DNA from: Patescibacteria group bacterium
GTDB taxonomy: Bacteria > Patescibacteriota > Patescibacteriia > 2-12-FULL-60-25
DNA length: 50,631 nucleotides
Assembly (NCBI GenBank): GCA_028715505.1
Contig: JAQURS010000007.1
Coordinates: 1 to 50,631, forward strand
Direction: 5' to 3'
Position 1 is the stretch's first letter. Each line of letters begins with the position of its first letter. Shown piece after piece: positions 1 through 50,631 of this stretch. Position numbers and translations under genes: made by a program. The notes beneath the pieces are model-generated. The model had not been told where the DNA came from, made no database searches, and was given only the letters and a program-made list of their open reading frames with translations.

Positions 1-5
1 CCAGT

Positions 6-31
6 GTCCCGTGCCGTTGCCGTCACGGGAC
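6..31. terminator. Perfect 8-bp hairpin downstream of the lipoprotein gene
   Basis: GTCCCGTG (6-13) pairs perfectly with CACGGGAC (24-31), about 25 bases past the stop of the minus-strand lipoprotein gene. This could be a transcription terminator or an mRNA 3'-end hairpin. The window edge hides whether a T-tract follows on the minus strand, so the call is tentative. Confidence 0.4.
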
Positions 32-55
32 GTTAGTTGTTGAGTTCAACATCGC

Positions 56-2050
56 TCACTGCGCCGCTGCGAAGAACGCGCGGCACTGTCCGTCGGCGTT
101 CTTGGCCGACGTGGACGGAAGCTGCGTGTGATCGGGCGTCTCCAGGTATACCGGGTAGACGTCGACGCAGTTCCCGTTGTTGTCCTTGTACATGTTCCAG
201 CACTCACCCTGGTAGCAGCCCGTGCCGCTTCCGTAGAAGTGCACCAGGCCAGCAGGCTGGAACACGCTGCTGCCCGCCATCTTGTCCTTGGGCATGAGGT
301 TCGAGGGCACGTAGGTAGATGCCCAAACGTTGCTCCCGAACGCCATGTTGACTCCGTACTTCCAGGAGTCCCAGAACACCATGGGCGTGCCAAGCCCAGA
401 CGAGGAAGCGTTCATGACCGCGCGGCGGTACTTGAGGTCGCCGTTCACGCAATCATTATCGATCCCGTCCTGCTCCACTTCGGGCAGCCAGAGGTTCTTG
501 TCGGAAAGAGGGCTTCCCCTCTTGTAGAACCCGCCGCCGGGAGTGTCGTCGCAATCCTCGCCCTTCACCGCGCCATCGCCGTCCTCGTCGTTCGAGGTCG
601 GCGCGATCGGCCTGACCACCAGGCGCAGGTTGGTCCCGCTGCCCGTGTCGATAGCCGTCGGCCACTGTATGTGGGAAGTGACGCCGTTTGCGGTCATCGT
701 GCACTCCCAGAGCATGCGGGGCGCCAGCGGATTGCGGTCGCTGGCCGGCTCGCGCCAGTAGTTGGCGCTCGTCTCGTCCGTGCCGACCGGGTCGCGCGTG
801 GCGTTCGCGTCGAGGAGCGATCCGACCGTCGAGAGGAAGGTGATGGTGACGTGGTCGCCGAACTGCTGAACATGCAGCTTGGCATCCTCTCCCCACTGCA
901 CATGCTCGCCGGCATACAAACCCTTGCCGTCGACTCCGAGATCGGAGACGAAGACTCGGTAGGAATGCATGACGCTCGAGAACTGCAGGGTGGAGAGATC
1001 GAACTTGAACTGGGTGTTGTCCACGTGTTTGATCACGCAGACCACGTCGGCCTGAACGGCTGTCGCGCCGCCAGTACCACCCGTGCCACCAGTTCCGCCC
1101 GATCCGCCCATTCCTCCGCTGCCGCCCATGCCGCCGGATCCGCAGGTGCAGGTGGTCCAGCCGTCGCAATTGCTGTTGCAGAGCTGGATCCCGTTCGCCA
1201 CCTGGCCGTTGACCATGCAATGGCAGAGGTTGTCCTGTCCCGACACGCACAGGCGATTGGCAGCATCGTTGCACACGTAGCCGCTGCCGCCGGAACCACC
1301 GGTGCCGGACGCTCCCGAGGAGCCGCCCATGCCGCCGGTTCCGCCGCTGCCGCCCGTACCGCCCGTGCCAGCGTCAGACGCTTGGCACACGCACTCGGTG
1401 CGGCCTGAGCAATCAGACTTGCAACCTTGCATCCCGTCGAGCACTTGGCCGTCGGCGACGCAGTGGCAAGCGAAGACTTCGCCCGCGTGACAGGCCTCAT
1501 TGGCCGTGCCGCAAGAACCGCTCGCTCCTGCCGTGCCGCCCACACCCGCGTCGCTTCCCGCGCTGCCACCGATGGATGATCCACCGGCGCCGCCGAGATT
1601 CGAACCGCCTTGGCCTGAGCCGCCGACATTACTTCCACCGGACCCGCCCACACCCGACGTTCCGCCGGTTCCCACGCTGCCACCCGCGCCCGGCAATGAA
1701 CCGGTGCAGATGCAGGTGTCGAACGAGGAACAATCGGACTTGCAGGCTTGGCTGCCGGTGCGACCGTCGGTGCACGCGCACTGGATCGTCTGACCGAGAC
1801 AGCACTTGGCGCTCTCCGACCCGCAACCCGTCTGGGGCTGCTGACCGGCAACGCACGTCGTATCGGTGAAGGCCGAGCCTTCCGCGTTGCACTTCAGGAA
1901 TCCCTGCGTCTTGTCGGCGCAGGTTACGGGCTGGCCGGTTTCACCCGGCGTGCACGTTGTCCTCTCGCCGAACTTCTTGGCGCCGCCGCACGCTACGACA
2001 AGCACCGTGAGTGCCGTGAGCACCCAGTACTTCCAGCTATTCGTCTTCAT
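56..2050 (-). CDS. Gly-rich, Cys-repeat lipoprotein with MopE-like metal-binding motif
   Basis: Predicted surface lipoprotein of 664 residues. The N-terminus is a signal peptide ending in a lipobox, VVAC, with lipidated Cys21. Three related eight-Cys modules follow (about residues 76-115, 178-222 and 260-303), each with a C..C.C..C...C....C.C spacing. They are separated by Gly/Ser/Thr linkers rich in GGSGG that probably act as flexible spacers. After a beta-rich region (about 330-480) comes an acidic DxDxDG...DCDD...DGxDNDC motif (about 484-525), the putative metal-binding motif known from MopE-like secreted proteins of delta-proteobacteria and myxobacteria. A GGAGG site lies just before the ATG. 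The next gene upstream, at 2116, carries one copy of the same Cys module, so the two probably form one surface system. The function is unknown; adhesion or extracellular metal/Ca binding is an inference. Confidence 0.85.
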   Translation of the reverse strand: MKTNSWKYWVLTALTVLVVACGGAKKFGERTTCTPGETGQPVTCADKTQGFLKCNAEGSAFTDTTCVAGQQPQTGCGSESAKCCLGQTIQCACTDGRTGSQACKSDCSSFDTCICTGSLPGAGGSVGTGGTSGVGGSGGSNVGGSGQGGSNLGGAGGSSIGGSAGSDAGVGGTAGASGSCGTANEACHAGEVFACHCVADGQVLDGMQGCKSDCSGRTECVCQASDAGTGGTGGSGGTGGMGGSSGASGTGGSGGSGYVCNDAANRLCVSGQDNLCHCMVNGQVANGIQLCNSNCDGWTTCTCGSGGMGGSGGMGGSGGTGGTGGTGGATAVQADVVCVIKHVDNTQFKFDLSTLQFSSVMHSYRVFVSDLGVDGKGLYAGEHVQWGEDAKLHVQQFGDHVTITFLSTVGSLLDANATRDPVGTDETSANYWREPASDRNPLAPRMLWECTMTANGVTSHIQWPTAIDTGSGTNLRLVVRPIAPTSNDEDGDGAVKGEDCDDTPGGGFYKRGSPLSDKNLWLPEVEQDGIDNDCVNGDLKYRRAVMNASSSGLGTPMVFWDSWKYGVNMAFGSNVWASTYVPSNLMPKDKMAGSSVFQPAGLVHFYGSGTGCYQGECWNMYKDNNGNCVDVYPVYLETPDHTQLPSTSAKNADGQCRAFFAAAQ

Positions 2051-2115
2051 GGCAATCCTCCAAAACTTGTTGTCGAGCCTAGGCCAGCTGATCTGGCGAG
2101 CTCGGTTGGTTCACT

Positions 2116-2631
2116 TCACTTGCCGCCGTCCTTACGAGGGTCGGGGCATTTGGTGTACACGAATTTCGGATCCTTCGACAACTTCTCGTAGCTTCTTTCG
2201 TCAACAGCTACGCCGTCGATGCAATAGCCGGGGCCGTCGTTGGTAACGATCGGACGACCATTGAGTCTGCAATCGCAACGATCGCCCATCATGAGACTGC
2301 TACCTTTCGGCTGCACCTCACGATTCTTCGAGTCGATGTGGCACTTGCATGGCATCCATGCCGAGCAGGTTGTGTTACAGAACTGGGCACTTTGTCCGCC
2401 ACCAGGGCAATCACACATCATAGCCTCGCCGACCTGACAGACTCTGCGAGTCATGTCGCCGCAGTAATCCGGTTCGGCATCAGCCGAAGGCACTTCGACG
2501 TTCATCGGCCCCGCTTCGACGGACTTTGCGTTCCGGTCGAGCTCACGGATGTCGAGGATGGTCAGGATGACGAAGCAGATCGCGAGGATTGCACCCGTCA
2601 CGATGACAAACGTACGTTCATTCTTCCTCAT
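2116..2631 (-). CDS. Membrane-anchored protein with one eight-Cys module
   Basis: A 171-residue protein with one N-terminal membrane segment (about residues 9-28) and an extracytoplasmic remainder. Residues about 57-97 repeat the Cys spacing of the large lipoprotein encoded just downstream (C...C..G....C.C...C...C....C.C). A second, smaller Cys group near residue 120 includes DRCDC. The gene is first in a likely two-gene unit with the lipoprotein (65 bases apart). It has a GGAGAAG ribosome site and is driven by the promoter at 2771-2799. I do not recognise a named family; a disulfide-stabilised surface protein is inferred. Confidence 0.8.
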   Translation of the reverse strand: MRKNERTFVIVTGAILAICFVILTILDIRELDRNAKSVEAGPMNVEVPSADAEPDYCGDMTRRVCQVGEAMMCDCPGGGQSAQFCNTTCSAWMPCKCHIDSKNREVQPKGSSLMMGDRCDCRLNGRPIVTNDGPGYCIDGVAVDERSYEKLSKDPKFVYTKCPDPRKDGGK

Positions 2632-2770
2632 GGATCTTCTCCTATAACTTGTTGAGCCGCACTCGCGCGCGACTTACTCACGTTGTTGAACTCTTTTGTT
2701 GTAAAGGCCGCAAAGGGCGACCCTGAACCAGCTGATCTTACACCCAAACACACTGCGTTCAGAACGCGAT
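2632..2770 (-). promoter_or_regulatory. Long 5' leader of the Cys-rich gene pair
   Basis: About 130 bases lie between the predicted transcription start (near 2764) and the ATG at 2631. The leader begins with a small hairpin, GCGTT-ctg-AACGC (about 2754-2766), and ends with a GGAGAAG ribosome site. No small gene is evident in it. A 5'-stabilising hairpin is a reasonable reading; regulation is not shown. Confidence 0.4.
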
Positions 2771-2799
2771 AATATAGCATAAAAATGCCATTTTGTCAA
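2771..2799 (-). promoter_or_regulatory. Sigma-70 promoter with extended -10
   Basis: On the minus strand there is TTGACA (plus coordinates 2794-2799), a 17-base spacer, then TATATT (2771-2776), preceded by TGC, the extended -10. It is close to consensus and points at the Cys-rich gene pair. Its core TATGCTATATT nearly matches those at 2957-2965 and 47028-47036. Confidence 0.8.
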
Positions 2800-2886
2800 T
2801 CTTGGCTGGCAGGACGATTTTTGGTTTGTCAGTAAATAAACACGCGAAATTCCAGAGTTTCAAAAAATGGCTAAGTTATAAGCAAA

Positions 2887-2922
2887 TAACCACCCCCGAT
2901 CCCCTTCTTTCAAAGGAGGGGT
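2887..2922. repeat. Palindromic C/G-run element
   Basis: CCCCTTCTTT pairs with AAAGGAGGGG around 2900-2921 (ten pairs, one T-G wobble), next to a CCACCCCCGA run. It resembles the other C/G-run palindrome at 38640-38662 and looks like a dispersed intergenic repeat. No T-tract follows on the minus strand and only a weak one (TATTTG) on the plus strand, so terminator function is doubtful. Confidence 0.4.
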
Positions 2923-2937
2923 ATTTGTAGGCAATTA

Positions 2938-2965
2938 TTGACAAATCGCTAAAATATGCTAAATT
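2938..2965 (+). promoter_or_regulatory. Sigma-70 promoter with extended -10 for the ncRNA
   Basis: TTGACA (2938-2943), a 16-base spacer, then TAAATT (2960-2965) with TG at 2957-2958, an extended -10. The predicted start is near 2972. No plausible protein gene follows before the terminator at 3457-3480. Confidence 0.8.
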
Positions 2966-2971
2966 CAAACT

Positions 2972-3480
2972 GCCTCTAGAGGGCAATCAGCGCGTCTCAA
3001 GGCTTAGGACAAGGCAAAAGCTTGTCGGCTCGGTTGAGGAGGCGGAGAGTGGGCAGGTTCAGGGCAGGCCTAAGAAAGCCGAAAAAGACCCATAGGAACC
3101 GGAAGACCTTCGAACCCGCCTAAGACAATTCATGGGGAAGCCGCCCCAGAAAGGAGCGTCGGATAAGTCCGACGTCCAAAACCGAGAGAAAGCGGGATTG
3201 CGAGATGAGCAGCAGAGATCGTCACTCCACGTCCGGGTCGCATGATGAGTGCATCGCCAGGAAGACAAGCCGAAGAAGATTTCCCTTGCCTGGTCATGGC
3301 TCTCTAGGTCTCGTTCCCAGTCTTGTCTCAGAACCCGAGCAAAACTCAGCTGATCCTCTGGAACAGTCTTGGGGCATCCGTCTCAAGGCCTACTGCTGCG
3401 CGGGCGGTTAACTGACCGTCCCATCCCAAACCCGCTTTAGGCCTTCTCCCACCAACGCGTCCGACTAAGGACGCTCTTTT
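2972..3480 (+). ncRNA. Candidate structured non-coding RNA, about 510 nt
   Basis: The stretch sits between a near-consensus promoter and an intrinsic terminator and holds no credible reading frame with a ribosome site. Helices visible by eye: a near-palindrome at the 5' end, TGCCTC-TAGAGGGCA (2971-2985); GACAAG/CTTGTC (3008-3013/3021-3026); GGCAGGTTC with GAACCCGCC (3052-3060/3112-3120, one A-C mismatch); TGGGG/CCCCA (3133-3137/3144-3148); a ten-pair stem with one bulge around loop TAAG (3153-3177); and a long-range pairing GCTCGG..GAGG with CTC..CCGAGC (3028-3039/about 3325-3340). Short GA-rich linkers between helices are typical of large ribozyme-like or ornate RNAs. It lacks the RNase P P4 core and the tmRNA T-arm and CCA end. 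I cannot assign a family. Confidence 0.65.
3457..3480 (+). terminator. Intrinsic terminator of the ncRNA
   Basis: GCGTCC (3457-3462), loop gactaa, GGACGC (3469-3474), then TCTTTT. It is a textbook terminator on the plus strand and lies just before the 3' end of the convergent TrmB gene. Confidence 0.85.
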
Positions 3481-3488
3481 GTTATAAA

Positions 3489-4256
3489 TCAAACTCTCGC
3501 CTGCTCAAAAATCTTAGCCTGCTCCCAAGTGATCTCAAACATGATTTTAAGCATCACAAAAAGATCCTTGCTTTCTAAAAGAAAAACACAAGCTTTGTCT
3601 TTCATGAAAAACACGAATATTTTATTGTCACTCATCACCAGCTCGCCCGTGAACGGATATTTTTCATATGGGATTTCGCGTATCTGCCAAGTGTCTGGAT
3701 TCATGCGCGGCAGTTTGTTTTCCGATCTGACGGCCGCCAAGGCTCGACCATGGATCCGGGAATTCAAATTTAATCTTTCATTCTCGTCAATTTTGGAAAG
3801 CGAAACCAGCCCTTCATCCAAAGCAAAAAAATTTAGCACTTCTCCCTGGAACTCCCCAATCATCGCGCGACAAGTGGCCACGCCTTCATCGCCCTCAAAA
3901 TATCGGACGACCGGCTTGGTCTCCATGGCCGAATTGAATAAGGCCATGAAAAGCGGCAAAGATTGCTTGAGGCGATCCGCTTTATCTTCCGCGGCTTTCA
4001 TCTCCACTTCCGAAAGATGTTTGAGCCTTTCGGGAGTTTCGGCCACGAACATGGTTTTTTTGCCTTTGTCGAAAGTCGACATGAGTCCGCGGCGCTTGAG
4101 CGATTCGATCATCACGTAAGTCGTGGCGCGGTTGACCCCGGCTTTTTTCGCGATGTCCTGCACGCTGGCCGGACCAAGCTCAAGCATGGCCAGGTAAACC
4201 TGCGACTCTTTTTCCGAAAGGCCGTATTCGGCCAATCGCTCAATCAAATCTTTCAT
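3489..4256 (-). CDS. TrmB-family transcriptional regulator
   Basis: A 255-residue DNA-binding regulator. The N-terminal 75 residues form a winged helix typical of TrmB (LSEKESQVYLAMLELGPAS, then a recognition helix around VNRATTYVMIESL). A short coiled region follows (about 85-105), then a C-terminal domain that in this family often senses sugars or, in shorter forms, is only a dimer/effector domain. The start codon lies one base past the stop of the glycosyltransferase gene (TGATATG), with no Shine-Dalgarno sequence, so the two are probably translated in a coupled manner. Its targets are unknown; control of the neighbouring glycan genes is an inference. Confidence 0.85.
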   Translation of the reverse strand: MKDLIERLAEYGLSEKESQVYLAMLELGPASVQDIAKKAGVNRATTYVMIESLKRRGLMSTFDKGKKTMFVAETPERLKHLSEVEMKAAEDKADRLKQSLPLFMALFNSAMETKPVVRYFEGDEGVATCRAMIGEFQGEVLNFFALDEGLVSLSKIDENERLNLNSRIHGRALAAVRSENKLPRMNPDTWQIREIPYEKYPFTGELVMSDNKIFVFFMKDKACVFLLESKDLFVMLKIMFEITWEQAKIFEQARV

Positions 4257-4257
4257 A

Positions 4258-5388
4258 TCAATCCCATTGGGTTAACACCGGCAAAGTCTTTTCGGCCGTG
4301 GCGCGCCAGGTGTATTTGGAAGCGCGGACAATGCCCGCCATGCGCAGCTTTTGCTTGAGCCCGTCTTCGTCCAAGACGCGGTTCATGGCCGCGACCATTG
4401 ATTCGGGTTCGCTGGGCGGGAAGAAAATCGCCGCCTCAGGTCCGATGACTTCGACCAAAGCGCCCGCGTCAGAAGAAAGCACGGGGCAACCGCAGGCCAT
4501 GGCTTGCACCGGAGGAATGCCAAAACCTTCATACCACGAAGGATGGATGAGCGCCTCGGCCGCGTTCAACAGATACGGCAAATCGGTTTCGGGCACGTAA
4601 CCGAGTTGCAGGATGTAATCTTTAAAAGACGATTCGGCCAAAGCTTTTTTAACTTCTTCATAACCATATCCCGGATTACCAACAAGCACGAGATAAACCG
4701 GATCCCCGACTCCCCGCCTCGCCTTAAACAAAGTGAAAGCCTTGATGAGGTTAGCAATATTCTTTTTGCTCTCCAGCCGTCCGATGGCCAGGAAGTACGG
4801 GCGATGCAGGCGATATCTCTGCAATCTTTCTTCAATGCCCGCCGCGTCGGAAATCGGACGATAAATATCGTGATTGACTCCATTGGGCGTGATGGCGATG
4901 CGATCAGAAGGAATGCCGTACAGTTCAGAGATTTCGCGCCCCGAAAATTCCGTGACGGTGATGACTCGTTGCGCGTGCTTGGCGATATCCTTCGTGCTTA
5001 TCTCATGGAATTGCCGGTCGCGGGAACGGTACAAATTCGGGAAACGATGAAACCCCACGTCATGGATGGTCACGACATTCTTTTTCGGGAGTACGCGAGG
5101 CAAAACATGAGCCGGAACGAAAAGCACCTCGGGCGGACGACGCCACATTTCCCACGAAAGGCGGATTTGCGTCCAACCTTTTTTGATGGGCCAATGCGCG
5201 CGCACTTCGTACCAATTTTCCGGCAATTGTTCCAAGCCGGATTTCAACATTTCATTGGTATATAAAATCCAAGAGTTGCTATCGCCTTTGGTGAGCAATT
5301 TAAGCTCTTGGATCAAATGCCAAGCGTACCACTCGACGCCTGTTTTGGCCGTTTTATTGGCTCTTGTCGCGTCAATTCCGATAATCAT
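4258..5388 (-). CDS. Glycosyltransferase family 4 (GT-B)
   Basis: About 376 residues with the GT-B two-domain layout. It begins MIIGIDATRA and has a helix-capping TGVEW near the donor site, ITVTEFSGREI and the linker TPNGVN. The C-terminal donor motif EGFGIPPVQAMACG (around residues 285-300) contains the E-x7-E type signature of GT4 retaining enzymes. It probably transfers a nucleotide-sugar hexose to a lipid- or glycan-linked acceptor at the cytoplasmic face. An ATG at 5406 directly abutting the pgeF stop (TAAATG) is also possible; I prefer the ATG at 5388 because the family normally starts at this IGID strand. It sits in an operon between pgeF and the TrmB regulator. Confidence 0.9.
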   Translation of the reverse strand: MIIGIDATRANKTAKTGVEWYAWHLIQELKLLTKGDSNSWILYTNEMLKSGLEQLPENWYEVRAHWPIKKGWTQIRLSWEMWRRPPEVLFVPAHVLPRVLPKKNVVTIHDVGFHRFPNLYRSRDRQFHEISTKDIAKHAQRVITVTEFSGREISELYGIPSDRIAITPNGVNHDIYRPISDAAGIEERLQRYRLHRPYFLAIGRLESKKNIANLIKAFTLFKARRGVGDPVYLVLVGNPGYGYEEVKKALAESSFKDYILQLGYVPETDLPYLLNAAEALIHPSWYEGFGIPPVQAMACGCPVLSSDAGALVEVIGPEAAIFFPPSEPESMVAAMNRVLDEDGLKQKLRMAGIVRASKYTWRATAEKTLPVLTQWD

Positions 5389-5406
5389 GTCAGAACTATA
5401 ACACAT

Positions 5407-6093
5407 TTACGGCTTGATGCCGATATACGCGACCATAGCTTCGATATCTACCGGCTTGTCGCGGCGGTAAGAAAAATATTTTTCAGTCAAGCAATGCGTA
5501 CACTCGTCTGAAACGGTGATATTGGCTTCCGGGACGCCAGCCGAGATCAACTGTTCTTTGTTGATTTGGCCGAGGTCAATCGTTGTGCGATTGGCTTGTT
5601 GATGGATCGCGGAATCATGCCCGGCAAATTCCGGGATGACATTTTCAACTTCGAAATGACACGCCTTGATGTAAGGTCCAATCGTTACTTCGATGTCTTT
5701 TGGATCGCACTTGAAATCTTCAATCATTTTTCCGACCATGGCCTGAGCAATATTTTTGGCCGTTCCCCTCCATCCGGCGTGGGCCAAACCGATAACTTGA
5801 AGTTTTCGATCGATAAAATAAATCGGCAAGCAATCGGCCGCCGTCACGGATAAATAAACATCTGGAACTTTAGTTATCAAACCATCAGTGTCCGCGATGA
5901 ATTCTCCCCTATTTTCCTCGTTAACGTTTTTGATGTCCTTGCCGTGAACCAGCCCCGCAATGACAACCTTATCGGGATCAATCCCTATGTTTTTAAAAAA
6001 TTTCTCACGGTTAACCATCGAGGCAGACTCGCGGCCCACGTATTTCATCGAACCGTCTGTCTTTTGTGAAATGCCCCACACTATTTCAGACAT
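5407..6093 (-). CDS. pgeF: Peptidoglycan editing factor PgeF (YfiH/laccase-domain family)
   Basis: A 228-residue member of the YfiH/Cu-oxidase_4 family, cytoplasmic proteins described as purine nucleoside phosphorylase/adenosine deaminase-like enzymes and as a peptidoglycan editing factor. Conserved metal and substrate positions are visible: the VHG motif (about 48-50), TAADCLPI (about 83-90), the GLAHAGWRGT motif with its metal-binding His (about 101-110), and the late ECTHC with FSYRRD. Its length is normal for the family. It is first in a short operon ahead of the GT4 glycosyltransferase and TrmB. Which of the reported activities it has here cannot be told from sequence. Confidence 0.9.
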   Translation of the reverse strand: MSEIVWGISQKTDGSMKYVGRESASMVNREKFFKNIGIDPDKVVIAGLVHGKDIKNVNEENRGEFIADTDGLITKVPDVYLSVTAADCLPIYFIDRKLQVIGLAHAGWRGTAKNIAQAMVGKMIEDFKCDPKDIEVTIGPYIKACHFEVENVIPEFAGHDSAIHQQANRTTIDLGQINKEQLISAGVPEANITVSDECTHCLTEKYFSYRRDKPVDIEAMVAYIGIKP

Positions 6094-6103
6094 ACATTAC
6101 GTC

Positions 6104-6176
6104 TGTCATTGCGAGCGTAGTTCTACGTAGCGTGGCAATCTGTAGATTGCTTCGTCGCGGACTCCTCGCAATGACA
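6104..6176. repeat. Dispersed palindromic repeat with TGTCATTGCGAG ends
   Basis: A 73-base element with perfect 12-base terminal inverted repeats, TGTCATTGCGAG (6104-6115) and CTCGCAATGACA (6165-6176). An inner palindrome is GCAATCT-gt-AGATTGC (6135-6150). Elements with these ends occur as dispersed non-coding repeats in many bacterial genomes. Here it fills the gap between mreB and pgeF and may fold into a long hairpin in either transcript. No transposase is present. Confidence 0.85.
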
Positions 6177-6184
6177 AAGAGGAA

Positions 6185-7192
6185 TTATGAGTTCCCCAAA
6201 ATGCTTCGTTTGTAAGAATCAAGGTTTTCGAGGGCGATGCCAGTGCCTTTGGCCACGCAATATTGCGGCTCTTCGGCGGTAAAGGCCGGAATGCCGGTCG
6301 CTTCGGAAATGATGCGGTCAAGGTTGCGGAGCTGTGAAGTGCCACCCGAAAGCACCACGCCTTTTTCCATGACGTCGGCCGAAAGTTCGGGCGGCGTGTT
6401 GCGCAAGACTTCTTTAATAGTGTCGATGATGCCGTGCAGCTCGTGCTGAATGGCGTCCGTGATGTCGTCCGAAGTGATGTTGACGATGCGCGGCAAACCG
6501 TTGATCATGTCGCGGCCTTTCACTTCCATCTCAAGTTTGGTTTCCAGATACAAGGCCGAACCGATCTTGATCTTGGCTTCCTCGGCCGTGCGTTCGCCGA
6601 TGGCCAGGCCGTACTTGCGGCGCACGTGCTCCTGGATGGCCATGTCCAACTTATTGCCGCCGATGCGCACCGAAGCGGACGACACAATGCCGCCCAAAGA
6701 GATGACGGCGATTTCGGACGTGCCTCCGCCGATGTCGGTAATCATGTGGCCCGAAGGCGATCCGATCGGAATATCGGCGCCGATGGCGGCCACGATCGGT
6801 TCTTTGATGATGTAAGCGGCGCGGGCGCCGGCCGCGATGGTAGCGTCGATCACGGCGCGTCTTTCGGTGGACGTGATGCCGCCCGGCACGGCGACCATGA
6901 CTTCAGGCCTGAAAAAACGCAGGCTGCCCAAAGCTTTGTTTAAAAAATACCGGAGCATGGCTTCGGTCGTATGGTAATCGGCGATGACACCGTCCTTGAG
7001 CGGACGGCGAGCCACGATGGTGTCGGGCGTACGGCCGATCATTTCCTTAGCTTCCTTGCCCACGGCCAAAACGCGTTTGTCGGCGACCGAAACGGCCACC
7101 ACGGACGGCTCATTAATAACAATCCCCTTCTTGGGTATGTAAACCAGGACAGTCGTAGTCCCCAGGTCAATGGCCACCTTTTTCGCAAACAT
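6185..7192 (-). CDS. mreB: Rod-shape-determining protein MreB
   Basis: A 335-residue bacterial actin of usual length. It starts with the ATP-binding phosphate-1 loop AIDLGTTTVLVY. It also carries the PGGITSTERRAVIDA segment, the phosphate-2 motif DIGGGTSEIAVIS (about residues 152-165), and the adenosine motif VVLSGGTSQL (about 280-290). It forms membrane-associated filaments that guide peptidoglycan synthesis. It is the last or an independent gene after the glycosyltransferase/DUF4012 operon, separated from it by 52 bases. Its presence implies a rod-like or elongated cell with a peptidoglycan wall, consistent with MltG further right. Confidence 0.97.
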   Translation of the reverse strand: MFAKKVAIDLGTTTVLVYIPKKGIVINEPSVVAVSVADKRVLAVGKEAKEMIGRTPDTIVARRPLKDGVIADYHTTEAMLRYFLNKALGSLRFFRPEVMVAVPGGITSTERRAVIDATIAAGARAAYIIKEPIVAAIGADIPIGSPSGHMITDIGGGTSEIAVISLGGIVSSASVRIGGNKLDMAIQEHVRRKYGLAIGERTAEEAKIKIGSALYLETKLEMEVKGRDMINGLPRIVNITSDDITDAIQHELHGIIDTIKEVLRNTPPELSADVMEKGVVLSGGTSQLRNLDRIISEATGIPAFTAEEPQYCVAKGTGIALENLDSYKRSILGNS

Positions 7193-7244
7193 AAACCGGC
7201 CCTATCTCACCACTAAAACACGCGGCTGGCAAGGCTGCCGTTTT

Positions 7245-9308
7245 TCAGTATTTGACTTTATAACTCCTGTCGGTTTGCGAATCGGTTTGAGCTTCGTAAA
7301 CCGCGTCACCCCATTTGATTTCCGGCTCGGCCGGATCAGCTGTTTTGACGACACTCGGCATTAAAATCCTGACGTTCAACTCCGCGCCGTCGTTGCCCGC
7401 CTGTTTCTGCCAGTCCAAAACGTATTTGTTTTGCGCCAGGCAATCGCTCACGCTTGGCGGCAAAGCGTAAGTAAAACTCAACTGTCCGGTTTTGCCCGGT
7501 TCGATGGCCCAAAACGCTCCAAAAACCGTCTTGCCTAATTCCTTCATGACATCAACTTTGCCGGGCACGAATTTGCCTCCGGTTTGCAGCAAATCGCCGG
7601 CCATGGCGCCTTTGGACGAGATGAACTGACTGCCCTCAGGCACGTAAAGTCGGGTATAACTGCGATAACGTGTATATCGCCAATTGCTTTGAGTTGTCGT
7701 ATTCCGATAAGTCAAAGTCATGGTGGCCACCGGTTTTTGGGGATTGCTGGCGTCCAATTCGTAACTCATTGACTTAACCATCTTGCCGTCGGTCTTCAAG
7801 GCCGCGAGGTTGGCATCCACTACCCAGGCAAAATCGCAAACCGTCGGTTTGACGCGACCGCTCCACCCCAAGCGATCGACGGATGCCTGAAGCGATTGGT
7901 CCGTCGTATAAATCATGATTTGCTTTTCCGACAAAGCTTGCGTAATCAGATTGATGAGCTTGGGCCAATCCGACTTTGGCATGGCTTGGATTTTTTGCAT
8001 GAGCCTCGTCCCAAGCTCTCCTAAAATAGCCTTGCGGTCTTCGAGTTTGACGCCTTCTTGCAAAAAACCCATTTCAACCTGATATTCGAGCAGATCCATG
8101 AAGTTACGGTCGTCGTAAGTCTTGCCTTGGATCTCCACCGGACCGATTAAGCGAAGCAATTCGCGAAAAAATCCCGGTTCAATGGCGATCACGCCGTCCG
8201 GCTTGTCGGGCTTGCCCTGGAGTTCCATTTCGCGCTTGTAAAAATCCAAAACCCGGCTGGCGGATTCAACGAAATCCGGCGACCAATTGGCGTCGCGCAT
8301 GAACCAGGCTTTGACGCCCAAATTTTTGGCCAAAGGCTCAGGCGGAACTTCCTTCCAAACGCCCGAGACGGGATTATCCACGTTGTAAACGTCCGAAAAA
8401 ATAAAATCCTTGATATCGCCCGAATCCAAAGTCACGTTGGCGATACTGCCGATGAATCCGCCGGCCGGACGCATTTCGTCCGAGTTCTGCAGGATGACGA
8501 GATACTGTTTGGGTTCGGGATAACCGGCCAATGGAATGGCCGTTTCAAGCAATGGAACGCTTTGATCCATAGCCTTGCGCAAAATTGGCAGCATGTCGGC
8601 CAACGGGCTCAAGGCCTTGGTGATGACCGGAAGCATCCTGCCTTTTGGAACGGCATCCCAAAGCGCCAGAGCCATGTCGATTTTATCGCGCGCCAAACGG
8701 ATATCCGGGAGTTTTTGCTGGAGCACGCGCAATAGATCGCGTTTCTCCGAAACCGATAAATCTTGCCAGCTTCGGCCCGAAGCGATCCCAACATCAGTCC
8801 CCAAATTTTCTTGACCCGTTTCAACGGCTCCGGCCATTCCGCTGGCCACTTTAAGCAGATCTTCGGCGCTATCCAAAGAACTCACGGCCACGGCCGACAC
8901 GTCTTGAACCGCCTTGATTTGAGTTCCGATGAATGGAAAATCACGAAGGAATCCGACGCCTTGCAAAGCTTGATTAAAATCTTCCATGGCGGCTTTGGCC
9001 CGGCCAGCCTCGTTCACGGCCCGGGAATAATCCCCCGTCTGCAATCCGTATTTAAGGCTGTCGATGGCCTGTTTGGCTTCGTAAGCCGCGAAACCCGCTT
9101 TGCCCAAAGCGATCATGGGTTGGATCAGCAAAATACACAGGATTACGACGATAGCCAAGACCGTCCATTTGATCCACTTTCTTTTTCGTCCGTAAGATTT
9201 TTCCAACTTTGGTAACTCGGGTTTTTCGGGCAGCTTAAGATTCCCGCCTTTGGGTGCGGGCAATTCCGGAACGCCAGGACAGGTTAATAGGTTGGGAGTC
9301 TGCTTCAT
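7245..9308 (-). CDS. DUF4012 domain membrane protein
   Basis: A 687-residue protein with a basic, Pro-rich cytoplasmic N-terminus, one membrane segment (about 47-67) and a long extracytoplasmic part. Residues about 75-110 are helical and coiled. The family core lies around LVILQNSDEMRPAGGFIGS (about 268-286), the hallmark of DUF4012, which is common in CPR bacteria and Actinobacteria. That core superficially resembles LytR-CpsA-Psr-like attachment proteins, but I do not see their full motif set. It overlaps the upstream GT2 gene by four bases (ATGA). A role in export or attachment of the glycan made by the three neighbouring GT2 enzymes is an inference from context. Confidence 0.88.
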   Translation of the reverse strand: MKQTPNLLTCPGVPELPAPKGGNLKLPEKPELPKLEKSYGRKRKWIKWTVLAIVVILCILLIQPMIALGKAGFAAYEAKQAIDSLKYGLQTGDYSRAVNEAGRAKAAMEDFNQALQGVGFLRDFPFIGTQIKAVQDVSAVAVSSLDSAEDLLKVASGMAGAVETGQENLGTDVGIASGRSWQDLSVSEKRDLLRVLQQKLPDIRLARDKIDMALALWDAVPKGRMLPVITKALSPLADMLPILRKAMDQSVPLLETAIPLAGYPEPKQYLVILQNSDEMRPAGGFIGSIANVTLDSGDIKDFIFSDVYNVDNPVSGVWKEVPPEPLAKNLGVKAWFMRDANWSPDFVESASRVLDFYKREMELQGKPDKPDGVIAIEPGFFRELLRLIGPVEIQGKTYDDRNFMDLLEYQVEMGFLQEGVKLEDRKAILGELGTRLMQKIQAMPKSDWPKLINLITQALSEKQIMIYTTDQSLQASVDRLGWSGRVKPTVCDFAWVVDANLAALKTDGKMVKSMSYELDASNPQKPVATMTLTYRNTTTQSNWRYTRYRSYTRLYVPEGSQFISSKGAMAGDLLQTGGKFVPGKVDVMKELGKTVFGAFWAIEPGKTGQLSFTYALPPSVSDCLAQNKYVLDWQKQAGNDGAELNVRILMPSVVKTADPAEPEIKWGDAVYEAQTDSQTDRSYKVKY

Positions 9309-10147
9309 TCGATGGGTCGCTGGAGCTTGTGCGGGTTGGGTTTGCGCCAGAATTTACGGAAATAGTATAGCGCACTTATGATATGAGCGCGTGCCGGCCT
9401 GTTGGTAATTATATGCCAAGGCCAATCTATCCGGCTTTCACGTTGATGGTAATGAACCAATTTAGAGTCAGGCACGTAAACCACGCGCCACTTTTTCTCC
9501 CAGGCACGGCGGCAGATATCCATCTCTTCGAAATACATGAAATAACTTTCATCAAACAGCCCGATTTCTTCCAAAGCCGAACGCCTCATGATTATGGCCG
9601 AAGCCATCAACACGTCCACTTCCTGAGCCTTGTCCATGGGCTGGCAATCCCTCATTAGATAATGGTGAATGGCCCTGCGGCCTTGCGGCAGCCGGCCGAA
9701 GACCGTGCGCCGGTAGAGCGGGATCATGATATTGGGTTGTCGGTAGCAGGAATCCTGGCGGGTGCCGTCCGGATTGAATAAACCCGGTCCGGCCAAAGCC
9801 ACGTCCGGATGTTCGTCCATGAATTTAACCAGCTTTTCGATCTCGTCCGGAAAAATCGTCAAATCCGGATTGAGGAGCATGACGTATTGTCCACGCGCCC
9901 GGCGAATGGCTAAATTGTTTCCCGCGCCGAATCCCACGTTGCGCGTCGAATCGATGACTTGGACCCAAGGAAATTTTTCCCTGACCATTTGGCTGGTCCC
10001 GTCTTCCGGAGCGTTGTTCACCAAAAAATACTCGTAGGAAAATTTAAAGTTGGCCCTCTCCGCGCCTTTAAGCAACATCCGAATAAGGCCCGGAGTTTTA
10101 TAACAAACCGTGACAAAAGAAACTTTCGGATCTGCCTTAGGTTCCAT
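9305..10147 (-). CDS. Glycosyltransferase family 2 (rhamnosyltransferase-like)
   Basis: About 280 residues of GT-A fold: an N-terminal VSFVTVCYKTPGLI strand, NNAPEDGT, DSTRNVGFGAGNNLAIRRARG, then the metal-binding MLLNPDLTI (NPD in place of DxD). Near the C-terminus is the acceptor-side signature FDESYFMYFEEMDICRRAWEK, which is typical of WbbL/rhamnosyltransferase-like enzymes. The ATG at 10147 follows the previous stop by one base (TGATATG), so I use it in preference to an in-frame ATG six codons earlier inside the upstream gene. It is a cytoplasmic enzyme building a surface glycan. Confidence 0.9.
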   Translation of the reverse strand: MEPKADPKVSFVTVCYKTPGLIRMLLKGAERANFKFSYEYFLVNNAPEDGTSQMVREKFPWVQVIDSTRNVGFGAGNNLAIRRARGQYVMLLNPDLTIFPDEIEKLVKFMDEHPDVALAGPGLFNPDGTRQDSCYRQPNIMIPLYRRTVFGRLPQGRRAIHHYLMRDCQPMDKAQEVDVLMASAIIMRRSALEEIGLFDESYFMYFEEMDICRRAWEKKWRVVYVPDSKLVHYHQRESRIDWPWHIITNRPARAHIISALYYFRKFWRKPNPHKLQRPIE

Positions 10148-10148
10148 A

Positions 10149-11207
10149 TCATTTGCCTTTGGCAAACCAAACGGAAAGGTTGCCGTTTTCAGGCAGCATA
10201 TTTTTCATCAAGGCTTTGCGCTTGCGCCAGGCTAAGGGCAAGCCGACCAACGATGCCCAATAACCTTTTAAGGCTGACCAAGAAATCAATGATCCGAAAA
10301 ACTTAGCGATTTCATAAGGGATTAACCACAACATGCAATGCCAGAATTCGCGTCCGGTGAGATTTTTCGTTAGAACCCACCAATGGTTGCGGGTGGAAAG
10401 AAAATTCACGAAAGCCGGCTTGGAATGACGGTTGGCCAAAGCCTTGAACCAGTTAAACTTTTGTTGCGAGGCCGCCAGGCGATGATGCCAAGCCTTGGCT
10501 TCGGGCACGTAGGCGAACTTCATGCCCAAATGCCTCATGCGCCAAGAGACGTCGACGTCTTCCTTGTAAGCGAATAAATCCTCGTCGTAAAATTGCTGGT
10601 CGCGGCTGGCGCGTTGCACGCTCGAAGCCCGATACATGGCGCAAGCGCCCGTGCATCCGAAAACTTCGCGCGAACTGTCGTACTGCCCCTTATCTTCTTC
10701 GCCCGCTCCCCTGTCGTAAGCCCGAAGCGCGCGGGACATGCTCATGCCGGTGGAATCCAAAACGTTCGTGCGGATGGTCTCTTTATTGTCTATATCGATA
10801 TATTGGAGGTGCGCCCGCAGCAACTTGGGCGTGCAGCCGTCGATCTCAGGATGCGATTCCATGTACTCGTGCATTTTACGAATGCAATCGCGGTCGTATT
10901 CAACGTCGATGTTGCTGACCAGGATATAGCAATGCGAAAGGTCTTCATTCTGCCAAGAAGACAAAGCCAATAAGATGGCTTGGTTATGGGCCCTGGAAAA
11001 ACCAAAATTGCGCATGTTGCGCAGCATGCCGACGCGCGGATAATTATTGGCCACCCACGCGCCCGAACCGTCGTTCGAAGCGTTGTCCACCACCGTGACC
11101 CGCAGGGGCAGGTCCTGGGTTTCTAAGGTTTCAAAAAACGCAGGCAGATAAGCCATGGAGTTCCAGGCGACGATATTCAACGCGATTTGCGGGGTGGTTT
11201 GTTCCAT
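10149..11207 (-). CDS. Glycosyltransferase family 2
   Basis: A 352-residue GT2 enzyme with the same domain layout as its downstream neighbour: NIVAWNSMAYLPAFFETL, VVDNASNDGSG, NMRNFGFSRAHNQAI, the SNIDVEYD metal motif (D-x-D-like), and the acceptor signature DEDLFAYKEDVDVSWRMRHLG (about residues 205-230). The C-terminal 90 residues are more hydrophobic and basic and probably touch the membrane. It is paralogous to the gene at 9305 and has TAATATG at the start junction. It probably adds a different sugar in the same pathway. Confidence 0.9.
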   Translation of the reverse strand: MEQTTPQIALNIVAWNSMAYLPAFFETLETQDLPLRVTVVDNASNDGSGAWVANNYPRVGMLRNMRNFGFSRAHNQAILLALSSWQNEDLSHCYILVSNIDVEYDRDCIRKMHEYMESHPEIDGCTPKLLRAHLQYIDIDNKETIRTNVLDSTGMSMSRALRAYDRGAGEEDKGQYDSSREVFGCTGACAMYRASSVQRASRDQQFYDEDLFAYKEDVDVSWRMRHLGMKFAYVPEAKAWHHRLAASQQKFNWFKALANRHSKPAFVNFLSTRNHWWVLTKNLTGREFWHCMLWLIPYEIAKFFGSLISWSALKGYWASLVGLPLAWRKRKALMKNMLPENGNLSVWFAKGK

Positions 11208-11208
11208 A

Positions 11209-12720
11209 TTATTTTGGCGAAACGGTTTGAGGCGCGGACGTTCTCTTGGGCGAAACGTTAAAACCCAATCTTCCTTTGCCGAGCATCATCCTGGTTTGCG
11301 CGTCAATGGCCGGCAGGGCGCCAAACAACACGAAAGTCACCGGCAGCAGCAACCATTGGAAGAGCATGACAATCGGCGTTTGCCAGCGCGGCACGTGGTG
11401 CGGCCTGGCCGGCAACAAAGTTGCCGAGAGCATGGCCGAAGCGAACACGCCTATCATGGCGAAACGCATCAACCACTCCAAAGTGAACGGCGTGTTCTGG
11501 AAAATCGCGTAACTCCTAAAGACGTCCGGGGCCAGCCAAAAAGGCAACCTGCCCAAAAGGAAGATCAATAAAGGAACCGTCGCCCAGGTGTACATTCCCT
11601 CCATCTGTTTCCACAAAAAATTTATTTTGACCAGCCAAGGCATGGCTTTGTCGCGCGAAAAAGCCTTAACCATGAACGGAAAATTTTCGACTCCCCAGGC
11701 CCAACGCCTCTGTTGTTTATAGAGCGACCACAAAGCCTGAACGTATGAGCCCGACATGACGGTGTCCATGGAAACCGGCAAATAGATTGGAGTCACGCGG
11801 TAATCGCCGTGATAATGCACGAGGCCTTGCAGGAAAATCCTCGAATCCTCGCTCACGATGTCCTTTTGCCAAAAATCAACGTCGACCAGCATGCGCAAGG
11901 TCATGGAATGCGAAGAAAAGGTCATCATTCCCTCGGCCCGCGAAAGTTCGGTCATAAGCCAAAAAGTGGTGCCGAACATGGCCACGCGCACGGGCGCCGG
12001 AGATTCCCAAAGATTATTGTTGTAAAGCACGACTGGTTGGAAGGAACTCCGGTGGGGATTCTCGATCGTTAAAAACTTGTAAGTCACACAAGCGAAATAT
12101 TGCGGATGAGTGACCGTGTCCACATCGAACGAAGAAACGATGACGTCATCGACGTTGATACCCAGCTGATTGATTCGCTCAAGGACGCGATGCCCCATCC
12201 AATTTACGTTTGATCCTTTGCCAATGATCTCGCCGGGCAAATCCTTGGGATGGACAGTTATCAGCAATTCGAAAAATTTATTTCCGTACTTTTGCTTGAT
12301 AATCTCCGCTTTAGGCAAGAAACTCTCTTCAGCCCTGCCCTCCCCGCCCAAAACCACGATCATCTTATCTTTGGGGTAAGACGAGTTTAACAATGATTCA
12401 AAACAATCTTGAAGCACGATCAGATCCTCTTTGACCGTCGGCAAGAGCACCACGTGATAAACATTATTAAAACGCGGCAAAGCCTGAGCCTTGGCCAGCC
12501 AATCCTTCTTTAAGTCCCGCCTGTAGGTCACCCATGAAATCAAAACGAACGGCAGGTAATAAACGACCCGGAACAACCAATAAAGATCATAGACGATGAT
12601 GAAGTAAACCATCCAAAGCGGGTGGTAATACGAAAGCACGAAACTCAAAACCAAAGTCAGCCAGACTAAGGCGCCCGGAATGATTTCGTAGATGCGCGTT
12701 TCCAGCCGATTCTTGTCCAT
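11209..12720 (-). CDS. Multi-spanning GT2 glycosyltransferase (processive type)
   Basis: About 503 residues. Two N-terminal membrane segments (about 13-60) are followed by a cytoplasmic GT-A domain with SSFDVDTVTHPQY (the DxD motif) and a KQQRRWAWG segment, the Q-x-x-R-W signature of processive or polymer-forming GT2 enzymes such as cellulose and hyaluronan synthases. Several C-terminal membrane segments follow. The start at 12720 follows the tsaB stop by one base (TGATATG); longer in-frame readings run back into tsaB and are rejected. It could polymerise and export a chain, or transfer sugar to a polyprenyl carrier. Confidence 0.9.
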   Translation of the reverse strand: MDKNRLETRIYEIIPGALVWLTLVLSFVLSYYHPLWMVYFIIVYDLYWLFRVVYYLPFVLISWVTYRRDLKKDWLAKAQALPRFNNVYHVVLLPTVKEDLIVLQDCFESLLNSSYPKDKMIVVLGGEGRAEESFLPKAEIIKQKYGNKFFELLITVHPKDLPGEIIGKGSNVNWMGHRVLERINQLGINVDDVIVSSFDVDTVTHPQYFACVTYKFLTIENPHRSSFQPVVLYNNNLWESPAPVRVAMFGTTFWLMTELSRAEGMMTFSSHSMTLRMLVDVDFWQKDIVSEDSRIFLQGLVHYHGDYRVTPIYLPVSMDTVMSGSYVQALWSLYKQQRRWAWGVENFPFMVKAFSRDKAMPWLVKINFLWKQMEGMYTWATVPLLIFLLGRLPFWLAPDVFRSYAIFQNTPFTLEWLMRFAMIGVFASAMLSATLLPARPHHVPRWQTPIVMLFQWLLLPVTFVLFGALPAIDAQTRMMLGKGRLGFNVSPKRTSAPQTVSPK

Positions 12721-12721
12721 A

Positions 12722-13111
12722 TCACTTTTTAGCCAGCGTGATGTTGGGCTCCTGGTCGTAAACCGGAGCCACGTAATCAACCGGCGCACGGTCGGGCAAG
12801 GATTTGGCCAAGGCATTCAGATCATCCGCGTCCTTGGCGTCCACGCCCACGATCGGCAAACGATAAATCCTGGCCAGCAGGTTGGCCACAAGCGTGCCGT
12901 TGCGAATGGCCGAAAAAGATCCGGGCCCGCTTACCACGCAAACACCTTTAGCCTCTGCAAATTCGGAATTGTCCACGCGGGACGCCATATATGATGCCAA
13001 TCCCGGCGAATCAGCCGGGACTTTCCAGATCTTTGGCTTGCCAGAACCCGAGAGCCATCCAAAACTGGCCGACCCACGGGCGCGGGAATCAATATAAAAC
13101 CACTTCTCCAT
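12722..13111 (-). CDS. tsaB: Short TsaB-like tRNA t6A biosynthesis protein
   Basis: A 129-residue protein that retains the diagnostic TsaB segment GPGSFSAIRNGTLVANLLA (about residues 60-78) and a YIDSR N-terminal strand. It ends with DQEPNIT near the C-terminus. TsaB normally has about 220 residues and acts as a non-catalytic partner of TsaD in making threonylcarbamoyl-adenosine-37 of tRNA. Here most of the C-terminal half of the ASKHA fold is gone, as seen in other reduced genomes. The start is coupled to the upstream gene by TGATATG. The identity rests mainly on the GPGSF motif. Confidence 0.75.
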   Translation of the reverse strand: MEKWFYIDSRARGSASFGWLSGSGKPKIWKVPADSPGLASYMASRVDNSEFAEAKGVCVVSGPGSFSAIRNGTLVANLLARIYRLPIVGVDAKDADDLNALAKSLPDRAPVDYVAPVYDQEPNITLAKK

Positions 13112-13112
13112 A

Positions 13113-13715
13113 TCAGTTCCCTTCCAACTTCAACTGATCGATGGCCACGCATTTGGGCGAGGACAAAACCGAGCCCAAGAACCGGTCGGAGATTTCCCGG
13201 CGGTATGAAAATTCCTGGGGAGTCAAACAAGTAAAATTAATTTCAGCGTCCATGTCTCTTTCCGCTTTTTGGACGATTTTCTTTAAACGCTCGGCGTCCA
13301 CCGTGCCCACGATCAAAATATCCACCGGGGATGACTTGCCCAAAAACACGCCCATGAAAGCCAGATATGAAATGTTGCCGATCGAAGCGATCTCGCGGTC
13401 GAGCGCGCGTTCCAAAAGCAAATGCGATTTAGTCATCAAAGCTTGGATTTCTGACAAGAGAGGAAACTGGCGGTTGACCTGGTAATACTTACGCTTGAGT
13501 CCGGGACGTTTGGAGGTGGAGGTGCCATCGACTTTTTCCTCGATTTCAACCAAAAGGCCGAGATGGGCGAGGTTCTCGATCTCCCTCCGGACGGCGTTGA
13601 TTTGGGTATCTATCTTGCGGGTCAGCTCGCGTATGAAATAAGCCTCCTCGGGCTTATTCAAAAACAAGGTCATGAGTTTAACCCGGGTCTTTGACCCAAA
13701 AAGGTGTTCAAGCAT
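13113..13715 (-). CDS. Winged-helix regulator with nucleotidyltransferase-like domain
   Basis: About 200 residues. The N-terminal 70 form a winged helix (GSKTRVKLMTLFLNKPEEA, then RELTRKIDTQINAVRREIENL). The C-terminal part has a nucleotidyltransferase-like strand pattern, GVFLGKSSPVDILIVGTVD, of the kind found in DUF/HTH-NTase regulators of CPR and archaea. The true GS..D.D catalytic pair is degraded, so enzymatic activity is doubtful. The start at 13715 has AGGTG upstream; a longer in-frame start at 13805 would run into the divergent intergenic region. As the first gene of the tsaB-glycosyltransferase operon it may autoregulate it (inference). Confidence 0.7.
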   Translation of the reverse strand: MLEHLFGSKTRVKLMTLFLNKPEEAYFIRELTRKIDTQINAVRREIENLAHLGLLVEIEEKVDGTSTSKRPGLKRKYYQVNRQFPLLSEIQALMTKSHLLLERALDREIASIGNISYLAFMGVFLGKSSPVDILIVGTVDAERLKKIVQKAERDMDAEINFTCLTPQEFSYRREISDRFLGSVLSSPKCVAIDQLKLEGN

Positions 13716-13861
13716 ATAGACACCTATATCCTGCCCTTTTCTCGGCTCCTTGACAAGGCCATACCCTTGACCCTCGCTAAGGGGTATAAAGGTAGACGAA
13801 AACACCGTTTCTTGCGTATACTTTTCATAGTTCGACTACGTTCACCACTTTAAATAATCAC

Positions 13862-15970
13862 ATGGCAGACTCCCTATTCCGCTTTAACGAGATCGAGTAC
13901 GGCAACAGCCCTACCGATGACAAAATCGTAGGCGTATTTCGATTCGAACAAGCGCAGGCCGGAAAAACCGGCCCACAACACGTAGTGGTGGCCGAAGTTT
14001 CGTCCACCCTTTACGCGTACGAAAGGCTGCTCGATCTTATCAGCACGACCGTGGAGCAATCCCGGGCACTCACGGCCGGCATGACCATGGATCCTTTCGC
14101 CCGGTTCGAAAAGCTGGTCCAGCGTTTGAACGACGCCGTTGCCTCTTTCCAGGAAAAAGAACCTACGCCCCTGAACTGGAGCCGGGTTAACATTTTTTTG
14201 ATCGAATGCTCGCAAGACCAACTTTGCGTGAGCGGCCACGGGCGTTTAATGAACCTCTTCCTGCAATCAAAGCCAGACGGAACGTATCAAGCTTTTGATC
14301 TTTGCGGTTCATTGGAACAACCGTCAACTCCTGATCCAAAAAAAATCTTTGCCTCAATCGTCTGCGGAGACATGAAACCAGGCGACCTTTTCTTTATCGG
14401 CTCATCCAGCTTCGATCGCTTACGGGAAGATCTCAAAGTCAAATCCAGGCTGATGTCCCTGCCGCCCGTTTCGGCCTCCATGGAAATCAGACAGGATTTG
14501 GAACAGATGCGTCCGCCGGATGACTTCGCCGCTATCCTGATTTCCTGTCACACGGCCGATAAACAATTGGCTGCCATCCCCGTGCCTTCCATTAAAGGCG
14601 CCCTCGAATCGATGAAGCAATTGCGCGAGAACGAACTCCAGACCAACCAGACTTTGGCTCCCATCCTGAACCCGGTTAAAAGTTCGAAACCGACGTTGAA
14701 TACGGAAGCTGATCCCAAACAACCCAAACCGGCCCGCGGAGTTGGCGACCTTTGGCAAAAAGCCAAGAGCCTGATTCCCGCTCCCCGGCCTAGGCCCACT
14801 CCGGCCACCCAAACGGCGATGAGAAGCCTGGATGCCGGACATGGCTCGGTTTTCACCAAGAAACGCAAGCTGGTCATCGGAGCCGTGATCGGGGGCATCT
14901 TACTGCTTTTGATCGGCTACCTGACTTACAGTTATAATCGCAAAGTGGCGACCGAACGCGCGGCCTGGGAACAAAAGTTCGCCCAAGCCGCCGATCTCCG
15001 GAACCGCGCCGAGAGTTCACTCATGTACGCCAAGGATAGCGAGACAAAAGCCAGCGTTGACCAGGCCATGGGCATCGTGAACGCGCTGGATACTTCAAAC
15101 AACGACCGCAAGCAACGCGTGACCGGTTTGAAAACGGAACTCTCCCAAATCAACGAAAAGCTCCGCAAAGCCTCGGTGGCGACCAACGTCGTCGAACTCT
15201 TTTCATTGCCCGTCACCGCGGCCGATGGTTCACTGACCGCTCCCGTCATGACGGATAAGACAGCTTACACGGTAAACAATCAGGATCATCAAGTGGTAGC
15301 CGTAGACATCGCATCGCACACGGCAAAGACCTCAGCTCTGCCATCTGGCAGCGGACGCATCGTGGCCGGTTCCATTGGAGAGAAATCATTGGTTTTATTG
15401 GATGACAAAGGCCAGTTTTACGCCATGAATTTGGATGACAACAAAGTGCAGGCTTTGAATAAAATGTCGCAAGCCTCGTCCAGCGTGGCCGTTATCAACG
15501 ACATGGTCGTCTACAACAAGAAAGCCTATATCTTAGACGGCACGAAAGGCCTGATCACCCGCTTGGTGAAGACGTCCACGGGCTTCGGCTCGCCTTCCAC
15601 CTATGCTAAAGCCGATGCCGTTCCTTTGACCGGTTCGGTAGCCATGGCCATCGACAGCAACGTGTTCGTGGCCAAATCTGACGGCTCAGTCCTCCGACTG
15701 CTTTCGGGCAAACAAGAAGCTTTCGGGCTAAGCGCCATCGATCCCCAACTCCGCTCGATCGCCAGCATTTGGACCGAGATGGACGATCCCCGGATCATGG
15801 TGACCGATCCGGCCGACAAGCGCCTGGTTATCTTCGACAAGACCGGCCTGCTAACGGCCCAGATCACCTCTCCTGATTTCTCCGGCATTCGCGCCGCCTC
15901 AAGCAAACTCGGACAAAAACAAGCCTTGGTCGTGAGCGGAAATCGATTGCTGTTGGTCCCACTGCCATAA
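13862..15970 (+). CDS. Large single-span membrane protein, PP2C-like N-terminus, propeller-like C-terminus
   Basis: A 702-residue protein of unknown function. Residues 1-235 have the alternating strand pattern and VSGHGRLMNLF / GDLFFIGSSS segments of a PP2C-type phosphatase fold, but no clear set of metal-binding Asp residues, so it may be a pseudo-enzyme or sensor. A Pro-rich linker (about 270-320) leads to one membrane segment (about 339-358). Next come a coiled, charged stretch (about 362-430) and a C-terminal region of repeated beta-strand units (about 440-702) resembling a beta-propeller, with predicted extracytoplasmic location. The gene stands alone between divergent and convergent neighbours and ends at a shared bidirectional terminator. 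Confidence 0.75.
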   Translation: MADSLFRFNEIEYGNSPTDDKIVGVFRFEQAQAGKTGPQHVVVAEVSSTLYAYERLLDLISTTVEQSRALTAGMTMDPFARFEKLVQRLNDAVASFQEKEPTPLNWSRVNIFLIECSQDQLCVSGHGRLMNLFLQSKPDGTYQAFDLCGSLEQPSTPDPKKIFASIVCGDMKPGDLFFIGSSSFDRLREDLKVKSRLMSLPPVSASMEIRQDLEQMRPPDDFAAILISCHTADKQLAAIPVPSIKGALESMKQLRENELQTNQTLAPILNPVKSSKPTLNTEADPKQPKPARGVGDLWQKAKSLIPAPRPRPTPATQTAMRSLDAGHGSVFTKKRKLVIGAVIGGILLLLIGYLTYSYNRKVATERAAWEQKFAQAADLRNRAESSLMYAKDSETKASVDQAMGIVNALDTSNNDRKQRVTGLKTELSQINEKLRKASVATNVVELFSLPVTAADGSLTAPVMTDKTAYTVNNQDHQVVAVDIASHTAKTSALPSGSGRIVAGSIGEKSLVLLDDKGQFYAMNLDDNKVQALNKMSQASSSVAVINDMVVYNKKAYILDGTKGLITRLVKTSTGFGSPSTYAKADAVPLTGSVAMAIDSNVFVAKSDGSVLRLLSGKQEAFGLSAIDPQLRSIASIWTEMDDPRIMVTDPADKRLVIFDKTGLLTAQITSPDFSGIRAASSKLGQKQALVVSGNRLLLVPLP

Positions 15971-15982
15971 AAAAGGAAATAA

Positions 15983-16013
15983 AAAAAAATCTCCCCAACG
16001 GGAGATTTTTTTA
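15983..16013. terminator. Bidirectional intrinsic terminator
   Basis: ATCTCCC-caac-GGGAGAT with A-tract before and T-tract after serves both the plus-strand gene ending at 15970 and the minus-strand rplL ending at 16023. Confidence 0.9.
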
Positions 16014-16022
16014 TTTTCCAAA

Positions 16023-16418
16023 TTACTTGAGGGTAGCTTTTCCACCGGCTTCCTCGATCTTCTTTTTGATCTCGTCGGCTTCGGCTTTGGCAGCCTTCTC
16101 TTTGACCATCTTAGGAGCGCCGTCCACCAAGTCCTTGGCTTCTTTCAAGCCCAGACCCGTGATTTCGCGCACAACCTTGATGACGCCGATCTTGTTGCCA
16201 CCGGCTTCGGTGAGCTCAACGTCGAATTCAGTCTTTTCCTCGGCAGCGGCAGCGCCCGGAGCGGCCATAGCCATGACCGGAGCGGCGGCTGAAACGCCGA
16301 ATTTTTCCTCCAAGACTTTCACGAGCTCGGAAAGATCGAGCACGGAAAGCTTTTCGATCTGATCCACGAGGGCCTTGAACTTCTCAGGCACCTCAACGAC
16401 TTTCTGTTCGTCTGACAT
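16023..16418 (-). CDS. rplL: 50S ribosomal protein L7/L12
   Basis: A 131-residue stalk protein of normal length. The N-terminal dimerisation domain is followed by the Ala-rich hinge (about 45-60, [18 protein letters not shown]) and the C-terminal factor-binding domain with [28 protein letters not shown]. It recruits elongation and initiation GTPases to the ribosome. It lies directly after rplJ, the usual order, and shares the L10 leader and promoter upstream. Confidence 0.98.
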
Positions 16419-16429
16419 AGTTTTTTAAA

Positions 16430-16924
16430 TTAAGCTTTAGCGGTTTCCTTTTTGCTGATGGCATCCAAAGCCCGGACAAATCCGGACATCGGACCGGCGA
16501 TGACGCTTACCAACATGCCAAGCAGCTGTTGCTTGCCAGGCAGTTTGGACAAGGCCACGACCTGGGCCTGCGGCAAGGACTTCTTGTCGAAGATGCCGCC
16601 GACCAACTTAAGGGGGGTGTCCTTGGTCATGTCGCCCAGCAACTTGGCCGGGGCGATTTCATCCTCTGACCCGAAGGCCAGACCGATCATGCCGGGCATG
16701 GATTTCACGTCGACTTCCAGGCCGGCTTCCTTGGCCGCCAAATTGATGAGGCTCTTTTTGGCAACAATGTAGGTCACGCCTTGCTCGTGTGATTTCTTGC
16801 GCAGCCGATCGGCTTTGGGCACCGTCAAACCCTGATAATCGGCAAAGACAACGGACGAACTCTTCTTAAAGAGATCAACCAGCTTATCTTTGGTCAGGGC
16901 TTTCTCTTGTTTTGACTTAGCCAT
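16430..16924 (-). CDS. rplJ: 50S ribosomal protein L10
   Basis: About 164 residues. The N-terminal rRNA-binding domain has FADYQGLTVPKADRLRKK, and the C-terminal helix that docks L7/L12 dimers is shorter than in E. coli. The start MAKSKQEK at 16924 is preferred to an in-frame codon 45 bases earlier, which would fall in the regulatory leader. It is the repressor in classical L10 autoregulation, binding its own mRNA leader as the L10(L12)4 complex; that leader is recognisable just upstream. Confidence 0.97.
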   Translation of the reverse strand: MAKSKQEKALTKDKLVDLFKKSSSVVFADYQGLTVPKADRLRKKSHEQGVTYIVAKKSLINLAAKEAGLEVDVKSMPGMIGLAFGSEDEIAPAKLLGDMTKDTPLKLVGGIFDKKSLPQAQVVALSKLPGKQQLLGMLVSVIAGPMSGFVRALDAISKKETAKA

Positions 16925-17118
16925 ACTTGTTTTAACTTTTTTGAATGATTCGACCTTTGGGATTTCCACCTACGCTGAAGCTTCGGCGGATTGAAATAAA
17001 ACACCCACAGCATCCTGTGGGGCAAAAATCGACAGCTAGGCCGATCATGCGTCCTCGGCAGGGTGGTTGTTTAACCCCATTTTTAGGCGGGGCCCTGCTT
17101 TCTTTGGATGCGAGTGTT
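16925..17118 (-). promoter_or_regulatory. Ribosomal L10 leader with attenuator-like hairpin
   Basis: The 194-base untranslated leader of rplJ on the minus strand has the conserved CCTGCCGAGG segment of bacterial L10 leaders (plus coordinates about 17051-17060) and a later CCGAAG...GTAGGTGG segment (about 16968-16986). Between them lies CCCACAG-gatg-CTGTGGG (17004-17021), followed on the minus strand by TGTTTTATTT, a plausible attenuator. Binding of L10-L12 to the leader is known to lower expression. The switch here is inferred from motif and position. Confidence 0.75.
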
Positions 17119-17124
17119 GGCCCT

Positions 17125-17153
17125 ATATTAGGTGAGATTCCCTTTTCCGTCAA
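17125..17153 (-). promoter_or_regulatory. rplJ-rplL promoter
   Basis: On the minus strand, TTGACG (plus 17148-17153), a 17-base spacer, then TAATAT (17125-17130). It is near consensus and correctly placed for a leader of about 194 bases. Confidence 0.8.
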
Positions 17154-17193
17154 GATTAGGCTATTTGTAGCCAAGTTCCGGTTATGGAATACT

Positions 17194-18168
17194 ATGGATA
17201 GATATATGGAAACCGTCTTTTTGACGACCCCTTCCGCCGAACTTAGAGTCCTAGATTTAGGCTCAACCAGGCAAATTTTCGTGAACGGCCTAGCTGTCCA
17301 CGGAGGTAAAAAGCAAAAAGTCCTCCAAACCGTCGAAACCAAATTATCGGTCCCGACTTTGGAGTTTTTGATCAAACTCAAAGGAGATTGGTGGCTGGAT
17401 GAGATCGAAAGACGGGCAGTTTTTGATTACATCCAAAAACGACAAAAGACATTGATTGAAAGGTACGAGCCCGTGGCCGGCAAGAGGATTTTGGATATCG
17501 GTTCGGGCGCCGGCTCATCGGCTTTTGCCATGATCGACGCCGGGGCCGAGTTCGTGCAAGGTGTCGAGCCTAGCGCCGATTTGGTTGAACTCGCAAATCA
17601 ACGCGCGGAAAACGAAAAACTTTCGGACAGGGTCTCATTTCTACATGTCAAAGACACGACCAAGTTGCCGTTTGAAAAAGAAAAATTCGATGTCGTGACT
17701 TTTAACGCGGTGCTCGAGCACATCGATCCAAAATTGCGCGCGCCGATTTTACGCGAGGCTTACCGTTGCCTCAAAAAAGGCGGCTTGCTTGTTGTCACTG
17801 AATCCCCCAACAAAGCTTTCCCATACGATGGCCACACGACCCTGCTGCCTTTGATCCCTTGGCTGCCATTCAACTGGGCCACGTCCCTCGCTTCCCGTTA
17901 TTCCCGCAACTCACCGCGCGGACTTACCAAAGATCAATACATCGCCGAAGGTATCGTGGGAGTCACTTACTGGCAAATCAAAAAAGCTTTGCCTCTGGCC
18001 AAATGCTTAAACCTGATAGGCGGCGACGCTGATTGGAAAGCTGATTTGCACAAATCCTCGGGCGTTACACGTTTCACGTTACGCGTTTCGGAAAAAATTT
18101 GCAGATATTTCAACGCGCCTCTAGCCTCCTTTTTCCCGGTTTTGGATTTGGTGTTTAAAAAACCGTAA
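17194..18168 (+). CDS. SAM-dependent methyltransferase (class I)
   Basis: About 324 residues. An N-terminal extension of some 90 residues without a recognised domain is followed by a Rossmann methyltransferase: motif I RILDIGSGAGSSAFAM, the acidic loop GVEPS, motif IV-like FDVVTFNAVLEHI (post-I and catalytic strand), and GGLLVVTESPN. The C-terminal region with two hydrophobic patches may bind a lipid or glycan acceptor. The reading frame stays open far into the antisense of the L10 leader; I choose ATG 17194, beyond the divergent rplJ promoter. Its substrate is unknown. Confidence 0.85.
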   Translation: MDRYMETVFLTTPSAELRVLDLGSTRQIFVNGLAVHGGKKQKVLQTVETKLSVPTLEFLIKLKGDWWLDEIERRAVFDYIQKRQKTLIERYEPVAGKRILDIGSGAGSSAFAMIDAGAEFVQGVEPSADLVELANQRAENEKLSDRVSFLHVKDTTKLPFEKEKFDVVTFNAVLEHIDPKLRAPILREAYRCLKKGGLLVVTESPNKAFPYDGHTTLLPLIPWLPFNWATSLASRYSRNSPRGLTKDQYIAEGIVGVTYWQIKKALPLAKCLNLIGGDADWKADLHKSSGVTRFTLRVSEKICRYFNAPLASFFPVLDLVFKKP

Positions 18169-18187
18169 AACTTTAGTTTATAAAAAT

Positions 18188-18700
18188 ATGAAACCTGAAG
18201 GAATGAAAAAACCACCGTCGCTTTTCCATGGATCGTCGTCACATGATATCGAGACTCTTGAACCAAGAAATAAAACCCACCGAAGCCCAGAGGAAGGACC
18301 TGTTATTTTCGCGACTCCAAATATTGGGCTTGCTTCGATTTTCATGATGGAAACAGATGACAGTTGGACGAGTATTGGCACAATCGATGGCACACCTCAT
18401 GTCGTTATCAACATGGATCAAGCGGAATTCGCAACCAAGGATAAAGGCGGAACAATATACGAACTACCTAATCACACGTTCACCACTGATCCGGAACGAG
18501 GCATGGGCACTAAAGAATGGACCAGCCAAGAGCCCGTCAAGCCGATAAGGTCAATCCATTACGAGTCATGTTTGGATGCCATGAAGCAAAATGGCGTGCA
18601 AGTATTTTTTGTTACCTCAGACATTTTTAAGCGATTGAAAGAAGCACCTAATGGCGATGAAAAAGTTAAAATTATTAAAACGCTGACACCAGAAAAATGA
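18188..18700 (+). CDS. Unknown protein with LFHGSS motif
   Basis: A 170-residue soluble protein, not recognised with confidence. The N-terminus has LFHGSSSHDIETLEPR, followed by a GPVIFATPN strand and alternating beta segments. HGS/HGT near the N-terminus, an ATP.. or ASP.. strand and a later Glu/Asp-rich part recall the ADP-ribosyltransferase/KptA-like fold, but the catalytic Glu cannot be fixed by eye. It is the first of three same-strand genes (next the GrpB fusion and a deaminase) and is more A/T-rich than the ribosomal and envelope genes. The ATG lies 20 bases past the methyltransferase stop. Confidence 0.65.
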   Translation: MKPEGMKKPPSLFHGSSSHDIETLEPRNKTHRSPEEGPVIFATPNIGLASIFMMETDDSWTSIGTIDGTPHVVINMDQAEFATKDKGGTIYELPNHTFTTDPERGMGTKEWTSQEPVKPIRSIHYESCLDAMKQNGVQVFFVTSDIFKRLKEAPNGDEKVKIIKTLTPEK

Positions 18701-18741
18701 ATTTCTAAAATTTAGAATCCTTATTACATAACTGCAACTGA

Positions 18742-20256
18742 ATGCTCGGCCTTAAACGCGGTACAGTCAAGCTCTGCGAATTCCATGATGAATGGGCTGA
18801 ATTTTACGAGCAGGAAAAACAATTACTCAAAAACGTTTTTGGCGATAAAATTATAGACATGGAGCACATCGGCAGCACGGCTATCCCCGGCGTTCCCGCC
18901 AAGCCGATTATAGACATTAACGCGGCCATCAAATCACTCGACAAAGAAACAGTGGATGAATTCATCGAACCGCTCCAAAAACTCGGCTATGCCTACATGC
19001 ATGAATACCCGAATAGAAAATTCTTCGTTAAAGGCCCTGAGGAAAAGCGAACTCATCATCTCAACCTTGTGGAAGTGGGCAACCAAACCGATTGGCACGA
19101 TAAAATTCTATTCAGGGATTATTTGAATAGCCATCAAGAAGCGCGGGATGAATATGGAAAATTAAAATTGGATCTGGCTTCAAAATTCGCGGATGACCGT
19201 GAGTCGTACACGAAAGCGAAAGAGGGATTTATACAAAAGATAATTTGGATGGCCCGAGATAAAGTCGTAGTTAATCAAAAACAATGCGAATTAATAGCCG
19301 ACCGACTTCGGCCATTACGCTTCAGGCGGGAACATTTCAAACGGCCATTTCTGACTTTTAAATCGGATGCTGAAACAAAACTGCGGGCTTTCCTTTTTGC
19401 GTCGGCTATTTGCCATCAGACGCACACTTTGATTTATCGAAAGAAAAATTTAAAAGGGTGGGGTTGCCTTGAAGATACTTACACAATTTTGGGCGAAGCT
19501 AATTCTCCCCTACTCGATCCTGAATATTTATCTAAGTTATCGGCAAGCGAGCTGAGTGAACTGCTCAAACCGATCTTTACTGAGGACGGAAGTCCAGAAA
19601 ACTGTACGCTTGATCGGCTGGATGAAAGGTCTGCTTTTCTGATTAATATTTCTCAACAATTAAAAGAAAACTACGACGGAAAAGTTTCTAATCTGCTTGC
19701 CGAATCGAACGGCTACCTGATCAATAACGGTTCTGGCTTATACGAACTCCTTGAAGAAATAGACGGATTTGCCGATCCGCTCAAGAAGAAAAGCACAGTC
19801 TTCGTTCAATTAGTAAAAAATGCCAATTTAATCCAGATTAAAGATCCAGAGTCAATCGAGCCCGTCATGGACTACCACATGCAACGGCTCATGCTCCGGA
19901 CAGGTTGCATTGAAGTCAAAGATGAAGAATTGAAACGAGCCTTGCTCGAAAGACAAAAATTAGAATCTGATAGCGACGTTCGTCTGGCCTCCGTCGAAGC
20001 AGTCAGGCTTATGGGCAAACTGGCTCAAAAAGATTTTTTTGAGATGGACGAACTTCTTTGGTCACTTTCCCGCAGTTGTTGCCACGAAAAACCTCTTTGC
20101 ACGGCTGGCCATTGCACTAAAACTCCTTGTACCTTTTTTACTTTTATCGATTTACAGGGGCATGAGCGATGTATCTTTGACGGGATTTGCTCCGGCCAAA
20201 ACGATGAATCCTACCGCAAATATTGGCAGCCGGTAGTTGAGACTAACTATTATTGA
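18742..20256 (+). CDS. GrpB-like nucleotidyltransferase fused to HhH-GPD-like, Cys-cluster domain
   Basis: A 504-residue two-part protein. Residues 1-175 are a GrpB/UPF0157 nucleotidyltransferase-like domain (HIGSTAIPGVPAKPIIDI at 42-59, then HHLNLV), normally a stand-alone protein of this length. Residues about 190-504 look like a DNA or nucleoside N-glycosylase of the HhH-GPD type: a hairpin-like LLEEIDGFADPLKKKS, then PVMDYHMQRLMLRTG, where Asp377 fits the catalytic Asp. A C-terminal Cys cluster (446, 447, 453, 458, 463, 477, 483) may hold an iron-sulfur cluster or zinc. The spacing is not the classical C-x6-C-x2-C-x5-C. Queuosine-salvage glycosylases share this fold and are an alternative. 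The deaminase gene follows after three bases. Confidence 0.75.
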   Translation: MLGLKRGTVKLCEFHDEWAEFYEQEKQLLKNVFGDKIIDMEHIGSTAIPGVPAKPIIDINAAIKSLDKETVDEFIEPLQKLGYAYMHEYPNRKFFVKGPEEKRTHHLNLVEVGNQTDWHDKILFRDYLNSHQEARDEYGKLKLDLASKFADDRESYTKAKEGFIQKIIWMARDKVVVNQKQCELIADRLRPLRFRREHFKRPFLTFKSDAETKLRAFLFASAICHQTHTLIYRKKNLKGWGCLEDTYTILGEANSPLLDPEYLSKLSASELSELLKPIFTEDGSPENCTLDRLDERSAFLINISQQLKENYDGKVSNLLAESNGYLINNGSGLYELLEEIDGFADPLKKKSTVFVQLVKNANLIQIKDPESIEPVMDYHMQRLMLRTGCIEVKDEELKRALLERQKLESDSDVRLASVEAVRLMGKLAQKDFFEMDELLWSLSRSCCHEKPLCTAGHCTKTPCTFFTFIDLQGHERCIFDGICSGQNDESYRKYWQPVVETNYY

Positions 20257-20259
20257 TAT

Positions 20260-20760
20260 ATGACCGACGAAGTATTCATGCGAGAGGCGTTGGAAGAAGC
20301 CGCCATCTCTCAACAAAGTGGCGACTGGCCAATAGGCTGCGTCATTGAACTGGACGGCAAAATAATTGCCAAAACGCACAATCAAGTTTACTCGACAACT
20401 GACAAGCTGGCCCATGCCGAAATGTTAGCCTTAAGGCAAGTGCAAGGAATCTTAAAAGACCATAAAGGCGAAGCTACTTTGTATACGACGTACGAACCCT
20501 GTCCGATGTGCTTTGGAGCCGCCATCCTGAGTCGCATTAAAAGAGTCATCTGTGGAATTGATTTGGACAACAGCGGGGCCATGCATTTCCGCGACAACCT
20601 GCCTCTTTTATTCAAACAAGACAAATTCGCCGTAGAATTCACGACTGGCGTATTAGCTGACGATTGTTACGAAATTTTTATCAAAGGCGAACCGACTAAA
20701 AAATTATTGGAGAACGGCTTGATTAGAAAGAAAAGTGATTTAGAAAGAATGGATATATAG
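20260..20760 (+). CDS. Zinc-dependent nucleobase/nucleoside deaminase
   Basis: A 166-residue member of the cytidine deaminase-like superfamily. The HAE motif (His52-Glu54) and PCPMC (Cys81, Cys84) give the zinc site and catalytic Glu. The N-terminal MREALEEA and THNQV, and the absence of a long insertion, are closest to the TadA/guanine deaminase branch, but the substrate cannot be decided from sequence. It starts three bases after the GrpB-glycosylase fusion, so the two are surely co-expressed. A deaminase next to a predicted base glycosylase suggests nucleobase salvage, editing or repair (inference). Confidence 0.9.
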   Translation: MTDEVFMREALEEAAISQQSGDWPIGCVIELDGKIIAKTHNQVYSTTDKLAHAEMLALRQVQGILKDHKGEATLYTTYEPCPMCFGAAILSRIKRVICGIDLDNSGAMHFRDNLPLLFKQDKFAVEFTTGVLADDCYEIFIKGEPTKKLLENGLIRKKSDLERMDI

Positions 20761-20774
20761 GAGGGTTAAGGGGA

Positions 20775-21461
20775 TCATCTTATAACCGTCCCCACGAACT
20801 CCTTTCCCTCAAGAATCTTTTTTAGATTGGCGAGATCAGTGCCGCTGGCGATGATGACTTCCATTTGCCACTTATCTGATAATTTAGCGGCAATGGGATC
20901 AAACGGCACGTTCATGCCTGGCGTCCATTTATTGCCCACTAGCTTTCGGAAAAATTTCCAATCAGATTTATAAATCGGTTTGGCATCCGCGTGCTTGCTT
21001 GGATCCTTGTCGTACGCGACCGCGATGTTGCTCAAATTAATGACGCGCTGGGCGCCGTATTTATGCGCCAACCTGACGGCCACGTAATCCGTGCTCCAGC
21101 CGGGCTTCCAACCGGCGCCGATCAAAACAGGCCTATTCCAATTGACGTGGCGCGTGGGATTTTTGACGACGCGATGCAAAGCCTCCTCGCGGAATACCGA
21201 TCTTAAAAGATGCGCGTTCAAACGCGTGGCGTGAATGCCAAGCCAATCAACGTCTTCATTCGCCAGCTTGCCCACGGCGCGAGCCGCTTGCTGATAATGC
21301 CTGGCTGTACTGCCGCCTCCAACGACGATAATAAACCGTTCGCCCAACTTAATGCGCGCCCGGATGAGCTTTGTAAAATCTTTCAAAAAATCCGCGTCAA
21401 TCCCGCCATTAGGCACCAGGATGGAGCCGCCTAATGAGATCACGACAAGCTTCTGCGACAT
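20775..21461 (-). CDS. pyrH: UMP kinase, archaeal-like type
   Basis: A 228-residue amino-acid-kinase-family enzyme: VISLGGSIL at the N-terminus, IIVVGGGSTARHYQQAA, DWLGIHATRLNAHLLR, GWKPGWSTDYVAVRLA, and a C-terminal region ending with the nucleotide loop IIASGTDLANLKKILEG. This short layout, and the WxGIxATRLNA helix, match the archaeal-type UMP kinase common in CPR genomes. It converts UMP to UDP with ATP in the cytoplasm. It heads, or follows closely on, the membrane protein gene at 21466. Confidence 0.9.
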   Translation of the reverse strand: MSQKLVVISLGGSILVPNGGIDADFLKDFTKLIRARIKLGERFIIVVGGGSTARHYQQAARAVGKLANEDVDWLGIHATRLNAHLLRSVFREEALHRVVKNPTRHVNWNRPVLIGAGWKPGWSTDYVAVRLAHKYGAQRVINLSNIAVAYDKDPSKHADAKPIYKSDWKFFRKLVGNKWTPGMNVPFDPIAAKLSDKWQMEVIIASGTDLANLKKILEGKEFVGTVIR

Positions 21462-21465
21462 GGAT

Positions 21466-21810
21466 TTACACTCTTTCAGCCCTCAAGAATGAATTGGTGA
21501 TCCACGACACGGCCCAGAAGACCAAAGCGCCGCCGAAAGCCGGCCAAAAACCTGCCACGGCAAAACCGGGGACGATAGCCGAAGCCAACCAAAACATTAG
21601 AGCGTTGATGATCAAGGTAAATAAACCAAGCGTCAAAATATTTACCGGCAAGGTCAATAAGATGACCAAGGGACGGACGATGGCGTTGATTAAACCCATG
21701 ACCAGCGCCGTGATTAGGGCTGCCCAGAAATTCGTGACGCTCACGCCTGGAATTAAATAGGCCGCCAGCATGACCGCCAAAGCGTTAATGACCCAACGGA
21801 CTATAAACAT
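21466..21810 (-). CDS. Small four-helix membrane protein (YvlD/phage-holin-4 superfamily)
   Basis: A 114-residue integral membrane protein with four hydrophobic helices and the typical segments AAYLIPGVSV and MGLINAIVRPLVILLTLPVNILTLGLF, which mark the DUF360/YvlD family of bacterial membrane proteins. Annotation pipelines often name it phage holin, but nothing phage-related is nearby. The role is unknown; in Bacillus relatives it belongs to envelope-stress genes. Confidence 0.88.
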   Translation of the reverse strand: MFIVRWVINALAVMLAAYLIPGVSVTNFWAALITALVMGLINAIVRPLVILLTLPVNILTLGLFTLIINALMFWLASAIVPGFAVAGFWPAFGGALVFWAVSWITNSFLRAERV

Positions 21811-21828
21811 ATTGAGTATGGAAAAGAA

Positions 21829-22041
21829 TTAATTTGAATGCTTCTTTTGGATCTCAGTTACTTTGTTTTCGGCTTGCTCTAGCCGCTCGCGCAAAACCTC
21901 CGCCAATTCCATGGCCCGCTCGTATTTTTTGAGGCCGACGTCCAAATCAGACTCGCCTTTCTCGAACCATTCGGCAATCGATTCCAATTCGACAAAGGCC
22001 TTGGCCACGTCTACAATTTTTTTAGCTTTCTTTTCGGTCAT
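21829..22041 (-). CDS. xseB: Exodeoxyribonuclease VII small subunit
   Basis: A 70-residue helical protein with the family pattern ELESIAEWFEKGESDLDVGLKKYERAMEL. It binds XseA to form exonuclease VII, which degrades single-stranded DNA from both ends. The ATG overlaps the xseA stop by four bases (ATGA), so the two are translationally coupled. Confidence 0.93.
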   Translation of the reverse strand: MTEKKAKKIVDVAKAFVELESIAEWFEKGESDLDVGLKKYERAMELAEVLRERLEQAENKVTEIQKKHSN

Positions 22042-23267
22042 AAAAGTTTTTGCTGCTTAGCTTCGTTAGCTTGCCTCAACTTTTCAAGTCGCGCATCCCC
22101 TTCCCCGTCTCGTAAGACGATCGTGATCGGTTGCCCAACGGACAACCCGGCTATCGAAGTCACGGTTTGGCTGCCAGACTTTAATATCGCATAACCGCGT
22201 TTCAAAACACCTTTGGGATCCAAAGATGCCAATAAACGAACGTGATTGCGGAGCTTATCGCTAAGCGCCTTAAGCCATTGTTGCATATTTGACTCAGCCC
22301 TGGAAGCCAGCTGGTCAAGGCGTTGGCGCTCAGTAGCAAGCCAAAGCGCGGGCGATCTTAAAGCCCGTTCGATCAAATCTTTCTTGGAGTTGATGGCTTG
22401 CAAAAGTTGGTTCTCAATTTTTTCCGTGTGATGGGCCAAATCCCTCAAAACATCATTCCTGTCGGGGACAAGGCGACGCGCGCAATCCGTAGGCGTCGAA
22501 CCGCGAACATCGGCGGCCAATTCGGCCAGCGACAGATCGCGCTCGTGGCCAATACCAACCAAAGTCGGAATTTTTGAAGAGTGAATGGCGCGCACCAAAA
22601 CTTCGCTATTGAAGGCCATCAACTCTTCGAGTGAACCGCCGCCGCGCGTGATGACAATGGCGTCATATTCGTCTTCGCTCATGGCAGTCCGATGAATGGC
22701 CGAGCGCGTGTTAGCCGATTGGATGGCTTGGACAATGTCTTCGGCCGCGCCCATGCCCTGGACTTTGACGTGGTAAGTGTGGATTTCCAAACCGCGCCAA
22801 CGTTCGTTCACGATGCGGATGAAATCCCCGTAGGCCGCGCTTTCGCGCGAAGCGATGAGCGCGATCCGGTTTGGAAAAACCGGCAAAGGCCGCTTGCGCG
22901 AGGGGTCGAACAGACCCTCGAGCTCAAGCTTGGCCTTTAGCGCGGCCAAGGCTTTTTTGAGCGCGCCTTCGCCCACCAACTCGATGCGATTGGCGGTGAT
23001 GGAGAACTTGCCGAACTTTGGATAAATGCGCGGCACGCCAAAAACTCTGACTTTCATGCCGTCTTCCACGGGCACATGCAATTGCCAGACGGTCATGAAG
23101 ATGTTGACCAAGCCGGTTTCGTCTTTCAAATCAAAGTTGACCCATTGCCCCTGGCTTACGCGAAAACCCGAGACTTCGCCTTCCACGCAAAGCTCTTCCG
23201 CGTCCCAAGAGCGGCCTAAAACATCATTTATGTGGGCTATGAAATCCGTTACGGAAAAGACGGTCAT
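22038..23267 (-). CDS. xseA: Exodeoxyribonuclease VII large subunit
   Basis: A 409-residue protein of usual family length. An N-terminal OB-fold (EELCVEGEVSGFRVSQGQWVNF, about 25-46) is followed by the catalytic core with IALIASRESAAYGDFI, AIVITRGGGSLEELMAFN and VGIGHERDLSLAELAADVRGSTPT (about 225-265). A C-terminal helical stretch then assembles the complex. With XseB it digests single-stranded DNA into oligonucleotides during repair and recombination. It precedes xseB in one operon and starts four bases after the gene at 23271 ends on the same strand. Confidence 0.96.
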   Translation of the reverse strand: MTVFSVTDFIAHINDVLGRSWDAEELCVEGEVSGFRVSQGQWVNFDLKDETGLVNIFMTVWQLHVPVEDGMKVRVFGVPRIYPKFGKFSITANRIELVGEGALKKALAALKAKLELEGLFDPSRKRPLPVFPNRIALIASRESAAYGDFIRIVNERWRGLEIHTYHVKVQGMGAAEDIVQAIQSANTRSAIHRTAMSEDEYDAIVITRGGGSLEELMAFNSEVLVRAIHSSKIPTLVGIGHERDLSLAELAADVRGSTPTDCARRLVPDRNDVLRDLAHHTEKIENQLLQAINSKKDLIERALRSPALWLATERQRLDQLASRAESNMQQWLKALSDKLRNHVRLLASLDPKGVLKRGYAILKSGSQTVTSIAGLSVGQPITIVLRDGEGDARLEKLRQANEAKQQKLL

Positions 23268-23270
23268 GAA

Positions 23271-25106
23271 CTATTTATACAGCAGTCCTCCCCACTCGAC
23301 CAGCGTAAAGCCGTTCCTGGTTGGGGTGACGATTTGCGGGGGCGTGATCTTGATCGGAGTCGACAATTTTTGCCAATCCATGAAGATGCGGATACTCGTC
23401 TCCGGTTTGGGATTAACGTAAAGCGGCGCGGCCTGGGACCAAGCGTTCGTCAGGAATGAAACGCGGTAATAAGGCGCGCCCGTCATCTTAGGCAGCCAAA
23501 AATCCATGAACTCGCCTGCCTCTTTCTTATTCAAGCCGTATTTGAGAAGGATGTTTGAGAGGAAAGCTTTTTGCTCGCCATTCTTAACCAAAAATCCATC
23601 TTTCGGCGTGACATAACCGATACCCGTGCCTTCCCAATATAATGATCCGTAAGTAGTCGTGGCGTAAGTCGAACTCGCGGCTAACAGATTCAAAGTTCCA
23701 TCCGGCTTGGCAGTCACTTTCCATCCGCCAACCGGATAACGCGGCTCGCTCACGGTTACGTTGATGAATCTCGGCAACGCGACACTCACATTGGTTGTCT
23801 CTTTCGGATAAAGATAGATAACCGGCTTGCCGCATTCGACTTGGGGTTGTAAATCCTGATGCTGACCCAACACCCATTCACCAAAGGCATTCTTCCATAA
23901 AAATATTGGGCGCGGATATTTCTTCAAAAATTCGTCAATATTTGGCTTCTGCTGCCCATCAGGAAGGAACCATAAGTCATATGCTTTTTGCACAAACTCG
24001 TTTGCGCTTGGATTTTTTGGAAAGTACACCGGCTCACCTTCGCTTGTTTCACCAACAATTGAATAGTCTGAAATATTCTGAACTTCTACAACATTTGGTA
24101 CGCTTGACCATCCACCGCAGCCGCTAAGCTCAGTTACTTTGTACTTTTCGTTATTATTTCCCACATTGTTCCATTCAATGGCCGGCGTAAAGCCACCATC
24201 TTCGGTTTCTTTTCCTGGAATTGAAGATGTGTAATATTTCACTTGTCCATCATCCAATATAACAACACGAGAACCTTTCAGACCCTTTCCATTCAACAGT
24301 TCAAAACCTTCTTTTGAATAGCTATCATGTGTAAACACGGTATCTTTGAGATCAATAAACGAGTAGACTGTATTGTCTTCCCAGAAACTCAAAGTTGAAA
24401 ATCTTTTAATCTTTTTACCATTTTGATAAGTCAAAACTTCCGAAGGCACCCTTTCATCTATACTAGCTCTCGGCATGCCGATCATCCTGTCAACCAGAAA
24501 AAATGATCCTGCTCTTCCAATAACACGTAGATCCGAATTATCTTCGGACAAGATCACATAAGAATCGTCATAGGTCGGAAGCATTCCCTCTTCAATACTT
24601 CTAAATAAAAACAGATCGTAACCGGCGAACTCGGAATTTTTCACTGAACCCAACTTCCATAATGAATCGAAATGAAAACCTGATACATAATCAAGAGCCT
24701 TATCTCTAATTGCGCCCTCTGGCAACTTTAAAGAAGCTAGTTTGATCTCCGTATCTTCCGACGAAAGTTCATACGGAGTTTTAAGCCACGAGACACTTAA
24801 GCTAATTTCACGGTTATCGATTTTCTGAGTTGATGTTACATAATTAAACTGCCCTTCTGGAGAAACCGATAATGGAGCGAGATCCGTTTTCAAATCCGGC
24901 AAACTCACGTTCTCAGGCGGCTGATTATCGTTATTCGCAATCGGCGCCGGAATTTTGACCTGCTGCTTTTCCTTGTTCATGTATCTCCACCCCAACCAAA
25001 ATCCCCCAAACCCGACGGCGACTCCCACTACAAAAATGAGGACGACTAACCAATTTGGCAGAGCCTTTTTGGTCAAAGCCTCCTCCGCTGTGTTTTTCTT
25101 AGGCAT
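23271..25106 (-). CDS. Unknown single-span surface protein with CGKPVIYLYP motif
   Basis: A 611-residue protein with one N-terminal membrane segment (about 18-40) and a large extracytoplasmic part. The N-terminal two thirds (about 60-420) are beta-rich with no recognised domain. The C-terminal domain (about 425-600) begins CGKPVIYLYPKETTNVSV, a conserved module of secreted proteins in CPR and other bacteria with no known function; it contains pairs of Trp/Tyr suited to carbohydrate binding. The start codon again sits in TAATATG. A/T content in the middle portion is higher than in xseA. Confidence 0.75.
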   Translation of the reverse strand: MPKKNTAEEALTKKALPNWLVVLIFVVGVAVGFGGFWLGWRYMNKEKQQVKIPAPIANNDNQPPENVSLPDLKTDLAPLSVSPEGQFNYVTSTQKIDNREISLSVSWLKTPYELSSEDTEIKLASLKLPEGAIRDKALDYVSGFHFDSLWKLGSVKNSEFAGYDLFLFRSIEEGMLPTYDDSYVILSEDNSDLRVIGRAGSFFLVDRMIGMPRASIDERVPSEVLTYQNGKKIKRFSTLSFWEDNTVYSFIDLKDTVFTHDSYSKEGFELLNGKGLKGSRVVILDDGQVKYYTSSIPGKETEDGGFTPAIEWNNVGNNNEKYKVTELSGCGGWSSVPNVVEVQNISDYSIVGETSEGEPVYFPKNPSANEFVQKAYDLWFLPDGQQKPNIDEFLKKYPRPIFLWKNAFGEWVLGQHQDLQPQVECGKPVIYLYPKETTNVSVALPRFINVTVSEPRYPVGGWKVTAKPDGTLNLLAASSTYATTTYGSLYWEGTGIGYVTPKDGFLVKNGEQKAFLSNILLKYGLNKKEAGEFMDFWLPKMTGAPYYRVSFLTNAWSQAAPLYVNPKPETSIRIFMDWQKLSTPIKITPPQIVTPTRNGFTLVEWGGLLYK

Positions 25107-25127
25107 ATTAAAAGTATTCTACTTTAT

Positions 25128-26858
25128 TTATTGTCCAATGGCGATAACGCCCTTTTTTATCTGGGATGACAGGCCTTTATCCGAAACCGAAGCCAAAAGG
25201 TCCAGCCTGGTTTGGCGGTCCTGGCCAGTCAAAAGAATGGGCTGGCTCTTGTCGATCCTGATCGGATAAAAATTGAGCTCACTTCCCTGCTCGTTCAGAA
25301 CGAGTCCCACGGCCAGGCCAAAACGCGTTTCAGTGGACCAATCCTGGTCAAAGATAAAGTTGCCTAAGGAATACGCGATGGGTTTGCCGCGGTAGACCTC
25401 GACCGATTGCATCCAATGCGGGTGGCCGCCAATGATCGCGTCCACGCCTTGCTCAACCAACCAATGCGCGAGATTAACTTGGTTCTTGTTTGGCTTGGAC
25501 TGGTATTCATTGCCCCAATGCATTAAGACAATCACATAATCGGCTTTTTGTTTGGCCGATTCGATGTCTTTCTTTGCCAATTCGCGATCCATGGGATTAT
25601 CCGTGTCATTAAAACCTAAAAGGGCGATCTTGCGACCGCGGCTTTCGAGGAGGGTCAAAGCATGCGCCTCGTCGTCTTTAACCTGGTCGCCAAAGACGCC
25701 GATACCCGCTTGGCTGATTTTTTGGCGCGAACTTTCGGCGGCCGCCGCGCCTTGGTCATAAGTATGATTGTTAGCTTGTGAAACGGCATTGATGCCGATT
25801 TTTTTCAAAACATTCAAAATCTTCGGATCAAACATGAAATCAACATTGCCCTTGTTTGGCGGAAGGCGCTTATCAGTGACCGGACCTTCGAGATTACCGA
25901 CGATCAAATCCTGGCCGCGGAAAAAACGATTTTCCTGCCCAAGAATCTTTTGGAAAGGATATTCCAGACTGCCAGCTTTTTTGCTTCTCGTGGCCACCGT
26001 GCGGTCGAACATCATGTCGCCCAAAAACAAAAGGCTTAAGCTTTGTTGCGGTTTGACGGCGCCCGGCGCGAAAGAAGCCAAAAAGTGGCTGGTAGATTCT
26101 TGCGAGAGCTTAGCTTGCAAAAGACGCAATGAATTCGTGTGGGCGTGGATGGTCACGTCGCCTAAGCCGAGGTCGCGGGCCGTTTTGAGCGCCACGCGCA
26201 AAACGCCCGGCGCGTCGATTTCGGCGCGCCCGACTTCCATGTCTGCCAAAGAGCTGATTACGTCTTGCGTTAACTCGTCATGGAAGTCGGCAACCTCGGC
26301 CGGCAGGTAATGCGAAGCGTCGATGCTCGCAACTAGCATGGCGCGCTTATCATCCTTCAAAGCCGAGACAATCGATACGGTCAGCGCGGATGTTTGTTCA
26401 GCGGTCGCGTCCGGCCTGACCATATACGGAACTATTTGGACGTCTTTGCCCCAAGCTTTTTCAAAAAACGGAACAAGGCCGGTAATCGCGTGCTCTTTTT
26501 CGGTCGGTCCCTGGCAAATCGAAGTTTTACAAACGCCGAAGTGATCCGGCACGACCAAATAAACGACGGATGGTTTGGAAGTCGATGAGAGGAGCGAGGC
26601 GATCTCACGGGCGGCGACCAGATGATGAGGAATCAAAATCACCCTTGTTCCTGGTTTAGCCGTCCAGTTTTCCTTGGCCGCGAAGGCGGCGTCGAGTATC
26701 GGGGATGAACTCGTTGAGTCAGTATTGTTGTTTGATGCGGGTTGATTGGCAACTATTAACTTTGTCGATGCTTTTTCAGGCAAAAACAAAAGCGCGGCGC
26801 AGATCCCCAGGATCAGCCCGGCAATTCCGGCGATCAGCAAGTACCAGCGTAATTTCAT
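25128..26858 (-). CDS. Memo-like plus CapA (poly-gamma-glutamate type) fusion, membrane-anchored
   Basis: About 576 residues. An N-terminal membrane anchor (about 5-26) is followed by a Memo/AmmeMemoRadiSam-B-like domain (about 70-250: ILIPHHLVAAREIASLL, VVPDHF, ASIDASHY). A C-terminal CapA/PgsA metallophosphatase domain (about 265-560) has FLGDMMFDR, GNLEGPVT, QANNHTYDQG, VLMHWGNEY and GGHPHWMQ, all expected metal-binding motifs. CapA proteins act in capsule polymer export or attachment. The start is the ATG at 26858; a TTG directly after the upstream stop (26897) is a possible alternative that adds a short cytoplasmic lead. Confidence 0.88.
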   Translation of the reverse strand: MKLRWYLLIAGIAGLILGICAALLFLPEKASTKLIVANQPASNNNTDSTSSSPILDAAFAAKENWTAKPGTRVILIPHHLVAAREIASLLSSTSKPSVVYLVVPDHFGVCKTSICQGPTEKEHAITGLVPFFEKAWGKDVQIVPYMVRPDATAEQTSALTVSIVSALKDDKRAMLVASIDASHYLPAEVADFHDELTQDVISSLADMEVGRAEIDAPGVLRVALKTARDLGLGDVTIHAHTNSLRLLQAKLSQESTSHFLASFAPGAVKPQQSLSLLFLGDMMFDRTVATRSKKAGSLEYPFQKILGQENRFFRGQDLIVGNLEGPVTDKRLPPNKGNVDFMFDPKILNVLKKIGINAVSQANNHTYDQGAAAAESSRQKISQAGIGVFGDQVKDDEAHALTLLESRGRKIALLGFNDTDNPMDRELAKKDIESAKQKADYVIVLMHWGNEYQSKPNKNQVNLAHWLVEQGVDAIIGGHPHWMQSVEVYRGKPIAYSLGNFIFDQDWSTETRFGLAVGLVLNEQGSELNFYPIRIDKSQPILLTGQDRQTRLDLLASVSDKGLSSQIKKGVIAIGQ

Positions 26859-26897
26859 GTCTGATTTGATAATGCTCCAAATAGCCGCGAATGACAA

Positions 26898-27110
26898 TTA
26901 GAACCCGGTTTCTTGGCTTTCCACGAAAAAATTGCCGGGCGTACTCGTTCCGTTTTCGACAGTTAGATTGGATGAAGTGGAGCTTTGAAGGTCTGTTTGT
27001 TTCACCTCAGGCTTATCCTCGCTGTTCCAAAAAATTCCACCAAACATAATCGCTCCGGCGAAAACCAGAATCAAAGCGGTTAATCCAACGACCTTGCCGG
27101 TCACGGACAT
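26898..27110 (-). CDS. Small single-span membrane protein
   Basis: About 70 residues: MSVTGKVVGL, one membrane segment (about 6-28) and a short Ser/Thr/Asn-rich extracytoplasmic tail. It lies between the C39 peptidase gene (TAATATG junction) and the Memo-CapA fusion, so it probably belongs to the same surface unit. No family is recognised. Confidence 0.6.
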   Translation of the reverse strand: MSVTGKVVGLTALILVFAGAIMFGGIFWNSEDKPEVKQTDLQSSTSSNLTVENGTSTPGNFFVESQETGF

Positions 27111-27111
27111 A

Positions 27112-27969
27112 TTAAGCATTCGGCATGACGACAATCATGAACTTTCCCCCGTTAGCCACGTCTCCCCCGTTCCAATCATGCGCAGCTTCCACAATTCTAT
27201 CCAAAGTATAAACGTAATCCTTACCTTTGCGCGTGCCCGGATCATCCGTTATGAAGTAACCGGTATCCGTGTAACCCTTGATGACTAACATATGGTAAAG
27301 CGGTCCGCCGTTGCGGTAATTTGGATTTTGCAGGTCCTTTCCGGAAAACGGAATAATAACCGGATATCCGCGCCCCACGATATTTTTGATATCATCAGCC
27401 GTCTTGAAAGGCAAAACCCTCACGTCCTTGTAACCGAAATAATCGCGGATGATCTGCGCCGTCTCTTTGGCGTCCGTATCCTTATAATCTCCCCTGATTT
27501 TATTCTCATACGCCACGAGCTTTAAGATGGCCGCGTCCGCCTGGTCTGGCGTGATGCTGCCTCGGATTTCGTAAAATCCGTCGATCATGATCATCGAGGC
27601 TTCCTCACACGCTTCCTGATATGGCATGTCCCAATCTGATTTCGGCGCTTGGCTGATCCAAGGCACGTCGAGATTTATCTTTGAAGGCAAATCGAAAGAA
27701 CCCGCCAACGGATCTTCCTTTTTATTGGTTTGCGGGCTGGATTCCAAAACATAGTTTTCAGAGACTGACAGGCCACCTTCGACCGGTGAAGGCGCGGCTG
27801 GCAAAAGCTGGTCCGCTCCGGCCGTTTTTTCCTGGGCGTAAGTCGTGGGTGCCGGAAGTTGCGGCTTATTCCAATCCAGCCACAATCCGTAAGCCCAATG
27901 CCTAGCGTAATATGCCCCGCCTACGATCAAAATGGCGGCTCCCAAGATTAGATATGTCCTGCGTTTCAT
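27112..27969 (-). CDS. C39-type papain-fold peptidase, membrane-anchored
   Basis: About 285 residues with an N-terminal membrane anchor (about 5-25) and a Pro/Ala-rich linker. The C-terminal Peptidase_C39_2 domain shows all key positions: the nucleophile in PYQEACEEASM, His in YHMLVIKGY, and an Asp in ITDDPGT. Such peptidases process leader peptides or secreted substrates; here it is predicted to face outside. The start at 27969 is chosen because an earlier in-frame codon lies inside the terminator of the upstream cyclophilin gene. Confidence 0.85.
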   Translation of the reverse strand: MKRRTYLILGAAILIVGGAYYARHWAYGLWLDWNKPQLPAPTTYAQEKTAGADQLLPAAPSPVEGGLSVSENYVLESSPQTNKKEDPLAGSFDLPSKINLDVPWISQAPKSDWDMPYQEACEEASMIMIDGFYEIRGSITPDQADAAILKLVAYENKIRGDYKDTDAKETAQIIRDYFGYKDVRVLPFKTADDIKNIVGRGYPVIIPFSGKDLQNPNYRNGGPLYHMLVIKGYTDTGYFITDDPGTRKGKDYVYTLDRIVEAAHDWNGGDVANGGKFMIVVMPNA

Positions 27970-27983
27970 GCCTGTCAGCATAA

Positions 27984-28012
27984 CAAAAAAGAGGTTTGAT
28001 TTCAAACCTCTT
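27984..28012 (-). terminator. Intrinsic terminator after the cyclophilin gene
   Basis: AAGAGGTTTGA pairs perfectly with TCAAACCTCTT around a two-base centre (27989-28012) and runs into a T-tract on the minus strand (27984-27988). It ends the cyclophilin transcript. Confidence 0.9.
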
Positions 28013-28032
28013 ATCGCTCTTCATTATATCAG

Positions 28033-28788
28033 TTATTTTTTGAGCGGTTCAACCGTAACCGAAGTCATTTTATCGCCCACGGCAATCTTTTTGACTACGT
28101 CCATGCCAGAAATGACCTTGCCAAAAATACTGTACTGCGGAGGCAACGGATTGTTGGCCAGCATGATGAAGAACTGAGAACCGTTGGTATTGGGTCCGGC
28201 GTTGGCCATGGCCACGACACCCTCGTCATAAGCCTTATTGACCGGATCATCTCCAAATTGATAGCCAGGCCCGCCGGTTCCATTTCCTGCTGGATCTCCG
28301 CCCTGGATGACAAATCCCGGTTCGACGCGATGGAAAGTCAAACCATCGTAAAACTTTTTATTTATCAGATAATAGAAATTAGAAGCCGCTTTGGGACCTT
28401 CGGCGGGCAAAAGTTCGAACACGATATCTCCTTTGCCTGTTTTAATTCTGACTTGCTTGTTGGCCAGTTCGCCTTCCGGGAAAATTCCCGGGAAAGCCAA
28501 TTTATCGCCTTCTGACATAGCGGGTGTTGAGGTTGAGGTGGAACCTAAATTAGGAGTTGTGGTTGAATAAGCGACCACGGACGGGGTCGACGTGGAGGAT
28601 TGAGTTGACGTTGGACTTACGTTATCGCTGGTAGGAATTTGATCCTGAGTCGATGTCGAAGCTGGTTGTTGGACCTGCGGAGCGTATTTGTCCAACGAAA
28701 CCGGTGAATTACTTGAATTGCATCCGAGCCCGTAAAAGGCCAATCCGGCCAGTATGACAGGGCTAAAAACGAGTAGTTTGGCTTTCAT
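28033..28788 (-). CDS. Cyclophilin-type peptidyl-prolyl isomerase, lipoprotein
   Basis: A 251-residue protein with a lipobox (YGLGC, Cys23) and a long Ser/Thr/Pro linker (about 35-90). The cyclophilin domain has the active-site FHRVEPGFVIQGGDP (Arg of the FHR triplet), NGSQFFIML and FGKVISGMDVV. It catalyses cis-trans prolyl isomerisation and probably helps fold secreted proteins on the outer face of the membrane. The gene is a likely single-gene unit with a strong terminator downstream. Confidence 0.93.
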   Translation of the reverse strand: MKAKLLVFSPVILAGLAFYGLGCNSSNSPVSLDKYAPQVQQPASTSTQDQIPTSDNVSPTSTQSSTSTPSVVAYSTTTPNLGSTSTSTPAMSEGDKLAFPGIFPEGELANKQVRIKTGKGDIVFELLPAEGPKAASNFYYLINKKFYDGLTFHRVEPGFVIQGGDPAGNGTGGPGYQFGDDPVNKAYDEGVVAMANAGPNTNGSQFFIMLANNPLPPQYSIFGKVISGMDVVKKIAVGDKMTSVTVEPLKK

Positions 28789-28800
28789 AATGGCGGTATT

Positions 28801-29823
28801 TTATACCAATGCGCCGGCGGGTAAAGTGGATAAGGTTGATTTTTCCCAAGGCAGGACGTGAGAACCCACGAGGCCGTGAGTAACCGCCTCAAAAATAATC
28901 CCCGGCCGCTTCCATTCTGTGAGCCATTCTTCCATTTGACTCTTTTTGAGATCCACTCGAAAGCTCAAATCGCGGCCATGCTCGTCTCTAGCCGCCACTT
29001 TAGACGGCCAAACGTCGCCCGGCATGAATAGGAGCTTGACCATGACCGCTTGATTCTGCGATTCGCTCAATATCTCGATGGCCAGGCGGCGCGCCAGCCA
29101 ATAACCAAAGGTTTCGGAAGCGTGCCAATCAAGTCCCGCGGGATTGGTCAGAGGCGGCAACTCCTGACCGTAGGCAAAAACATGCCCAGGTCGGCTTCCG
29201 ACGGAATTTTCGATGCTTCTTGACTTGCCTACCGGATTAATCTGGAGTTTAGCTTTCAATCCTTGTTCCTCCATTTCGTTCAAAATTGCCTCTCTGGCCA
29301 AATCCAAAGGATGTTCGCTGTTATCGATTTCCAAAATCATTTCGCCGACTCCCTTACCTTGTCCGAGGGCCGTGACGCTGCCGCTTGTTCCCAACCAAAA
29401 CCAATCAGGATCGTGTTTACGCCTGCCTTCCATGGCCTGGGCAATTTTCCTGGCCCAATAAGCCGGGGCGGGAACCAACTCATCCGTTTCACGCGTCGCG
29501 TATCCATAAACCTCCTTGGTCTCGCGGCAAGCCTGCCGGAACTGTCCAATGCGTTCGCTTTCGACCGGTTCCAAGGCAATGAACGGTTCCAATTGCTCAT
29601 ACACTCCGCACTGCCCAAGCATACGCGAGACTAAAAGCGAGACGTCGAAATCGGCTTGCGTTAAAATTTCACCGGTCACAAAAATCGCTCCGCGGCCGCC
29701 GGAAACGTGGCATCTGATCCTGGTTTCCGGATCACGGCGCAAATATTCGTCAACGATTCCGGCCGCCACAAGGCTGCAGACATGGTCTGGATTTCCCGAC
29801 AGAGGCACCTTGGCGATTCGCAT
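28801..29823 (-). CDS. MetK-like protein with altered catalytic residues
   Basis: A 340-residue protein with the overall order of S-adenosylmethionine synthetase: GNPDHVCSLVAAGIVDEYLRRDP where MetK has GHPDK, then SGGRGAIFVTGEI, VYGYATRETDELVPAPAYWARKI, and a late region matching the adenosine/phosphate domain. The catalytic His of GHPDK is Asn, and the GRK...GGGAFSGKDPTK stretch that carries the catalytic Lys and Asp residues is replaced by unrelated sequence. It is therefore probably not a normal MetK; it may bind SAM or nucleotide, or be a pseudo-enzyme. It is divergently transcribed from the sigma factor gene. Confidence 0.7.
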   Translation of the reverse strand: MRIAKVPLSGNPDHVCSLVAAGIVDEYLRRDPETRIRCHVSGGRGAIFVTGEILTQADFDVSLLVSRMLGQCGVYEQLEPFIALEPVESERIGQFRQACRETKEVYGYATRETDELVPAPAYWARKIAQAMEGRRKHDPDWFWLGTSGSVTALGQGKGVGEMILEIDNSEHPLDLAREAILNEMEEQGLKAKLQINPVGKSRSIENSVGSRPGHVFAYGQELPPLTNPAGLDWHASETFGYWLARRLAIEILSESQNQAVMVKLLFMPGDVWPSKVAARDEHGRDLSFRVDLKKSQMEEWLTEWKRPGIIFEAVTHGLVGSHVLPWEKSTLSTLPAGALV

Positions 29824-29916
29824 AACCGCCCTACGTTACACGCAGGTCAAGCGTTCATCAAGCCTGTATTAGCTTTGACCCTGGAACTGATTTCTGTCAT
29901 TGTATTGGCCTGTTGG

Positions 29917-30486
29917 ATGGAACAAGAAATTGACGGCCAATTAATCAAAAAATACTTGAAAGGCGACGAAAATTCGTTGCGTCTTTTGTATGAACGGCAT
30001 ATTCCGTCCGTTTATAATTTTATTGCACGACTCTGCCCTTCGGAAACCGACGTCGACGATATCGTTCAGGAGGCTTTCGTCAAAGCCTGGAAAAACCTAA
30101 AAAAATTCAAACCCGAAGCGTCATTCCGGCCGTGGCTTTTTGCCATCGCTAAAAACGTCCTCTTGGACAAAATAAAAAAGAATAAGACCAGCGTTTTCTC
30201 GCTTGATGAAAACGACCAGGAACCGATCGAACTGGAAGATCCGCGTCCCCTAGCCGACGCTTGGCTGGATGAGCAAGACTCTAATGCCAGGGTTTCTGAA
30301 ATATTGGATACGCTCTCACCGGCAGAGCGCGCCACGGTCGTTCTGCACGCGATGGAAGGCATGACTTTCCGTGAAATAGGTGAAATATTAGGCCAGCCCA
30401 TGGAAACCGTCAAAACTCGTTATCGCCGGGCCATTGCGCGACTGGCCGTTGATTTGGATCGCCAAAAGTTGCCTATTTCTAGCTAA
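29917..30486 (+). CDS. ECF-type RNA polymerase sigma factor
   Basis: A 189-residue sigma-70-family factor with only regions 2 and 4, as in ECF factors: region 2 LRLLYERHIPSVYNFIARL, the DVDDIVQEAFVKAWKNL segment and FRPWLFAIAKNVLLDKIKK; region 4 LDTLSPAERATVVLHAMEG followed by a helix-turn-helix (FREIGEILGQPMETVKTRYRRA). The start MEQEID at 29917 is preferred because the earlier open frame is divergent intergenic sequence. It is first in a plus-strand series with a membrane protein that could be its anti-sigma factor and a MacAB-like exporter. Confidence 0.92.
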   Translation: MEQEIDGQLIKKYLKGDENSLRLLYERHIPSVYNFIARLCPSETDVDDIVQEAFVKAWKNLKKFKPEASFRPWLFAIAKNVLLDKIKKNKTSVFSLDENDQEPIELEDPRPLADAWLDEQDSNARVSEILDTLSPAERATVVLHAMEGMTFREIGEILGQPMETVKTRYRRAIARLAVDLDRQKLPISS

Positions 30487-30508
30487 AAAATCATAAAATT
30501 GAACCAAA

Positions 30509-30539
30509 TCCTGCCGTTTTAACGTAAATAAGGCAGGAG
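30509..30539 (+). promoter_or_regulatory. Hairpin covering the ribosome site of the next gene
   Basis: TCCTGCC (30509-30515) can pair with GGCAGGA (30532-30538). The ribosome site AGGAG (30535-30539) lies mostly in the 3' arm, seven bases before the ATG at 30547. This could hold translation of the putative anti-sigma protein low until the stem opens. Confidence 0.45.
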
Positions 30540-30546
30540 AATTTAT

Positions 30547-30978
30547 ATGTCTATCAATCTTGAGCAAGCTTTGGCGAAACTGCCGGCCAAAACGCCTTCG
30601 GCCGACATGTTCGGAATGATCCATTGCGCCATTGCCCGCGAGAAAAAAATTCGGAGCTTAAAACGCCGTGCCGCGGCTTTTGGCGTCGGCCTGACCGTAC
30701 TCGCTTCCTTCATGGCTGCTTTTTGGAACGTGCTCTGGCAGGAACTGGCCGGTTCTTCTTTCATGCTCTATCTGCAAACTTTCTTGACCGAGCATGACGC
30801 TTTGTCTTTCTGGAAAGAAGCGGCCCTGAGCCTTTTGGAATCCATGCCCATCATCAACCTGCTCGCCTGGTCGTTACTCGTCTTCTTTGCCCTTGGCCTG
30901 ATTTCTGAAATTTTAGTTTTGGTAAAATCACGGCCCCATAACCATCACTTACAAAAACATCACACCTTTTTAACCTAA
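30547..30978 (+). CDS. Two-helix membrane protein, putative anti-sigma factor
   Basis: A 143-residue protein with a short cytoplasmic N-terminus (about 1-40, including KLPAKTPSADMFGMIHCAI), two hydrophobic helices (about 45-65 and 100-125) and a His-rich C-terminal tail. It lies 60 bases after the ECF sigma gene, where membrane anti-sigma factors usually are, but the classical zinc-binding H-x3-C-x2-C motif is absent. Its name rests on position only. Confidence 0.55.
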   Translation: MSINLEQALAKLPAKTPSADMFGMIHCAIAREKKIRSLKRRAAAFGVGLTVLASFMAAFWNVLWQELAGSSFMLYLQTFLTEHDALSFWKEAALSLLESMPIINLLAWSLLVFFALGLISEILVLVKSRPHNHHLQKHHTFLT

Positions 30979-30980
30979 GT

Positions 30981-31478
30981 ATGCAAGACGAACATCAAAC
31001 GCCGGTCATCGAGACCCAAGCCGTCCATGACGAGCCTGTTTACAAAGCTCCGAATTTCATCAAGGGACTTCTTATTGGAGTGATTGCCATCATCGTGTTG
31101 CTGGGAGTTTTCCAACTCGGCATGTTTGTCGGTTCACGCAAAGCCAATTTCGCCTACCAGCGTTTCGGCTTGTATTCGGGCGGGCCTGATATGCCGCGGA
31201 TTGGCATGATGGGTTTACCTCTGCCCGGAAGTTTTGATCCACACGGCGCGACGGGCGTGGTCATTTCCAACGACGGCCAAAAACGCATGGTAGTGAAAGG
31301 ACCGGACGGATCAGAAAAAATTATCATCTTTTCGACTACTACCGATGTCCAGGAAGGCGCCCAGGCTATTCCGCCTTCGCAGATACCCGACGACAAACAC
31401 GTGGTGATTTTCGGCAATCCCGACGAACAAGGGCAAATCGAGGCGAAATTCATTCGTGTTTTCGACCGTAACAGATAA
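30981..31478 (+). CDS. Single-span membrane protein of unknown function
   Basis: A 165-residue protein: an acidic cytoplasmic N-terminus, one membrane segment (about 28-50), then a small extracytoplasmic beta-rich domain (about 90-165). It starts two bases after the preceding stop and ends just before the adaptor gene, so it is part of the sigma/exporter operon. No domain is recognised. Confidence 0.65.
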   Translation: MQDEHQTPVIETQAVHDEPVYKAPNFIKGLLIGVIAIIVLLGVFQLGMFVGSRKANFAYQRFGLYSGGPDMPRIGMMGLPLPGSFDPHGATGVVISNDGQKRMVVKGPDGSEKIIIFSTTTDVQEGAQAIPPSQIPDDKHVVIFGNPDEQGQIEAKFIRVFDRNR

Positions 31479-31485
31479 ATACATT

Positions 31486-33465
31486 ATGAAATTAAAAGAA
31501 ATAATGGGTAAAAAAACATTTGTCATCGGGGGCCTGGCCGTTATCGCGCTGGGCGGCGGCTTTTGGTTCTACTCGGCACGCGCCAGCAAGGCCGAAACGC
31601 GCTATGCTCTGACGGCCACGTCAAAAAACACTATAGTCACCACGGTGGACGGCACGGGACAGGTTTCAGGCGACCGCCAATTAGACGTGAAATCAAAGGC
31701 TGGCGGTGAAGTCACTAAGATATTGGTCAAAGTCGGAGACAAGGTTACCAAAGGCACCCAATTAATAGAGGTTGACAGAACCGAGGCGCTTAAAACCATC
31801 CGTGACGCCTCACAATCTGTTAACGATGCCAAGTTATCGCTCGATAACGCTCGTCTCCAACTGGCGAAAACCCAAGCCGACCCGGACGCCGTCACTCTGG
31901 CCCAAACGCAAAACTCACTCAACCAAGCCAAACGCAATCTGGCCGACCTCCAAAAGGGAGCCGATGAATTTGACTTACAACAGGCTAAGGATGACGTTGA
32001 AAACGCCAAGAAAAATATCGAGATGTCCGCCGACGGCACCATGCCGCAAAACGTTCGGGATACTTACGACCAATATGTCCTTTCCCTCCAGTCAGCCTAC
32101 CAGACCCTGAGCAAATCACTATCCGACGCCAACAACATTTTGGGTATCGATGGCCCGCGCTCCATCGCCGCTCTTGATCGCATGTTTTCAATTTTAGACG
32201 ACTCGGCCAAGTATAAATCCATGGACACTTACAGCGCCACCAAAACCAGCATGGAAACGGCCGAGGATAAAGTTAACTCCCTGGCTCTAACCAACGAAAA
32301 ACCAGATAATATCGAGGCCGCGGCGGAAGCCGTATCCGACGCCCTGAATCAGGCTAACGTGATGCTCCGCAACGTCTCGGACGGATTGCAGGCTACCATG
32401 GTTTCCTCTGATTTGTCGCAAAGCCAAATCGACAGCCTCAAATCCAGCATCCAATCCGACCAGGCGAATGTGAATTCCAAAATTACGGCTATCCTAAACC
32501 AGGATCAAACCATCCGGCAGGCCTATGACTCTTACGACTCTTCCGTGAATACCTACAATCGGGCCGTCTTGGCGCTGGAAAAACTACAGGCTCCGCCTGA
32601 CGCTTCCCAGTTGACGACGGCTGAAGAAAAAGTCAAAGAGGCTCAAGCGCAGCTGGACAAGTTATTGGCAGGCCCAACCGCCATTGACTTAAAATTGTCC
32701 CAAAATTCCGTGGATCAAAGAGTGTCCGCCCTGTCCGCCGCGCAAAATAAGTTAAGCGACGCTCAAAAAGCCCTGACCGACTACTCTGTCGTGGCGCCTT
32801 TTGACGGAGTCATCGGCAGCCTTACCGCCCAACCCAACGTAGATATATCCGCCGGCGGCACCGCGGTTACCATGATCACCAACCAAAAAATAGCCACCGT
32901 CGCCTTAAACGAAGTCGATGCGGCCAAGGTAGCGGTCGGCCAAAAAGCCACCCTGACTTTTGACGCGATTGAGGGCTTATCCATCACGGGCGAAGTGGCC
33001 GAAGTCAGCCCGTTGGCTACTGTCTCGCAAGGCGTGGTGAGTTATAACGTCAAAATCGCTTTTGACACGCAGGACGACCGGATCAAATCCGGCATGAGCG
33101 TTTCGACTTCGATCGTAACCGAGGTTAAAGCCGATGTTTTGACCGTACCCAATTCAGCCGTCAAATCGCAAAGCGGACAATACTATGTCCAAACCTTGGC
33201 CAATACCAGCTCGACAAACGCTAATTCGAGCGGCCTCGTGACTTCCAATCAGACTCCGGTCAACGTTCCCGTTACGACGGGCGTAACTAACGGCACCCTT
33301 ACCGAAATCACTTCCGGCTTGAAGGAGGGCGACCAGGTCATAACCCAAACGATTAAATCGACCTCTCAATCGTCTTCGACGGCTTCTTCCCAAAGCAGCC
33401 TCTTAAAAATGGGAGGGGCGACGACCGGAGCCGCCAGAGCAGGCGGAGCCATGATGATGCGGTAA
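31486..33465 (+). CDS. HlyD/MacA-type membrane-fusion adaptor
   Basis: About 659 residues. An N-terminal membrane segment (about 10-28) is followed by a lipoyl/biotinyl half-motif (GGEVTKILVKVGDKVTKGTQLIEVD) and a very long coiled coil (about 100-380, Ala/Gln/Asp rich). The second lipoyl half is VVAPFDGVIGSL, followed by a beta-barrel domain and a Ser/Thr-rich tail. Such adaptors link an inner-membrane ABC transporter to an outer partner; in a monoderm-like CPR cell it more likely acts alone with the MacB-type pair encoded next. The coiled coil is longer than in E. coli MacA. Confidence 0.9.
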   Translation: MKLKEIMGKKTFVIGGLAVIALGGGFWFYSARASKAETRYALTATSKNTIVTTVDGTGQVSGDRQLDVKSKAGGEVTKILVKVGDKVTKGTQLIEVDRTEALKTIRDASQSVNDAKLSLDNARLQLAKTQADPDAVTLAQTQNSLNQAKRNLADLQKGADEFDLQQAKDDVENAKKNIEMSADGTMPQNVRDTYDQYVLSLQSAYQTLSKSLSDANNILGIDGPRSIAALDRMFSILDDSAKYKSMDTYSATKTSMETAEDKVNSLALTNEKPDNIEAAAEAVSDALNQANVMLRNVSDGLQATMVSSDLSQSQIDSLKSSIQSDQANVNSKITAILNQDQTIRQAYDSYDSSVNTYNRAVLALEKLQAPPDASQLTTAEEKVKEAQAQLDKLLAGPTAIDLKLSQNSVDQRVSALSAAQNKLSDAQKALTDYSVVAPFDGVIGSLTAQPNVDISAGGTAVTMITNQKIATVALNEVDAAKVAVGQKATLTFDAIEGLSITGEVAEVSPLATVSQGVVSYNVKIAFDTQDDRIKSGMSVSTSIVTEVKADVLTVPNSAVKSQSGQYYVQTLANTSSTNANSSGLVTSNQTPVNVPVTTGVTNGTLTEITSGLKEGDQVITQTIKSTSQSSSTASSQSSLLKMGGATTGAARAGGAMMMR

Positions 33466-33469
33466 GCTT

Positions 33470-34162
33470 ATGATCCAGCTTGACCAGATCACCAAAAGTT
33501 ACGCCAATTCTTCGGAAGAAATTAAAGTGCTCAAGGGCATCAGCTTTAAAATCGAAGACGGCGAATTCGTGGCCATCATGGGTCCGTCCGGCTCGGGCAA
33601 ATCGACTTTGATGCACATCCTGGGCGCCTTGGACACGCCAACCAGCGGCAAATATTTGCTCGACGGCCGAGACATATCGTCTTACTCGGAAAAAGAATTG
33701 GCCTCTATCAGGAAGGAAAAAATCGGATTCGTATTCCAAGCCTTCAACCTGCTCCCCCGCGCCACCGTGCTCCGCAACGTGACCTTGCCTTTGATCTACA
33801 TGCGCGTCCCCAAAAAGGAACGCGAAGATAGGGCCAGGGCCGCGCTCCAAAGCACGGGTTTGGATGAATCGCGATTCGATCACCTTTCCAACCAGCTTTC
33901 GGGCGGACAAATGCAACGCGTGGCCATTGCCCGCGCTTTAGTGACGGATCCGTCGCTGATCCTGGCCGACGAACCGACGGGTAACCTGGATACGCAAACC
34001 GGCGAAATCGTGCTGGATACTTTTAAGAAGCTTAACCAAAAGGGACACACTATCATATTGATCACCCACGAAAGGGACGTGGGCGAACATGCCAACCGAA
34101 TCATCCACCTTCGCGATGGACTGGTGGTTAAAGAAGAAAACCTGGCTTATGCGCATAAGTGA
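33470..34162 (+). CDS. MacB-type ABC transporter ATPase
   Basis: A 230-residue ATPase with all motifs: Walker A GPSGSGKST (about residues 38-46), Q-loop FQAFNLLPR, signature LSGGQMQRVAIARAL, Walker B LILADEPTGNLD and the switch His in ITHERD. It belongs to the LolD/MacB group, which drives mechanotransmission rather than simple transport. It overlaps the permease start by 14 bases. Confidence 0.96.
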   Translation: MIQLDQITKSYANSSEEIKVLKGISFKIEDGEFVAIMGPSGSGKSTLMHILGALDTPTSGKYLLDGRDISSYSEKELASIRKEKIGFVFQAFNLLPRATVLRNVTLPLIYMRVPKKEREDRARAALQSTGLDESRFDHLSNQLSGGQMQRVAIARALVTDPSLILADEPTGNLDTQTGEIVLDTFKKLNQKGHTIILITHERDVGEHANRIIHLRDGLVVKEENLAYAHK

Positions 34163-35372
34163 TCTGCTGGAAGAAACATATACCGCCCTCTCAACGAATA
34201 AAGCCCGCTCGGCTTTGACGATTTTAGGCATCGTCATCGGCATCGCGTCAGTTATCGCCATGACGGCCATCGGACAAGGCGCGCAGGCCAGCATCCAAGC
34301 CAGCATCACATCGGCCGGATCGAATTTGCTATACGTGACTCCCGGCATGCAAAAAGGCGCCGGCATCCAAATCAGCTCCGGCCGCGGTTCGGCGCAAACC
34401 TTGACGCAGGCCGACGCGGACGCGATTAAAGGCTCCGTTACCTTGGCCAAAGCCGTTGAGCCGGAACTTTCCAGGCGCTATCAAGTCACCGCCAAAGGCA
34501 CGAACACCAATACCCAAGTCATCGGAACCGTACAGGATTATTCGGACGTCAGAAACGTGCAAATTGATCTCGGTTCTTTTTTATCGGAGATGGATATCAG
34601 CGGCCAAACAAGGGTGGCTGTGCTCGGACCGACCACGCGAGACGACTTGTTTGGCGAAGATTCCGATCCGATTGGGCAAAAAGTCCGCATTAACGGCGTA
34701 GAATTCACCGTCATCGGCGTCACCGTCTCCAAGGGCGGCAGTGGTTTTAATAATTCCGACGACGCGATTTACGTCCCGATTTCGACCGCCCAAAAATATC
34801 TGGCCGGCGACCAGTATGTTTCCACTATCGCCGTCCAAGCGGACAGTGCCGATAATATGACCGCGATCCAAGAACAAGTCACCGAGCTTCTCCTCCAAAG
34901 GCATAAAATCAGCGATCCGACGCAAGCCGATTTCAGCGTCATGAACCAGGCCGACATCGTGGCCACCGCTTCAAGCGTGACTGGGACATTTACCACGCTG
35001 CTCGCTTCGATCGCCGGCATTTCGCTTCTGGTCGGCGGTATCGGTATCATGAACATGATGCTGACCAACGTGACGGAAAGGACGCGTGAAATCGGTTTGC
35101 GCAAAGCCATCGGAGCCGAGGAATCGGATATCAGCCAGCAATTCCTTTTGGAATCCGTCATGCTAACCTTCATCGGCGGGGCGATCGGCATTATCCTCGG
35201 CTGGATCCTGGCGTGGATCGTGCAATATTCGGGCGTGACTTCGACCCAAGTAACCTGGGACACGGTCCTGCTGGCTTTCGGCGTTTCGGCTTTGATCGGA
35301 ATCGTTTTCGGTTATTATCCGGCCCGCCGCGCCTCCAAGCTGAATCCGATCGTCGCTTTACGTTTTGAGTAA
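34149..35372 (+). CDS. MacB-type ABC transporter permease
   Basis: About 407 residues: N-terminal membrane helix (NKARSALTILGIVIGIASVIAM), a periplasmic MacB_PCD domain (about 45-270), then three C-terminal helices with the FtsX-like core (GGIGIMNMMLTNVTERTREIGLRKAIGA). The start at 34149 overlaps the ATPase gene end. With the ATPase and adaptor it forms a complete exporter; the substrate is unknown (peptide, lipid or antibiotic in characterised relatives). Confidence 0.95.
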   Translation: MRISDLLEETYTALSTNKARSALTILGIVIGIASVIAMTAIGQGAQASIQASITSAGSNLLYVTPGMQKGAGIQISSGRGSAQTLTQADADAIKGSVTLAKAVEPELSRRYQVTAKGTNTNTQVIGTVQDYSDVRNVQIDLGSFLSEMDISGQTRVAVLGPTTRDDLFGEDSDPIGQKVRINGVEFTVIGVTVSKGGSGFNNSDDAIYVPISTAQKYLAGDQYVSTIAVQADSADNMTAIQEQVTELLLQRHKISDPTQADFSVMNQADIVATASSVTGTFTTLLASIAGISLLVGGIGIMNMMLTNVTERTREIGLRKAIGAEESDISQQFLLESVMLTFIGGAIGIILGWILAWIVQYSGVTSTQVTWDTVLLAFGVSALIGIVFGYYPARRASKLNPIVALRFE

Positions 35373-35400
35373 TAATTATTCATTGTTAAATTGTTAATTT

Positions 35401-35943
35401 ATGAAGAACAGTACAGTCATAGCGCTAGCCATCGTCTGCCTGCTTTTGGGAGGCGCGGCGGGCTATTTTGTAACCACGACTTTCATTAAACCGAACGCAA
35501 AAAACTTTAACGGCATGGCCGGACAATTCGTGGCCAGAGGGACAAATGGTGGGGCACGGAATGCCAACAGCATGGGTTTGGTTTCCGGCGAGCTTATTAA
35601 AATGGACAATGGAAGCATGAGCATCAAACTCCGTGATGGAAGCTCAAAATTAGTTTTAACCACGCCTTCGACCGAAGCCGTTAAAATGGCTTCCACGACT
35701 TTGGATACCTTGAAGGTCGGCGAGAACGTGATCGTAAGCGGCACGGCCAATGCCGATGGCAGCCTGACGGCCCAAACCGTACAAGTCAGGCCGCCTGGCT
35801 CAATGATGAATTTTGGAGTATTTAGCGGCCAGTCGGGAACGCAAACCGGAACCCAAAGCACCGACGGATCAACCGGCGGCCGAGGCCAAGGAAATCAGGT
35901 TTATGTCGGCGGACCTGGCATGCCTCCTCCACAAGGTTTTTAA
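35401..35943 (+). CDS. DUF5666-like membrane-anchored protein
   Basis: A 180-residue protein with one N-terminal membrane segment (about 5-25). Its small beta-barrel-like domain resembles DUF5666 (SGELIKMDNGSMSIKLRDG, then a TLKVGENVIVSGTANADGSLTAQTVQVRP pattern; about 60-135). A Gly/Gln-rich tail follows. It is the last gene of the sigma/exporter series, followed by a strong terminator. Its role is unknown. Confidence 0.75.
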   Translation: MKNSTVIALAIVCLLLGGAAGYFVTTTFIKPNAKNFNGMAGQFVARGTNGGARNANSMGLVSGELIKMDNGSMSIKLRDGSSKLVLTTPSTEAVKMASTTLDTLKVGENVIVSGTANADGSLTAQTVQVRPPGSMMNFGVFSGQSGTQTGTQSTDGSTGGRGQGNQVYVGGPGMPPPQGF

Positions 35944-35960
35944 ACCAAAGTTCGAGATCC

Positions 35961-35991
35961 AAAAAACGCCCTGATTCGTCAGGACGTTTTT
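35961..35991. terminator. Terminator ending the exporter operon
   Basis: AAAACG-c-CCTGA-ttcg-TCAGG-a-CGTTTT, a near-perfect stem with a TTCG loop and T-tract, at the end of the plus-strand operon. The A-rich flank could also help the opposite direction. Confidence 0.85.
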
Positions 35992-35994
35992 GAA

Positions 35995-36025
35995 TAAAAA
36001 ACCCGCGCAGAGAGTATCTACGCGG
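35995..36025 (-). terminator. Terminator of the unknown minus-strand gene
   Basis: On the minus strand CCGCG (plus 36021-36025) pairs with CGCGG (36003-36007) across a 13-base loop, then GGTTTTTTATT. It lies just beyond the stop at 36030. Confidence 0.75.
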
Positions 36026-36029
36026 TGCG

Positions 36030-36626
36030 TTACGCCTTTGACCTCGATTTCTGGAGCTCGGGCACGAAATGCTCCAGCTTGTACTCGTGCAAGAGCGCGC
36101 GACAAGCCGCTTCGTCGCGATGAGGATCGTCCGCACGATTACACCCGGTTCGCCTCAAGATGAGCTTAGCCATCTCGTGCTTCCAGTGGTGCTCGGCCGC
36201 AACAACGGCAGCGTGCCCAAGCAAAGCAAGATACTCATCCATCACCGCGTTGCAATCAATGCCGATGTAACCGACGGTGATGAAGTGAGTGAAGGTCTGA
36301 TGACTCATCAAGCCCTCTGCGCCCTCAATTGGGCAGTAAGGCGAACAACCATATTCCGTGAGCGGCTTTCCAGCTTTCACGCGACGGTCGATTTCATCCG
36401 ACCAACCCTTCATTCCCCGCCGCAGCCAATTGACGCGGGCCCGGCGGACCCATTCGACTTTGGGGCATGCGAGCTGAGCGCAGTTAAGCGCTTCCTGGAA
36501 GGAACCCATCGTCACTTTGGAGATCTCCTCCTCAGTGCCATCGATGAGCAGCTTCACGAACTGCAAGGTACGGATGAAGTAATCGGCATCAGACGAATCG
36601 GACTGCATCTTCTTCTCTTCTGACAT
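36030..36626 (-). CDS. Unknown soluble protein with promoter and terminator of its own
   Basis: About 198 residues, mostly alpha-helical. It has scattered Cys (a CSPYCPIEG segment about residues 93-101, CNRADD near 162) and a HKHEMAKLILRRTGC-like helix. No domain is recognised. The start at 36626 has a clear AAGGAG site seven bases upstream. The gene is one of several monocistronic units here whose codon and base use differs from the housekeeping operons. It sits immediately downstream of the uvrD tail remnant at 36699-36744, with a good promoter between them. Confidence 0.7.
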   Translation of the reverse strand: MSEEKKMQSDSSDADYFIRTLQFVKLLIDGTEEEISKVTMGSFQEALNCAQLACPKVEWVRRARVNWLRRGMKGWSDEIDRRVKAGKPLTEYGCSPYCPIEGAEGLMSHQTFTHFITVGYIGIDCNAVMDEYLALLGHAAVVAAEHHWKHEMAKLILRRTGCNRADDPHRDEAACRALLHEYKLEHFVPELQKSRSKA

Positions 36627-36666
36627 GGCCAAACTCCTTGTAAAATGGGCAGGATCACCCACGGCC

Positions 36667-36694
36667 ATCCTACATTAAAAGAGGCCTTTGTCAA
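36667..36694 (-). promoter_or_regulatory. Promoter of the unknown gene at 36030
   Basis: On the minus strand TTGACA (plus 36689-36694), a 16-base spacer, then TAGGAT (36667-36672). The leader is about 35 bases and ends with AAGGAG. Confidence 0.7.
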
Positions 36695-36698
36695 GCCT

Positions 36699-36744
36699 CT
36701 ACATCTCATCCACGTCCCTCAGAAGCCCTGCATCTTTATTATCT
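36699..36744 (-). pseudogene. Remnant of a second uvrD 3' end
   Basis: Directly after the radical SAM stop codon, the minus strand reads DNKDAGLLRDVDEM-stop. The intact uvrD ends DNQKISYLRDVDEI-stop. At DNA level, 23 of 24 bases agree between 36698-36721 and 38391-38414. No start or ribosome site is present. It is best explained as the leftover tail of another uvrD allele after insertion or replacement at this locus. Confidence 0.75.
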
Positions 36745-38367
36745 CTAACGCTCACTTGCCAGGTTGTATAATCGGTAATCCAATACTTTAGGCCTGGTGC
36801 CAGGAGGAAGTGTGCTGGAATGTTCTATGCCGCCCTCTCCCTGTCTGGCCAATCTCCCATCCGGCCAAATATGGACGCCCATCATACAAGCCATCACATC
36901 CCATTCTTTTTCATGCGGCAGGTCATCTTCAGCCCTTCCCGAAAAATGCGATGTCGGCGTCCACCCTGCCCATTTCTGATCCCCCAATAAACTATTAAAA
37001 TCTTTTGAAACATTTATTGTTTCTTTGAGGCTTAAAGATAACGGGACGATCACCTGCCGAACGAATTCATCATGTCGTCCCTTATTTTCCGTTTCGATAA
37101 AATTTATTGAAGGGTCAATCGGATCCGTTGTTTTTAAAACATTTTCCATGTTTTCTTTATATTTAATCATGTCCCCCTTGGTCGTACCCATCTCAAAAGG
37201 ATGAATACTGATACGGAAATAATCATGTCGCGGTCCTTTTCCAGTTATTGTACCGCCCCCTTTTTTCAATGCTTCTTGTCGTGCTTCATATAATGGAGTC
37301 ATAAAACGGATAATTTTTTCTGCAGCGCGTTGCGCAACCTTATCATCCTTAGGCCAACCAGCTGTAGTTATGCTTATGGCTTCAGTCACCGGTACATGCG
37401 CCAAAAAAACATCTCCGTAATCGGCCGGAGTACCATCTTCATGTAAAAACGACGTATCCCGATAGTCAAAAGGATCATTCCCAAAATAATGGTGCAATAT
37501 CTCCGGAATATTAGCCCCATCGAAAGAAGAAGGGTAAAATATTCCGCTTCGCCACATCTGATCAAATCCTTCATATATCTCGAGTATGGCCGCGTCTTCT
37601 AATAATTTTCTTTTAGGCAGCAATTCTTGCCTTATATTCAAGAATATCTCATGCGCCAACTGGTTGATTTCCATCATCTGCTTTTTCCTTGACTCACTAT
37701 CGTCCTTAAGTGGCCGGCTGTTATAGCAACGATTGAGCATTTCATATTCATCGTTTTCTGCAGGCCTTTCCCATCTCTTATCAATAATCTCTTTAAACAA
37801 AGGTTGTGCTTTCAATTCCTTCATTTTTTCTTTTTGAGAACCATCTCTAAGGCAGTCTAGTACAAGTTCGCGCCATTCTGGAAATAATTTTTGTCGCTCG
37901 ATATTTGCTTTTTTTAATTCCTCGGCAACTTTCAGCACGGCTACAAAAGGCATGTTTTGTACTTTCTTTCCAGCGTCATCAGCGCAATGCTCGCATTGAT
38001 GACGACAACCGCTAGTGACTTGGACACAAGCGAGCTGGGGTCCAAAATTTGCCAACCTCTGTTCGGGAGTCAAATTAAAATCCTCAAACAATTCCAGGCG
38101 GGGTTGCTCTACCGTCGGTAAACGACCCTTTAAAGATTCTAAAAGTTTTTTATCTTCTTTTTTATATTCCTCTAAAGCTTGAGCCACCTCCTTTTTAAAA
38201 GCCTCACCCTCTTCCGTCAACGGATAACGATTAAACATAAAAGCATGGGCGATCTTCCATTCAACTGGACGTTCTTTTTCAATCGTAGCTTCTTTCAATG
38301 TCGGCTTAGGTACTTCTGCCGCTTCCTGAAAAGGATTGATAATGGGCAAATGTAATCTTTCTGGCAT
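36745..38367 (-). CDS. Radical SAM protein of unknown function
   Basis: A 540-residue protein with the [4Fe-4S] motif CRHQCEHCADDA (Cys121, Cys125, Cys128), placed after an N-terminal extension of about 110 residues that lacks a known domain. The central region is mostly helical (about 150-270). The C-terminal half has FRISIHPFEMGTTKGD and HSSTLPPGTRPKVLDY, which look like substrate- or SAM-side strands of the barrel. I do not recognise the subfamily. It lies 24 bases downstream of uvrD on the same strand, is visibly more A/T-rich than its neighbours and is flanked by two copies of the uvrD 3' end, which suggests late arrival. Confidence 0.8.
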   Translation of the reverse strand: MPERLHLPIINPFQEAAEVPKPTLKEATIEKERPVEWKIAHAFMFNRYPLTEEGEAFKKEVAQALEEYKKEDKKLLESLKGRLPTVEQPRLELFEDFNLTPEQRLANFGPQLACVQVTSGCRHQCEHCADDAGKKVQNMPFVAVLKVAEELKKANIERQKLFPEWRELVLDCLRDGSQKEKMKELKAQPLFKEIIDKRWERPAENDEYEMLNRCYNSRPLKDDSESRKKQMMEINQLAHEIFLNIRQELLPKRKLLEDAAILEIYEGFDQMWRSGIFYPSSFDGANIPEILHHYFGNDPFDYRDTSFLHEDGTPADYGDVFLAHVPVTEAISITTAGWPKDDKVAQRAAEKIIRFMTPLYEARQEALKKGGGTITGKGPRHDYFRISIHPFEMGTTKGDMIKYKENMENVLKTTDPIDPSINFIETENKGRHDEFVRQVIVPLSLSLKETINVSKDFNSLLGDQKWAGWTPTSHFSGRAEDDLPHEKEWDVMACMMGVHIWPDGRLARQGEGGIEHSSTLPPGTRPKVLDYRLYNLASER

Positions 38368-38391
38368 ATTAGCTCAATAATAGCAACAAAT

Positions 38392-40623
38392 CTATATCTC
38401 ATCCACGTCCCTCAAATAACTGATTTTCTGATTATCGGATGGATCCCCGACGTCGTCACCCGGACTCCTCGGGGATGACAGATCGGGTTTTGAGGTTTTC
38501 CAAACCGAGCCTGTGATTGGTTTTGATTGGAAATATGAAGTTGGACTCGAAGGACGTTTGTACTCTCCATCACGTCCAAGATCGATCGAGGGTTCGTTAT
38601 AACCGCCATCTTCGTCAAAATGCCTCACACCCCCTCTCGCTCCCCCTTGGTGCAAGGGGGAGAAGGAGGAGGTTATATTGGTTTTTTCGAACAGCCTTGG
38701 TGGGAGTTCTTCGACGAACATCGACGGCCGGCAAAAAGTCATGGCGTCGTAACCGGCGGTTTGCGGATAAGACAAAAAGAGTTTGCTGCGGGCGCGCGTG
38801 ACGGCCACGTAAAACAAGCGCCGTTCTTCTTCGATCGCGTCTTCTTCCTCCAAAGCGCGCGGATTTGGAAATCCAAGATTGGTAAGATGGATCACGAAAA
38901 CCGTATCCCATTCCAAACCCTTGGCTTGGTGGATAGTGGATAGGATGATGCGTTCATCGTCCTGCGTCTTGCGTCCTGCTCCCTTCGCGCCTGGCGCCAC
39001 GAAACCCGCGCCTTCAAGGACGGAGTCGGCCAAGAAAGAACTGACATCGGGATAAACGTCGGCAAAAGCCGCCAACTGTTCCAAATCCTCAACCCTTTCC
39101 TTCCAATCCGGATATTCGCTTTCAAGATATCGCCGATACATGTCGGACGAGGATAAAGCGCGGATCATGCGTCCCGGTTTATTATCGGTTGATTTGACGA
39201 TCTCCGATCCGGACGTCAACACGAGATTAAACATGCCAAGCGCTTCCTGCCAACCGCCCAGGGCTCTTGCCGGAACGACCGAATTATCGAGATCCAAAAT
39301 TTCGTTGGCTTGGGTCAACTCGCGCAACCGGGAAATGATGACGGAAGCCGAAGCGGCGCCAATCCCCTGCTGCATATTGAGCACGCGCAACCAAGCCGTT
39401 TCGTCTTTAACGTTTTCTAAAATCCTCAGATAGCAAAGGATGTCCTTGATGTGCGCCCTTTCAAAAAATCTCACGCCACCGCGATACTCAAACGGGATAT
39501 CGCGTTTCATCAATTCGAATTCCAAAGCTTGGGAGTGCGAAGTGGCGCGGAACAAAACGGCCATGTTGCCCAAAGCGACTCCCTGGTTCCTCAAAAGTAG
39601 AATCTGGTCCGCGATGAACGAAGCTTCCTGTCTCGCGGACGGGCATGAAATCAAAAAAGGTTTGACACCGGATGCTTTGAGCCCGATCAAGTCTTTCTCG
39701 TACTGATTGACGTTGTTTTTCAACGATTCATTGGCGACTTCGAGAATTTGCGGCGTGCTGCGATAGTTGGACAGCAATTTGAACATCTTGGCATTTGGCC
39801 ACTGGTTTGGAAAAGCTAAAATATTTTTAACGTCCGCTCCCCTGAAGGAATAAATGGATTGCGCGTCGTCTCCCACCACAAAAACATTGCGATGGACCTG
39901 GCCGAGCTTACCCACAATCCTGGCCTGGAGCGCGTTCGTGTCCTGATACTCGTCGACGAGCACGTAACGAAAACGGCGGCTGATTAAGTCTGCGATTTGC
40001 GGCTGCTCTTCCATGACGCGCAGCCAATTGCCGAGCATGTCGTCGAAATCCATGGCATTGGCCATCATTTTCCGTTTATCGTACTGCTCCGTGATAAATT
40101 CCAAATCATTCAAGCAATCAAGGAAGTTTGGATATTTAATTTCGAGCGCTTCACGCAATTCCAATCCGGTATTGCGCCTGTAAGAATGCAAATTTTGGAT
40201 AACGGCGGGAGATGGAAAACGCCGCGCCTTGGGATCGATCTTAGCGTCTTTCAAAACGGCTTTGAGAAGGCTGCGGGCGTCATCTTCATCTAAAATCGTG
40301 AATTGCGACGTGTAACCCACGGCCGGCGCGAATGATCTTAGAAGTCGGTTGGCAACGGCGTGGAAAGTGCCTCCCCAAACGCCTTTTGATTCCGGGCCGA
40401 CGATCATCCCGATGCGATCGAGCATTTCGCGGGCGGCTTTGTTGGTGAAAGTTAAAAGCAATATTGAAGACGGATCCACGCCTTGTTCGAGCAGGTAAGC
40501 TACGCGATAAGTGACTGTCCTTGTTTTACCTGATCCCGCTCCCGCTAAAACCAAACACGGTCCGTCCCCATGCAAAACGGCGTCCAATTGCTCTTGGTTC
40601 AGCTCGCGGTGGAAATCAATCAT
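38392..40623 (-). CDS. uvrD: UvrD/PcrA/Rep-type DNA helicase
   Basis: About 743 residues of superfamily 1A helicase: Q motif LNQEQLDAV, Walker A AGAGSGKT (about 27-36), motif Ia TFTNKAAREM, Walker B DEYQDTN, motif III VGDDAQSIYSFRGA, motif IV LLSNYRST, motif V STIHQAKGLEWDTVFV and motif VI EERRLFYVAVTRAR. It unwinds DNA in repair and replication-fork rescue. The last about 90 residues are low in complexity and partly encoded by two palindromic repeats (38640-38662 and 38443-38476). The ATG at 40623 is nearly leaderless relative to the promoter at 40632-40660. Confidence 0.95.
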   Translation of the reverse strand: MIDFHRELNQEQLDAVLHGDGPCLVLAGAGSGKTRTVTYRVAYLLEQGVDPSSILLLTFTNKAAREMLDRIGMIVGPESKGVWGGTFHAVANRLLRSFAPAVGYTSQFTILDEDDARSLLKAVLKDAKIDPKARRFPSPAVIQNLHSYRRNTGLELREALEIKYPNFLDCLNDLEFITEQYDKRKMMANAMDFDDMLGNWLRVMEEQPQIADLISRRFRYVLVDEYQDTNALQARIVGKLGQVHRNVFVVGDDAQSIYSFRGADVKNILAFPNQWPNAKMFKLLSNYRSTPQILEVANESLKNNVNQYEKDLIGLKASGVKPFLISCPSARQEASFIADQILLLRNQGVALGNMAVLFRATSHSQALEFELMKRDIPFEYRGGVRFFERAHIKDILCYLRILENVKDETAWLRVLNMQQGIGAASASVIISRLRELTQANEILDLDNSVVPARALGGWQEALGMFNLVLTSGSEIVKSTDNKPGRMIRALSSSDMYRRYLESEYPDWKERVEDLEQLAAFADVYPDVSSFLADSVLEGAGFVAPGAKGAGRKTQDDERIILSTIHQAKGLEWDTVFVIHLTNLGFPNPRALEEEDAIEEERRLFYVAVTRARSKLFLSYPQTAGYDAMTFCRPSMFVEELPPRLFEKTNITSSFSPLHQGGARGGVRHFDEDGGYNEPSIDLGRDGEYKRPSSPTSYFQSKPITGSVWKTSKPDLSSPRSPGDDVGDPSDNQKISYLRDVDEI
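38443..38476. repeat. Palindromic repeat inside the uvrD 3' coding region
   Basis: ATCCCCGA (38443-38450) and TCGGGGAT (38469-38476) are perfect inverted repeats around a C/G-rich core. This resembles a common dispersed element with GTCATCCCCGA-type ends. It encodes the SSPRSPGDDVGDP part of the helicase tail without breaking the frame. Confidence 0.65.
38640..38662. repeat. Perfect palindromic repeat inside the uvrD 3' coding region
   Basis: CTCCCCCTTG (38640-38649), gtg, CAAGGGGGAG (38653-38662): ten perfect pairs. It is read through in frame as FSPLHQGGARGG in the helicase tail and is related to the C/G-run element near 2900. Confidence 0.7.
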
Positions 40624-40631
40624 GAGTAAAG

Positions 40632-40660
40632 AGTTTAGCAAGCGCTCCGCCCGGATACAA
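40632..40660 (-). promoter_or_regulatory. uvrD promoter with extended -10, near-leaderless
   Basis: On the minus strand TTGTAT (plus 40655-40660), 17-base spacer, TAAACT (40632-40637) preceded by TGC. Transcription would start within a few bases of the ATG at 40623. Confidence 0.5.
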
Positions 40661-40695
40661 ACGTGATAAATAAGCCAAATATTCGATTTACCACA

Positions 40696-40725
40696 TTGAC
40701 ATTCCTATTTAATGAGGCATCATAT
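40696..40725 (+). promoter_or_regulatory. Promoter of the first YqeK-like gene
   Basis: TTGACA (40696-40701) with TCATAT (40720-40725, 18-base spacer) or CATCAT (40718-40723, 16-base spacer). A tight inverted repeat TCGGGT-aa-ACCCGA follows at about 40725-40738, then GAAAGGA before the ATG at 40753. Confidence 0.6.
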
Positions 40726-40752
40726 CGGGTAAACCCGAAAGGAAAGGACCAA

Positions 40753-41433
40753 ATGGAGACGCTCAAAGCCGCCCTGTCGGCCTTTGCGCCGGATTTCGAA
40801 CCTTACATCCTGTTCCTATACAACAGATTGAGCCCCCCGCGTTTTCTGCACAGCCTAGAAGTCGGATTGGCTATGGGACAAGCGTTCAAGATCTACATTC
40901 CAGAGGACGAAGAGATCTGTGAAAATGACTGGATCTTGGCCGGCTTGTTACACGACGTCATGAAGGAAGTGCCCGTGACCGACCAAATCTGGTGGGTGAA
41001 CAAGTGCCAGGCCAAGTTAAGGCCTCCGGAAAAGCTTTATCACCCGTTCTACCTCCATGGACCCGCTTCAGCCGCCTTCGCGCAGTACGCCTTGGGCGTT
41101 GGCGCGGCCGACCCATTCTTCGTAGCCATCAGCCAACATACGGGAAACTTCCCGGAAATGCCTCTATTCTCGCGCTGCTTGCACGTCGCTGACATGACGG
41201 TGCCGGTAAAGAGATACCCCGGCTGCAAAAAGTTGGCAGCGACATTCTACGGAGGCAAGCTCGACGAAGCCGAGCTGCTGCTCAAGACTTGGGCGAGGCG
41301 TTTCCTTATAATGTCGGGCATCATAGTGGACCCCGCGTTTACCATGAGAATCAATCAGCTGACCGAAGTGGTGAAACCTGGTCCCAACTTCTTCGACCTC
41401 GACGAGACCCTAATCAAGATAGCTCCCCGATAA
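40753..41433 (+). CDS. YqeK-like HD-domain hydrolase, copy 1
   Basis: About 226 residues of HD-superfamily fold with the order seen in YqeK (symmetrical Ap4A hydrolase): RFLHSLEVGLAMG (first His), LAGLLHDVMKE (HD pair), HGPASAAFA, a late AISQHTGNFPEM and a CLHVADMTVPVKRYPG helix that corresponds to the ADMIEP segment of YqeK. It probably hydrolyses dinucleoside polyphosphates or a related nucleotide. The start at 40753 has AAAGGA upstream; the open frame before it is promoter sequence. It has its own promoter and terminator and a close paralog immediately downstream. Confidence 0.8.
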   Translation: METLKAALSAFAPDFEPYILFLYNRLSPPRFLHSLEVGLAMGQAFKIYIPEDEEICENDWILAGLLHDVMKEVPVTDQIWWVNKCQAKLRPPEKLYHPFYLHGPASAAFAQYALGVGAADPFFVAISQHTGNFPEMPLFSRCLHVADMTVPVKRYPGCKKLAATFYGGKLDEAELLLKTWARRFLIMSGIIVDPAFTMRINQLTEVVKPGPNFFDLDETLIKIAPR

Positions 41434-41444
41434 GGGTCTTTTTT
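41405..41444 (+). terminator. Terminator after YqeK-like copy 1
   Basis: AGACCCT (41405-41411) pairs with AGGGTCT (41433-41439) across a 21-base loop, then TTTTTATA. It overlaps the end of the coding region. Confidence 0.7.
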
Positions 41445-41457
41445 ATATACGCAAGGG

Positions 41458-41486
41458 TTGACACGGAACATTAAAAAGACTTTAAT
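41458..41486 (+). promoter_or_regulatory. Promoter of the second YqeK-like gene
   Basis: TTGACA (41458-41463), a 17-base spacer, then TTTAAT (41481-41486), followed by AAGGAGG (41496-41502), four bases before the ATG at 41507. Confidence 0.8.
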
Positions 41487-41506
41487 CTCCCTACTAAGGA
41501 GGCCGC

Positions 41507-42178
41507 ATGAACCAATCAATCATCGGCATCTCGTCCTTTCCCAAGTATTTCGAACCCTATATCAGGTTTCTCCGGGCCAAGCTAAGCCCCGTTCGCTTCA
41601 AGCACTGCGTCGACGTCGGCCTAGCCATGGGCAAGGCATTCAATGTTTACGGTAATAATCCTCCCTTTGATCCCCATGGTCGAGATGATTGGATGTTGTC
41701 GGGCTTAGTGCACGATGTGATGAAAGAAGCCTCCGTCCAAACGATGCGCTGGTGGATCGAGAAATACTCGCCGGACGAACTTTCGCTCATTCCGCCTTCC
41801 ATGCAGGATCATCATGTTTACATGCATGGGCCAGCCGGATCAGTTTTCGTCAGGCATGCCTTGGGAATTCGCCGCAGTGGAACGTTTCATGAAGCTATCG
41901 CGCATCATGTCGGTTGTTATGAGGCGATGAGTCTCTTGGCCAGATGCCTGAACGTGGCTGACATGACCCAGCCGGCGGAACGATACAGAGGATGCGACAA
42001 ACTAGGCAGGATATTTTTCGGCGGTGACTTGAATTCCGCCGAACTGCTTTTGTCGGCCTGGACCAAGGAATTCTTTGAACAGATCCGCTTCCCCGTCCAT
42101 CCGGCTTTCGAACCAAAGATAGCCAAAATGACCAAGCTGCTCAAACCAGCGCCCGAATTCTTCTCCCGCGAAGGCTAA
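41507..42178 (+). CDS. YqeK-like HD-domain hydrolase, copy 2
   Basis: A 223-residue paralog of the preceding gene with the same motif order: RFKHCVDVGLAMGKAF, LSGLVHDVMKE, HGPAGSVF, AIAHHVGCYEAM (HHV in place of the QHT of copy 1) and CLNVADMTQPAERYRGC. All predicted metal ligands remain, so both copies look active. A strong ribosome site, its own promoter and its own terminator make it an independent unit. The substitution near the late His may change the substrate; Ap4A-type nucleotides are the family precedent. Confidence 0.8.
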   Translation: MNQSIIGISSFPKYFEPYIRFLRAKLSPVRFKHCVDVGLAMGKAFNVYGNNPPFDPHGRDDWMLSGLVHDVMKEASVQTMRWWIEKYSPDELSLIPPSMQDHHVYMHGPAGSVFVRHALGIRRSGTFHEAIAHHVGCYEAMSLLARCLNVADMTQPAERYRGCDKLGRIFFGGDLNSAELLLSAWTKEFFEQIRFPVHPAFEPKIAKMTKLLKPAPEFFSREG

Positions 42179-42200
42179 CCAACGCGGGTCTTTTTATTTT
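42165..42200 (+). terminator. Terminator after YqeK-like copy 2
   Basis: CCCGCG (42165-42170) pairs with CGCGGG (42183-42188), then TCTTTTTATTTT. It overlaps the gene end and the end of the convergent mltG. Confidence 0.85.
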
Positions 42201-43204
42201 CCGTAAGCTTTAATTCGATTGGCTTTATGCTCTTCGATTGTTTTCGCGTAATAAATTTTTCCGCTGTCATCGTGCAGATAATAATAGTAATCGCTCGGCG
42301 TGGGATGGGAGGCGGCCTCAAGCGAATCTTTGCCCGGATTGCAGATGGGGCCAGGCGGCAAGCCGTCGTGTTTGTAGGTATTGTAAGGTGAAACGACCTC
42401 CAAATCTTCCAAACTGACGCGCGGCTTATTGCCGCCCGTGGCGTAATTGACGGTCGAATCCAATTGCAGGCGCATGCCGCCTTCCAAGCGGTTCAATAAA
42501 ATTCCGGCGATCATTTTCCTTTCTTCGGTGGTTCTCCCCTCTTTCTCGACGAGCGACGCCAGAATTACGAGATCTTTAAGGGAACGGGCCGAGGTGGCGT
42601 ATCCTTCGGTTTGTTTTTTAAACTCCTGTAGTTGCTTAAGCACGAACCCAAGCGGCAATTGGTCTTTCCAAACACGATAAGTGTCGGGAAACAAATAACC
42701 TTCGAGCGTAGCGTTGGCTGGCAAATCCTTTAAGAAATCAAATTGCTGCCGCAAGGCCGGCGAAAATCCTTTTTTTAATTTCGCGTCTCCGGTTAAGTCA
42801 GTGAACTCGCGGGTCGTCACTCCCCATTTACCCAATTCTTGGCCGACGTCTTGGTTGGTTGATCCCTCCAAAATCCTGATCGATATCTCGTCCCGAGCGG
42901 GTCCCAGGGCAAATTGTTTGGCTAGAGCCCGGTAAGACGATCCGGGATAAACGGCGTAATCACCGGGTTTGGGATGACGGGCATTCACGTCGAGATAACT
43001 GAATATTTTATAACCCACCGACGAGACGATGATGCCTTTCTGCGCCAACAAGTCCGCCATGGAAGCGGCGGCCGCGTTTTCCGGTACGCTGAAGGGCATG
43101 GAAGTGCTGACTGGCGAGCCGATGAAAGCCGACGGGATGAACCACGCCGAAAAAATGGCCAAGGCCAGTATCAAAATACCCAGCAAAAAAATTATTTTTT
43201 TCAT
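42194..43204 (-). CDS. mltG: Endolytic transglycosylase MltG (YceG-like)
   Basis: A 336-residue membrane-anchored protein: N-terminal helix (about 4-22), a LysM-like subdomain (about 40-120) and the YceG catalytic domain with LEGYLFPDTYRV, the catalytic Glu in ILASLVEKEG, NRLEGGMRLQLDSTVNYA and SPYNTYKHDGLPPGPICNPG. It cleaves nascent peptidoglycan strands to set glycan length, outside the cytoplasmic membrane. It is last in a four-gene operon with the PAP2 phosphatase and two phosphoglycerate mutases; the junction is TAATATG. Confidence 0.96.
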   Translation of the reverse strand: MKKIIFLLGILILALAIFSAWFIPSAFIGSPVSTSMPFSVPENAAAASMADLLAQKGIIVSSVGYKIFSYLDVNARHPKPGDYAVYPGSSYRALAKQFALGPARDEISIRILEGSTNQDVGQELGKWGVTTREFTDLTGDAKLKKGFSPALRQQFDFLKDLPANATLEGYLFPDTYRVWKDQLPLGFVLKQLQEFKKQTEGYATSARSLKDLVILASLVEKEGRTTEERKMIAGILLNRLEGGMRLQLDSTVNYATGGNKPRVSLEDLEVVSPYNTYKHDGLPPGPICNPGKDSLEAASHPTPSDYYYYLHDDSGKIYYAKTIEEHKANRIKAYGK

Positions 43205-43205
43205 A

Positions 43206-43733
43206 TTACGCGACGCTCCTCTGCCTTAAGGCCTTGTGGCCGAGCCTGACCAAGACGAAAGACACCAAACCGACCAGCATGCCGCCCAGGATATCGGTCG
43301 GATAATGGACGCCGGCGCCCATCCGGCCGATGGCGATTCCCAAAACCATCAACAAACAAGCCAGGCCCCATTTTTTGTTAACGGCGTAAAGCGCGGCCGT
43401 GACGGCTACGGCTATGGAAGTATGGATGGAAGGGAAAGAGTTGGTCAACGGCGGCGGAATAAGAGCAAGAATGTTCGGCACGGCCAAAAACGGCCTAAGG
43501 CGTAGGAATATGAACGAAAGCGCTTCTCCCAAAAAGATAGCCACGCCCACGGACCACATCGCCTCTTTGACGGCGTGCTTTTCGCGCGAGTTTCCGTAAA
43601 CCCAAAGCCAAGCCATCAGGGGCAGGTAAGCGAATATCAGTACGCGGGCCAAAAAAACATCCAGCCAGATGCCCAGGACCGAGCCGGTGAACATTTTCTG
43701 GATGGTAATGACAATGAGCGCGTCGACTGGCAT
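43206..43733 (-). CDS. PAP2-family membrane phosphatase
   Basis: A 175-residue integral membrane protein with five or six hydrophobic helices and the three PAP2 motifs: RLRPF (C1), SFPSIHTSIAVAV (C2, PSIH for PSGH) and GRMGAGVHYPTDILGG (C3). Relatives dephosphorylate undecaprenyl-pyrophosphate or phosphatidic acid at the outer membrane face, so a role in recycling the peptidoglycan lipid carrier fits its position next to mltG. It starts one base after the gpmI stop (TGATATG). Confidence 0.92.
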   Translation of the reverse strand: MPVDALIVITIQKMFTGSVLGIWLDVFLARVLIFAYLPLMAWLWVYGNSREKHAVKEAMWSVGVAIFLGEALSFIFLRLRPFLAVPNILALIPPPLTNSFPSIHTSIAVAVTAALYAVNKKWGLACLLMVLGIAIGRMGAGVHYPTDILGGMLVGLVSFVLVRLGHKALRQRSVA

Positions 43734-43734
43734 A

Positions 43735-45306
43735 TCAAATCAAAGGTCTGCCTATCATGTCGGACGTGGGCTCAAGCTCCATGATTTTTAAGATAGTCGG
43801 GGCCACGTCGGCCAACATGCCGACCGGCGGAGTCATGCTTAAATCGCCGCCGATAACGTCACCCGTGGGAGCGCGCAAACCCTCGAAGGCCTTGCCAATG
43901 ATCACGAACGGCACGGGATTGGTCGAGTGTTCCTTGTCCATGGCGCCGGTCGTCAGATTCAAGACTTCTTCCGAGTTACCGTGGTCCGCCGTGATGAGTA
44001 CCGTGCCGCCCACGGCCAAAGCCGCGTCCACGATCCGGCCAACGGCCACGTCCACCGACTCATGCGCTTTGACGGTGGCTTCCATGTTGCCGGTATGCGC
44101 GACCATGTCCGGGTTGGCGAAATTCGCCACCATGAAATCGTATTGACCTCCCGCGATTTCTTTGACGATCCTGTCCGCGATCTGCGGCGTGGACATCTCC
44201 GGCACGGCGTCATAGCTCGAAACGCGCGGCGACGGGATGATGACTCGCTCTTCACCCGGGAACTCGTCTTCGCGCATGCCGTTGAAGAAGAAAGTCACGT
44301 GCGCGTATTTTTCCGTCTCGGCGATGTGCAATTGCCTGTAACCGGCGTCGGAGATGACGCGCGCCATGCAATTCTCGACCAGCTGCGGAGGAAAAGCCAC
44401 TTCGACCGGCAAATCTTTTTCGTACTCGGTCATGGTGACCAGCATGAAGTCCGAAATCGGCTGCCGCGGGAACTTATCAAAATCAGGCAAGGCTAAAGAT
44501 TTGGTCAATTCGCGGGCGCGGTCAGGGCGGTAGTTGAAGAAAATGCCGGCATCGCCGCTTTTGACGGTCGCCACGGGCTGGCCTTTTTCCATGATGACGG
44601 TCGGTATCAGTTCCTCGTCGTAAACGCCCGCGGCATAGGAAGCTTCGACGGCCTTCTCGGCCGAATCCGCCTGTTGACCTTGGCCGTTCACCATGGCGTC
44701 ATACGCTTTCTGCAGGCGGTCCCAACGGCTATCGCGGTCCATGGCGTAATAACGGCCGCTGAGCGTGGCGATCGTCCCGACTTTGATTTCCTTAATCTTT
44801 TGTTCGAGTTCCCGGATAAAGCCCAAGCCGCTGTTAAAGATAGTGTCGCGTCCATCCATGAAAGCGTGGATGGCCACTCGGTCGAATTTTTGTTGCTTGC
44901 ACAATTCAAGCAAAGCGTAGAGATGGTCGAGGTGCGCGTGCACGCCGCCTGGTGAGCAAAGCCCCATCAAATGCAAAGTGCCTTTGGTTTTTTTGACGTG
45001 ATCGATGGCGCGCAAAAAAGCCTGGTCATGGAAAAACGATCCGTCCTCAATGCTTAAATTAATGCGCGGCAAACTTTGGAAAAATATTTTGCCGGCTCCG
45101 ATGGTCAAGTGGCCGACTTCCGAGTTGCCCATCTGGCCCCACGAAAGGCCAACCGCTTCGCCATTCGAACGCAAGGTCATGGCCGGATAAGTCTCGATCA
45201 GGTGCCTGAAATTAGGCATGTTGGCGCGCGTCACCGCGTTGCCGTCCGCGTCGGGCGCCACGCCAAAGCCGTCTAAAATCAAGAGAACCACCGGTTTTGA
45301 CCTCAT
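43735..45306 (-). CDS. gpmI: 2,3-bisphosphoglycerate-independent phosphoglycerate mutase, copy 1
   Basis: A 523-residue enzyme of usual length, interconverting 3- and 2-phosphoglycerate in glycolysis. Motifs: LLILDGFG (first metal Asp), MGNSEVGH with the phosphorylated Ser, SPGGVHAHLDH, FMDGRDT, GRYYAMDRDSRWDR, NYRPDRARE, NFANPDMVAHTG, TADHGNSEEV and EHSTNPVPF. All metal and phosphate ligands are present. The ATG at 45306 overlaps the stop of the second mutase gene by four bases (ATGA). Confidence 0.96.
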   Translation of the reverse strand: MRSKPVVLLILDGFGVAPDADGNAVTRANMPNFRHLIETYPAMTLRSNGEAVGLSWGQMGNSEVGHLTIGAGKIFFQSLPRINLSIEDGSFFHDQAFLRAIDHVKKTKGTLHLMGLCSPGGVHAHLDHLYALLELCKQQKFDRVAIHAFMDGRDTIFNSGLGFIRELEQKIKEIKVGTIATLSGRYYAMDRDSRWDRLQKAYDAMVNGQGQQADSAEKAVEASYAAGVYDEELIPTVIMEKGQPVATVKSGDAGIFFNYRPDRARELTKSLALPDFDKFPRQPISDFMLVTMTEYEKDLPVEVAFPPQLVENCMARVISDAGYRQLHIAETEKYAHVTFFFNGMREDEFPGEERVIIPSPRVSSYDAVPEMSTPQIADRIVKEIAGGQYDFMVANFANPDMVAHTGNMEATVKAHESVDVAVGRIVDAALAVGGTVLITADHGNSEEVLNLTTGAMDKEHSTNPVPFVIIGKAFEGLRAPTGDVIGGDLSMTPPVGMLADVAPTILKIMELEPTSDMIGRPLI

Positions 45307-46868
45307 ACGAGCAAGTTCCTCCCTTTCATTTCGGACGGCGTCCGGACGCACAGGCTCGCGAGCACCGTCGGGGCCACGTCGGCCAAAGTGCCATTTTTCA
45401 TTTTCTTTGATTTGCCCGGACCTGCGGCCAAAAACGGCACCGGGTTCGGGTTATGATGCGTGTCGCGCTCGCCGTGCGAACCAAAAAGCTGTTCGGCGTT
45501 GCCATGGTCGGCCGTGACGAAAAGATGGCCTCCGGCCTTGGAAACGGCTTTCCAGATTTTTTCCAACGGTTCGTCTAACTCTTCGCAAGCCCGGACGGTG
45601 GCCGCGAAGTCGCCGGTGTGTCCCACCATGTCCGCGTTGGCGAAATTGGCGCAAATGAAATCGTATTTCCTGCGGATGGATTTAATGATTTCCTGGCCAA
45701 TTTCCCTGGCCCTCATCCTGGGATAACGGTCGAACAATGACGTGCGGATGGATGGGATGCGCACGCGTTCCTCGCCGAATCGGGGCGCGTCGTATCCGCC
45801 GTTTAGGAAGTAAGTGACTTGAGAGTATTTTTCAGACTCGGCGACGTAAATCTGGCTGTAAGAGCGCAAAGCTTCAACAATGGTGCCGGAAATTCCCTGA
45901 TGGGGAAAAGCCGCGATGGCGCCGTCGATCTGTTTGCCGAATTCAGTCATGGTCGCGAAGTACAAATCATGGCAGATCTTTTTTCTATGGAAAGCCCGGC
46001 CGTTCCGTTTTTCAAAATCTTTTTGGATGAACGGCTTGATCATTTGGCGTGCGCGGTCGCTCCTCAAGTTCCAAAATATGACCGCGTCTTTATTCTCGAT
46101 GACGCACGGTTTTTCGCCGGACGGGACGATGACCGTTGGCAGGATGAATTCGTCGCTCTCACCGCGGCCGTAAGCTTGCTCAATCGCCTTGATCGGGGAA
46201 TCAGCCACTAACCCCATGCCGCGCGTCATGAGATTGTACGCCAAAGCCGTCCTTTCCCAATTACGGTCGCGGTCCATGGCATAAAAACGTCCTACGATGG
46301 TTCCGATCCTCATTCCCGGGGTCAAACGCTTTTCCAAATCCATGACCAGCTTGGCGGCATGGAATGGCGAGGTGTCGCGACCGTCGGTGAACAGATGCAA
46401 ATAAACCTTTGGCAAATTAAGATGCTTCGCGAAATCGATCAAAGCGGTAATGTGGCCGAAGTCCGCGTGGCCGCTCTGATGATTGGTCAAAAGCCCCATC
46501 AAATGCAAAGTGCTGCTATGGCGCAAAGCGTGCAAAGCGGCTTTAACGAAAGCTTGGTTATTTTCAAATAAATTTTTATGGATGGCCGCGTTGATTTTGA
46601 CTTTATCGCTTTTTATGGCCGAGCCCGCGCCAATGGTAGTGTGTCCTGCCTCGCTATTTCCGGTTTCGCCTTTCGGCAAACCCACCGCTTCCCCATCGGC
46701 TTTAAGCAAACAATGCGGATATTCGTTCCACAACTCATGCCAAAACGGCATTTTTGCCGCCAAAACTGCGTTGCCGACCTTACTTTTAGACATACCGAAG
46801 CCATCCCAAATCAAAAGGACCGCTGGGCCTTGGCAGGTTGGCTTCTTAATTTTTTTCCTAACGTCCAT
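45303..46868 (-). CDS. Phosphoglycerate mutase-like protein, copy 2 (divergent)
   Basis: A 521-residue iPGM homolog, first in the operon. It keeps LLIWDGFG, TGNSEAGH with the nucleophile Ser, FTDGRDT, GRFYAMDRDRNWER, LRSDRARQ, NFANADMVGHTG, TADHGN and NPVPF. The GGVHxH loop is changed to NHQSGHADFGH and the region around the last His differs (THHNPNPVPF). It is therefore probably still a metal-dependent phosphomutase, perhaps with a different substrate. The start MDVRKK at 46868 is nearly leaderless relative to the promoter at 46876-46904. Confidence 0.88.
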   Translation of the reverse strand: MDVRKKIKKPTCQGPAVLLIWDGFGMSKSKVGNAVLAAKMPFWHELWNEYPHCLLKADGEAVGLPKGETGNSEAGHTTIGAGSAIKSDKVKINAAIHKNLFENNQAFVKAALHALRHSSTLHLMGLLTNHQSGHADFGHITALIDFAKHLNLPKVYLHLFTDGRDTSPFHAAKLVMDLEKRLTPGMRIGTIVGRFYAMDRDRNWERTALAYNLMTRGMGLVADSPIKAIEQAYGRGESDEFILPTVIVPSGEKPCVIENKDAVIFWNLRSDRARQMIKPFIQKDFEKRNGRAFHRKKICHDLYFATMTEFGKQIDGAIAAFPHQGISGTIVEALRSYSQIYVAESEKYSQVTYFLNGGYDAPRFGEERVRIPSIRTSLFDRYPRMRAREIGQEIIKSIRRKYDFICANFANADMVGHTGDFAATVRACEELDEPLEKIWKAVSKAGGHLFVTADHGNAEQLFGSHGERDTHHNPNPVPFLAAGPGKSKKMKNGTLADVAPTVLASLCVRTPSEMKGRNLLV

Positions 46869-46875
46869 GGCCAAT

Positions 46876-46904
46876 AGCATAGCCTCTTTTCAAGGGATAA
46901 ACAA
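46876..46904 (-). promoter_or_regulatory. Possible near-leaderless promoter of the mutase operon
   Basis: On the minus strand TTGTTT (plus 46899-46904), 17-base spacer, TATGCT (46876-46881), only about eight bases from the ATG at 46868. It is a weak match at -35. Confidence 0.4.
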
Positions 46905-46910
46905 GGGGAA

Positions 46911-46965
46911 TTTGGCTTAACTTTGATGTTTTTATCAACAAGGCCAAGCTCTAATTTAAGCCAAA
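46911..46965. promoter_or_regulatory. Nested inverted repeat in the divergent promoter region
   Basis: TTTGGCTTAA (46911-46920) and TTAAGCCAAA (46956-46965) are perfect ten-base inverted repeats. Inside lies TTGAT-gttttt-ATCAA (46923-46938). It could be a regulator-binding site or a transcript hairpin. Confidence 0.45.
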
Positions 46966-47007
46966 AAATAATCAAAATTTGCGCCTTTCGCACAGACCGG
47001 GTTAATC

Positions 47008-47036
47008 TTGACAAAAGTGCAAAATTATGCTAAATT
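47008..47036 (+). promoter_or_regulatory. Sigma-70 promoter with extended -10
   Basis: TTGACA (47008-47013), 17-base spacer, TAAATT (47031-47036) preceded by TGC. The core is identical to that of the ncRNA promoter at 2938. The 100-base leader that follows holds two hairpins, CTGGC/GCCAG (about 47050-47072) and CTACGCT/AGCGTAG (about 47079-47103), before AGGAGG. Confidence 0.85.
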
Positions 47037-47144
47037 AACACGTTCAAACTGGCTTCCTGATAGGCTGCCAGTCCCTGGATCTACGCTCGCTTCGGCCAGC
47101 GTAGTTGACAACTAGGTTCAAAAACTTCTCAGGAGGTTAGTGTC

Positions 47145-48710
47145 ATGGCCGATTACGAAGCAAAGGTCCAGACGATCACGCTCGAACTGGGCGTGACAAC
47201 CGACTTCAAGCTGGAAGGCGACGTGGTAACAGAAGCAAAGAAGAAGTTCATCGATCTTCAGGTATCCGACCATCTCGAGGTCAATGATTGGGACGAGGAT
47301 GCCGGTACGGGAAACCTGACGGCGAGCGAGCTCAAAGACGGCGAGCTGACGTTCAAGGTCGCGGACGACGACGGCGAATCCGTTCCCGTTGTCTGCTCCG
47401 TGGTCGTCACGCCAGCCCGCGTACGAACGCCACCTCCCCCGCTCCCTCAACCGCCAATGCCCGAGCCGCAACCCGCTGCTCAGGCGGCACCTCAGGCGGC
47501 CCAGGCTCAACCGCAGCCGCAACCCGCAGTCCAGGCAGCTCAGCCGACCCCAGTGCCGGTTGTCGTGCAACCTGTCGTTGCGGTTCAAGCCGCTCCGGCG
47601 ACCAAGCAGTGTCCGTCATGCAACGCAAGCAACGACGTGAACGCGGTTCACTGCACCAACTGTGGTGCATCGTTCACAGGCGGCGCGCCAGCTCCGAATT
47701 CACCGGCTGCGAACGCGCAAGCGGCAGCCCAAGCTCAGGCACAAACGCCTGTTCAAGCCAATGCGACAGGAGGAACACCAATGACCCAGCAAGTACCAGT
47801 CGTTCAGCAGCCGCAACCGGCCGCACAACAACCGGCAGCGGTTCAGCCGCAACCGACACAACCTCAGCAGCCCGTCCAAGCTGCGCAGCAAGCCGCTCCG
47901 GTCCAGCAGCCGCAACCGGCTCCTGCTCAGGCTCCAGCAACGCAGCCTCAGCAGCCCGCTCAGGCAGCGCCGGCCAATGCCGCGCAGCCGCAAGCGGCTG
48001 GCCAGGCAGCGGCACCAGCGCAGCCGCCGGCCAACGCGGCACAGCAACCGGCAACCCCGGCTGCTCCCGGCGCTCGGTCACGTGTACGCAACGTCCTCTA
48101 CATCCTTGGAGTTATCGGCGTCTTCGCGCTCATCATCGTCGCAAGCCTCATCTTGCGCTGGTTGATCACGAAGAACCAGATCGCCGCTCCAGCAAGCCAT
48201 TCGCCTGTGACCGCATCGGCCAGCGCCGTAGCTCCGGCGACCAGCGCACCGGTCCCCGTCCCTGGCGTCAACGCATCGCTCTGTCCGGTCGGATACACCG
48301 CCATCCCGGTTGACGGCAATAGCTGCAACTACATGGGGTGGGACGGGGATTCCGCGCCGTACGCAGTGGACACGGTCCCGACCCCGGGACGCCTCGTCGT
48401 CTGCCGCACCAAGCCTGACCGCAACGTTGCCACAGGCGCGACCCTTCCGCTCACCGGGTACGAATGCACCCTGTGCTGGCCGTCGGACATCCCCACGGGT
48501 GCGGCCGTTCCTGCCAGCCAGGTTGCCTGGAGGTTGCTGGGACAGCGTGCCAATCATGTGACCCAGCCCGCTTGGTACGCCGACTGCCGGACCGGTTACA
48601 ACCGGCGATGCGGCATGTTGCTCAAGGATCCGAGTTGCGTCCGTAAGAACGCGGACGGCTCGGACGACCTGAGCAATTGCCTGCTCGAGATTCCGGCTCC
48701 CATCCAGTAG
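47145..48710 (+). CDS. Zinc-ribbon, Pro/Gln/Ala-rich single-span membrane protein
   Basis: A 521-residue protein. Residues 1-90 are a beta-rich domain. Residues 95-150 and about 180-305 are Pro/Gln/Ala repeats; between them is a zinc ribbon with C-x2-C-x10-C-x2-C (Cys156, 159, 170, 173). One membrane segment follows (about 310-335). The C-terminal 160 residues have about a dozen Cys and Trp residues and are probably extracytoplasmic and disulfide-linked. The start has AGGAGG eight bases upstream. The domain order suggests a cytoplasmic sensor or scaffold joined through the membrane to an external domain. No family is recognised. Its base composition is unlike that of the neighbouring operons. 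Confidence 0.75.
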   Translation: MADYEAKVQTITLELGVTTDFKLEGDVVTEAKKKFIDLQVSDHLEVNDWDEDAGTGNLTASELKDGELTFKVADDDGESVPVVCSVVVTPARVRTPPPPLPQPPMPEPQPAAQAAPQAAQAQPQPQPAVQAAQPTPVPVVVQPVVAVQAAPATKQCPSCNASNDVNAVHCTNCGASFTGGAPAPNSPAANAQAAAQAQAQTPVQANATGGTPMTQQVPVVQQPQPAAQQPAAVQPQPTQPQQPVQAAQQAAPVQQPQPAPAQAPATQPQQPAQAAPANAAQPQAAGQAAAPAQPPANAAQQPATPAAPGARSRVRNVLYILGVIGVFALIIVASLILRWLITKNQIAAPASHSPVTASASAVAPATSAPVPVPGVNASLCPVGYTAIPVDGNSCNYMGWDGDSAPYAVDTVPTPGRLVVCRTKPDRNVATGATLPLTGYECTLCWPSDIPTGAAVPASQVAWRLLGQRANHVTQPAWYADCRTGYNRRCGMLLKDPSCVRKNADGSDDLSNCLLEIPAPIQ

Positions 48711-48771
48711 GCAGCACCTTCCGAAATCAAAATCGTCTCGATCTGATCGGGACGATTCCCACCTTCTCAAA

Positions 48772-48815
48772 GGCTCCGTGAGTTCACTCTCCCGGGGCCT
48801 TTGTTCGTTTTAGTG
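48772..48815 (+). terminator. Terminator after the zinc-ribbon protein gene
   Basis: AAAGGCTCC pairs with GGGGCCTTT (one mismatch) across a loop, followed by GTTCGTTTT. A second hairpin, AATCGTC...GACGATT (about 48730-48757), lies just upstream. Confidence 0.7.
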
Positions 48816-49121
48816 TTTAATGTCAGCTACCGAAATTTTTATCAACTCTTCTTTGTTATCTTCGGGTAAAACCGGGGCCAACCTTTGAAAATCGCATTTT
48901 TCGCATTTATGCTCTATCTTCACGATTTCGCCGTGTTTCACTAAAACTCCAACGGGCTTCATCGGGCCTTGGCAACTTGATGACCTATCCCCCGGCACGT
49001 CGTCCATGTGTTTGCTCCAAAGACAATTCGGGCAATGGTTCGTCCGGCCGTTACCTTTGACGAATTTTCCGCAATGTTCGCAATTAAAGTCTTCAAAAAC
49101 TTTTTTAGTATGTGGAGGCAT
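48810..49121 (-). CDS. RNHCP domain protein
   Basis: A 103-residue protein with the RNHCP pattern: FNCEHCGKFV, GRTNHCPNCLWSKHMD, PGDRSSSCQGPMKPVG and a last HKCEKCDF pair, giving two zinc-binding Cys/His clusters. The family is small and common in Firmicutes and CPR; its function is unknown, though an RNA- or ribosome-linked role has been supposed. Its ATG overlaps the lysS stop by one base (TAATG), so it is translated in a coupled way. Confidence 0.9.
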   Translation of the reverse strand: MPPHTKKVFEDFNCEHCGKFVKGNGRTNHCPNCLWSKHMDDVPGDRSSSCQGPMKPVGVLVKHGEIVKIEHKCEKCDFQRLAPVLPEDNKEELIKISVADIKH

Positions 49122-50593
49122 TATCGTTCAGGTTTCATTATCGGAAACAGGATAACATCGCGCAAGTTAGGCTGTCCGGCCAACAAGGCAAAGATGCGGT
49201 CGATGCCCATGCCCCAACCCGTGATGGGCGGAAAACCCGTTTCCATGGCTTGCAAAAATTCCTCATCCAACTCAAAACTTTCCTCATCCCCCATTTTACG
49301 GAACTTTGCTTGCCGTTCCATGCGTTCGCGCTGGTCAATCGGATCAACTAACTCTGAATAAGCTTTGATGACTTCCCAACCGGCGATCACCAATTGAAAG
49401 CTGTCCACCAAACGCGGATCCTCCTCGTCGCGCCTGGCCAAAGGCAACATGTCGACCGTGTGGTTGGTAATAAAACACGGCGCGATAAGTTCCGGGCGCA
49501 CAAATTTTTTGTAGAGCTCGTCGATTAAAGTTCCAATTCCCCTTTTTAACGCGTCTTCAATTTCAATCTTTTTTGATTTGAGGACTTTCAGCAGTTCTTT
49601 GGCATCCGCGTATTCTAGGACGTCGATGCCTGATTTTTCCTTGATTAAGTCCGTCAATTTATAGCGGGGCAATGCTTGCGCCAAATCGATGTGATGGGTC
49701 GAACCGGTTTTACCGATCACGTCGAATTCGAGTTTGCCGAAAGTCTTGGCCACGACGTCTTTCAAAAAATTCTCGGTGAAATCCATGTTCCATAAATAAT
49801 CCTGGTACGCCACGTAATATTCGATTTGCGTGAACTCCTGGACGTGCGACGGATCGGAACCTTCGTTGCGGAAACATTTTGCCGTCTCGAAGACGCGATC
49901 AAAACCGCCGCCGATCAAACGCTTAAGGTAAGTCTCGGGCGAGATGCGCAAGACCATGTCCATATCGTCCGTTTCGTGATGCGTTTTGAAAGGCTTGGCG
50001 GCTGCCCCGGTCGCGACCGTCATCAAAATAGGAGTTTCGACTTCCAAGAAGCCGTTCAACTCCAAGCATTGTCGACAGTTCGAGACAAAAGCACTGCGGA
50101 GTTTGAATCTTTCGAACGATTCACGATTGGCGATCAAATCAAGTTCGCGATGGCGGTAAATCTTTTCAACGTCTTGGATGCCATGCCATTTTTCCGGCAA
50201 AGGCGAAATCGATTTGCACAGGAGTTTGATTGACGTGGCCCAGACGGTCGGCTCGCCGGTTTTGGTTTTGCCAAGCACGCCTTCGACGCCCATAAAATCA
50301 CCCCGGTCCAAAAGATCGACGAGTTTATAATTCTCGGCCCCCACATCGTCAACTTTAACCCCAACTTGGTGGGATCCTGACGCGTCCTGAATGGTGTAGA
50401 AGGCCAGCTTGCCGATGACGCGTTGAAGCATGATGCGGCCGGCCACGCTCACCTCTTGGCCTTCCGGCAAACCTTTCAATTCCGTTACGAGATGGGTGCG
50501 CTCAAACTTGGCCGGGTGCGGCTGAATTCCAGCGTCAATCAATTTTTGGCGGCGTTCCAAACGGTCCTGCCGCTCGTCCGTTTTATTGGGCAT
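49121..50593 (-). CDS. lysS: Lysyl-tRNA synthetase, class II
   Basis: A 490-residue enzyme of usual length. An N-terminal OB-fold (about 40-145) binds the anticodon. The class II catalytic core has motif 1 (FLEVETPILMTVATGAAAKPF), motif 2 (FRNEGSDPSHVQEFTQIEYYVAY) and motif 3 (GWGMGIDRIFALLAGQ). It charges tRNA-Lys with ATP. The C-terminus lies directly before the RNHCP gene. The upstream promoter lies mostly outside the window, apart from a weak TAGAAT (minus strand) near 50599-50604. Confidence 0.97.
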   Translation of the reverse strand: MPNKTDERQDRLERRQKLIDAGIQPHPAKFERTHLVTELKGLPEGQEVSVAGRIMLQRVIGKLAFYTIQDASGSHQVGVKVDDVGAENYKLVDLLDRGDFMGVEGVLGKTKTGEPTVWATSIKLLCKSISPLPEKWHGIQDVEKIYRHRELDLIANRESFERFKLRSAFVSNCRQCLELNGFLEVETPILMTVATGAAAKPFKTHHETDDMDMVLRISPETYLKRLIGGGFDRVFETAKCFRNEGSDPSHVQEFTQIEYYVAYQDYLWNMDFTENFLKDVVAKTFGKLEFDVIGKTGSTHHIDLAQALPRYKLTDLIKEKSGIDVLEYADAKELLKVLKSKKIEIEDALKRGIGTLIDELYKKFVRPELIAPCFITNHTVDMLPLARRDEEDPRLVDSFQLVIAGWEVIKAYSELVDPIDQRERMERQAKFRKMGDEESFELDEEFLQAMETGFPPITGWGMGIDRIFALLAGQPNLRDVILFPIMKPER

Positions 50594-50631
50594 AATTCAT
50601 TCTAGCGATGTTAACTTTTCTTCAACTTTCT

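Follow-up and report, generated by a model that had tools for sequence, protein, structure and literature searches.

Three + strand open reading frames at 18188-18700, 18742-20256 and 20260-20760 of the window, i.e., of the whole 50,631 nt stretch of DNA analyzed, raise the question of what the middle gene product does and whether its neighbors act together with it. The frames encode proteins of 170 aa, 504 aa and 166 aa, with gaps of 41 bases (HGS gene to fusion gene) and 3 bases (fusion gene to deaminase gene). The middle product is a fusion protein that contains HIGSTAIPG, LLEEIDGFADPLKKKS and PVMDYHMQR, the Asp of the last motif being residue 377; the deaminase contains HAE and PCPMC. An earlier note on this DNA described this layout of tightly spaced same-strand genes, with the motifs, Asp377 and seven Cys, and its description is exact to the base.

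Table 1. Features of the locus, with positions in the window
Feature	Position	Strand	Basis or remark
HGS protein, 170 aa	18188..18700	+	DUF6886-like, below cut-off; possible Arr-like ADP-ribosyltransferase fold (weak)
GrpB (UPF0157) domain, fusion residues 1-171	18742..19254	+	PF04229; PDB 2nrk
Qng1/Q_salvage-like glycosidase domain, residues 173-504	19258..20253	+	PF10343, model fold, profile-profile
C-H-Q-T motif, residues 224-227	19411..19422	+	replaces canonical Qng1 N-F-C-x-W stretch
Lys349-Lys350	19786..19791	+	aligned with Qng1 Lys199-Arg200 (mutant K199C, 7u5a), 2/3 MAFFT modes
D377-Y-H-M-Q-R382, candidate catalytic Asp377	19870..19887	+	aligned with Qng1 Asp231 (mutant D231N, 7ulc)
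Cys-rich tail C446 C447 C453 C458 C463 H474 C477 C483	20077..20190	+	putative [4Fe-4S] loop and second Cys/His group
TadA/nucleobase-type deaminase	20260..20760	+	PF00383; TadA and guanosine deaminase PDB matches

Family, fold and conserved residues of the C-terminal domain

The window protein matches PF10343 (Q_salvage) with 33-34.8 bits, against a gathering cut-off of 25. A scan for relatives with two peptide patterns gave 69 loci, a number that represents pattern-bearing genomes only and is no measure of how common the family is. The 68 members aligned come mostly from Bacteroidales MAGs, with a few from Patescibacteria and archaea. PF10343 is found at E <= 1 in 61 of the 68, and L041 (23.7 bits) and L046 (15.5 bits) fall below the gathering cut-off. 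The 68-row alignment omits L016 (near-copy), L042 (masked bases), L004 and L065 (truncated), L084 (frame broken), L012-L015 (canonical or fragments) and duplicates. Motif counts over 66 rows omit L011, L012, L013, L004, L056, L084, L076 and L078 (divergent, canonical, truncated or broken), as well as the duplicates or fragments L009, L015, L017, L065 and L081.

A single-sequence phmmer search of PDB sequences with the glycosidase domain gave no match; a profile search reached human Qng1 7ugk at 0.0064 and bacterial entries at 0.015-0.18. Profile-profile comparison (hhalign) with seven canonical Patescibacteria Qng1 proteins gave a probability of 98.5% (E 2.3e-15), and the domain shares only 17-19% sequence identity with solved Qng1. 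As judged from sequence, residues 173-504 are a remote relative of Q_salvage (PF10343).

The AF2 model of the domain has a pLDDT of 96.2. Its top Foldseek matches (1e-9, TM 0.66) are all Qng1/DUF2419, and the structure comparison with these gives Z 27.6 and 2.6 A over 274 residues. The second-ranking matches are Fe-S HhH-GPD DNA glycosylases (Z about 15); AGOG, EndoIII and MutY lie at Z 15.7 and below. The earlier note had called the C-terminal part an HhH-GPD-like glycosylase and had named a structure prediction lacking that fold as its refutation; the fold is present in the model. The call is right because Qng1, followed by Fe-S HhH-GPD DNA glycosylases, matches the model and because Asp377 aligns. 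The closest relative, which the note missed, is however a known kind of enzyme, the queuosine-5′-phosphate glycosidase Qng1/PF10343. Structures of Qng1/DUF2419 (7u07, 7u91, 7ulc, 7u5a) were reportedly presented by Hung et al. in 2023 (cited in PMC11130926); the residue roles given here for Qng1 are taken from PDB titles and alignments.

Asp207 (residue 377 of the fusion), Tyr, His209 and Arg212 are invariant in the 68-row alignment, so that D-x-H-x-x-R occurs in 68/68 members. Asp377 is aligned with Qng1 D231 by hmmsearch and by 3/3 MAFFT modes, and Lys349 with K199 by hmmsearch and 2/3 MAFFT modes, hhalign and the third mode placing it differently. D231N and K199C are the mutants in deposited Qng1 structures. 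The Asp proposed earlier as a catalytic candidate is thus aligned with the Asp mutated in structure D231N, and these alignments make it the likely catalytic Asp. The domain shares with Qng1 the fold over about 274 residues, the PF10343 match, the aligned Asp, the Lys (less surely) and a conserved Arg of an E-R motif. It differs in that Qng1 has A-D-Y-K-x-P-Q where the window family has D-Y-H-x-x-R, and in its gene neighbors.

A further difference lies in the last 62 residues of the fusion, which hold seven Cys (446, 447, 453, 458, 463, 477 and 483), whereas the seven canonical Qng1 proteins have at most 1 Cys in their last 70 residues. None of the seven is replaced in any row with a residue at that position (67 or 68 of 68 rows). 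Together with the invariant Asp, Tyr, His and Arg, this conservation goes beyond chance. The spacing is CC-x5-C-x4-C-x4-C in 67/68 and CC-x6-C-x2-C-x4-C in L011. The earlier note had mentioned that some HhH-GPD proteins carry Fe-S clusters, and the tail resembles the Fe-S loop of Endonuclease III, but the spacing of that loop, C-x6-C-x2-C-x5-C, is not found in the window family. Because of this different spacing, zinc or disulfides are possible in place of Fe-S. A family combining Qng1-like sequence, D-x-H-x-x-R and a seven-Cys tail is apparently undescribed in the part of the literature covered.

Taken together, the homology and fold, the alignment of the catalytic residues, the conserved Cys and the gene neighborhoods suggest, with a probability of roughly 0.6, that the C-terminal domain (residues 173-504) belongs to the HhH-GPD superfamily as a sister to Qng1 and is an Fe-S-type N-glycosidase acting on nucleotides (or nucleosides). 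The substrate, most likely a nucleoside 5′-monophosphate, would bind where Qng1 holds queuosine-5′-phosphate. Asp377, aided by Lys349, would stabilize or attack C1′ as the base departs, giving free base and sugar phosphate, and the Cys446-Cys463 loop would hold a [4Fe-4S] cluster with a structural role, like that of Endonuclease III.

Queuine salvage or base excision as alternatives

Since Qng1 is the closest family in both fold and sequence, the domain could be a true queuine-salvage enzyme that frees queuine from Q-5′-phosphate for TGT. The window genome carries TGT, and canonical Patescibacteria Qng1 genes also adjoin NUDIX-like genes, which recalls the NUDIX-containing fusion of L016. However TGT is found in most genomes (17/22), so its presence alone does not separate the alternatives, and no TGT gene was recognized among the recurring neighbors of the Bacteroidota members. 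The N-F-C/S-x-W stretch kept in the seven canonical Qng1 aligned (one as S-F-S-Y-W) is replaced by C-H-Q-T in the window family. In addition, QueA is found in the window genome, in G001, G031 and G055, and in the three Bacteroidales genomes tested; such genomes are able to complete Q starting from preQ1, without a need for queuine. QueA was also sought in five genomes with canonical Qng1, and three of them (G130, G311 and G193), all with TGT, gave no match. One member genome, G221 (87% complete), likewise has no QueA match, and there the queuine-salvage explanation stays alive. Queuine salvage is on the whole an unlikely function for the domain, and in the window genome the substrate is probably not queuosine.

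A base-excision glycosylase of the EndoIII/MutY/AGOG kind, acting on DNA or RNA, would share the fold (Z about 15), D-x-H-x-x-R and a Cys loop of a similar kind. The motif is also present in three EndoIII-like proteins, from G001 and two Bacteroidales genomes, and Pfam AGOG is matched weakly by 6/68 members and HhH-GPD by 4/68. Yet these last matches to PF00730, all at E <= 1 with a best value of 0.027, include no significant one, and Qng1 is by far the better fold match (Z 27.6 versus 15.7). The G-x-G hairpin is the element that grips DNA in the EndoIII family, and an EndoIII-type hairpin before the catalytic Asp is found in 0/68 members. The window family is further set apart from Endonuclease III/MutY by its Cys spacing and by an N-terminal half of the Q_salvage type. 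The genes adjacent to the domain are metabolic, and a separate HhH-GPD gene is present in 5/5 member genomes tested. Base excision is thus quite improbable, and the nucleotide N-glycosidase sister to Qng1 is the preferred reading.

GrpB, the HGS protein and the deaminase

The GrpB part matches PF04229 (4.3e-46, 157.4 bits, cut-off 25.5), with the GrpB structure 2nrk as best PDB match (1e-26). The deaminase matches PF00383 (2.4e-23, 82.4 bits, cut-off 25); it scores 89.9 bits against the NCBIfam TadA model, below the cut-off of 150, and its PDB matches include TadA 7cph (90 bits) and guanosine deaminase 7dbf (74.5 bits). The HGS protein reaches 24.2 bits against PF21820 (DUF6886), below the cut-off of 27. 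Its model has a pLDDT of 66.5, a fold search with it gave nothing below E 0.001, and the resemblance to Arr is weak: Arr accounts for three of 18 rows (Z 2.1-2.9), none of them on top.

The earlier note had joined the three genes into one pathway and proposed their co-occurrence as a check. Such a dedicated system, e.g., for defense or tRNA base exchange, would account for the tight spacing, for the deaminase adjoining the glycosidase gene in G001 too, and for the deaminase and glycosidase domain occurring in the same 2/9 genomes of the genus. The genes are however not kept together. The sister-species copy in G001 lacks the GrpB domain and has no HGS gene beside it, and at the near-identical locus L016 the HGS gene accompanies a GrpB-NUDIX-glycosidase fusion, with no deaminase adjoining. 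G090 has a 71% identical deaminase and no glycosidase gene, and the HGS homologues of G016 and G041 lie in genomes with no glycosidase-domain match. None of GrpB, the HGS gene or the window deaminase appears in the neighbor clusters common to several of 62 Bacteroidota/Chlorobiota loci. One dedicated system is therefore very unlikely. A close deaminase homologue is found in only 2/9 genomes of the genus, and its pairing with the glycosidase domain is limited to this genus; the GrpB domain is a lineage-specific add-on, and the HGS gene is also lineage-specific.

Defense, one option of the earlier note, was rejected as weak: no PADLOC model matches the fusion or the HGS protein, the deaminase gives only a weak match (24.3 bits) to part of dCTPase, and neither the glycosidase domain nor the HGS protein matched any viral contig, phage or plasmid. 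The best match in a viral-structure library is a haloarchaeal virus Endonuclease III (E 3.2e-3).

GrpB may be nucleotidyltransferase-like or a folding aid. In the M. tuberculosis GrpB/UPF0157-CoaE fusion, GrpB is reported to aid folding (PMC2765170); there too GrpB is joined to an enzyme from a different family, but partner and position differ, GrpB being N-terminal here.

Gene neighborhoods and a possible role in purine breakdown

The 62 loci were selected by their Bacteroidota or Chlorobiota titles; sequence reaches 600 bp upstream in 55 of them and 600 bp downstream in 58. Se-type xanthine dehydrogenase lies upstream in 15/62 and an SsnA-like aminohydrolase downstream in 13/62; one or the other is present at 21 loci, both at 7, and neither within 600 bp at 41. 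All five xanthine dehydrogenases scanned (5/5) are above the curated cut-off, as is D-hydantoinase at L041 and L026. YgfK is above its cut-off in 4/7 Bacteroidales genomes tested. The domain was also considered as a replacement for the reductase YgfK in the Bacteroidales purine clusters, which was rejected, YgfK being above cut-off in 3/4 genomes with the dehydrogenase context (G457, G458 and G459); the fourth, G456, has 794 bits against a cut-off of 835. Other recurring neighbors, a CoA-binding protein (13/62) and HIT (11/62), give no specific purine pointer; they would fit a protein that binds metal and serves purine or CoA metabolism in a non-enzymatic or regulatory way, but positions at or close to those of the Qng1 active site hold an invariant Asp, His and Arg and a nearly invariant Lys, which makes this highly improbable.

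The anaerobic reductive urate pathway comprises XdhD, YgfK, SsnA and HyuA (PMC12507026, 2025). Bacteroidales members adjoin Se-type dehydrogenase, SsnA-like and hydantoinase genes, in genomes that have YgfK; the window gene itself is not adjoined by any gene of this cluster. In the available part of that paper no such glycosidase is named (“queuosine” and “nucleosid” have 0 occurrences), and Bacteroidota are not among the phyla given for SsnA.

For the preferred N-glycosidase, the base released in Bacteroidota would feed anaerobic purine (urate-type) breakdown, and the lineage of the window would hand the base or nucleotide on to the neighboring deaminase for nucleotide salvage or clean-up. 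A wider and more tentative possibility, which we consider less likely than not, is a third HhH-GPD branch of Fe-S nucleotide glycosidases, ancestral to Qng1 or sharing an ancestor with it, that kept an EndoIII-type Asp-His-Arg motif and cluster loop and lost the DNA-gripping hairpin. In anaerobic Bacteroidota it might turn purine nucleotides into free base for the selenium-dependent xanthine dehydrogenase/YgfK/SsnA pathway, and Patescibacteria might have acquired the gene by capture and joined it to GrpB, NUDIX and deaminase parts for nucleotide clean-up. If so, a family with features of both would link DNA-repair glycosylases to a vitamin-salvage enzyme, and it would provide a candidate for the enzyme by which Bacteroidota enter anaerobic purine (urate) breakdown. 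The likely automatic annotation “queuosine salvage protein” would also be corrected.

Other contexts concern nucleotides as well. The Patescibacteria copy L081 lies in a dNTP operon with dCTP-deaminase-like and dCMP-deaminase-like neighbors and, as judged by eye, thymidylate- and thymidine-kinase-like ones. A Nuc_deoxyrib_tr-like gene, below cut-off, follows L011.

Family, fold and predicted active site of the probable glycosidase domain

The three ORFs, motifs and spacings described in the earlier note match the window sequence exactly. Within the fusion, residues 9-167 are a GrpB domain (PF04229, 157 bits), and residues 227-443 match Q_salvage (PF10343), the family of the queuosine-5'-phosphate glycosidase Qng1 (DUF2419), with 33 bits against a cut-off of 25. 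A profile of 68 relatives ranks Qng1/DUF2419 chains best among PDB sequences (E from 0.0064 up). Compared profile against profile with seven canonical Qng1 proteins from Patescibacteria, it gives a probability of 98.5% (E 2.3e-15). The AF2 model of the domain, made from the 68-row alignment, has a pLDDT of 96.2 and a pTM of 0.93. Foldseek with this model places eleven Qng1 chains on top (1e-9 to 2e-8). In VIA-align, seven Qng1 entries score Z 26.6-27.6, and AGOG, Endonuclease III and MutY reach 15.7 at most. Thus the glycosylase proposed earlier for the C-terminal part of the fusion is borne out by the PF10343 match and the model comparisons, and can be sharpened to a Qng1-like one. The family is Cys-rich and Qng1-like, and most likely a nucleotide or nucleoside glycosidase, probably of the Fe-S type; no assayed member was found in the literature searched.

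The bacterial Qng1 mutants K199C and D231N are named in PDB titles, and residue identities were taken from alignments. Fusion Asp377 and Lys349 align with D231 and K199 in hmmsearch, and with the corresponding residues of canonical proteins in 3/3 and 2/3 MAFFT modes, respectively. Asp377, His379 and Arg382 are invariant (68/68). C-H-Q-T replaces the N-F-C-x-W of canonical Qng1, and the substrate pocket is therefore probably different.

C446, C447, C453, C458, C463, C477 and C483 are conserved in every row not gapped at the position (67 or 68 rows); for H474 the count is 67/68. The spacing CC-x5-C-x4-C-x4-C is found in 67/68 members; that of the divergent member L011, CC-x6-C-x2-C-x4-C, is closer to that of Endonuclease III, whose loop is C-x6-C-x2-C-x5-C in Bacteroidales genomes of the set. 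The family shares D-x-H-x-x-R with Endonuclease III-like proteins of G001 (same genus as the window) and two Bacteroidales genomes, whereas canonical Qng1 has A-D-Y-K-x-P-Q; the G-x-G hairpin of DNA glycosylases is missing in 68/68. With D-x-H-x-x-R, the Cys tail and a Qng1-like sequence, the family is a mix of features from Fe-S HhH-GPD glycosylases and Qng1.

In the tree the family forms a single group separate from four canonical proteins (support 100/100), and the window groups with G001, G055, G221, a micrarchaeote and two other rows; the branch of L011 is very long and its position uncertain. The divergent member with the Endonuclease III-like Cys loop (L011 and L122, genome G343) is cut off at contig ends, and the next gene is weakly nucleoside 2-deoxyribosyltransferase-like, below cut-off.

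Distribution and the question of queuine salvage

The domain was matched in 4/96 relatives (G000, G001, G055 and G031, the last with its gene broken off at contig ends) and in 6/379 phylum genomes, three with the Cys-rich type (G000, G221, G343) and three with canonical Qng1 by motif (G193, G389, G404). A species-genome scan gave 69 loci, most of them in Bacteroidales MAGs and two archaeal.

A role in queuine salvage is unlikely, judging from the TGT/QueA pattern. The window genome carries both TGT and QueA, so that its tRNA queuosine can be finished without salvaged queuine; of the canonical-Qng1 genomes tested for QueA, 3/5 have TGT without a QueA match. The exception among members is G221, which has no QueA match in a genome 87% complete. 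Canonical Qng1 may itself have a different substrate in G170, G322 and G273, where no TGT match was found.

Canonical Patescibacteria Qng1 genes in L110, L112 and L113 (G115, G170, G311) adjoin NUDIX-like genes, and two of these loci have small deoxyribosyltransferase-like genes nearby (both by eye). In L111 such a Qng1 gene adjoins a TGT gene.

The three genes and their chromosomal slot

Coordinates of the genes and fusions discussed
Feature	Location	Remarks
HGS gene	window:18188-18700	+ strand
GrpB-glycosidase fusion	window:18742-20256	+ strand; 504 aa
Deaminase gene	window:20260-20760	+ strand
GrpB-NUDIX-glycosidase fusion	L016:250-2163	NUDIX between GrpB and glycosidase domain; deaminase gene absent alongside
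ORF ending in GrpB domain	L101:5090-6622 (G041)	510 aa
GrpB gene	L005:1495-2604 (G050)	58% identical to window GrpB domain; next to a HIT-like gene (by eye)
Second GrpB gene	L105:2823-3344 (window genome, contig C1)	stand-alone

The conserved three-gene pathway suggested earlier did not hold up: the G001 locus has glycosidase and deaminase without a GrpB domain or HGS gene, and L016 has no adjoining deaminase. Close deaminase homologues (70% or more) occur in 3/96 relatives, window included; in two of them the deaminase has the glycosidase as neighbour, and the third, G090, lacks the glycosidase. HGS matches number 3 of 57, window included.

The window genome is 1.07 Mb and 97% complete. Ribosomal L10/L12-like genes lie upstream of the three genes and a UMP-kinase-like gene downstream (by eye); the slot from a methyltransferase-like gene to the UMP-kinase-like gene is also present in G001. 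L016, a 6.8-kb contig titled Omnitrophota and probably mis-binned, matches the window at 91-97% DNA identity and shows the downstream part of this slot, in the order HGS gene end, fusion and directly the UMP-kinase-like gene. The HGS-end/GrpB stretch is 97.4% identical and the glycosidase stretch 92.5%, as if the former had moved recently.

The window GrpB may be a nucleotidyltransferase or, by analogy with the M. tuberculosis CoaE fusion, a folding aid, as GrpB is reported to be there (PMC2765170). The earlier parts of the L101 ORF are ASCH-domain-like and soluble inorganic pyrophosphatase-like (by eye); the latter partner would fit a nucleotidyltransferase. This ORF is preceded, at a distance of about 600 bp, by an HGS homologue. 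The L105 gene lies between kinase-like and tryptophanyl-tRNA-synthetase-like genes, with a NUDIX gene nearby.

Neighbours in Bacteroidota and Chlorobiota

Among 62 Bacteroidota/Chlorobiota loci, a xanthine-dehydrogenase (XDH)-like gene lies within 600 bp upstream of the glycosidase gene in 15, and a gene for an SsnA-like aminohydrolase follows downstream in 13; 21 loci have at least one of these two neighbours and 7 have both. Members with the XDH neighbour are spread over several separate tree groups. Other neighbours are a CoA-binding protein (13/62), a HIT protein (11/62) and a 5'-nucleotidase-like gene (3/62). In 11 Bacteroidota loci the glycosidase gene is followed by a HIT gene, and a HIT-like gene (by eye) also adjoins the GrpB gene of L005.

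All five dehydrogenases that were scanned score above the curated cut-off for selenium-dependent XDH, and both hydantoinases above theirs; SsnA is the best-scoring model for 3/3 aminohydrolases, yet below its cut-off, and YgfK is above cut-off in 4/7 genomes tested. Together these account for a large part of the genes given for the reductive urate pathway in the available text of PMC12507026; Bacteroidota are not among the phyla named for SsnA in that text. Urate-degradation-type clusters, with Se-type XDH, SsnA-like, hydantoinase and two PLP enzymes, are seen in four Bacteroidales loci (L026, L041, L042, L052). In G055, the glycosidase gene sits within a run of dTMP/dNTP genes.
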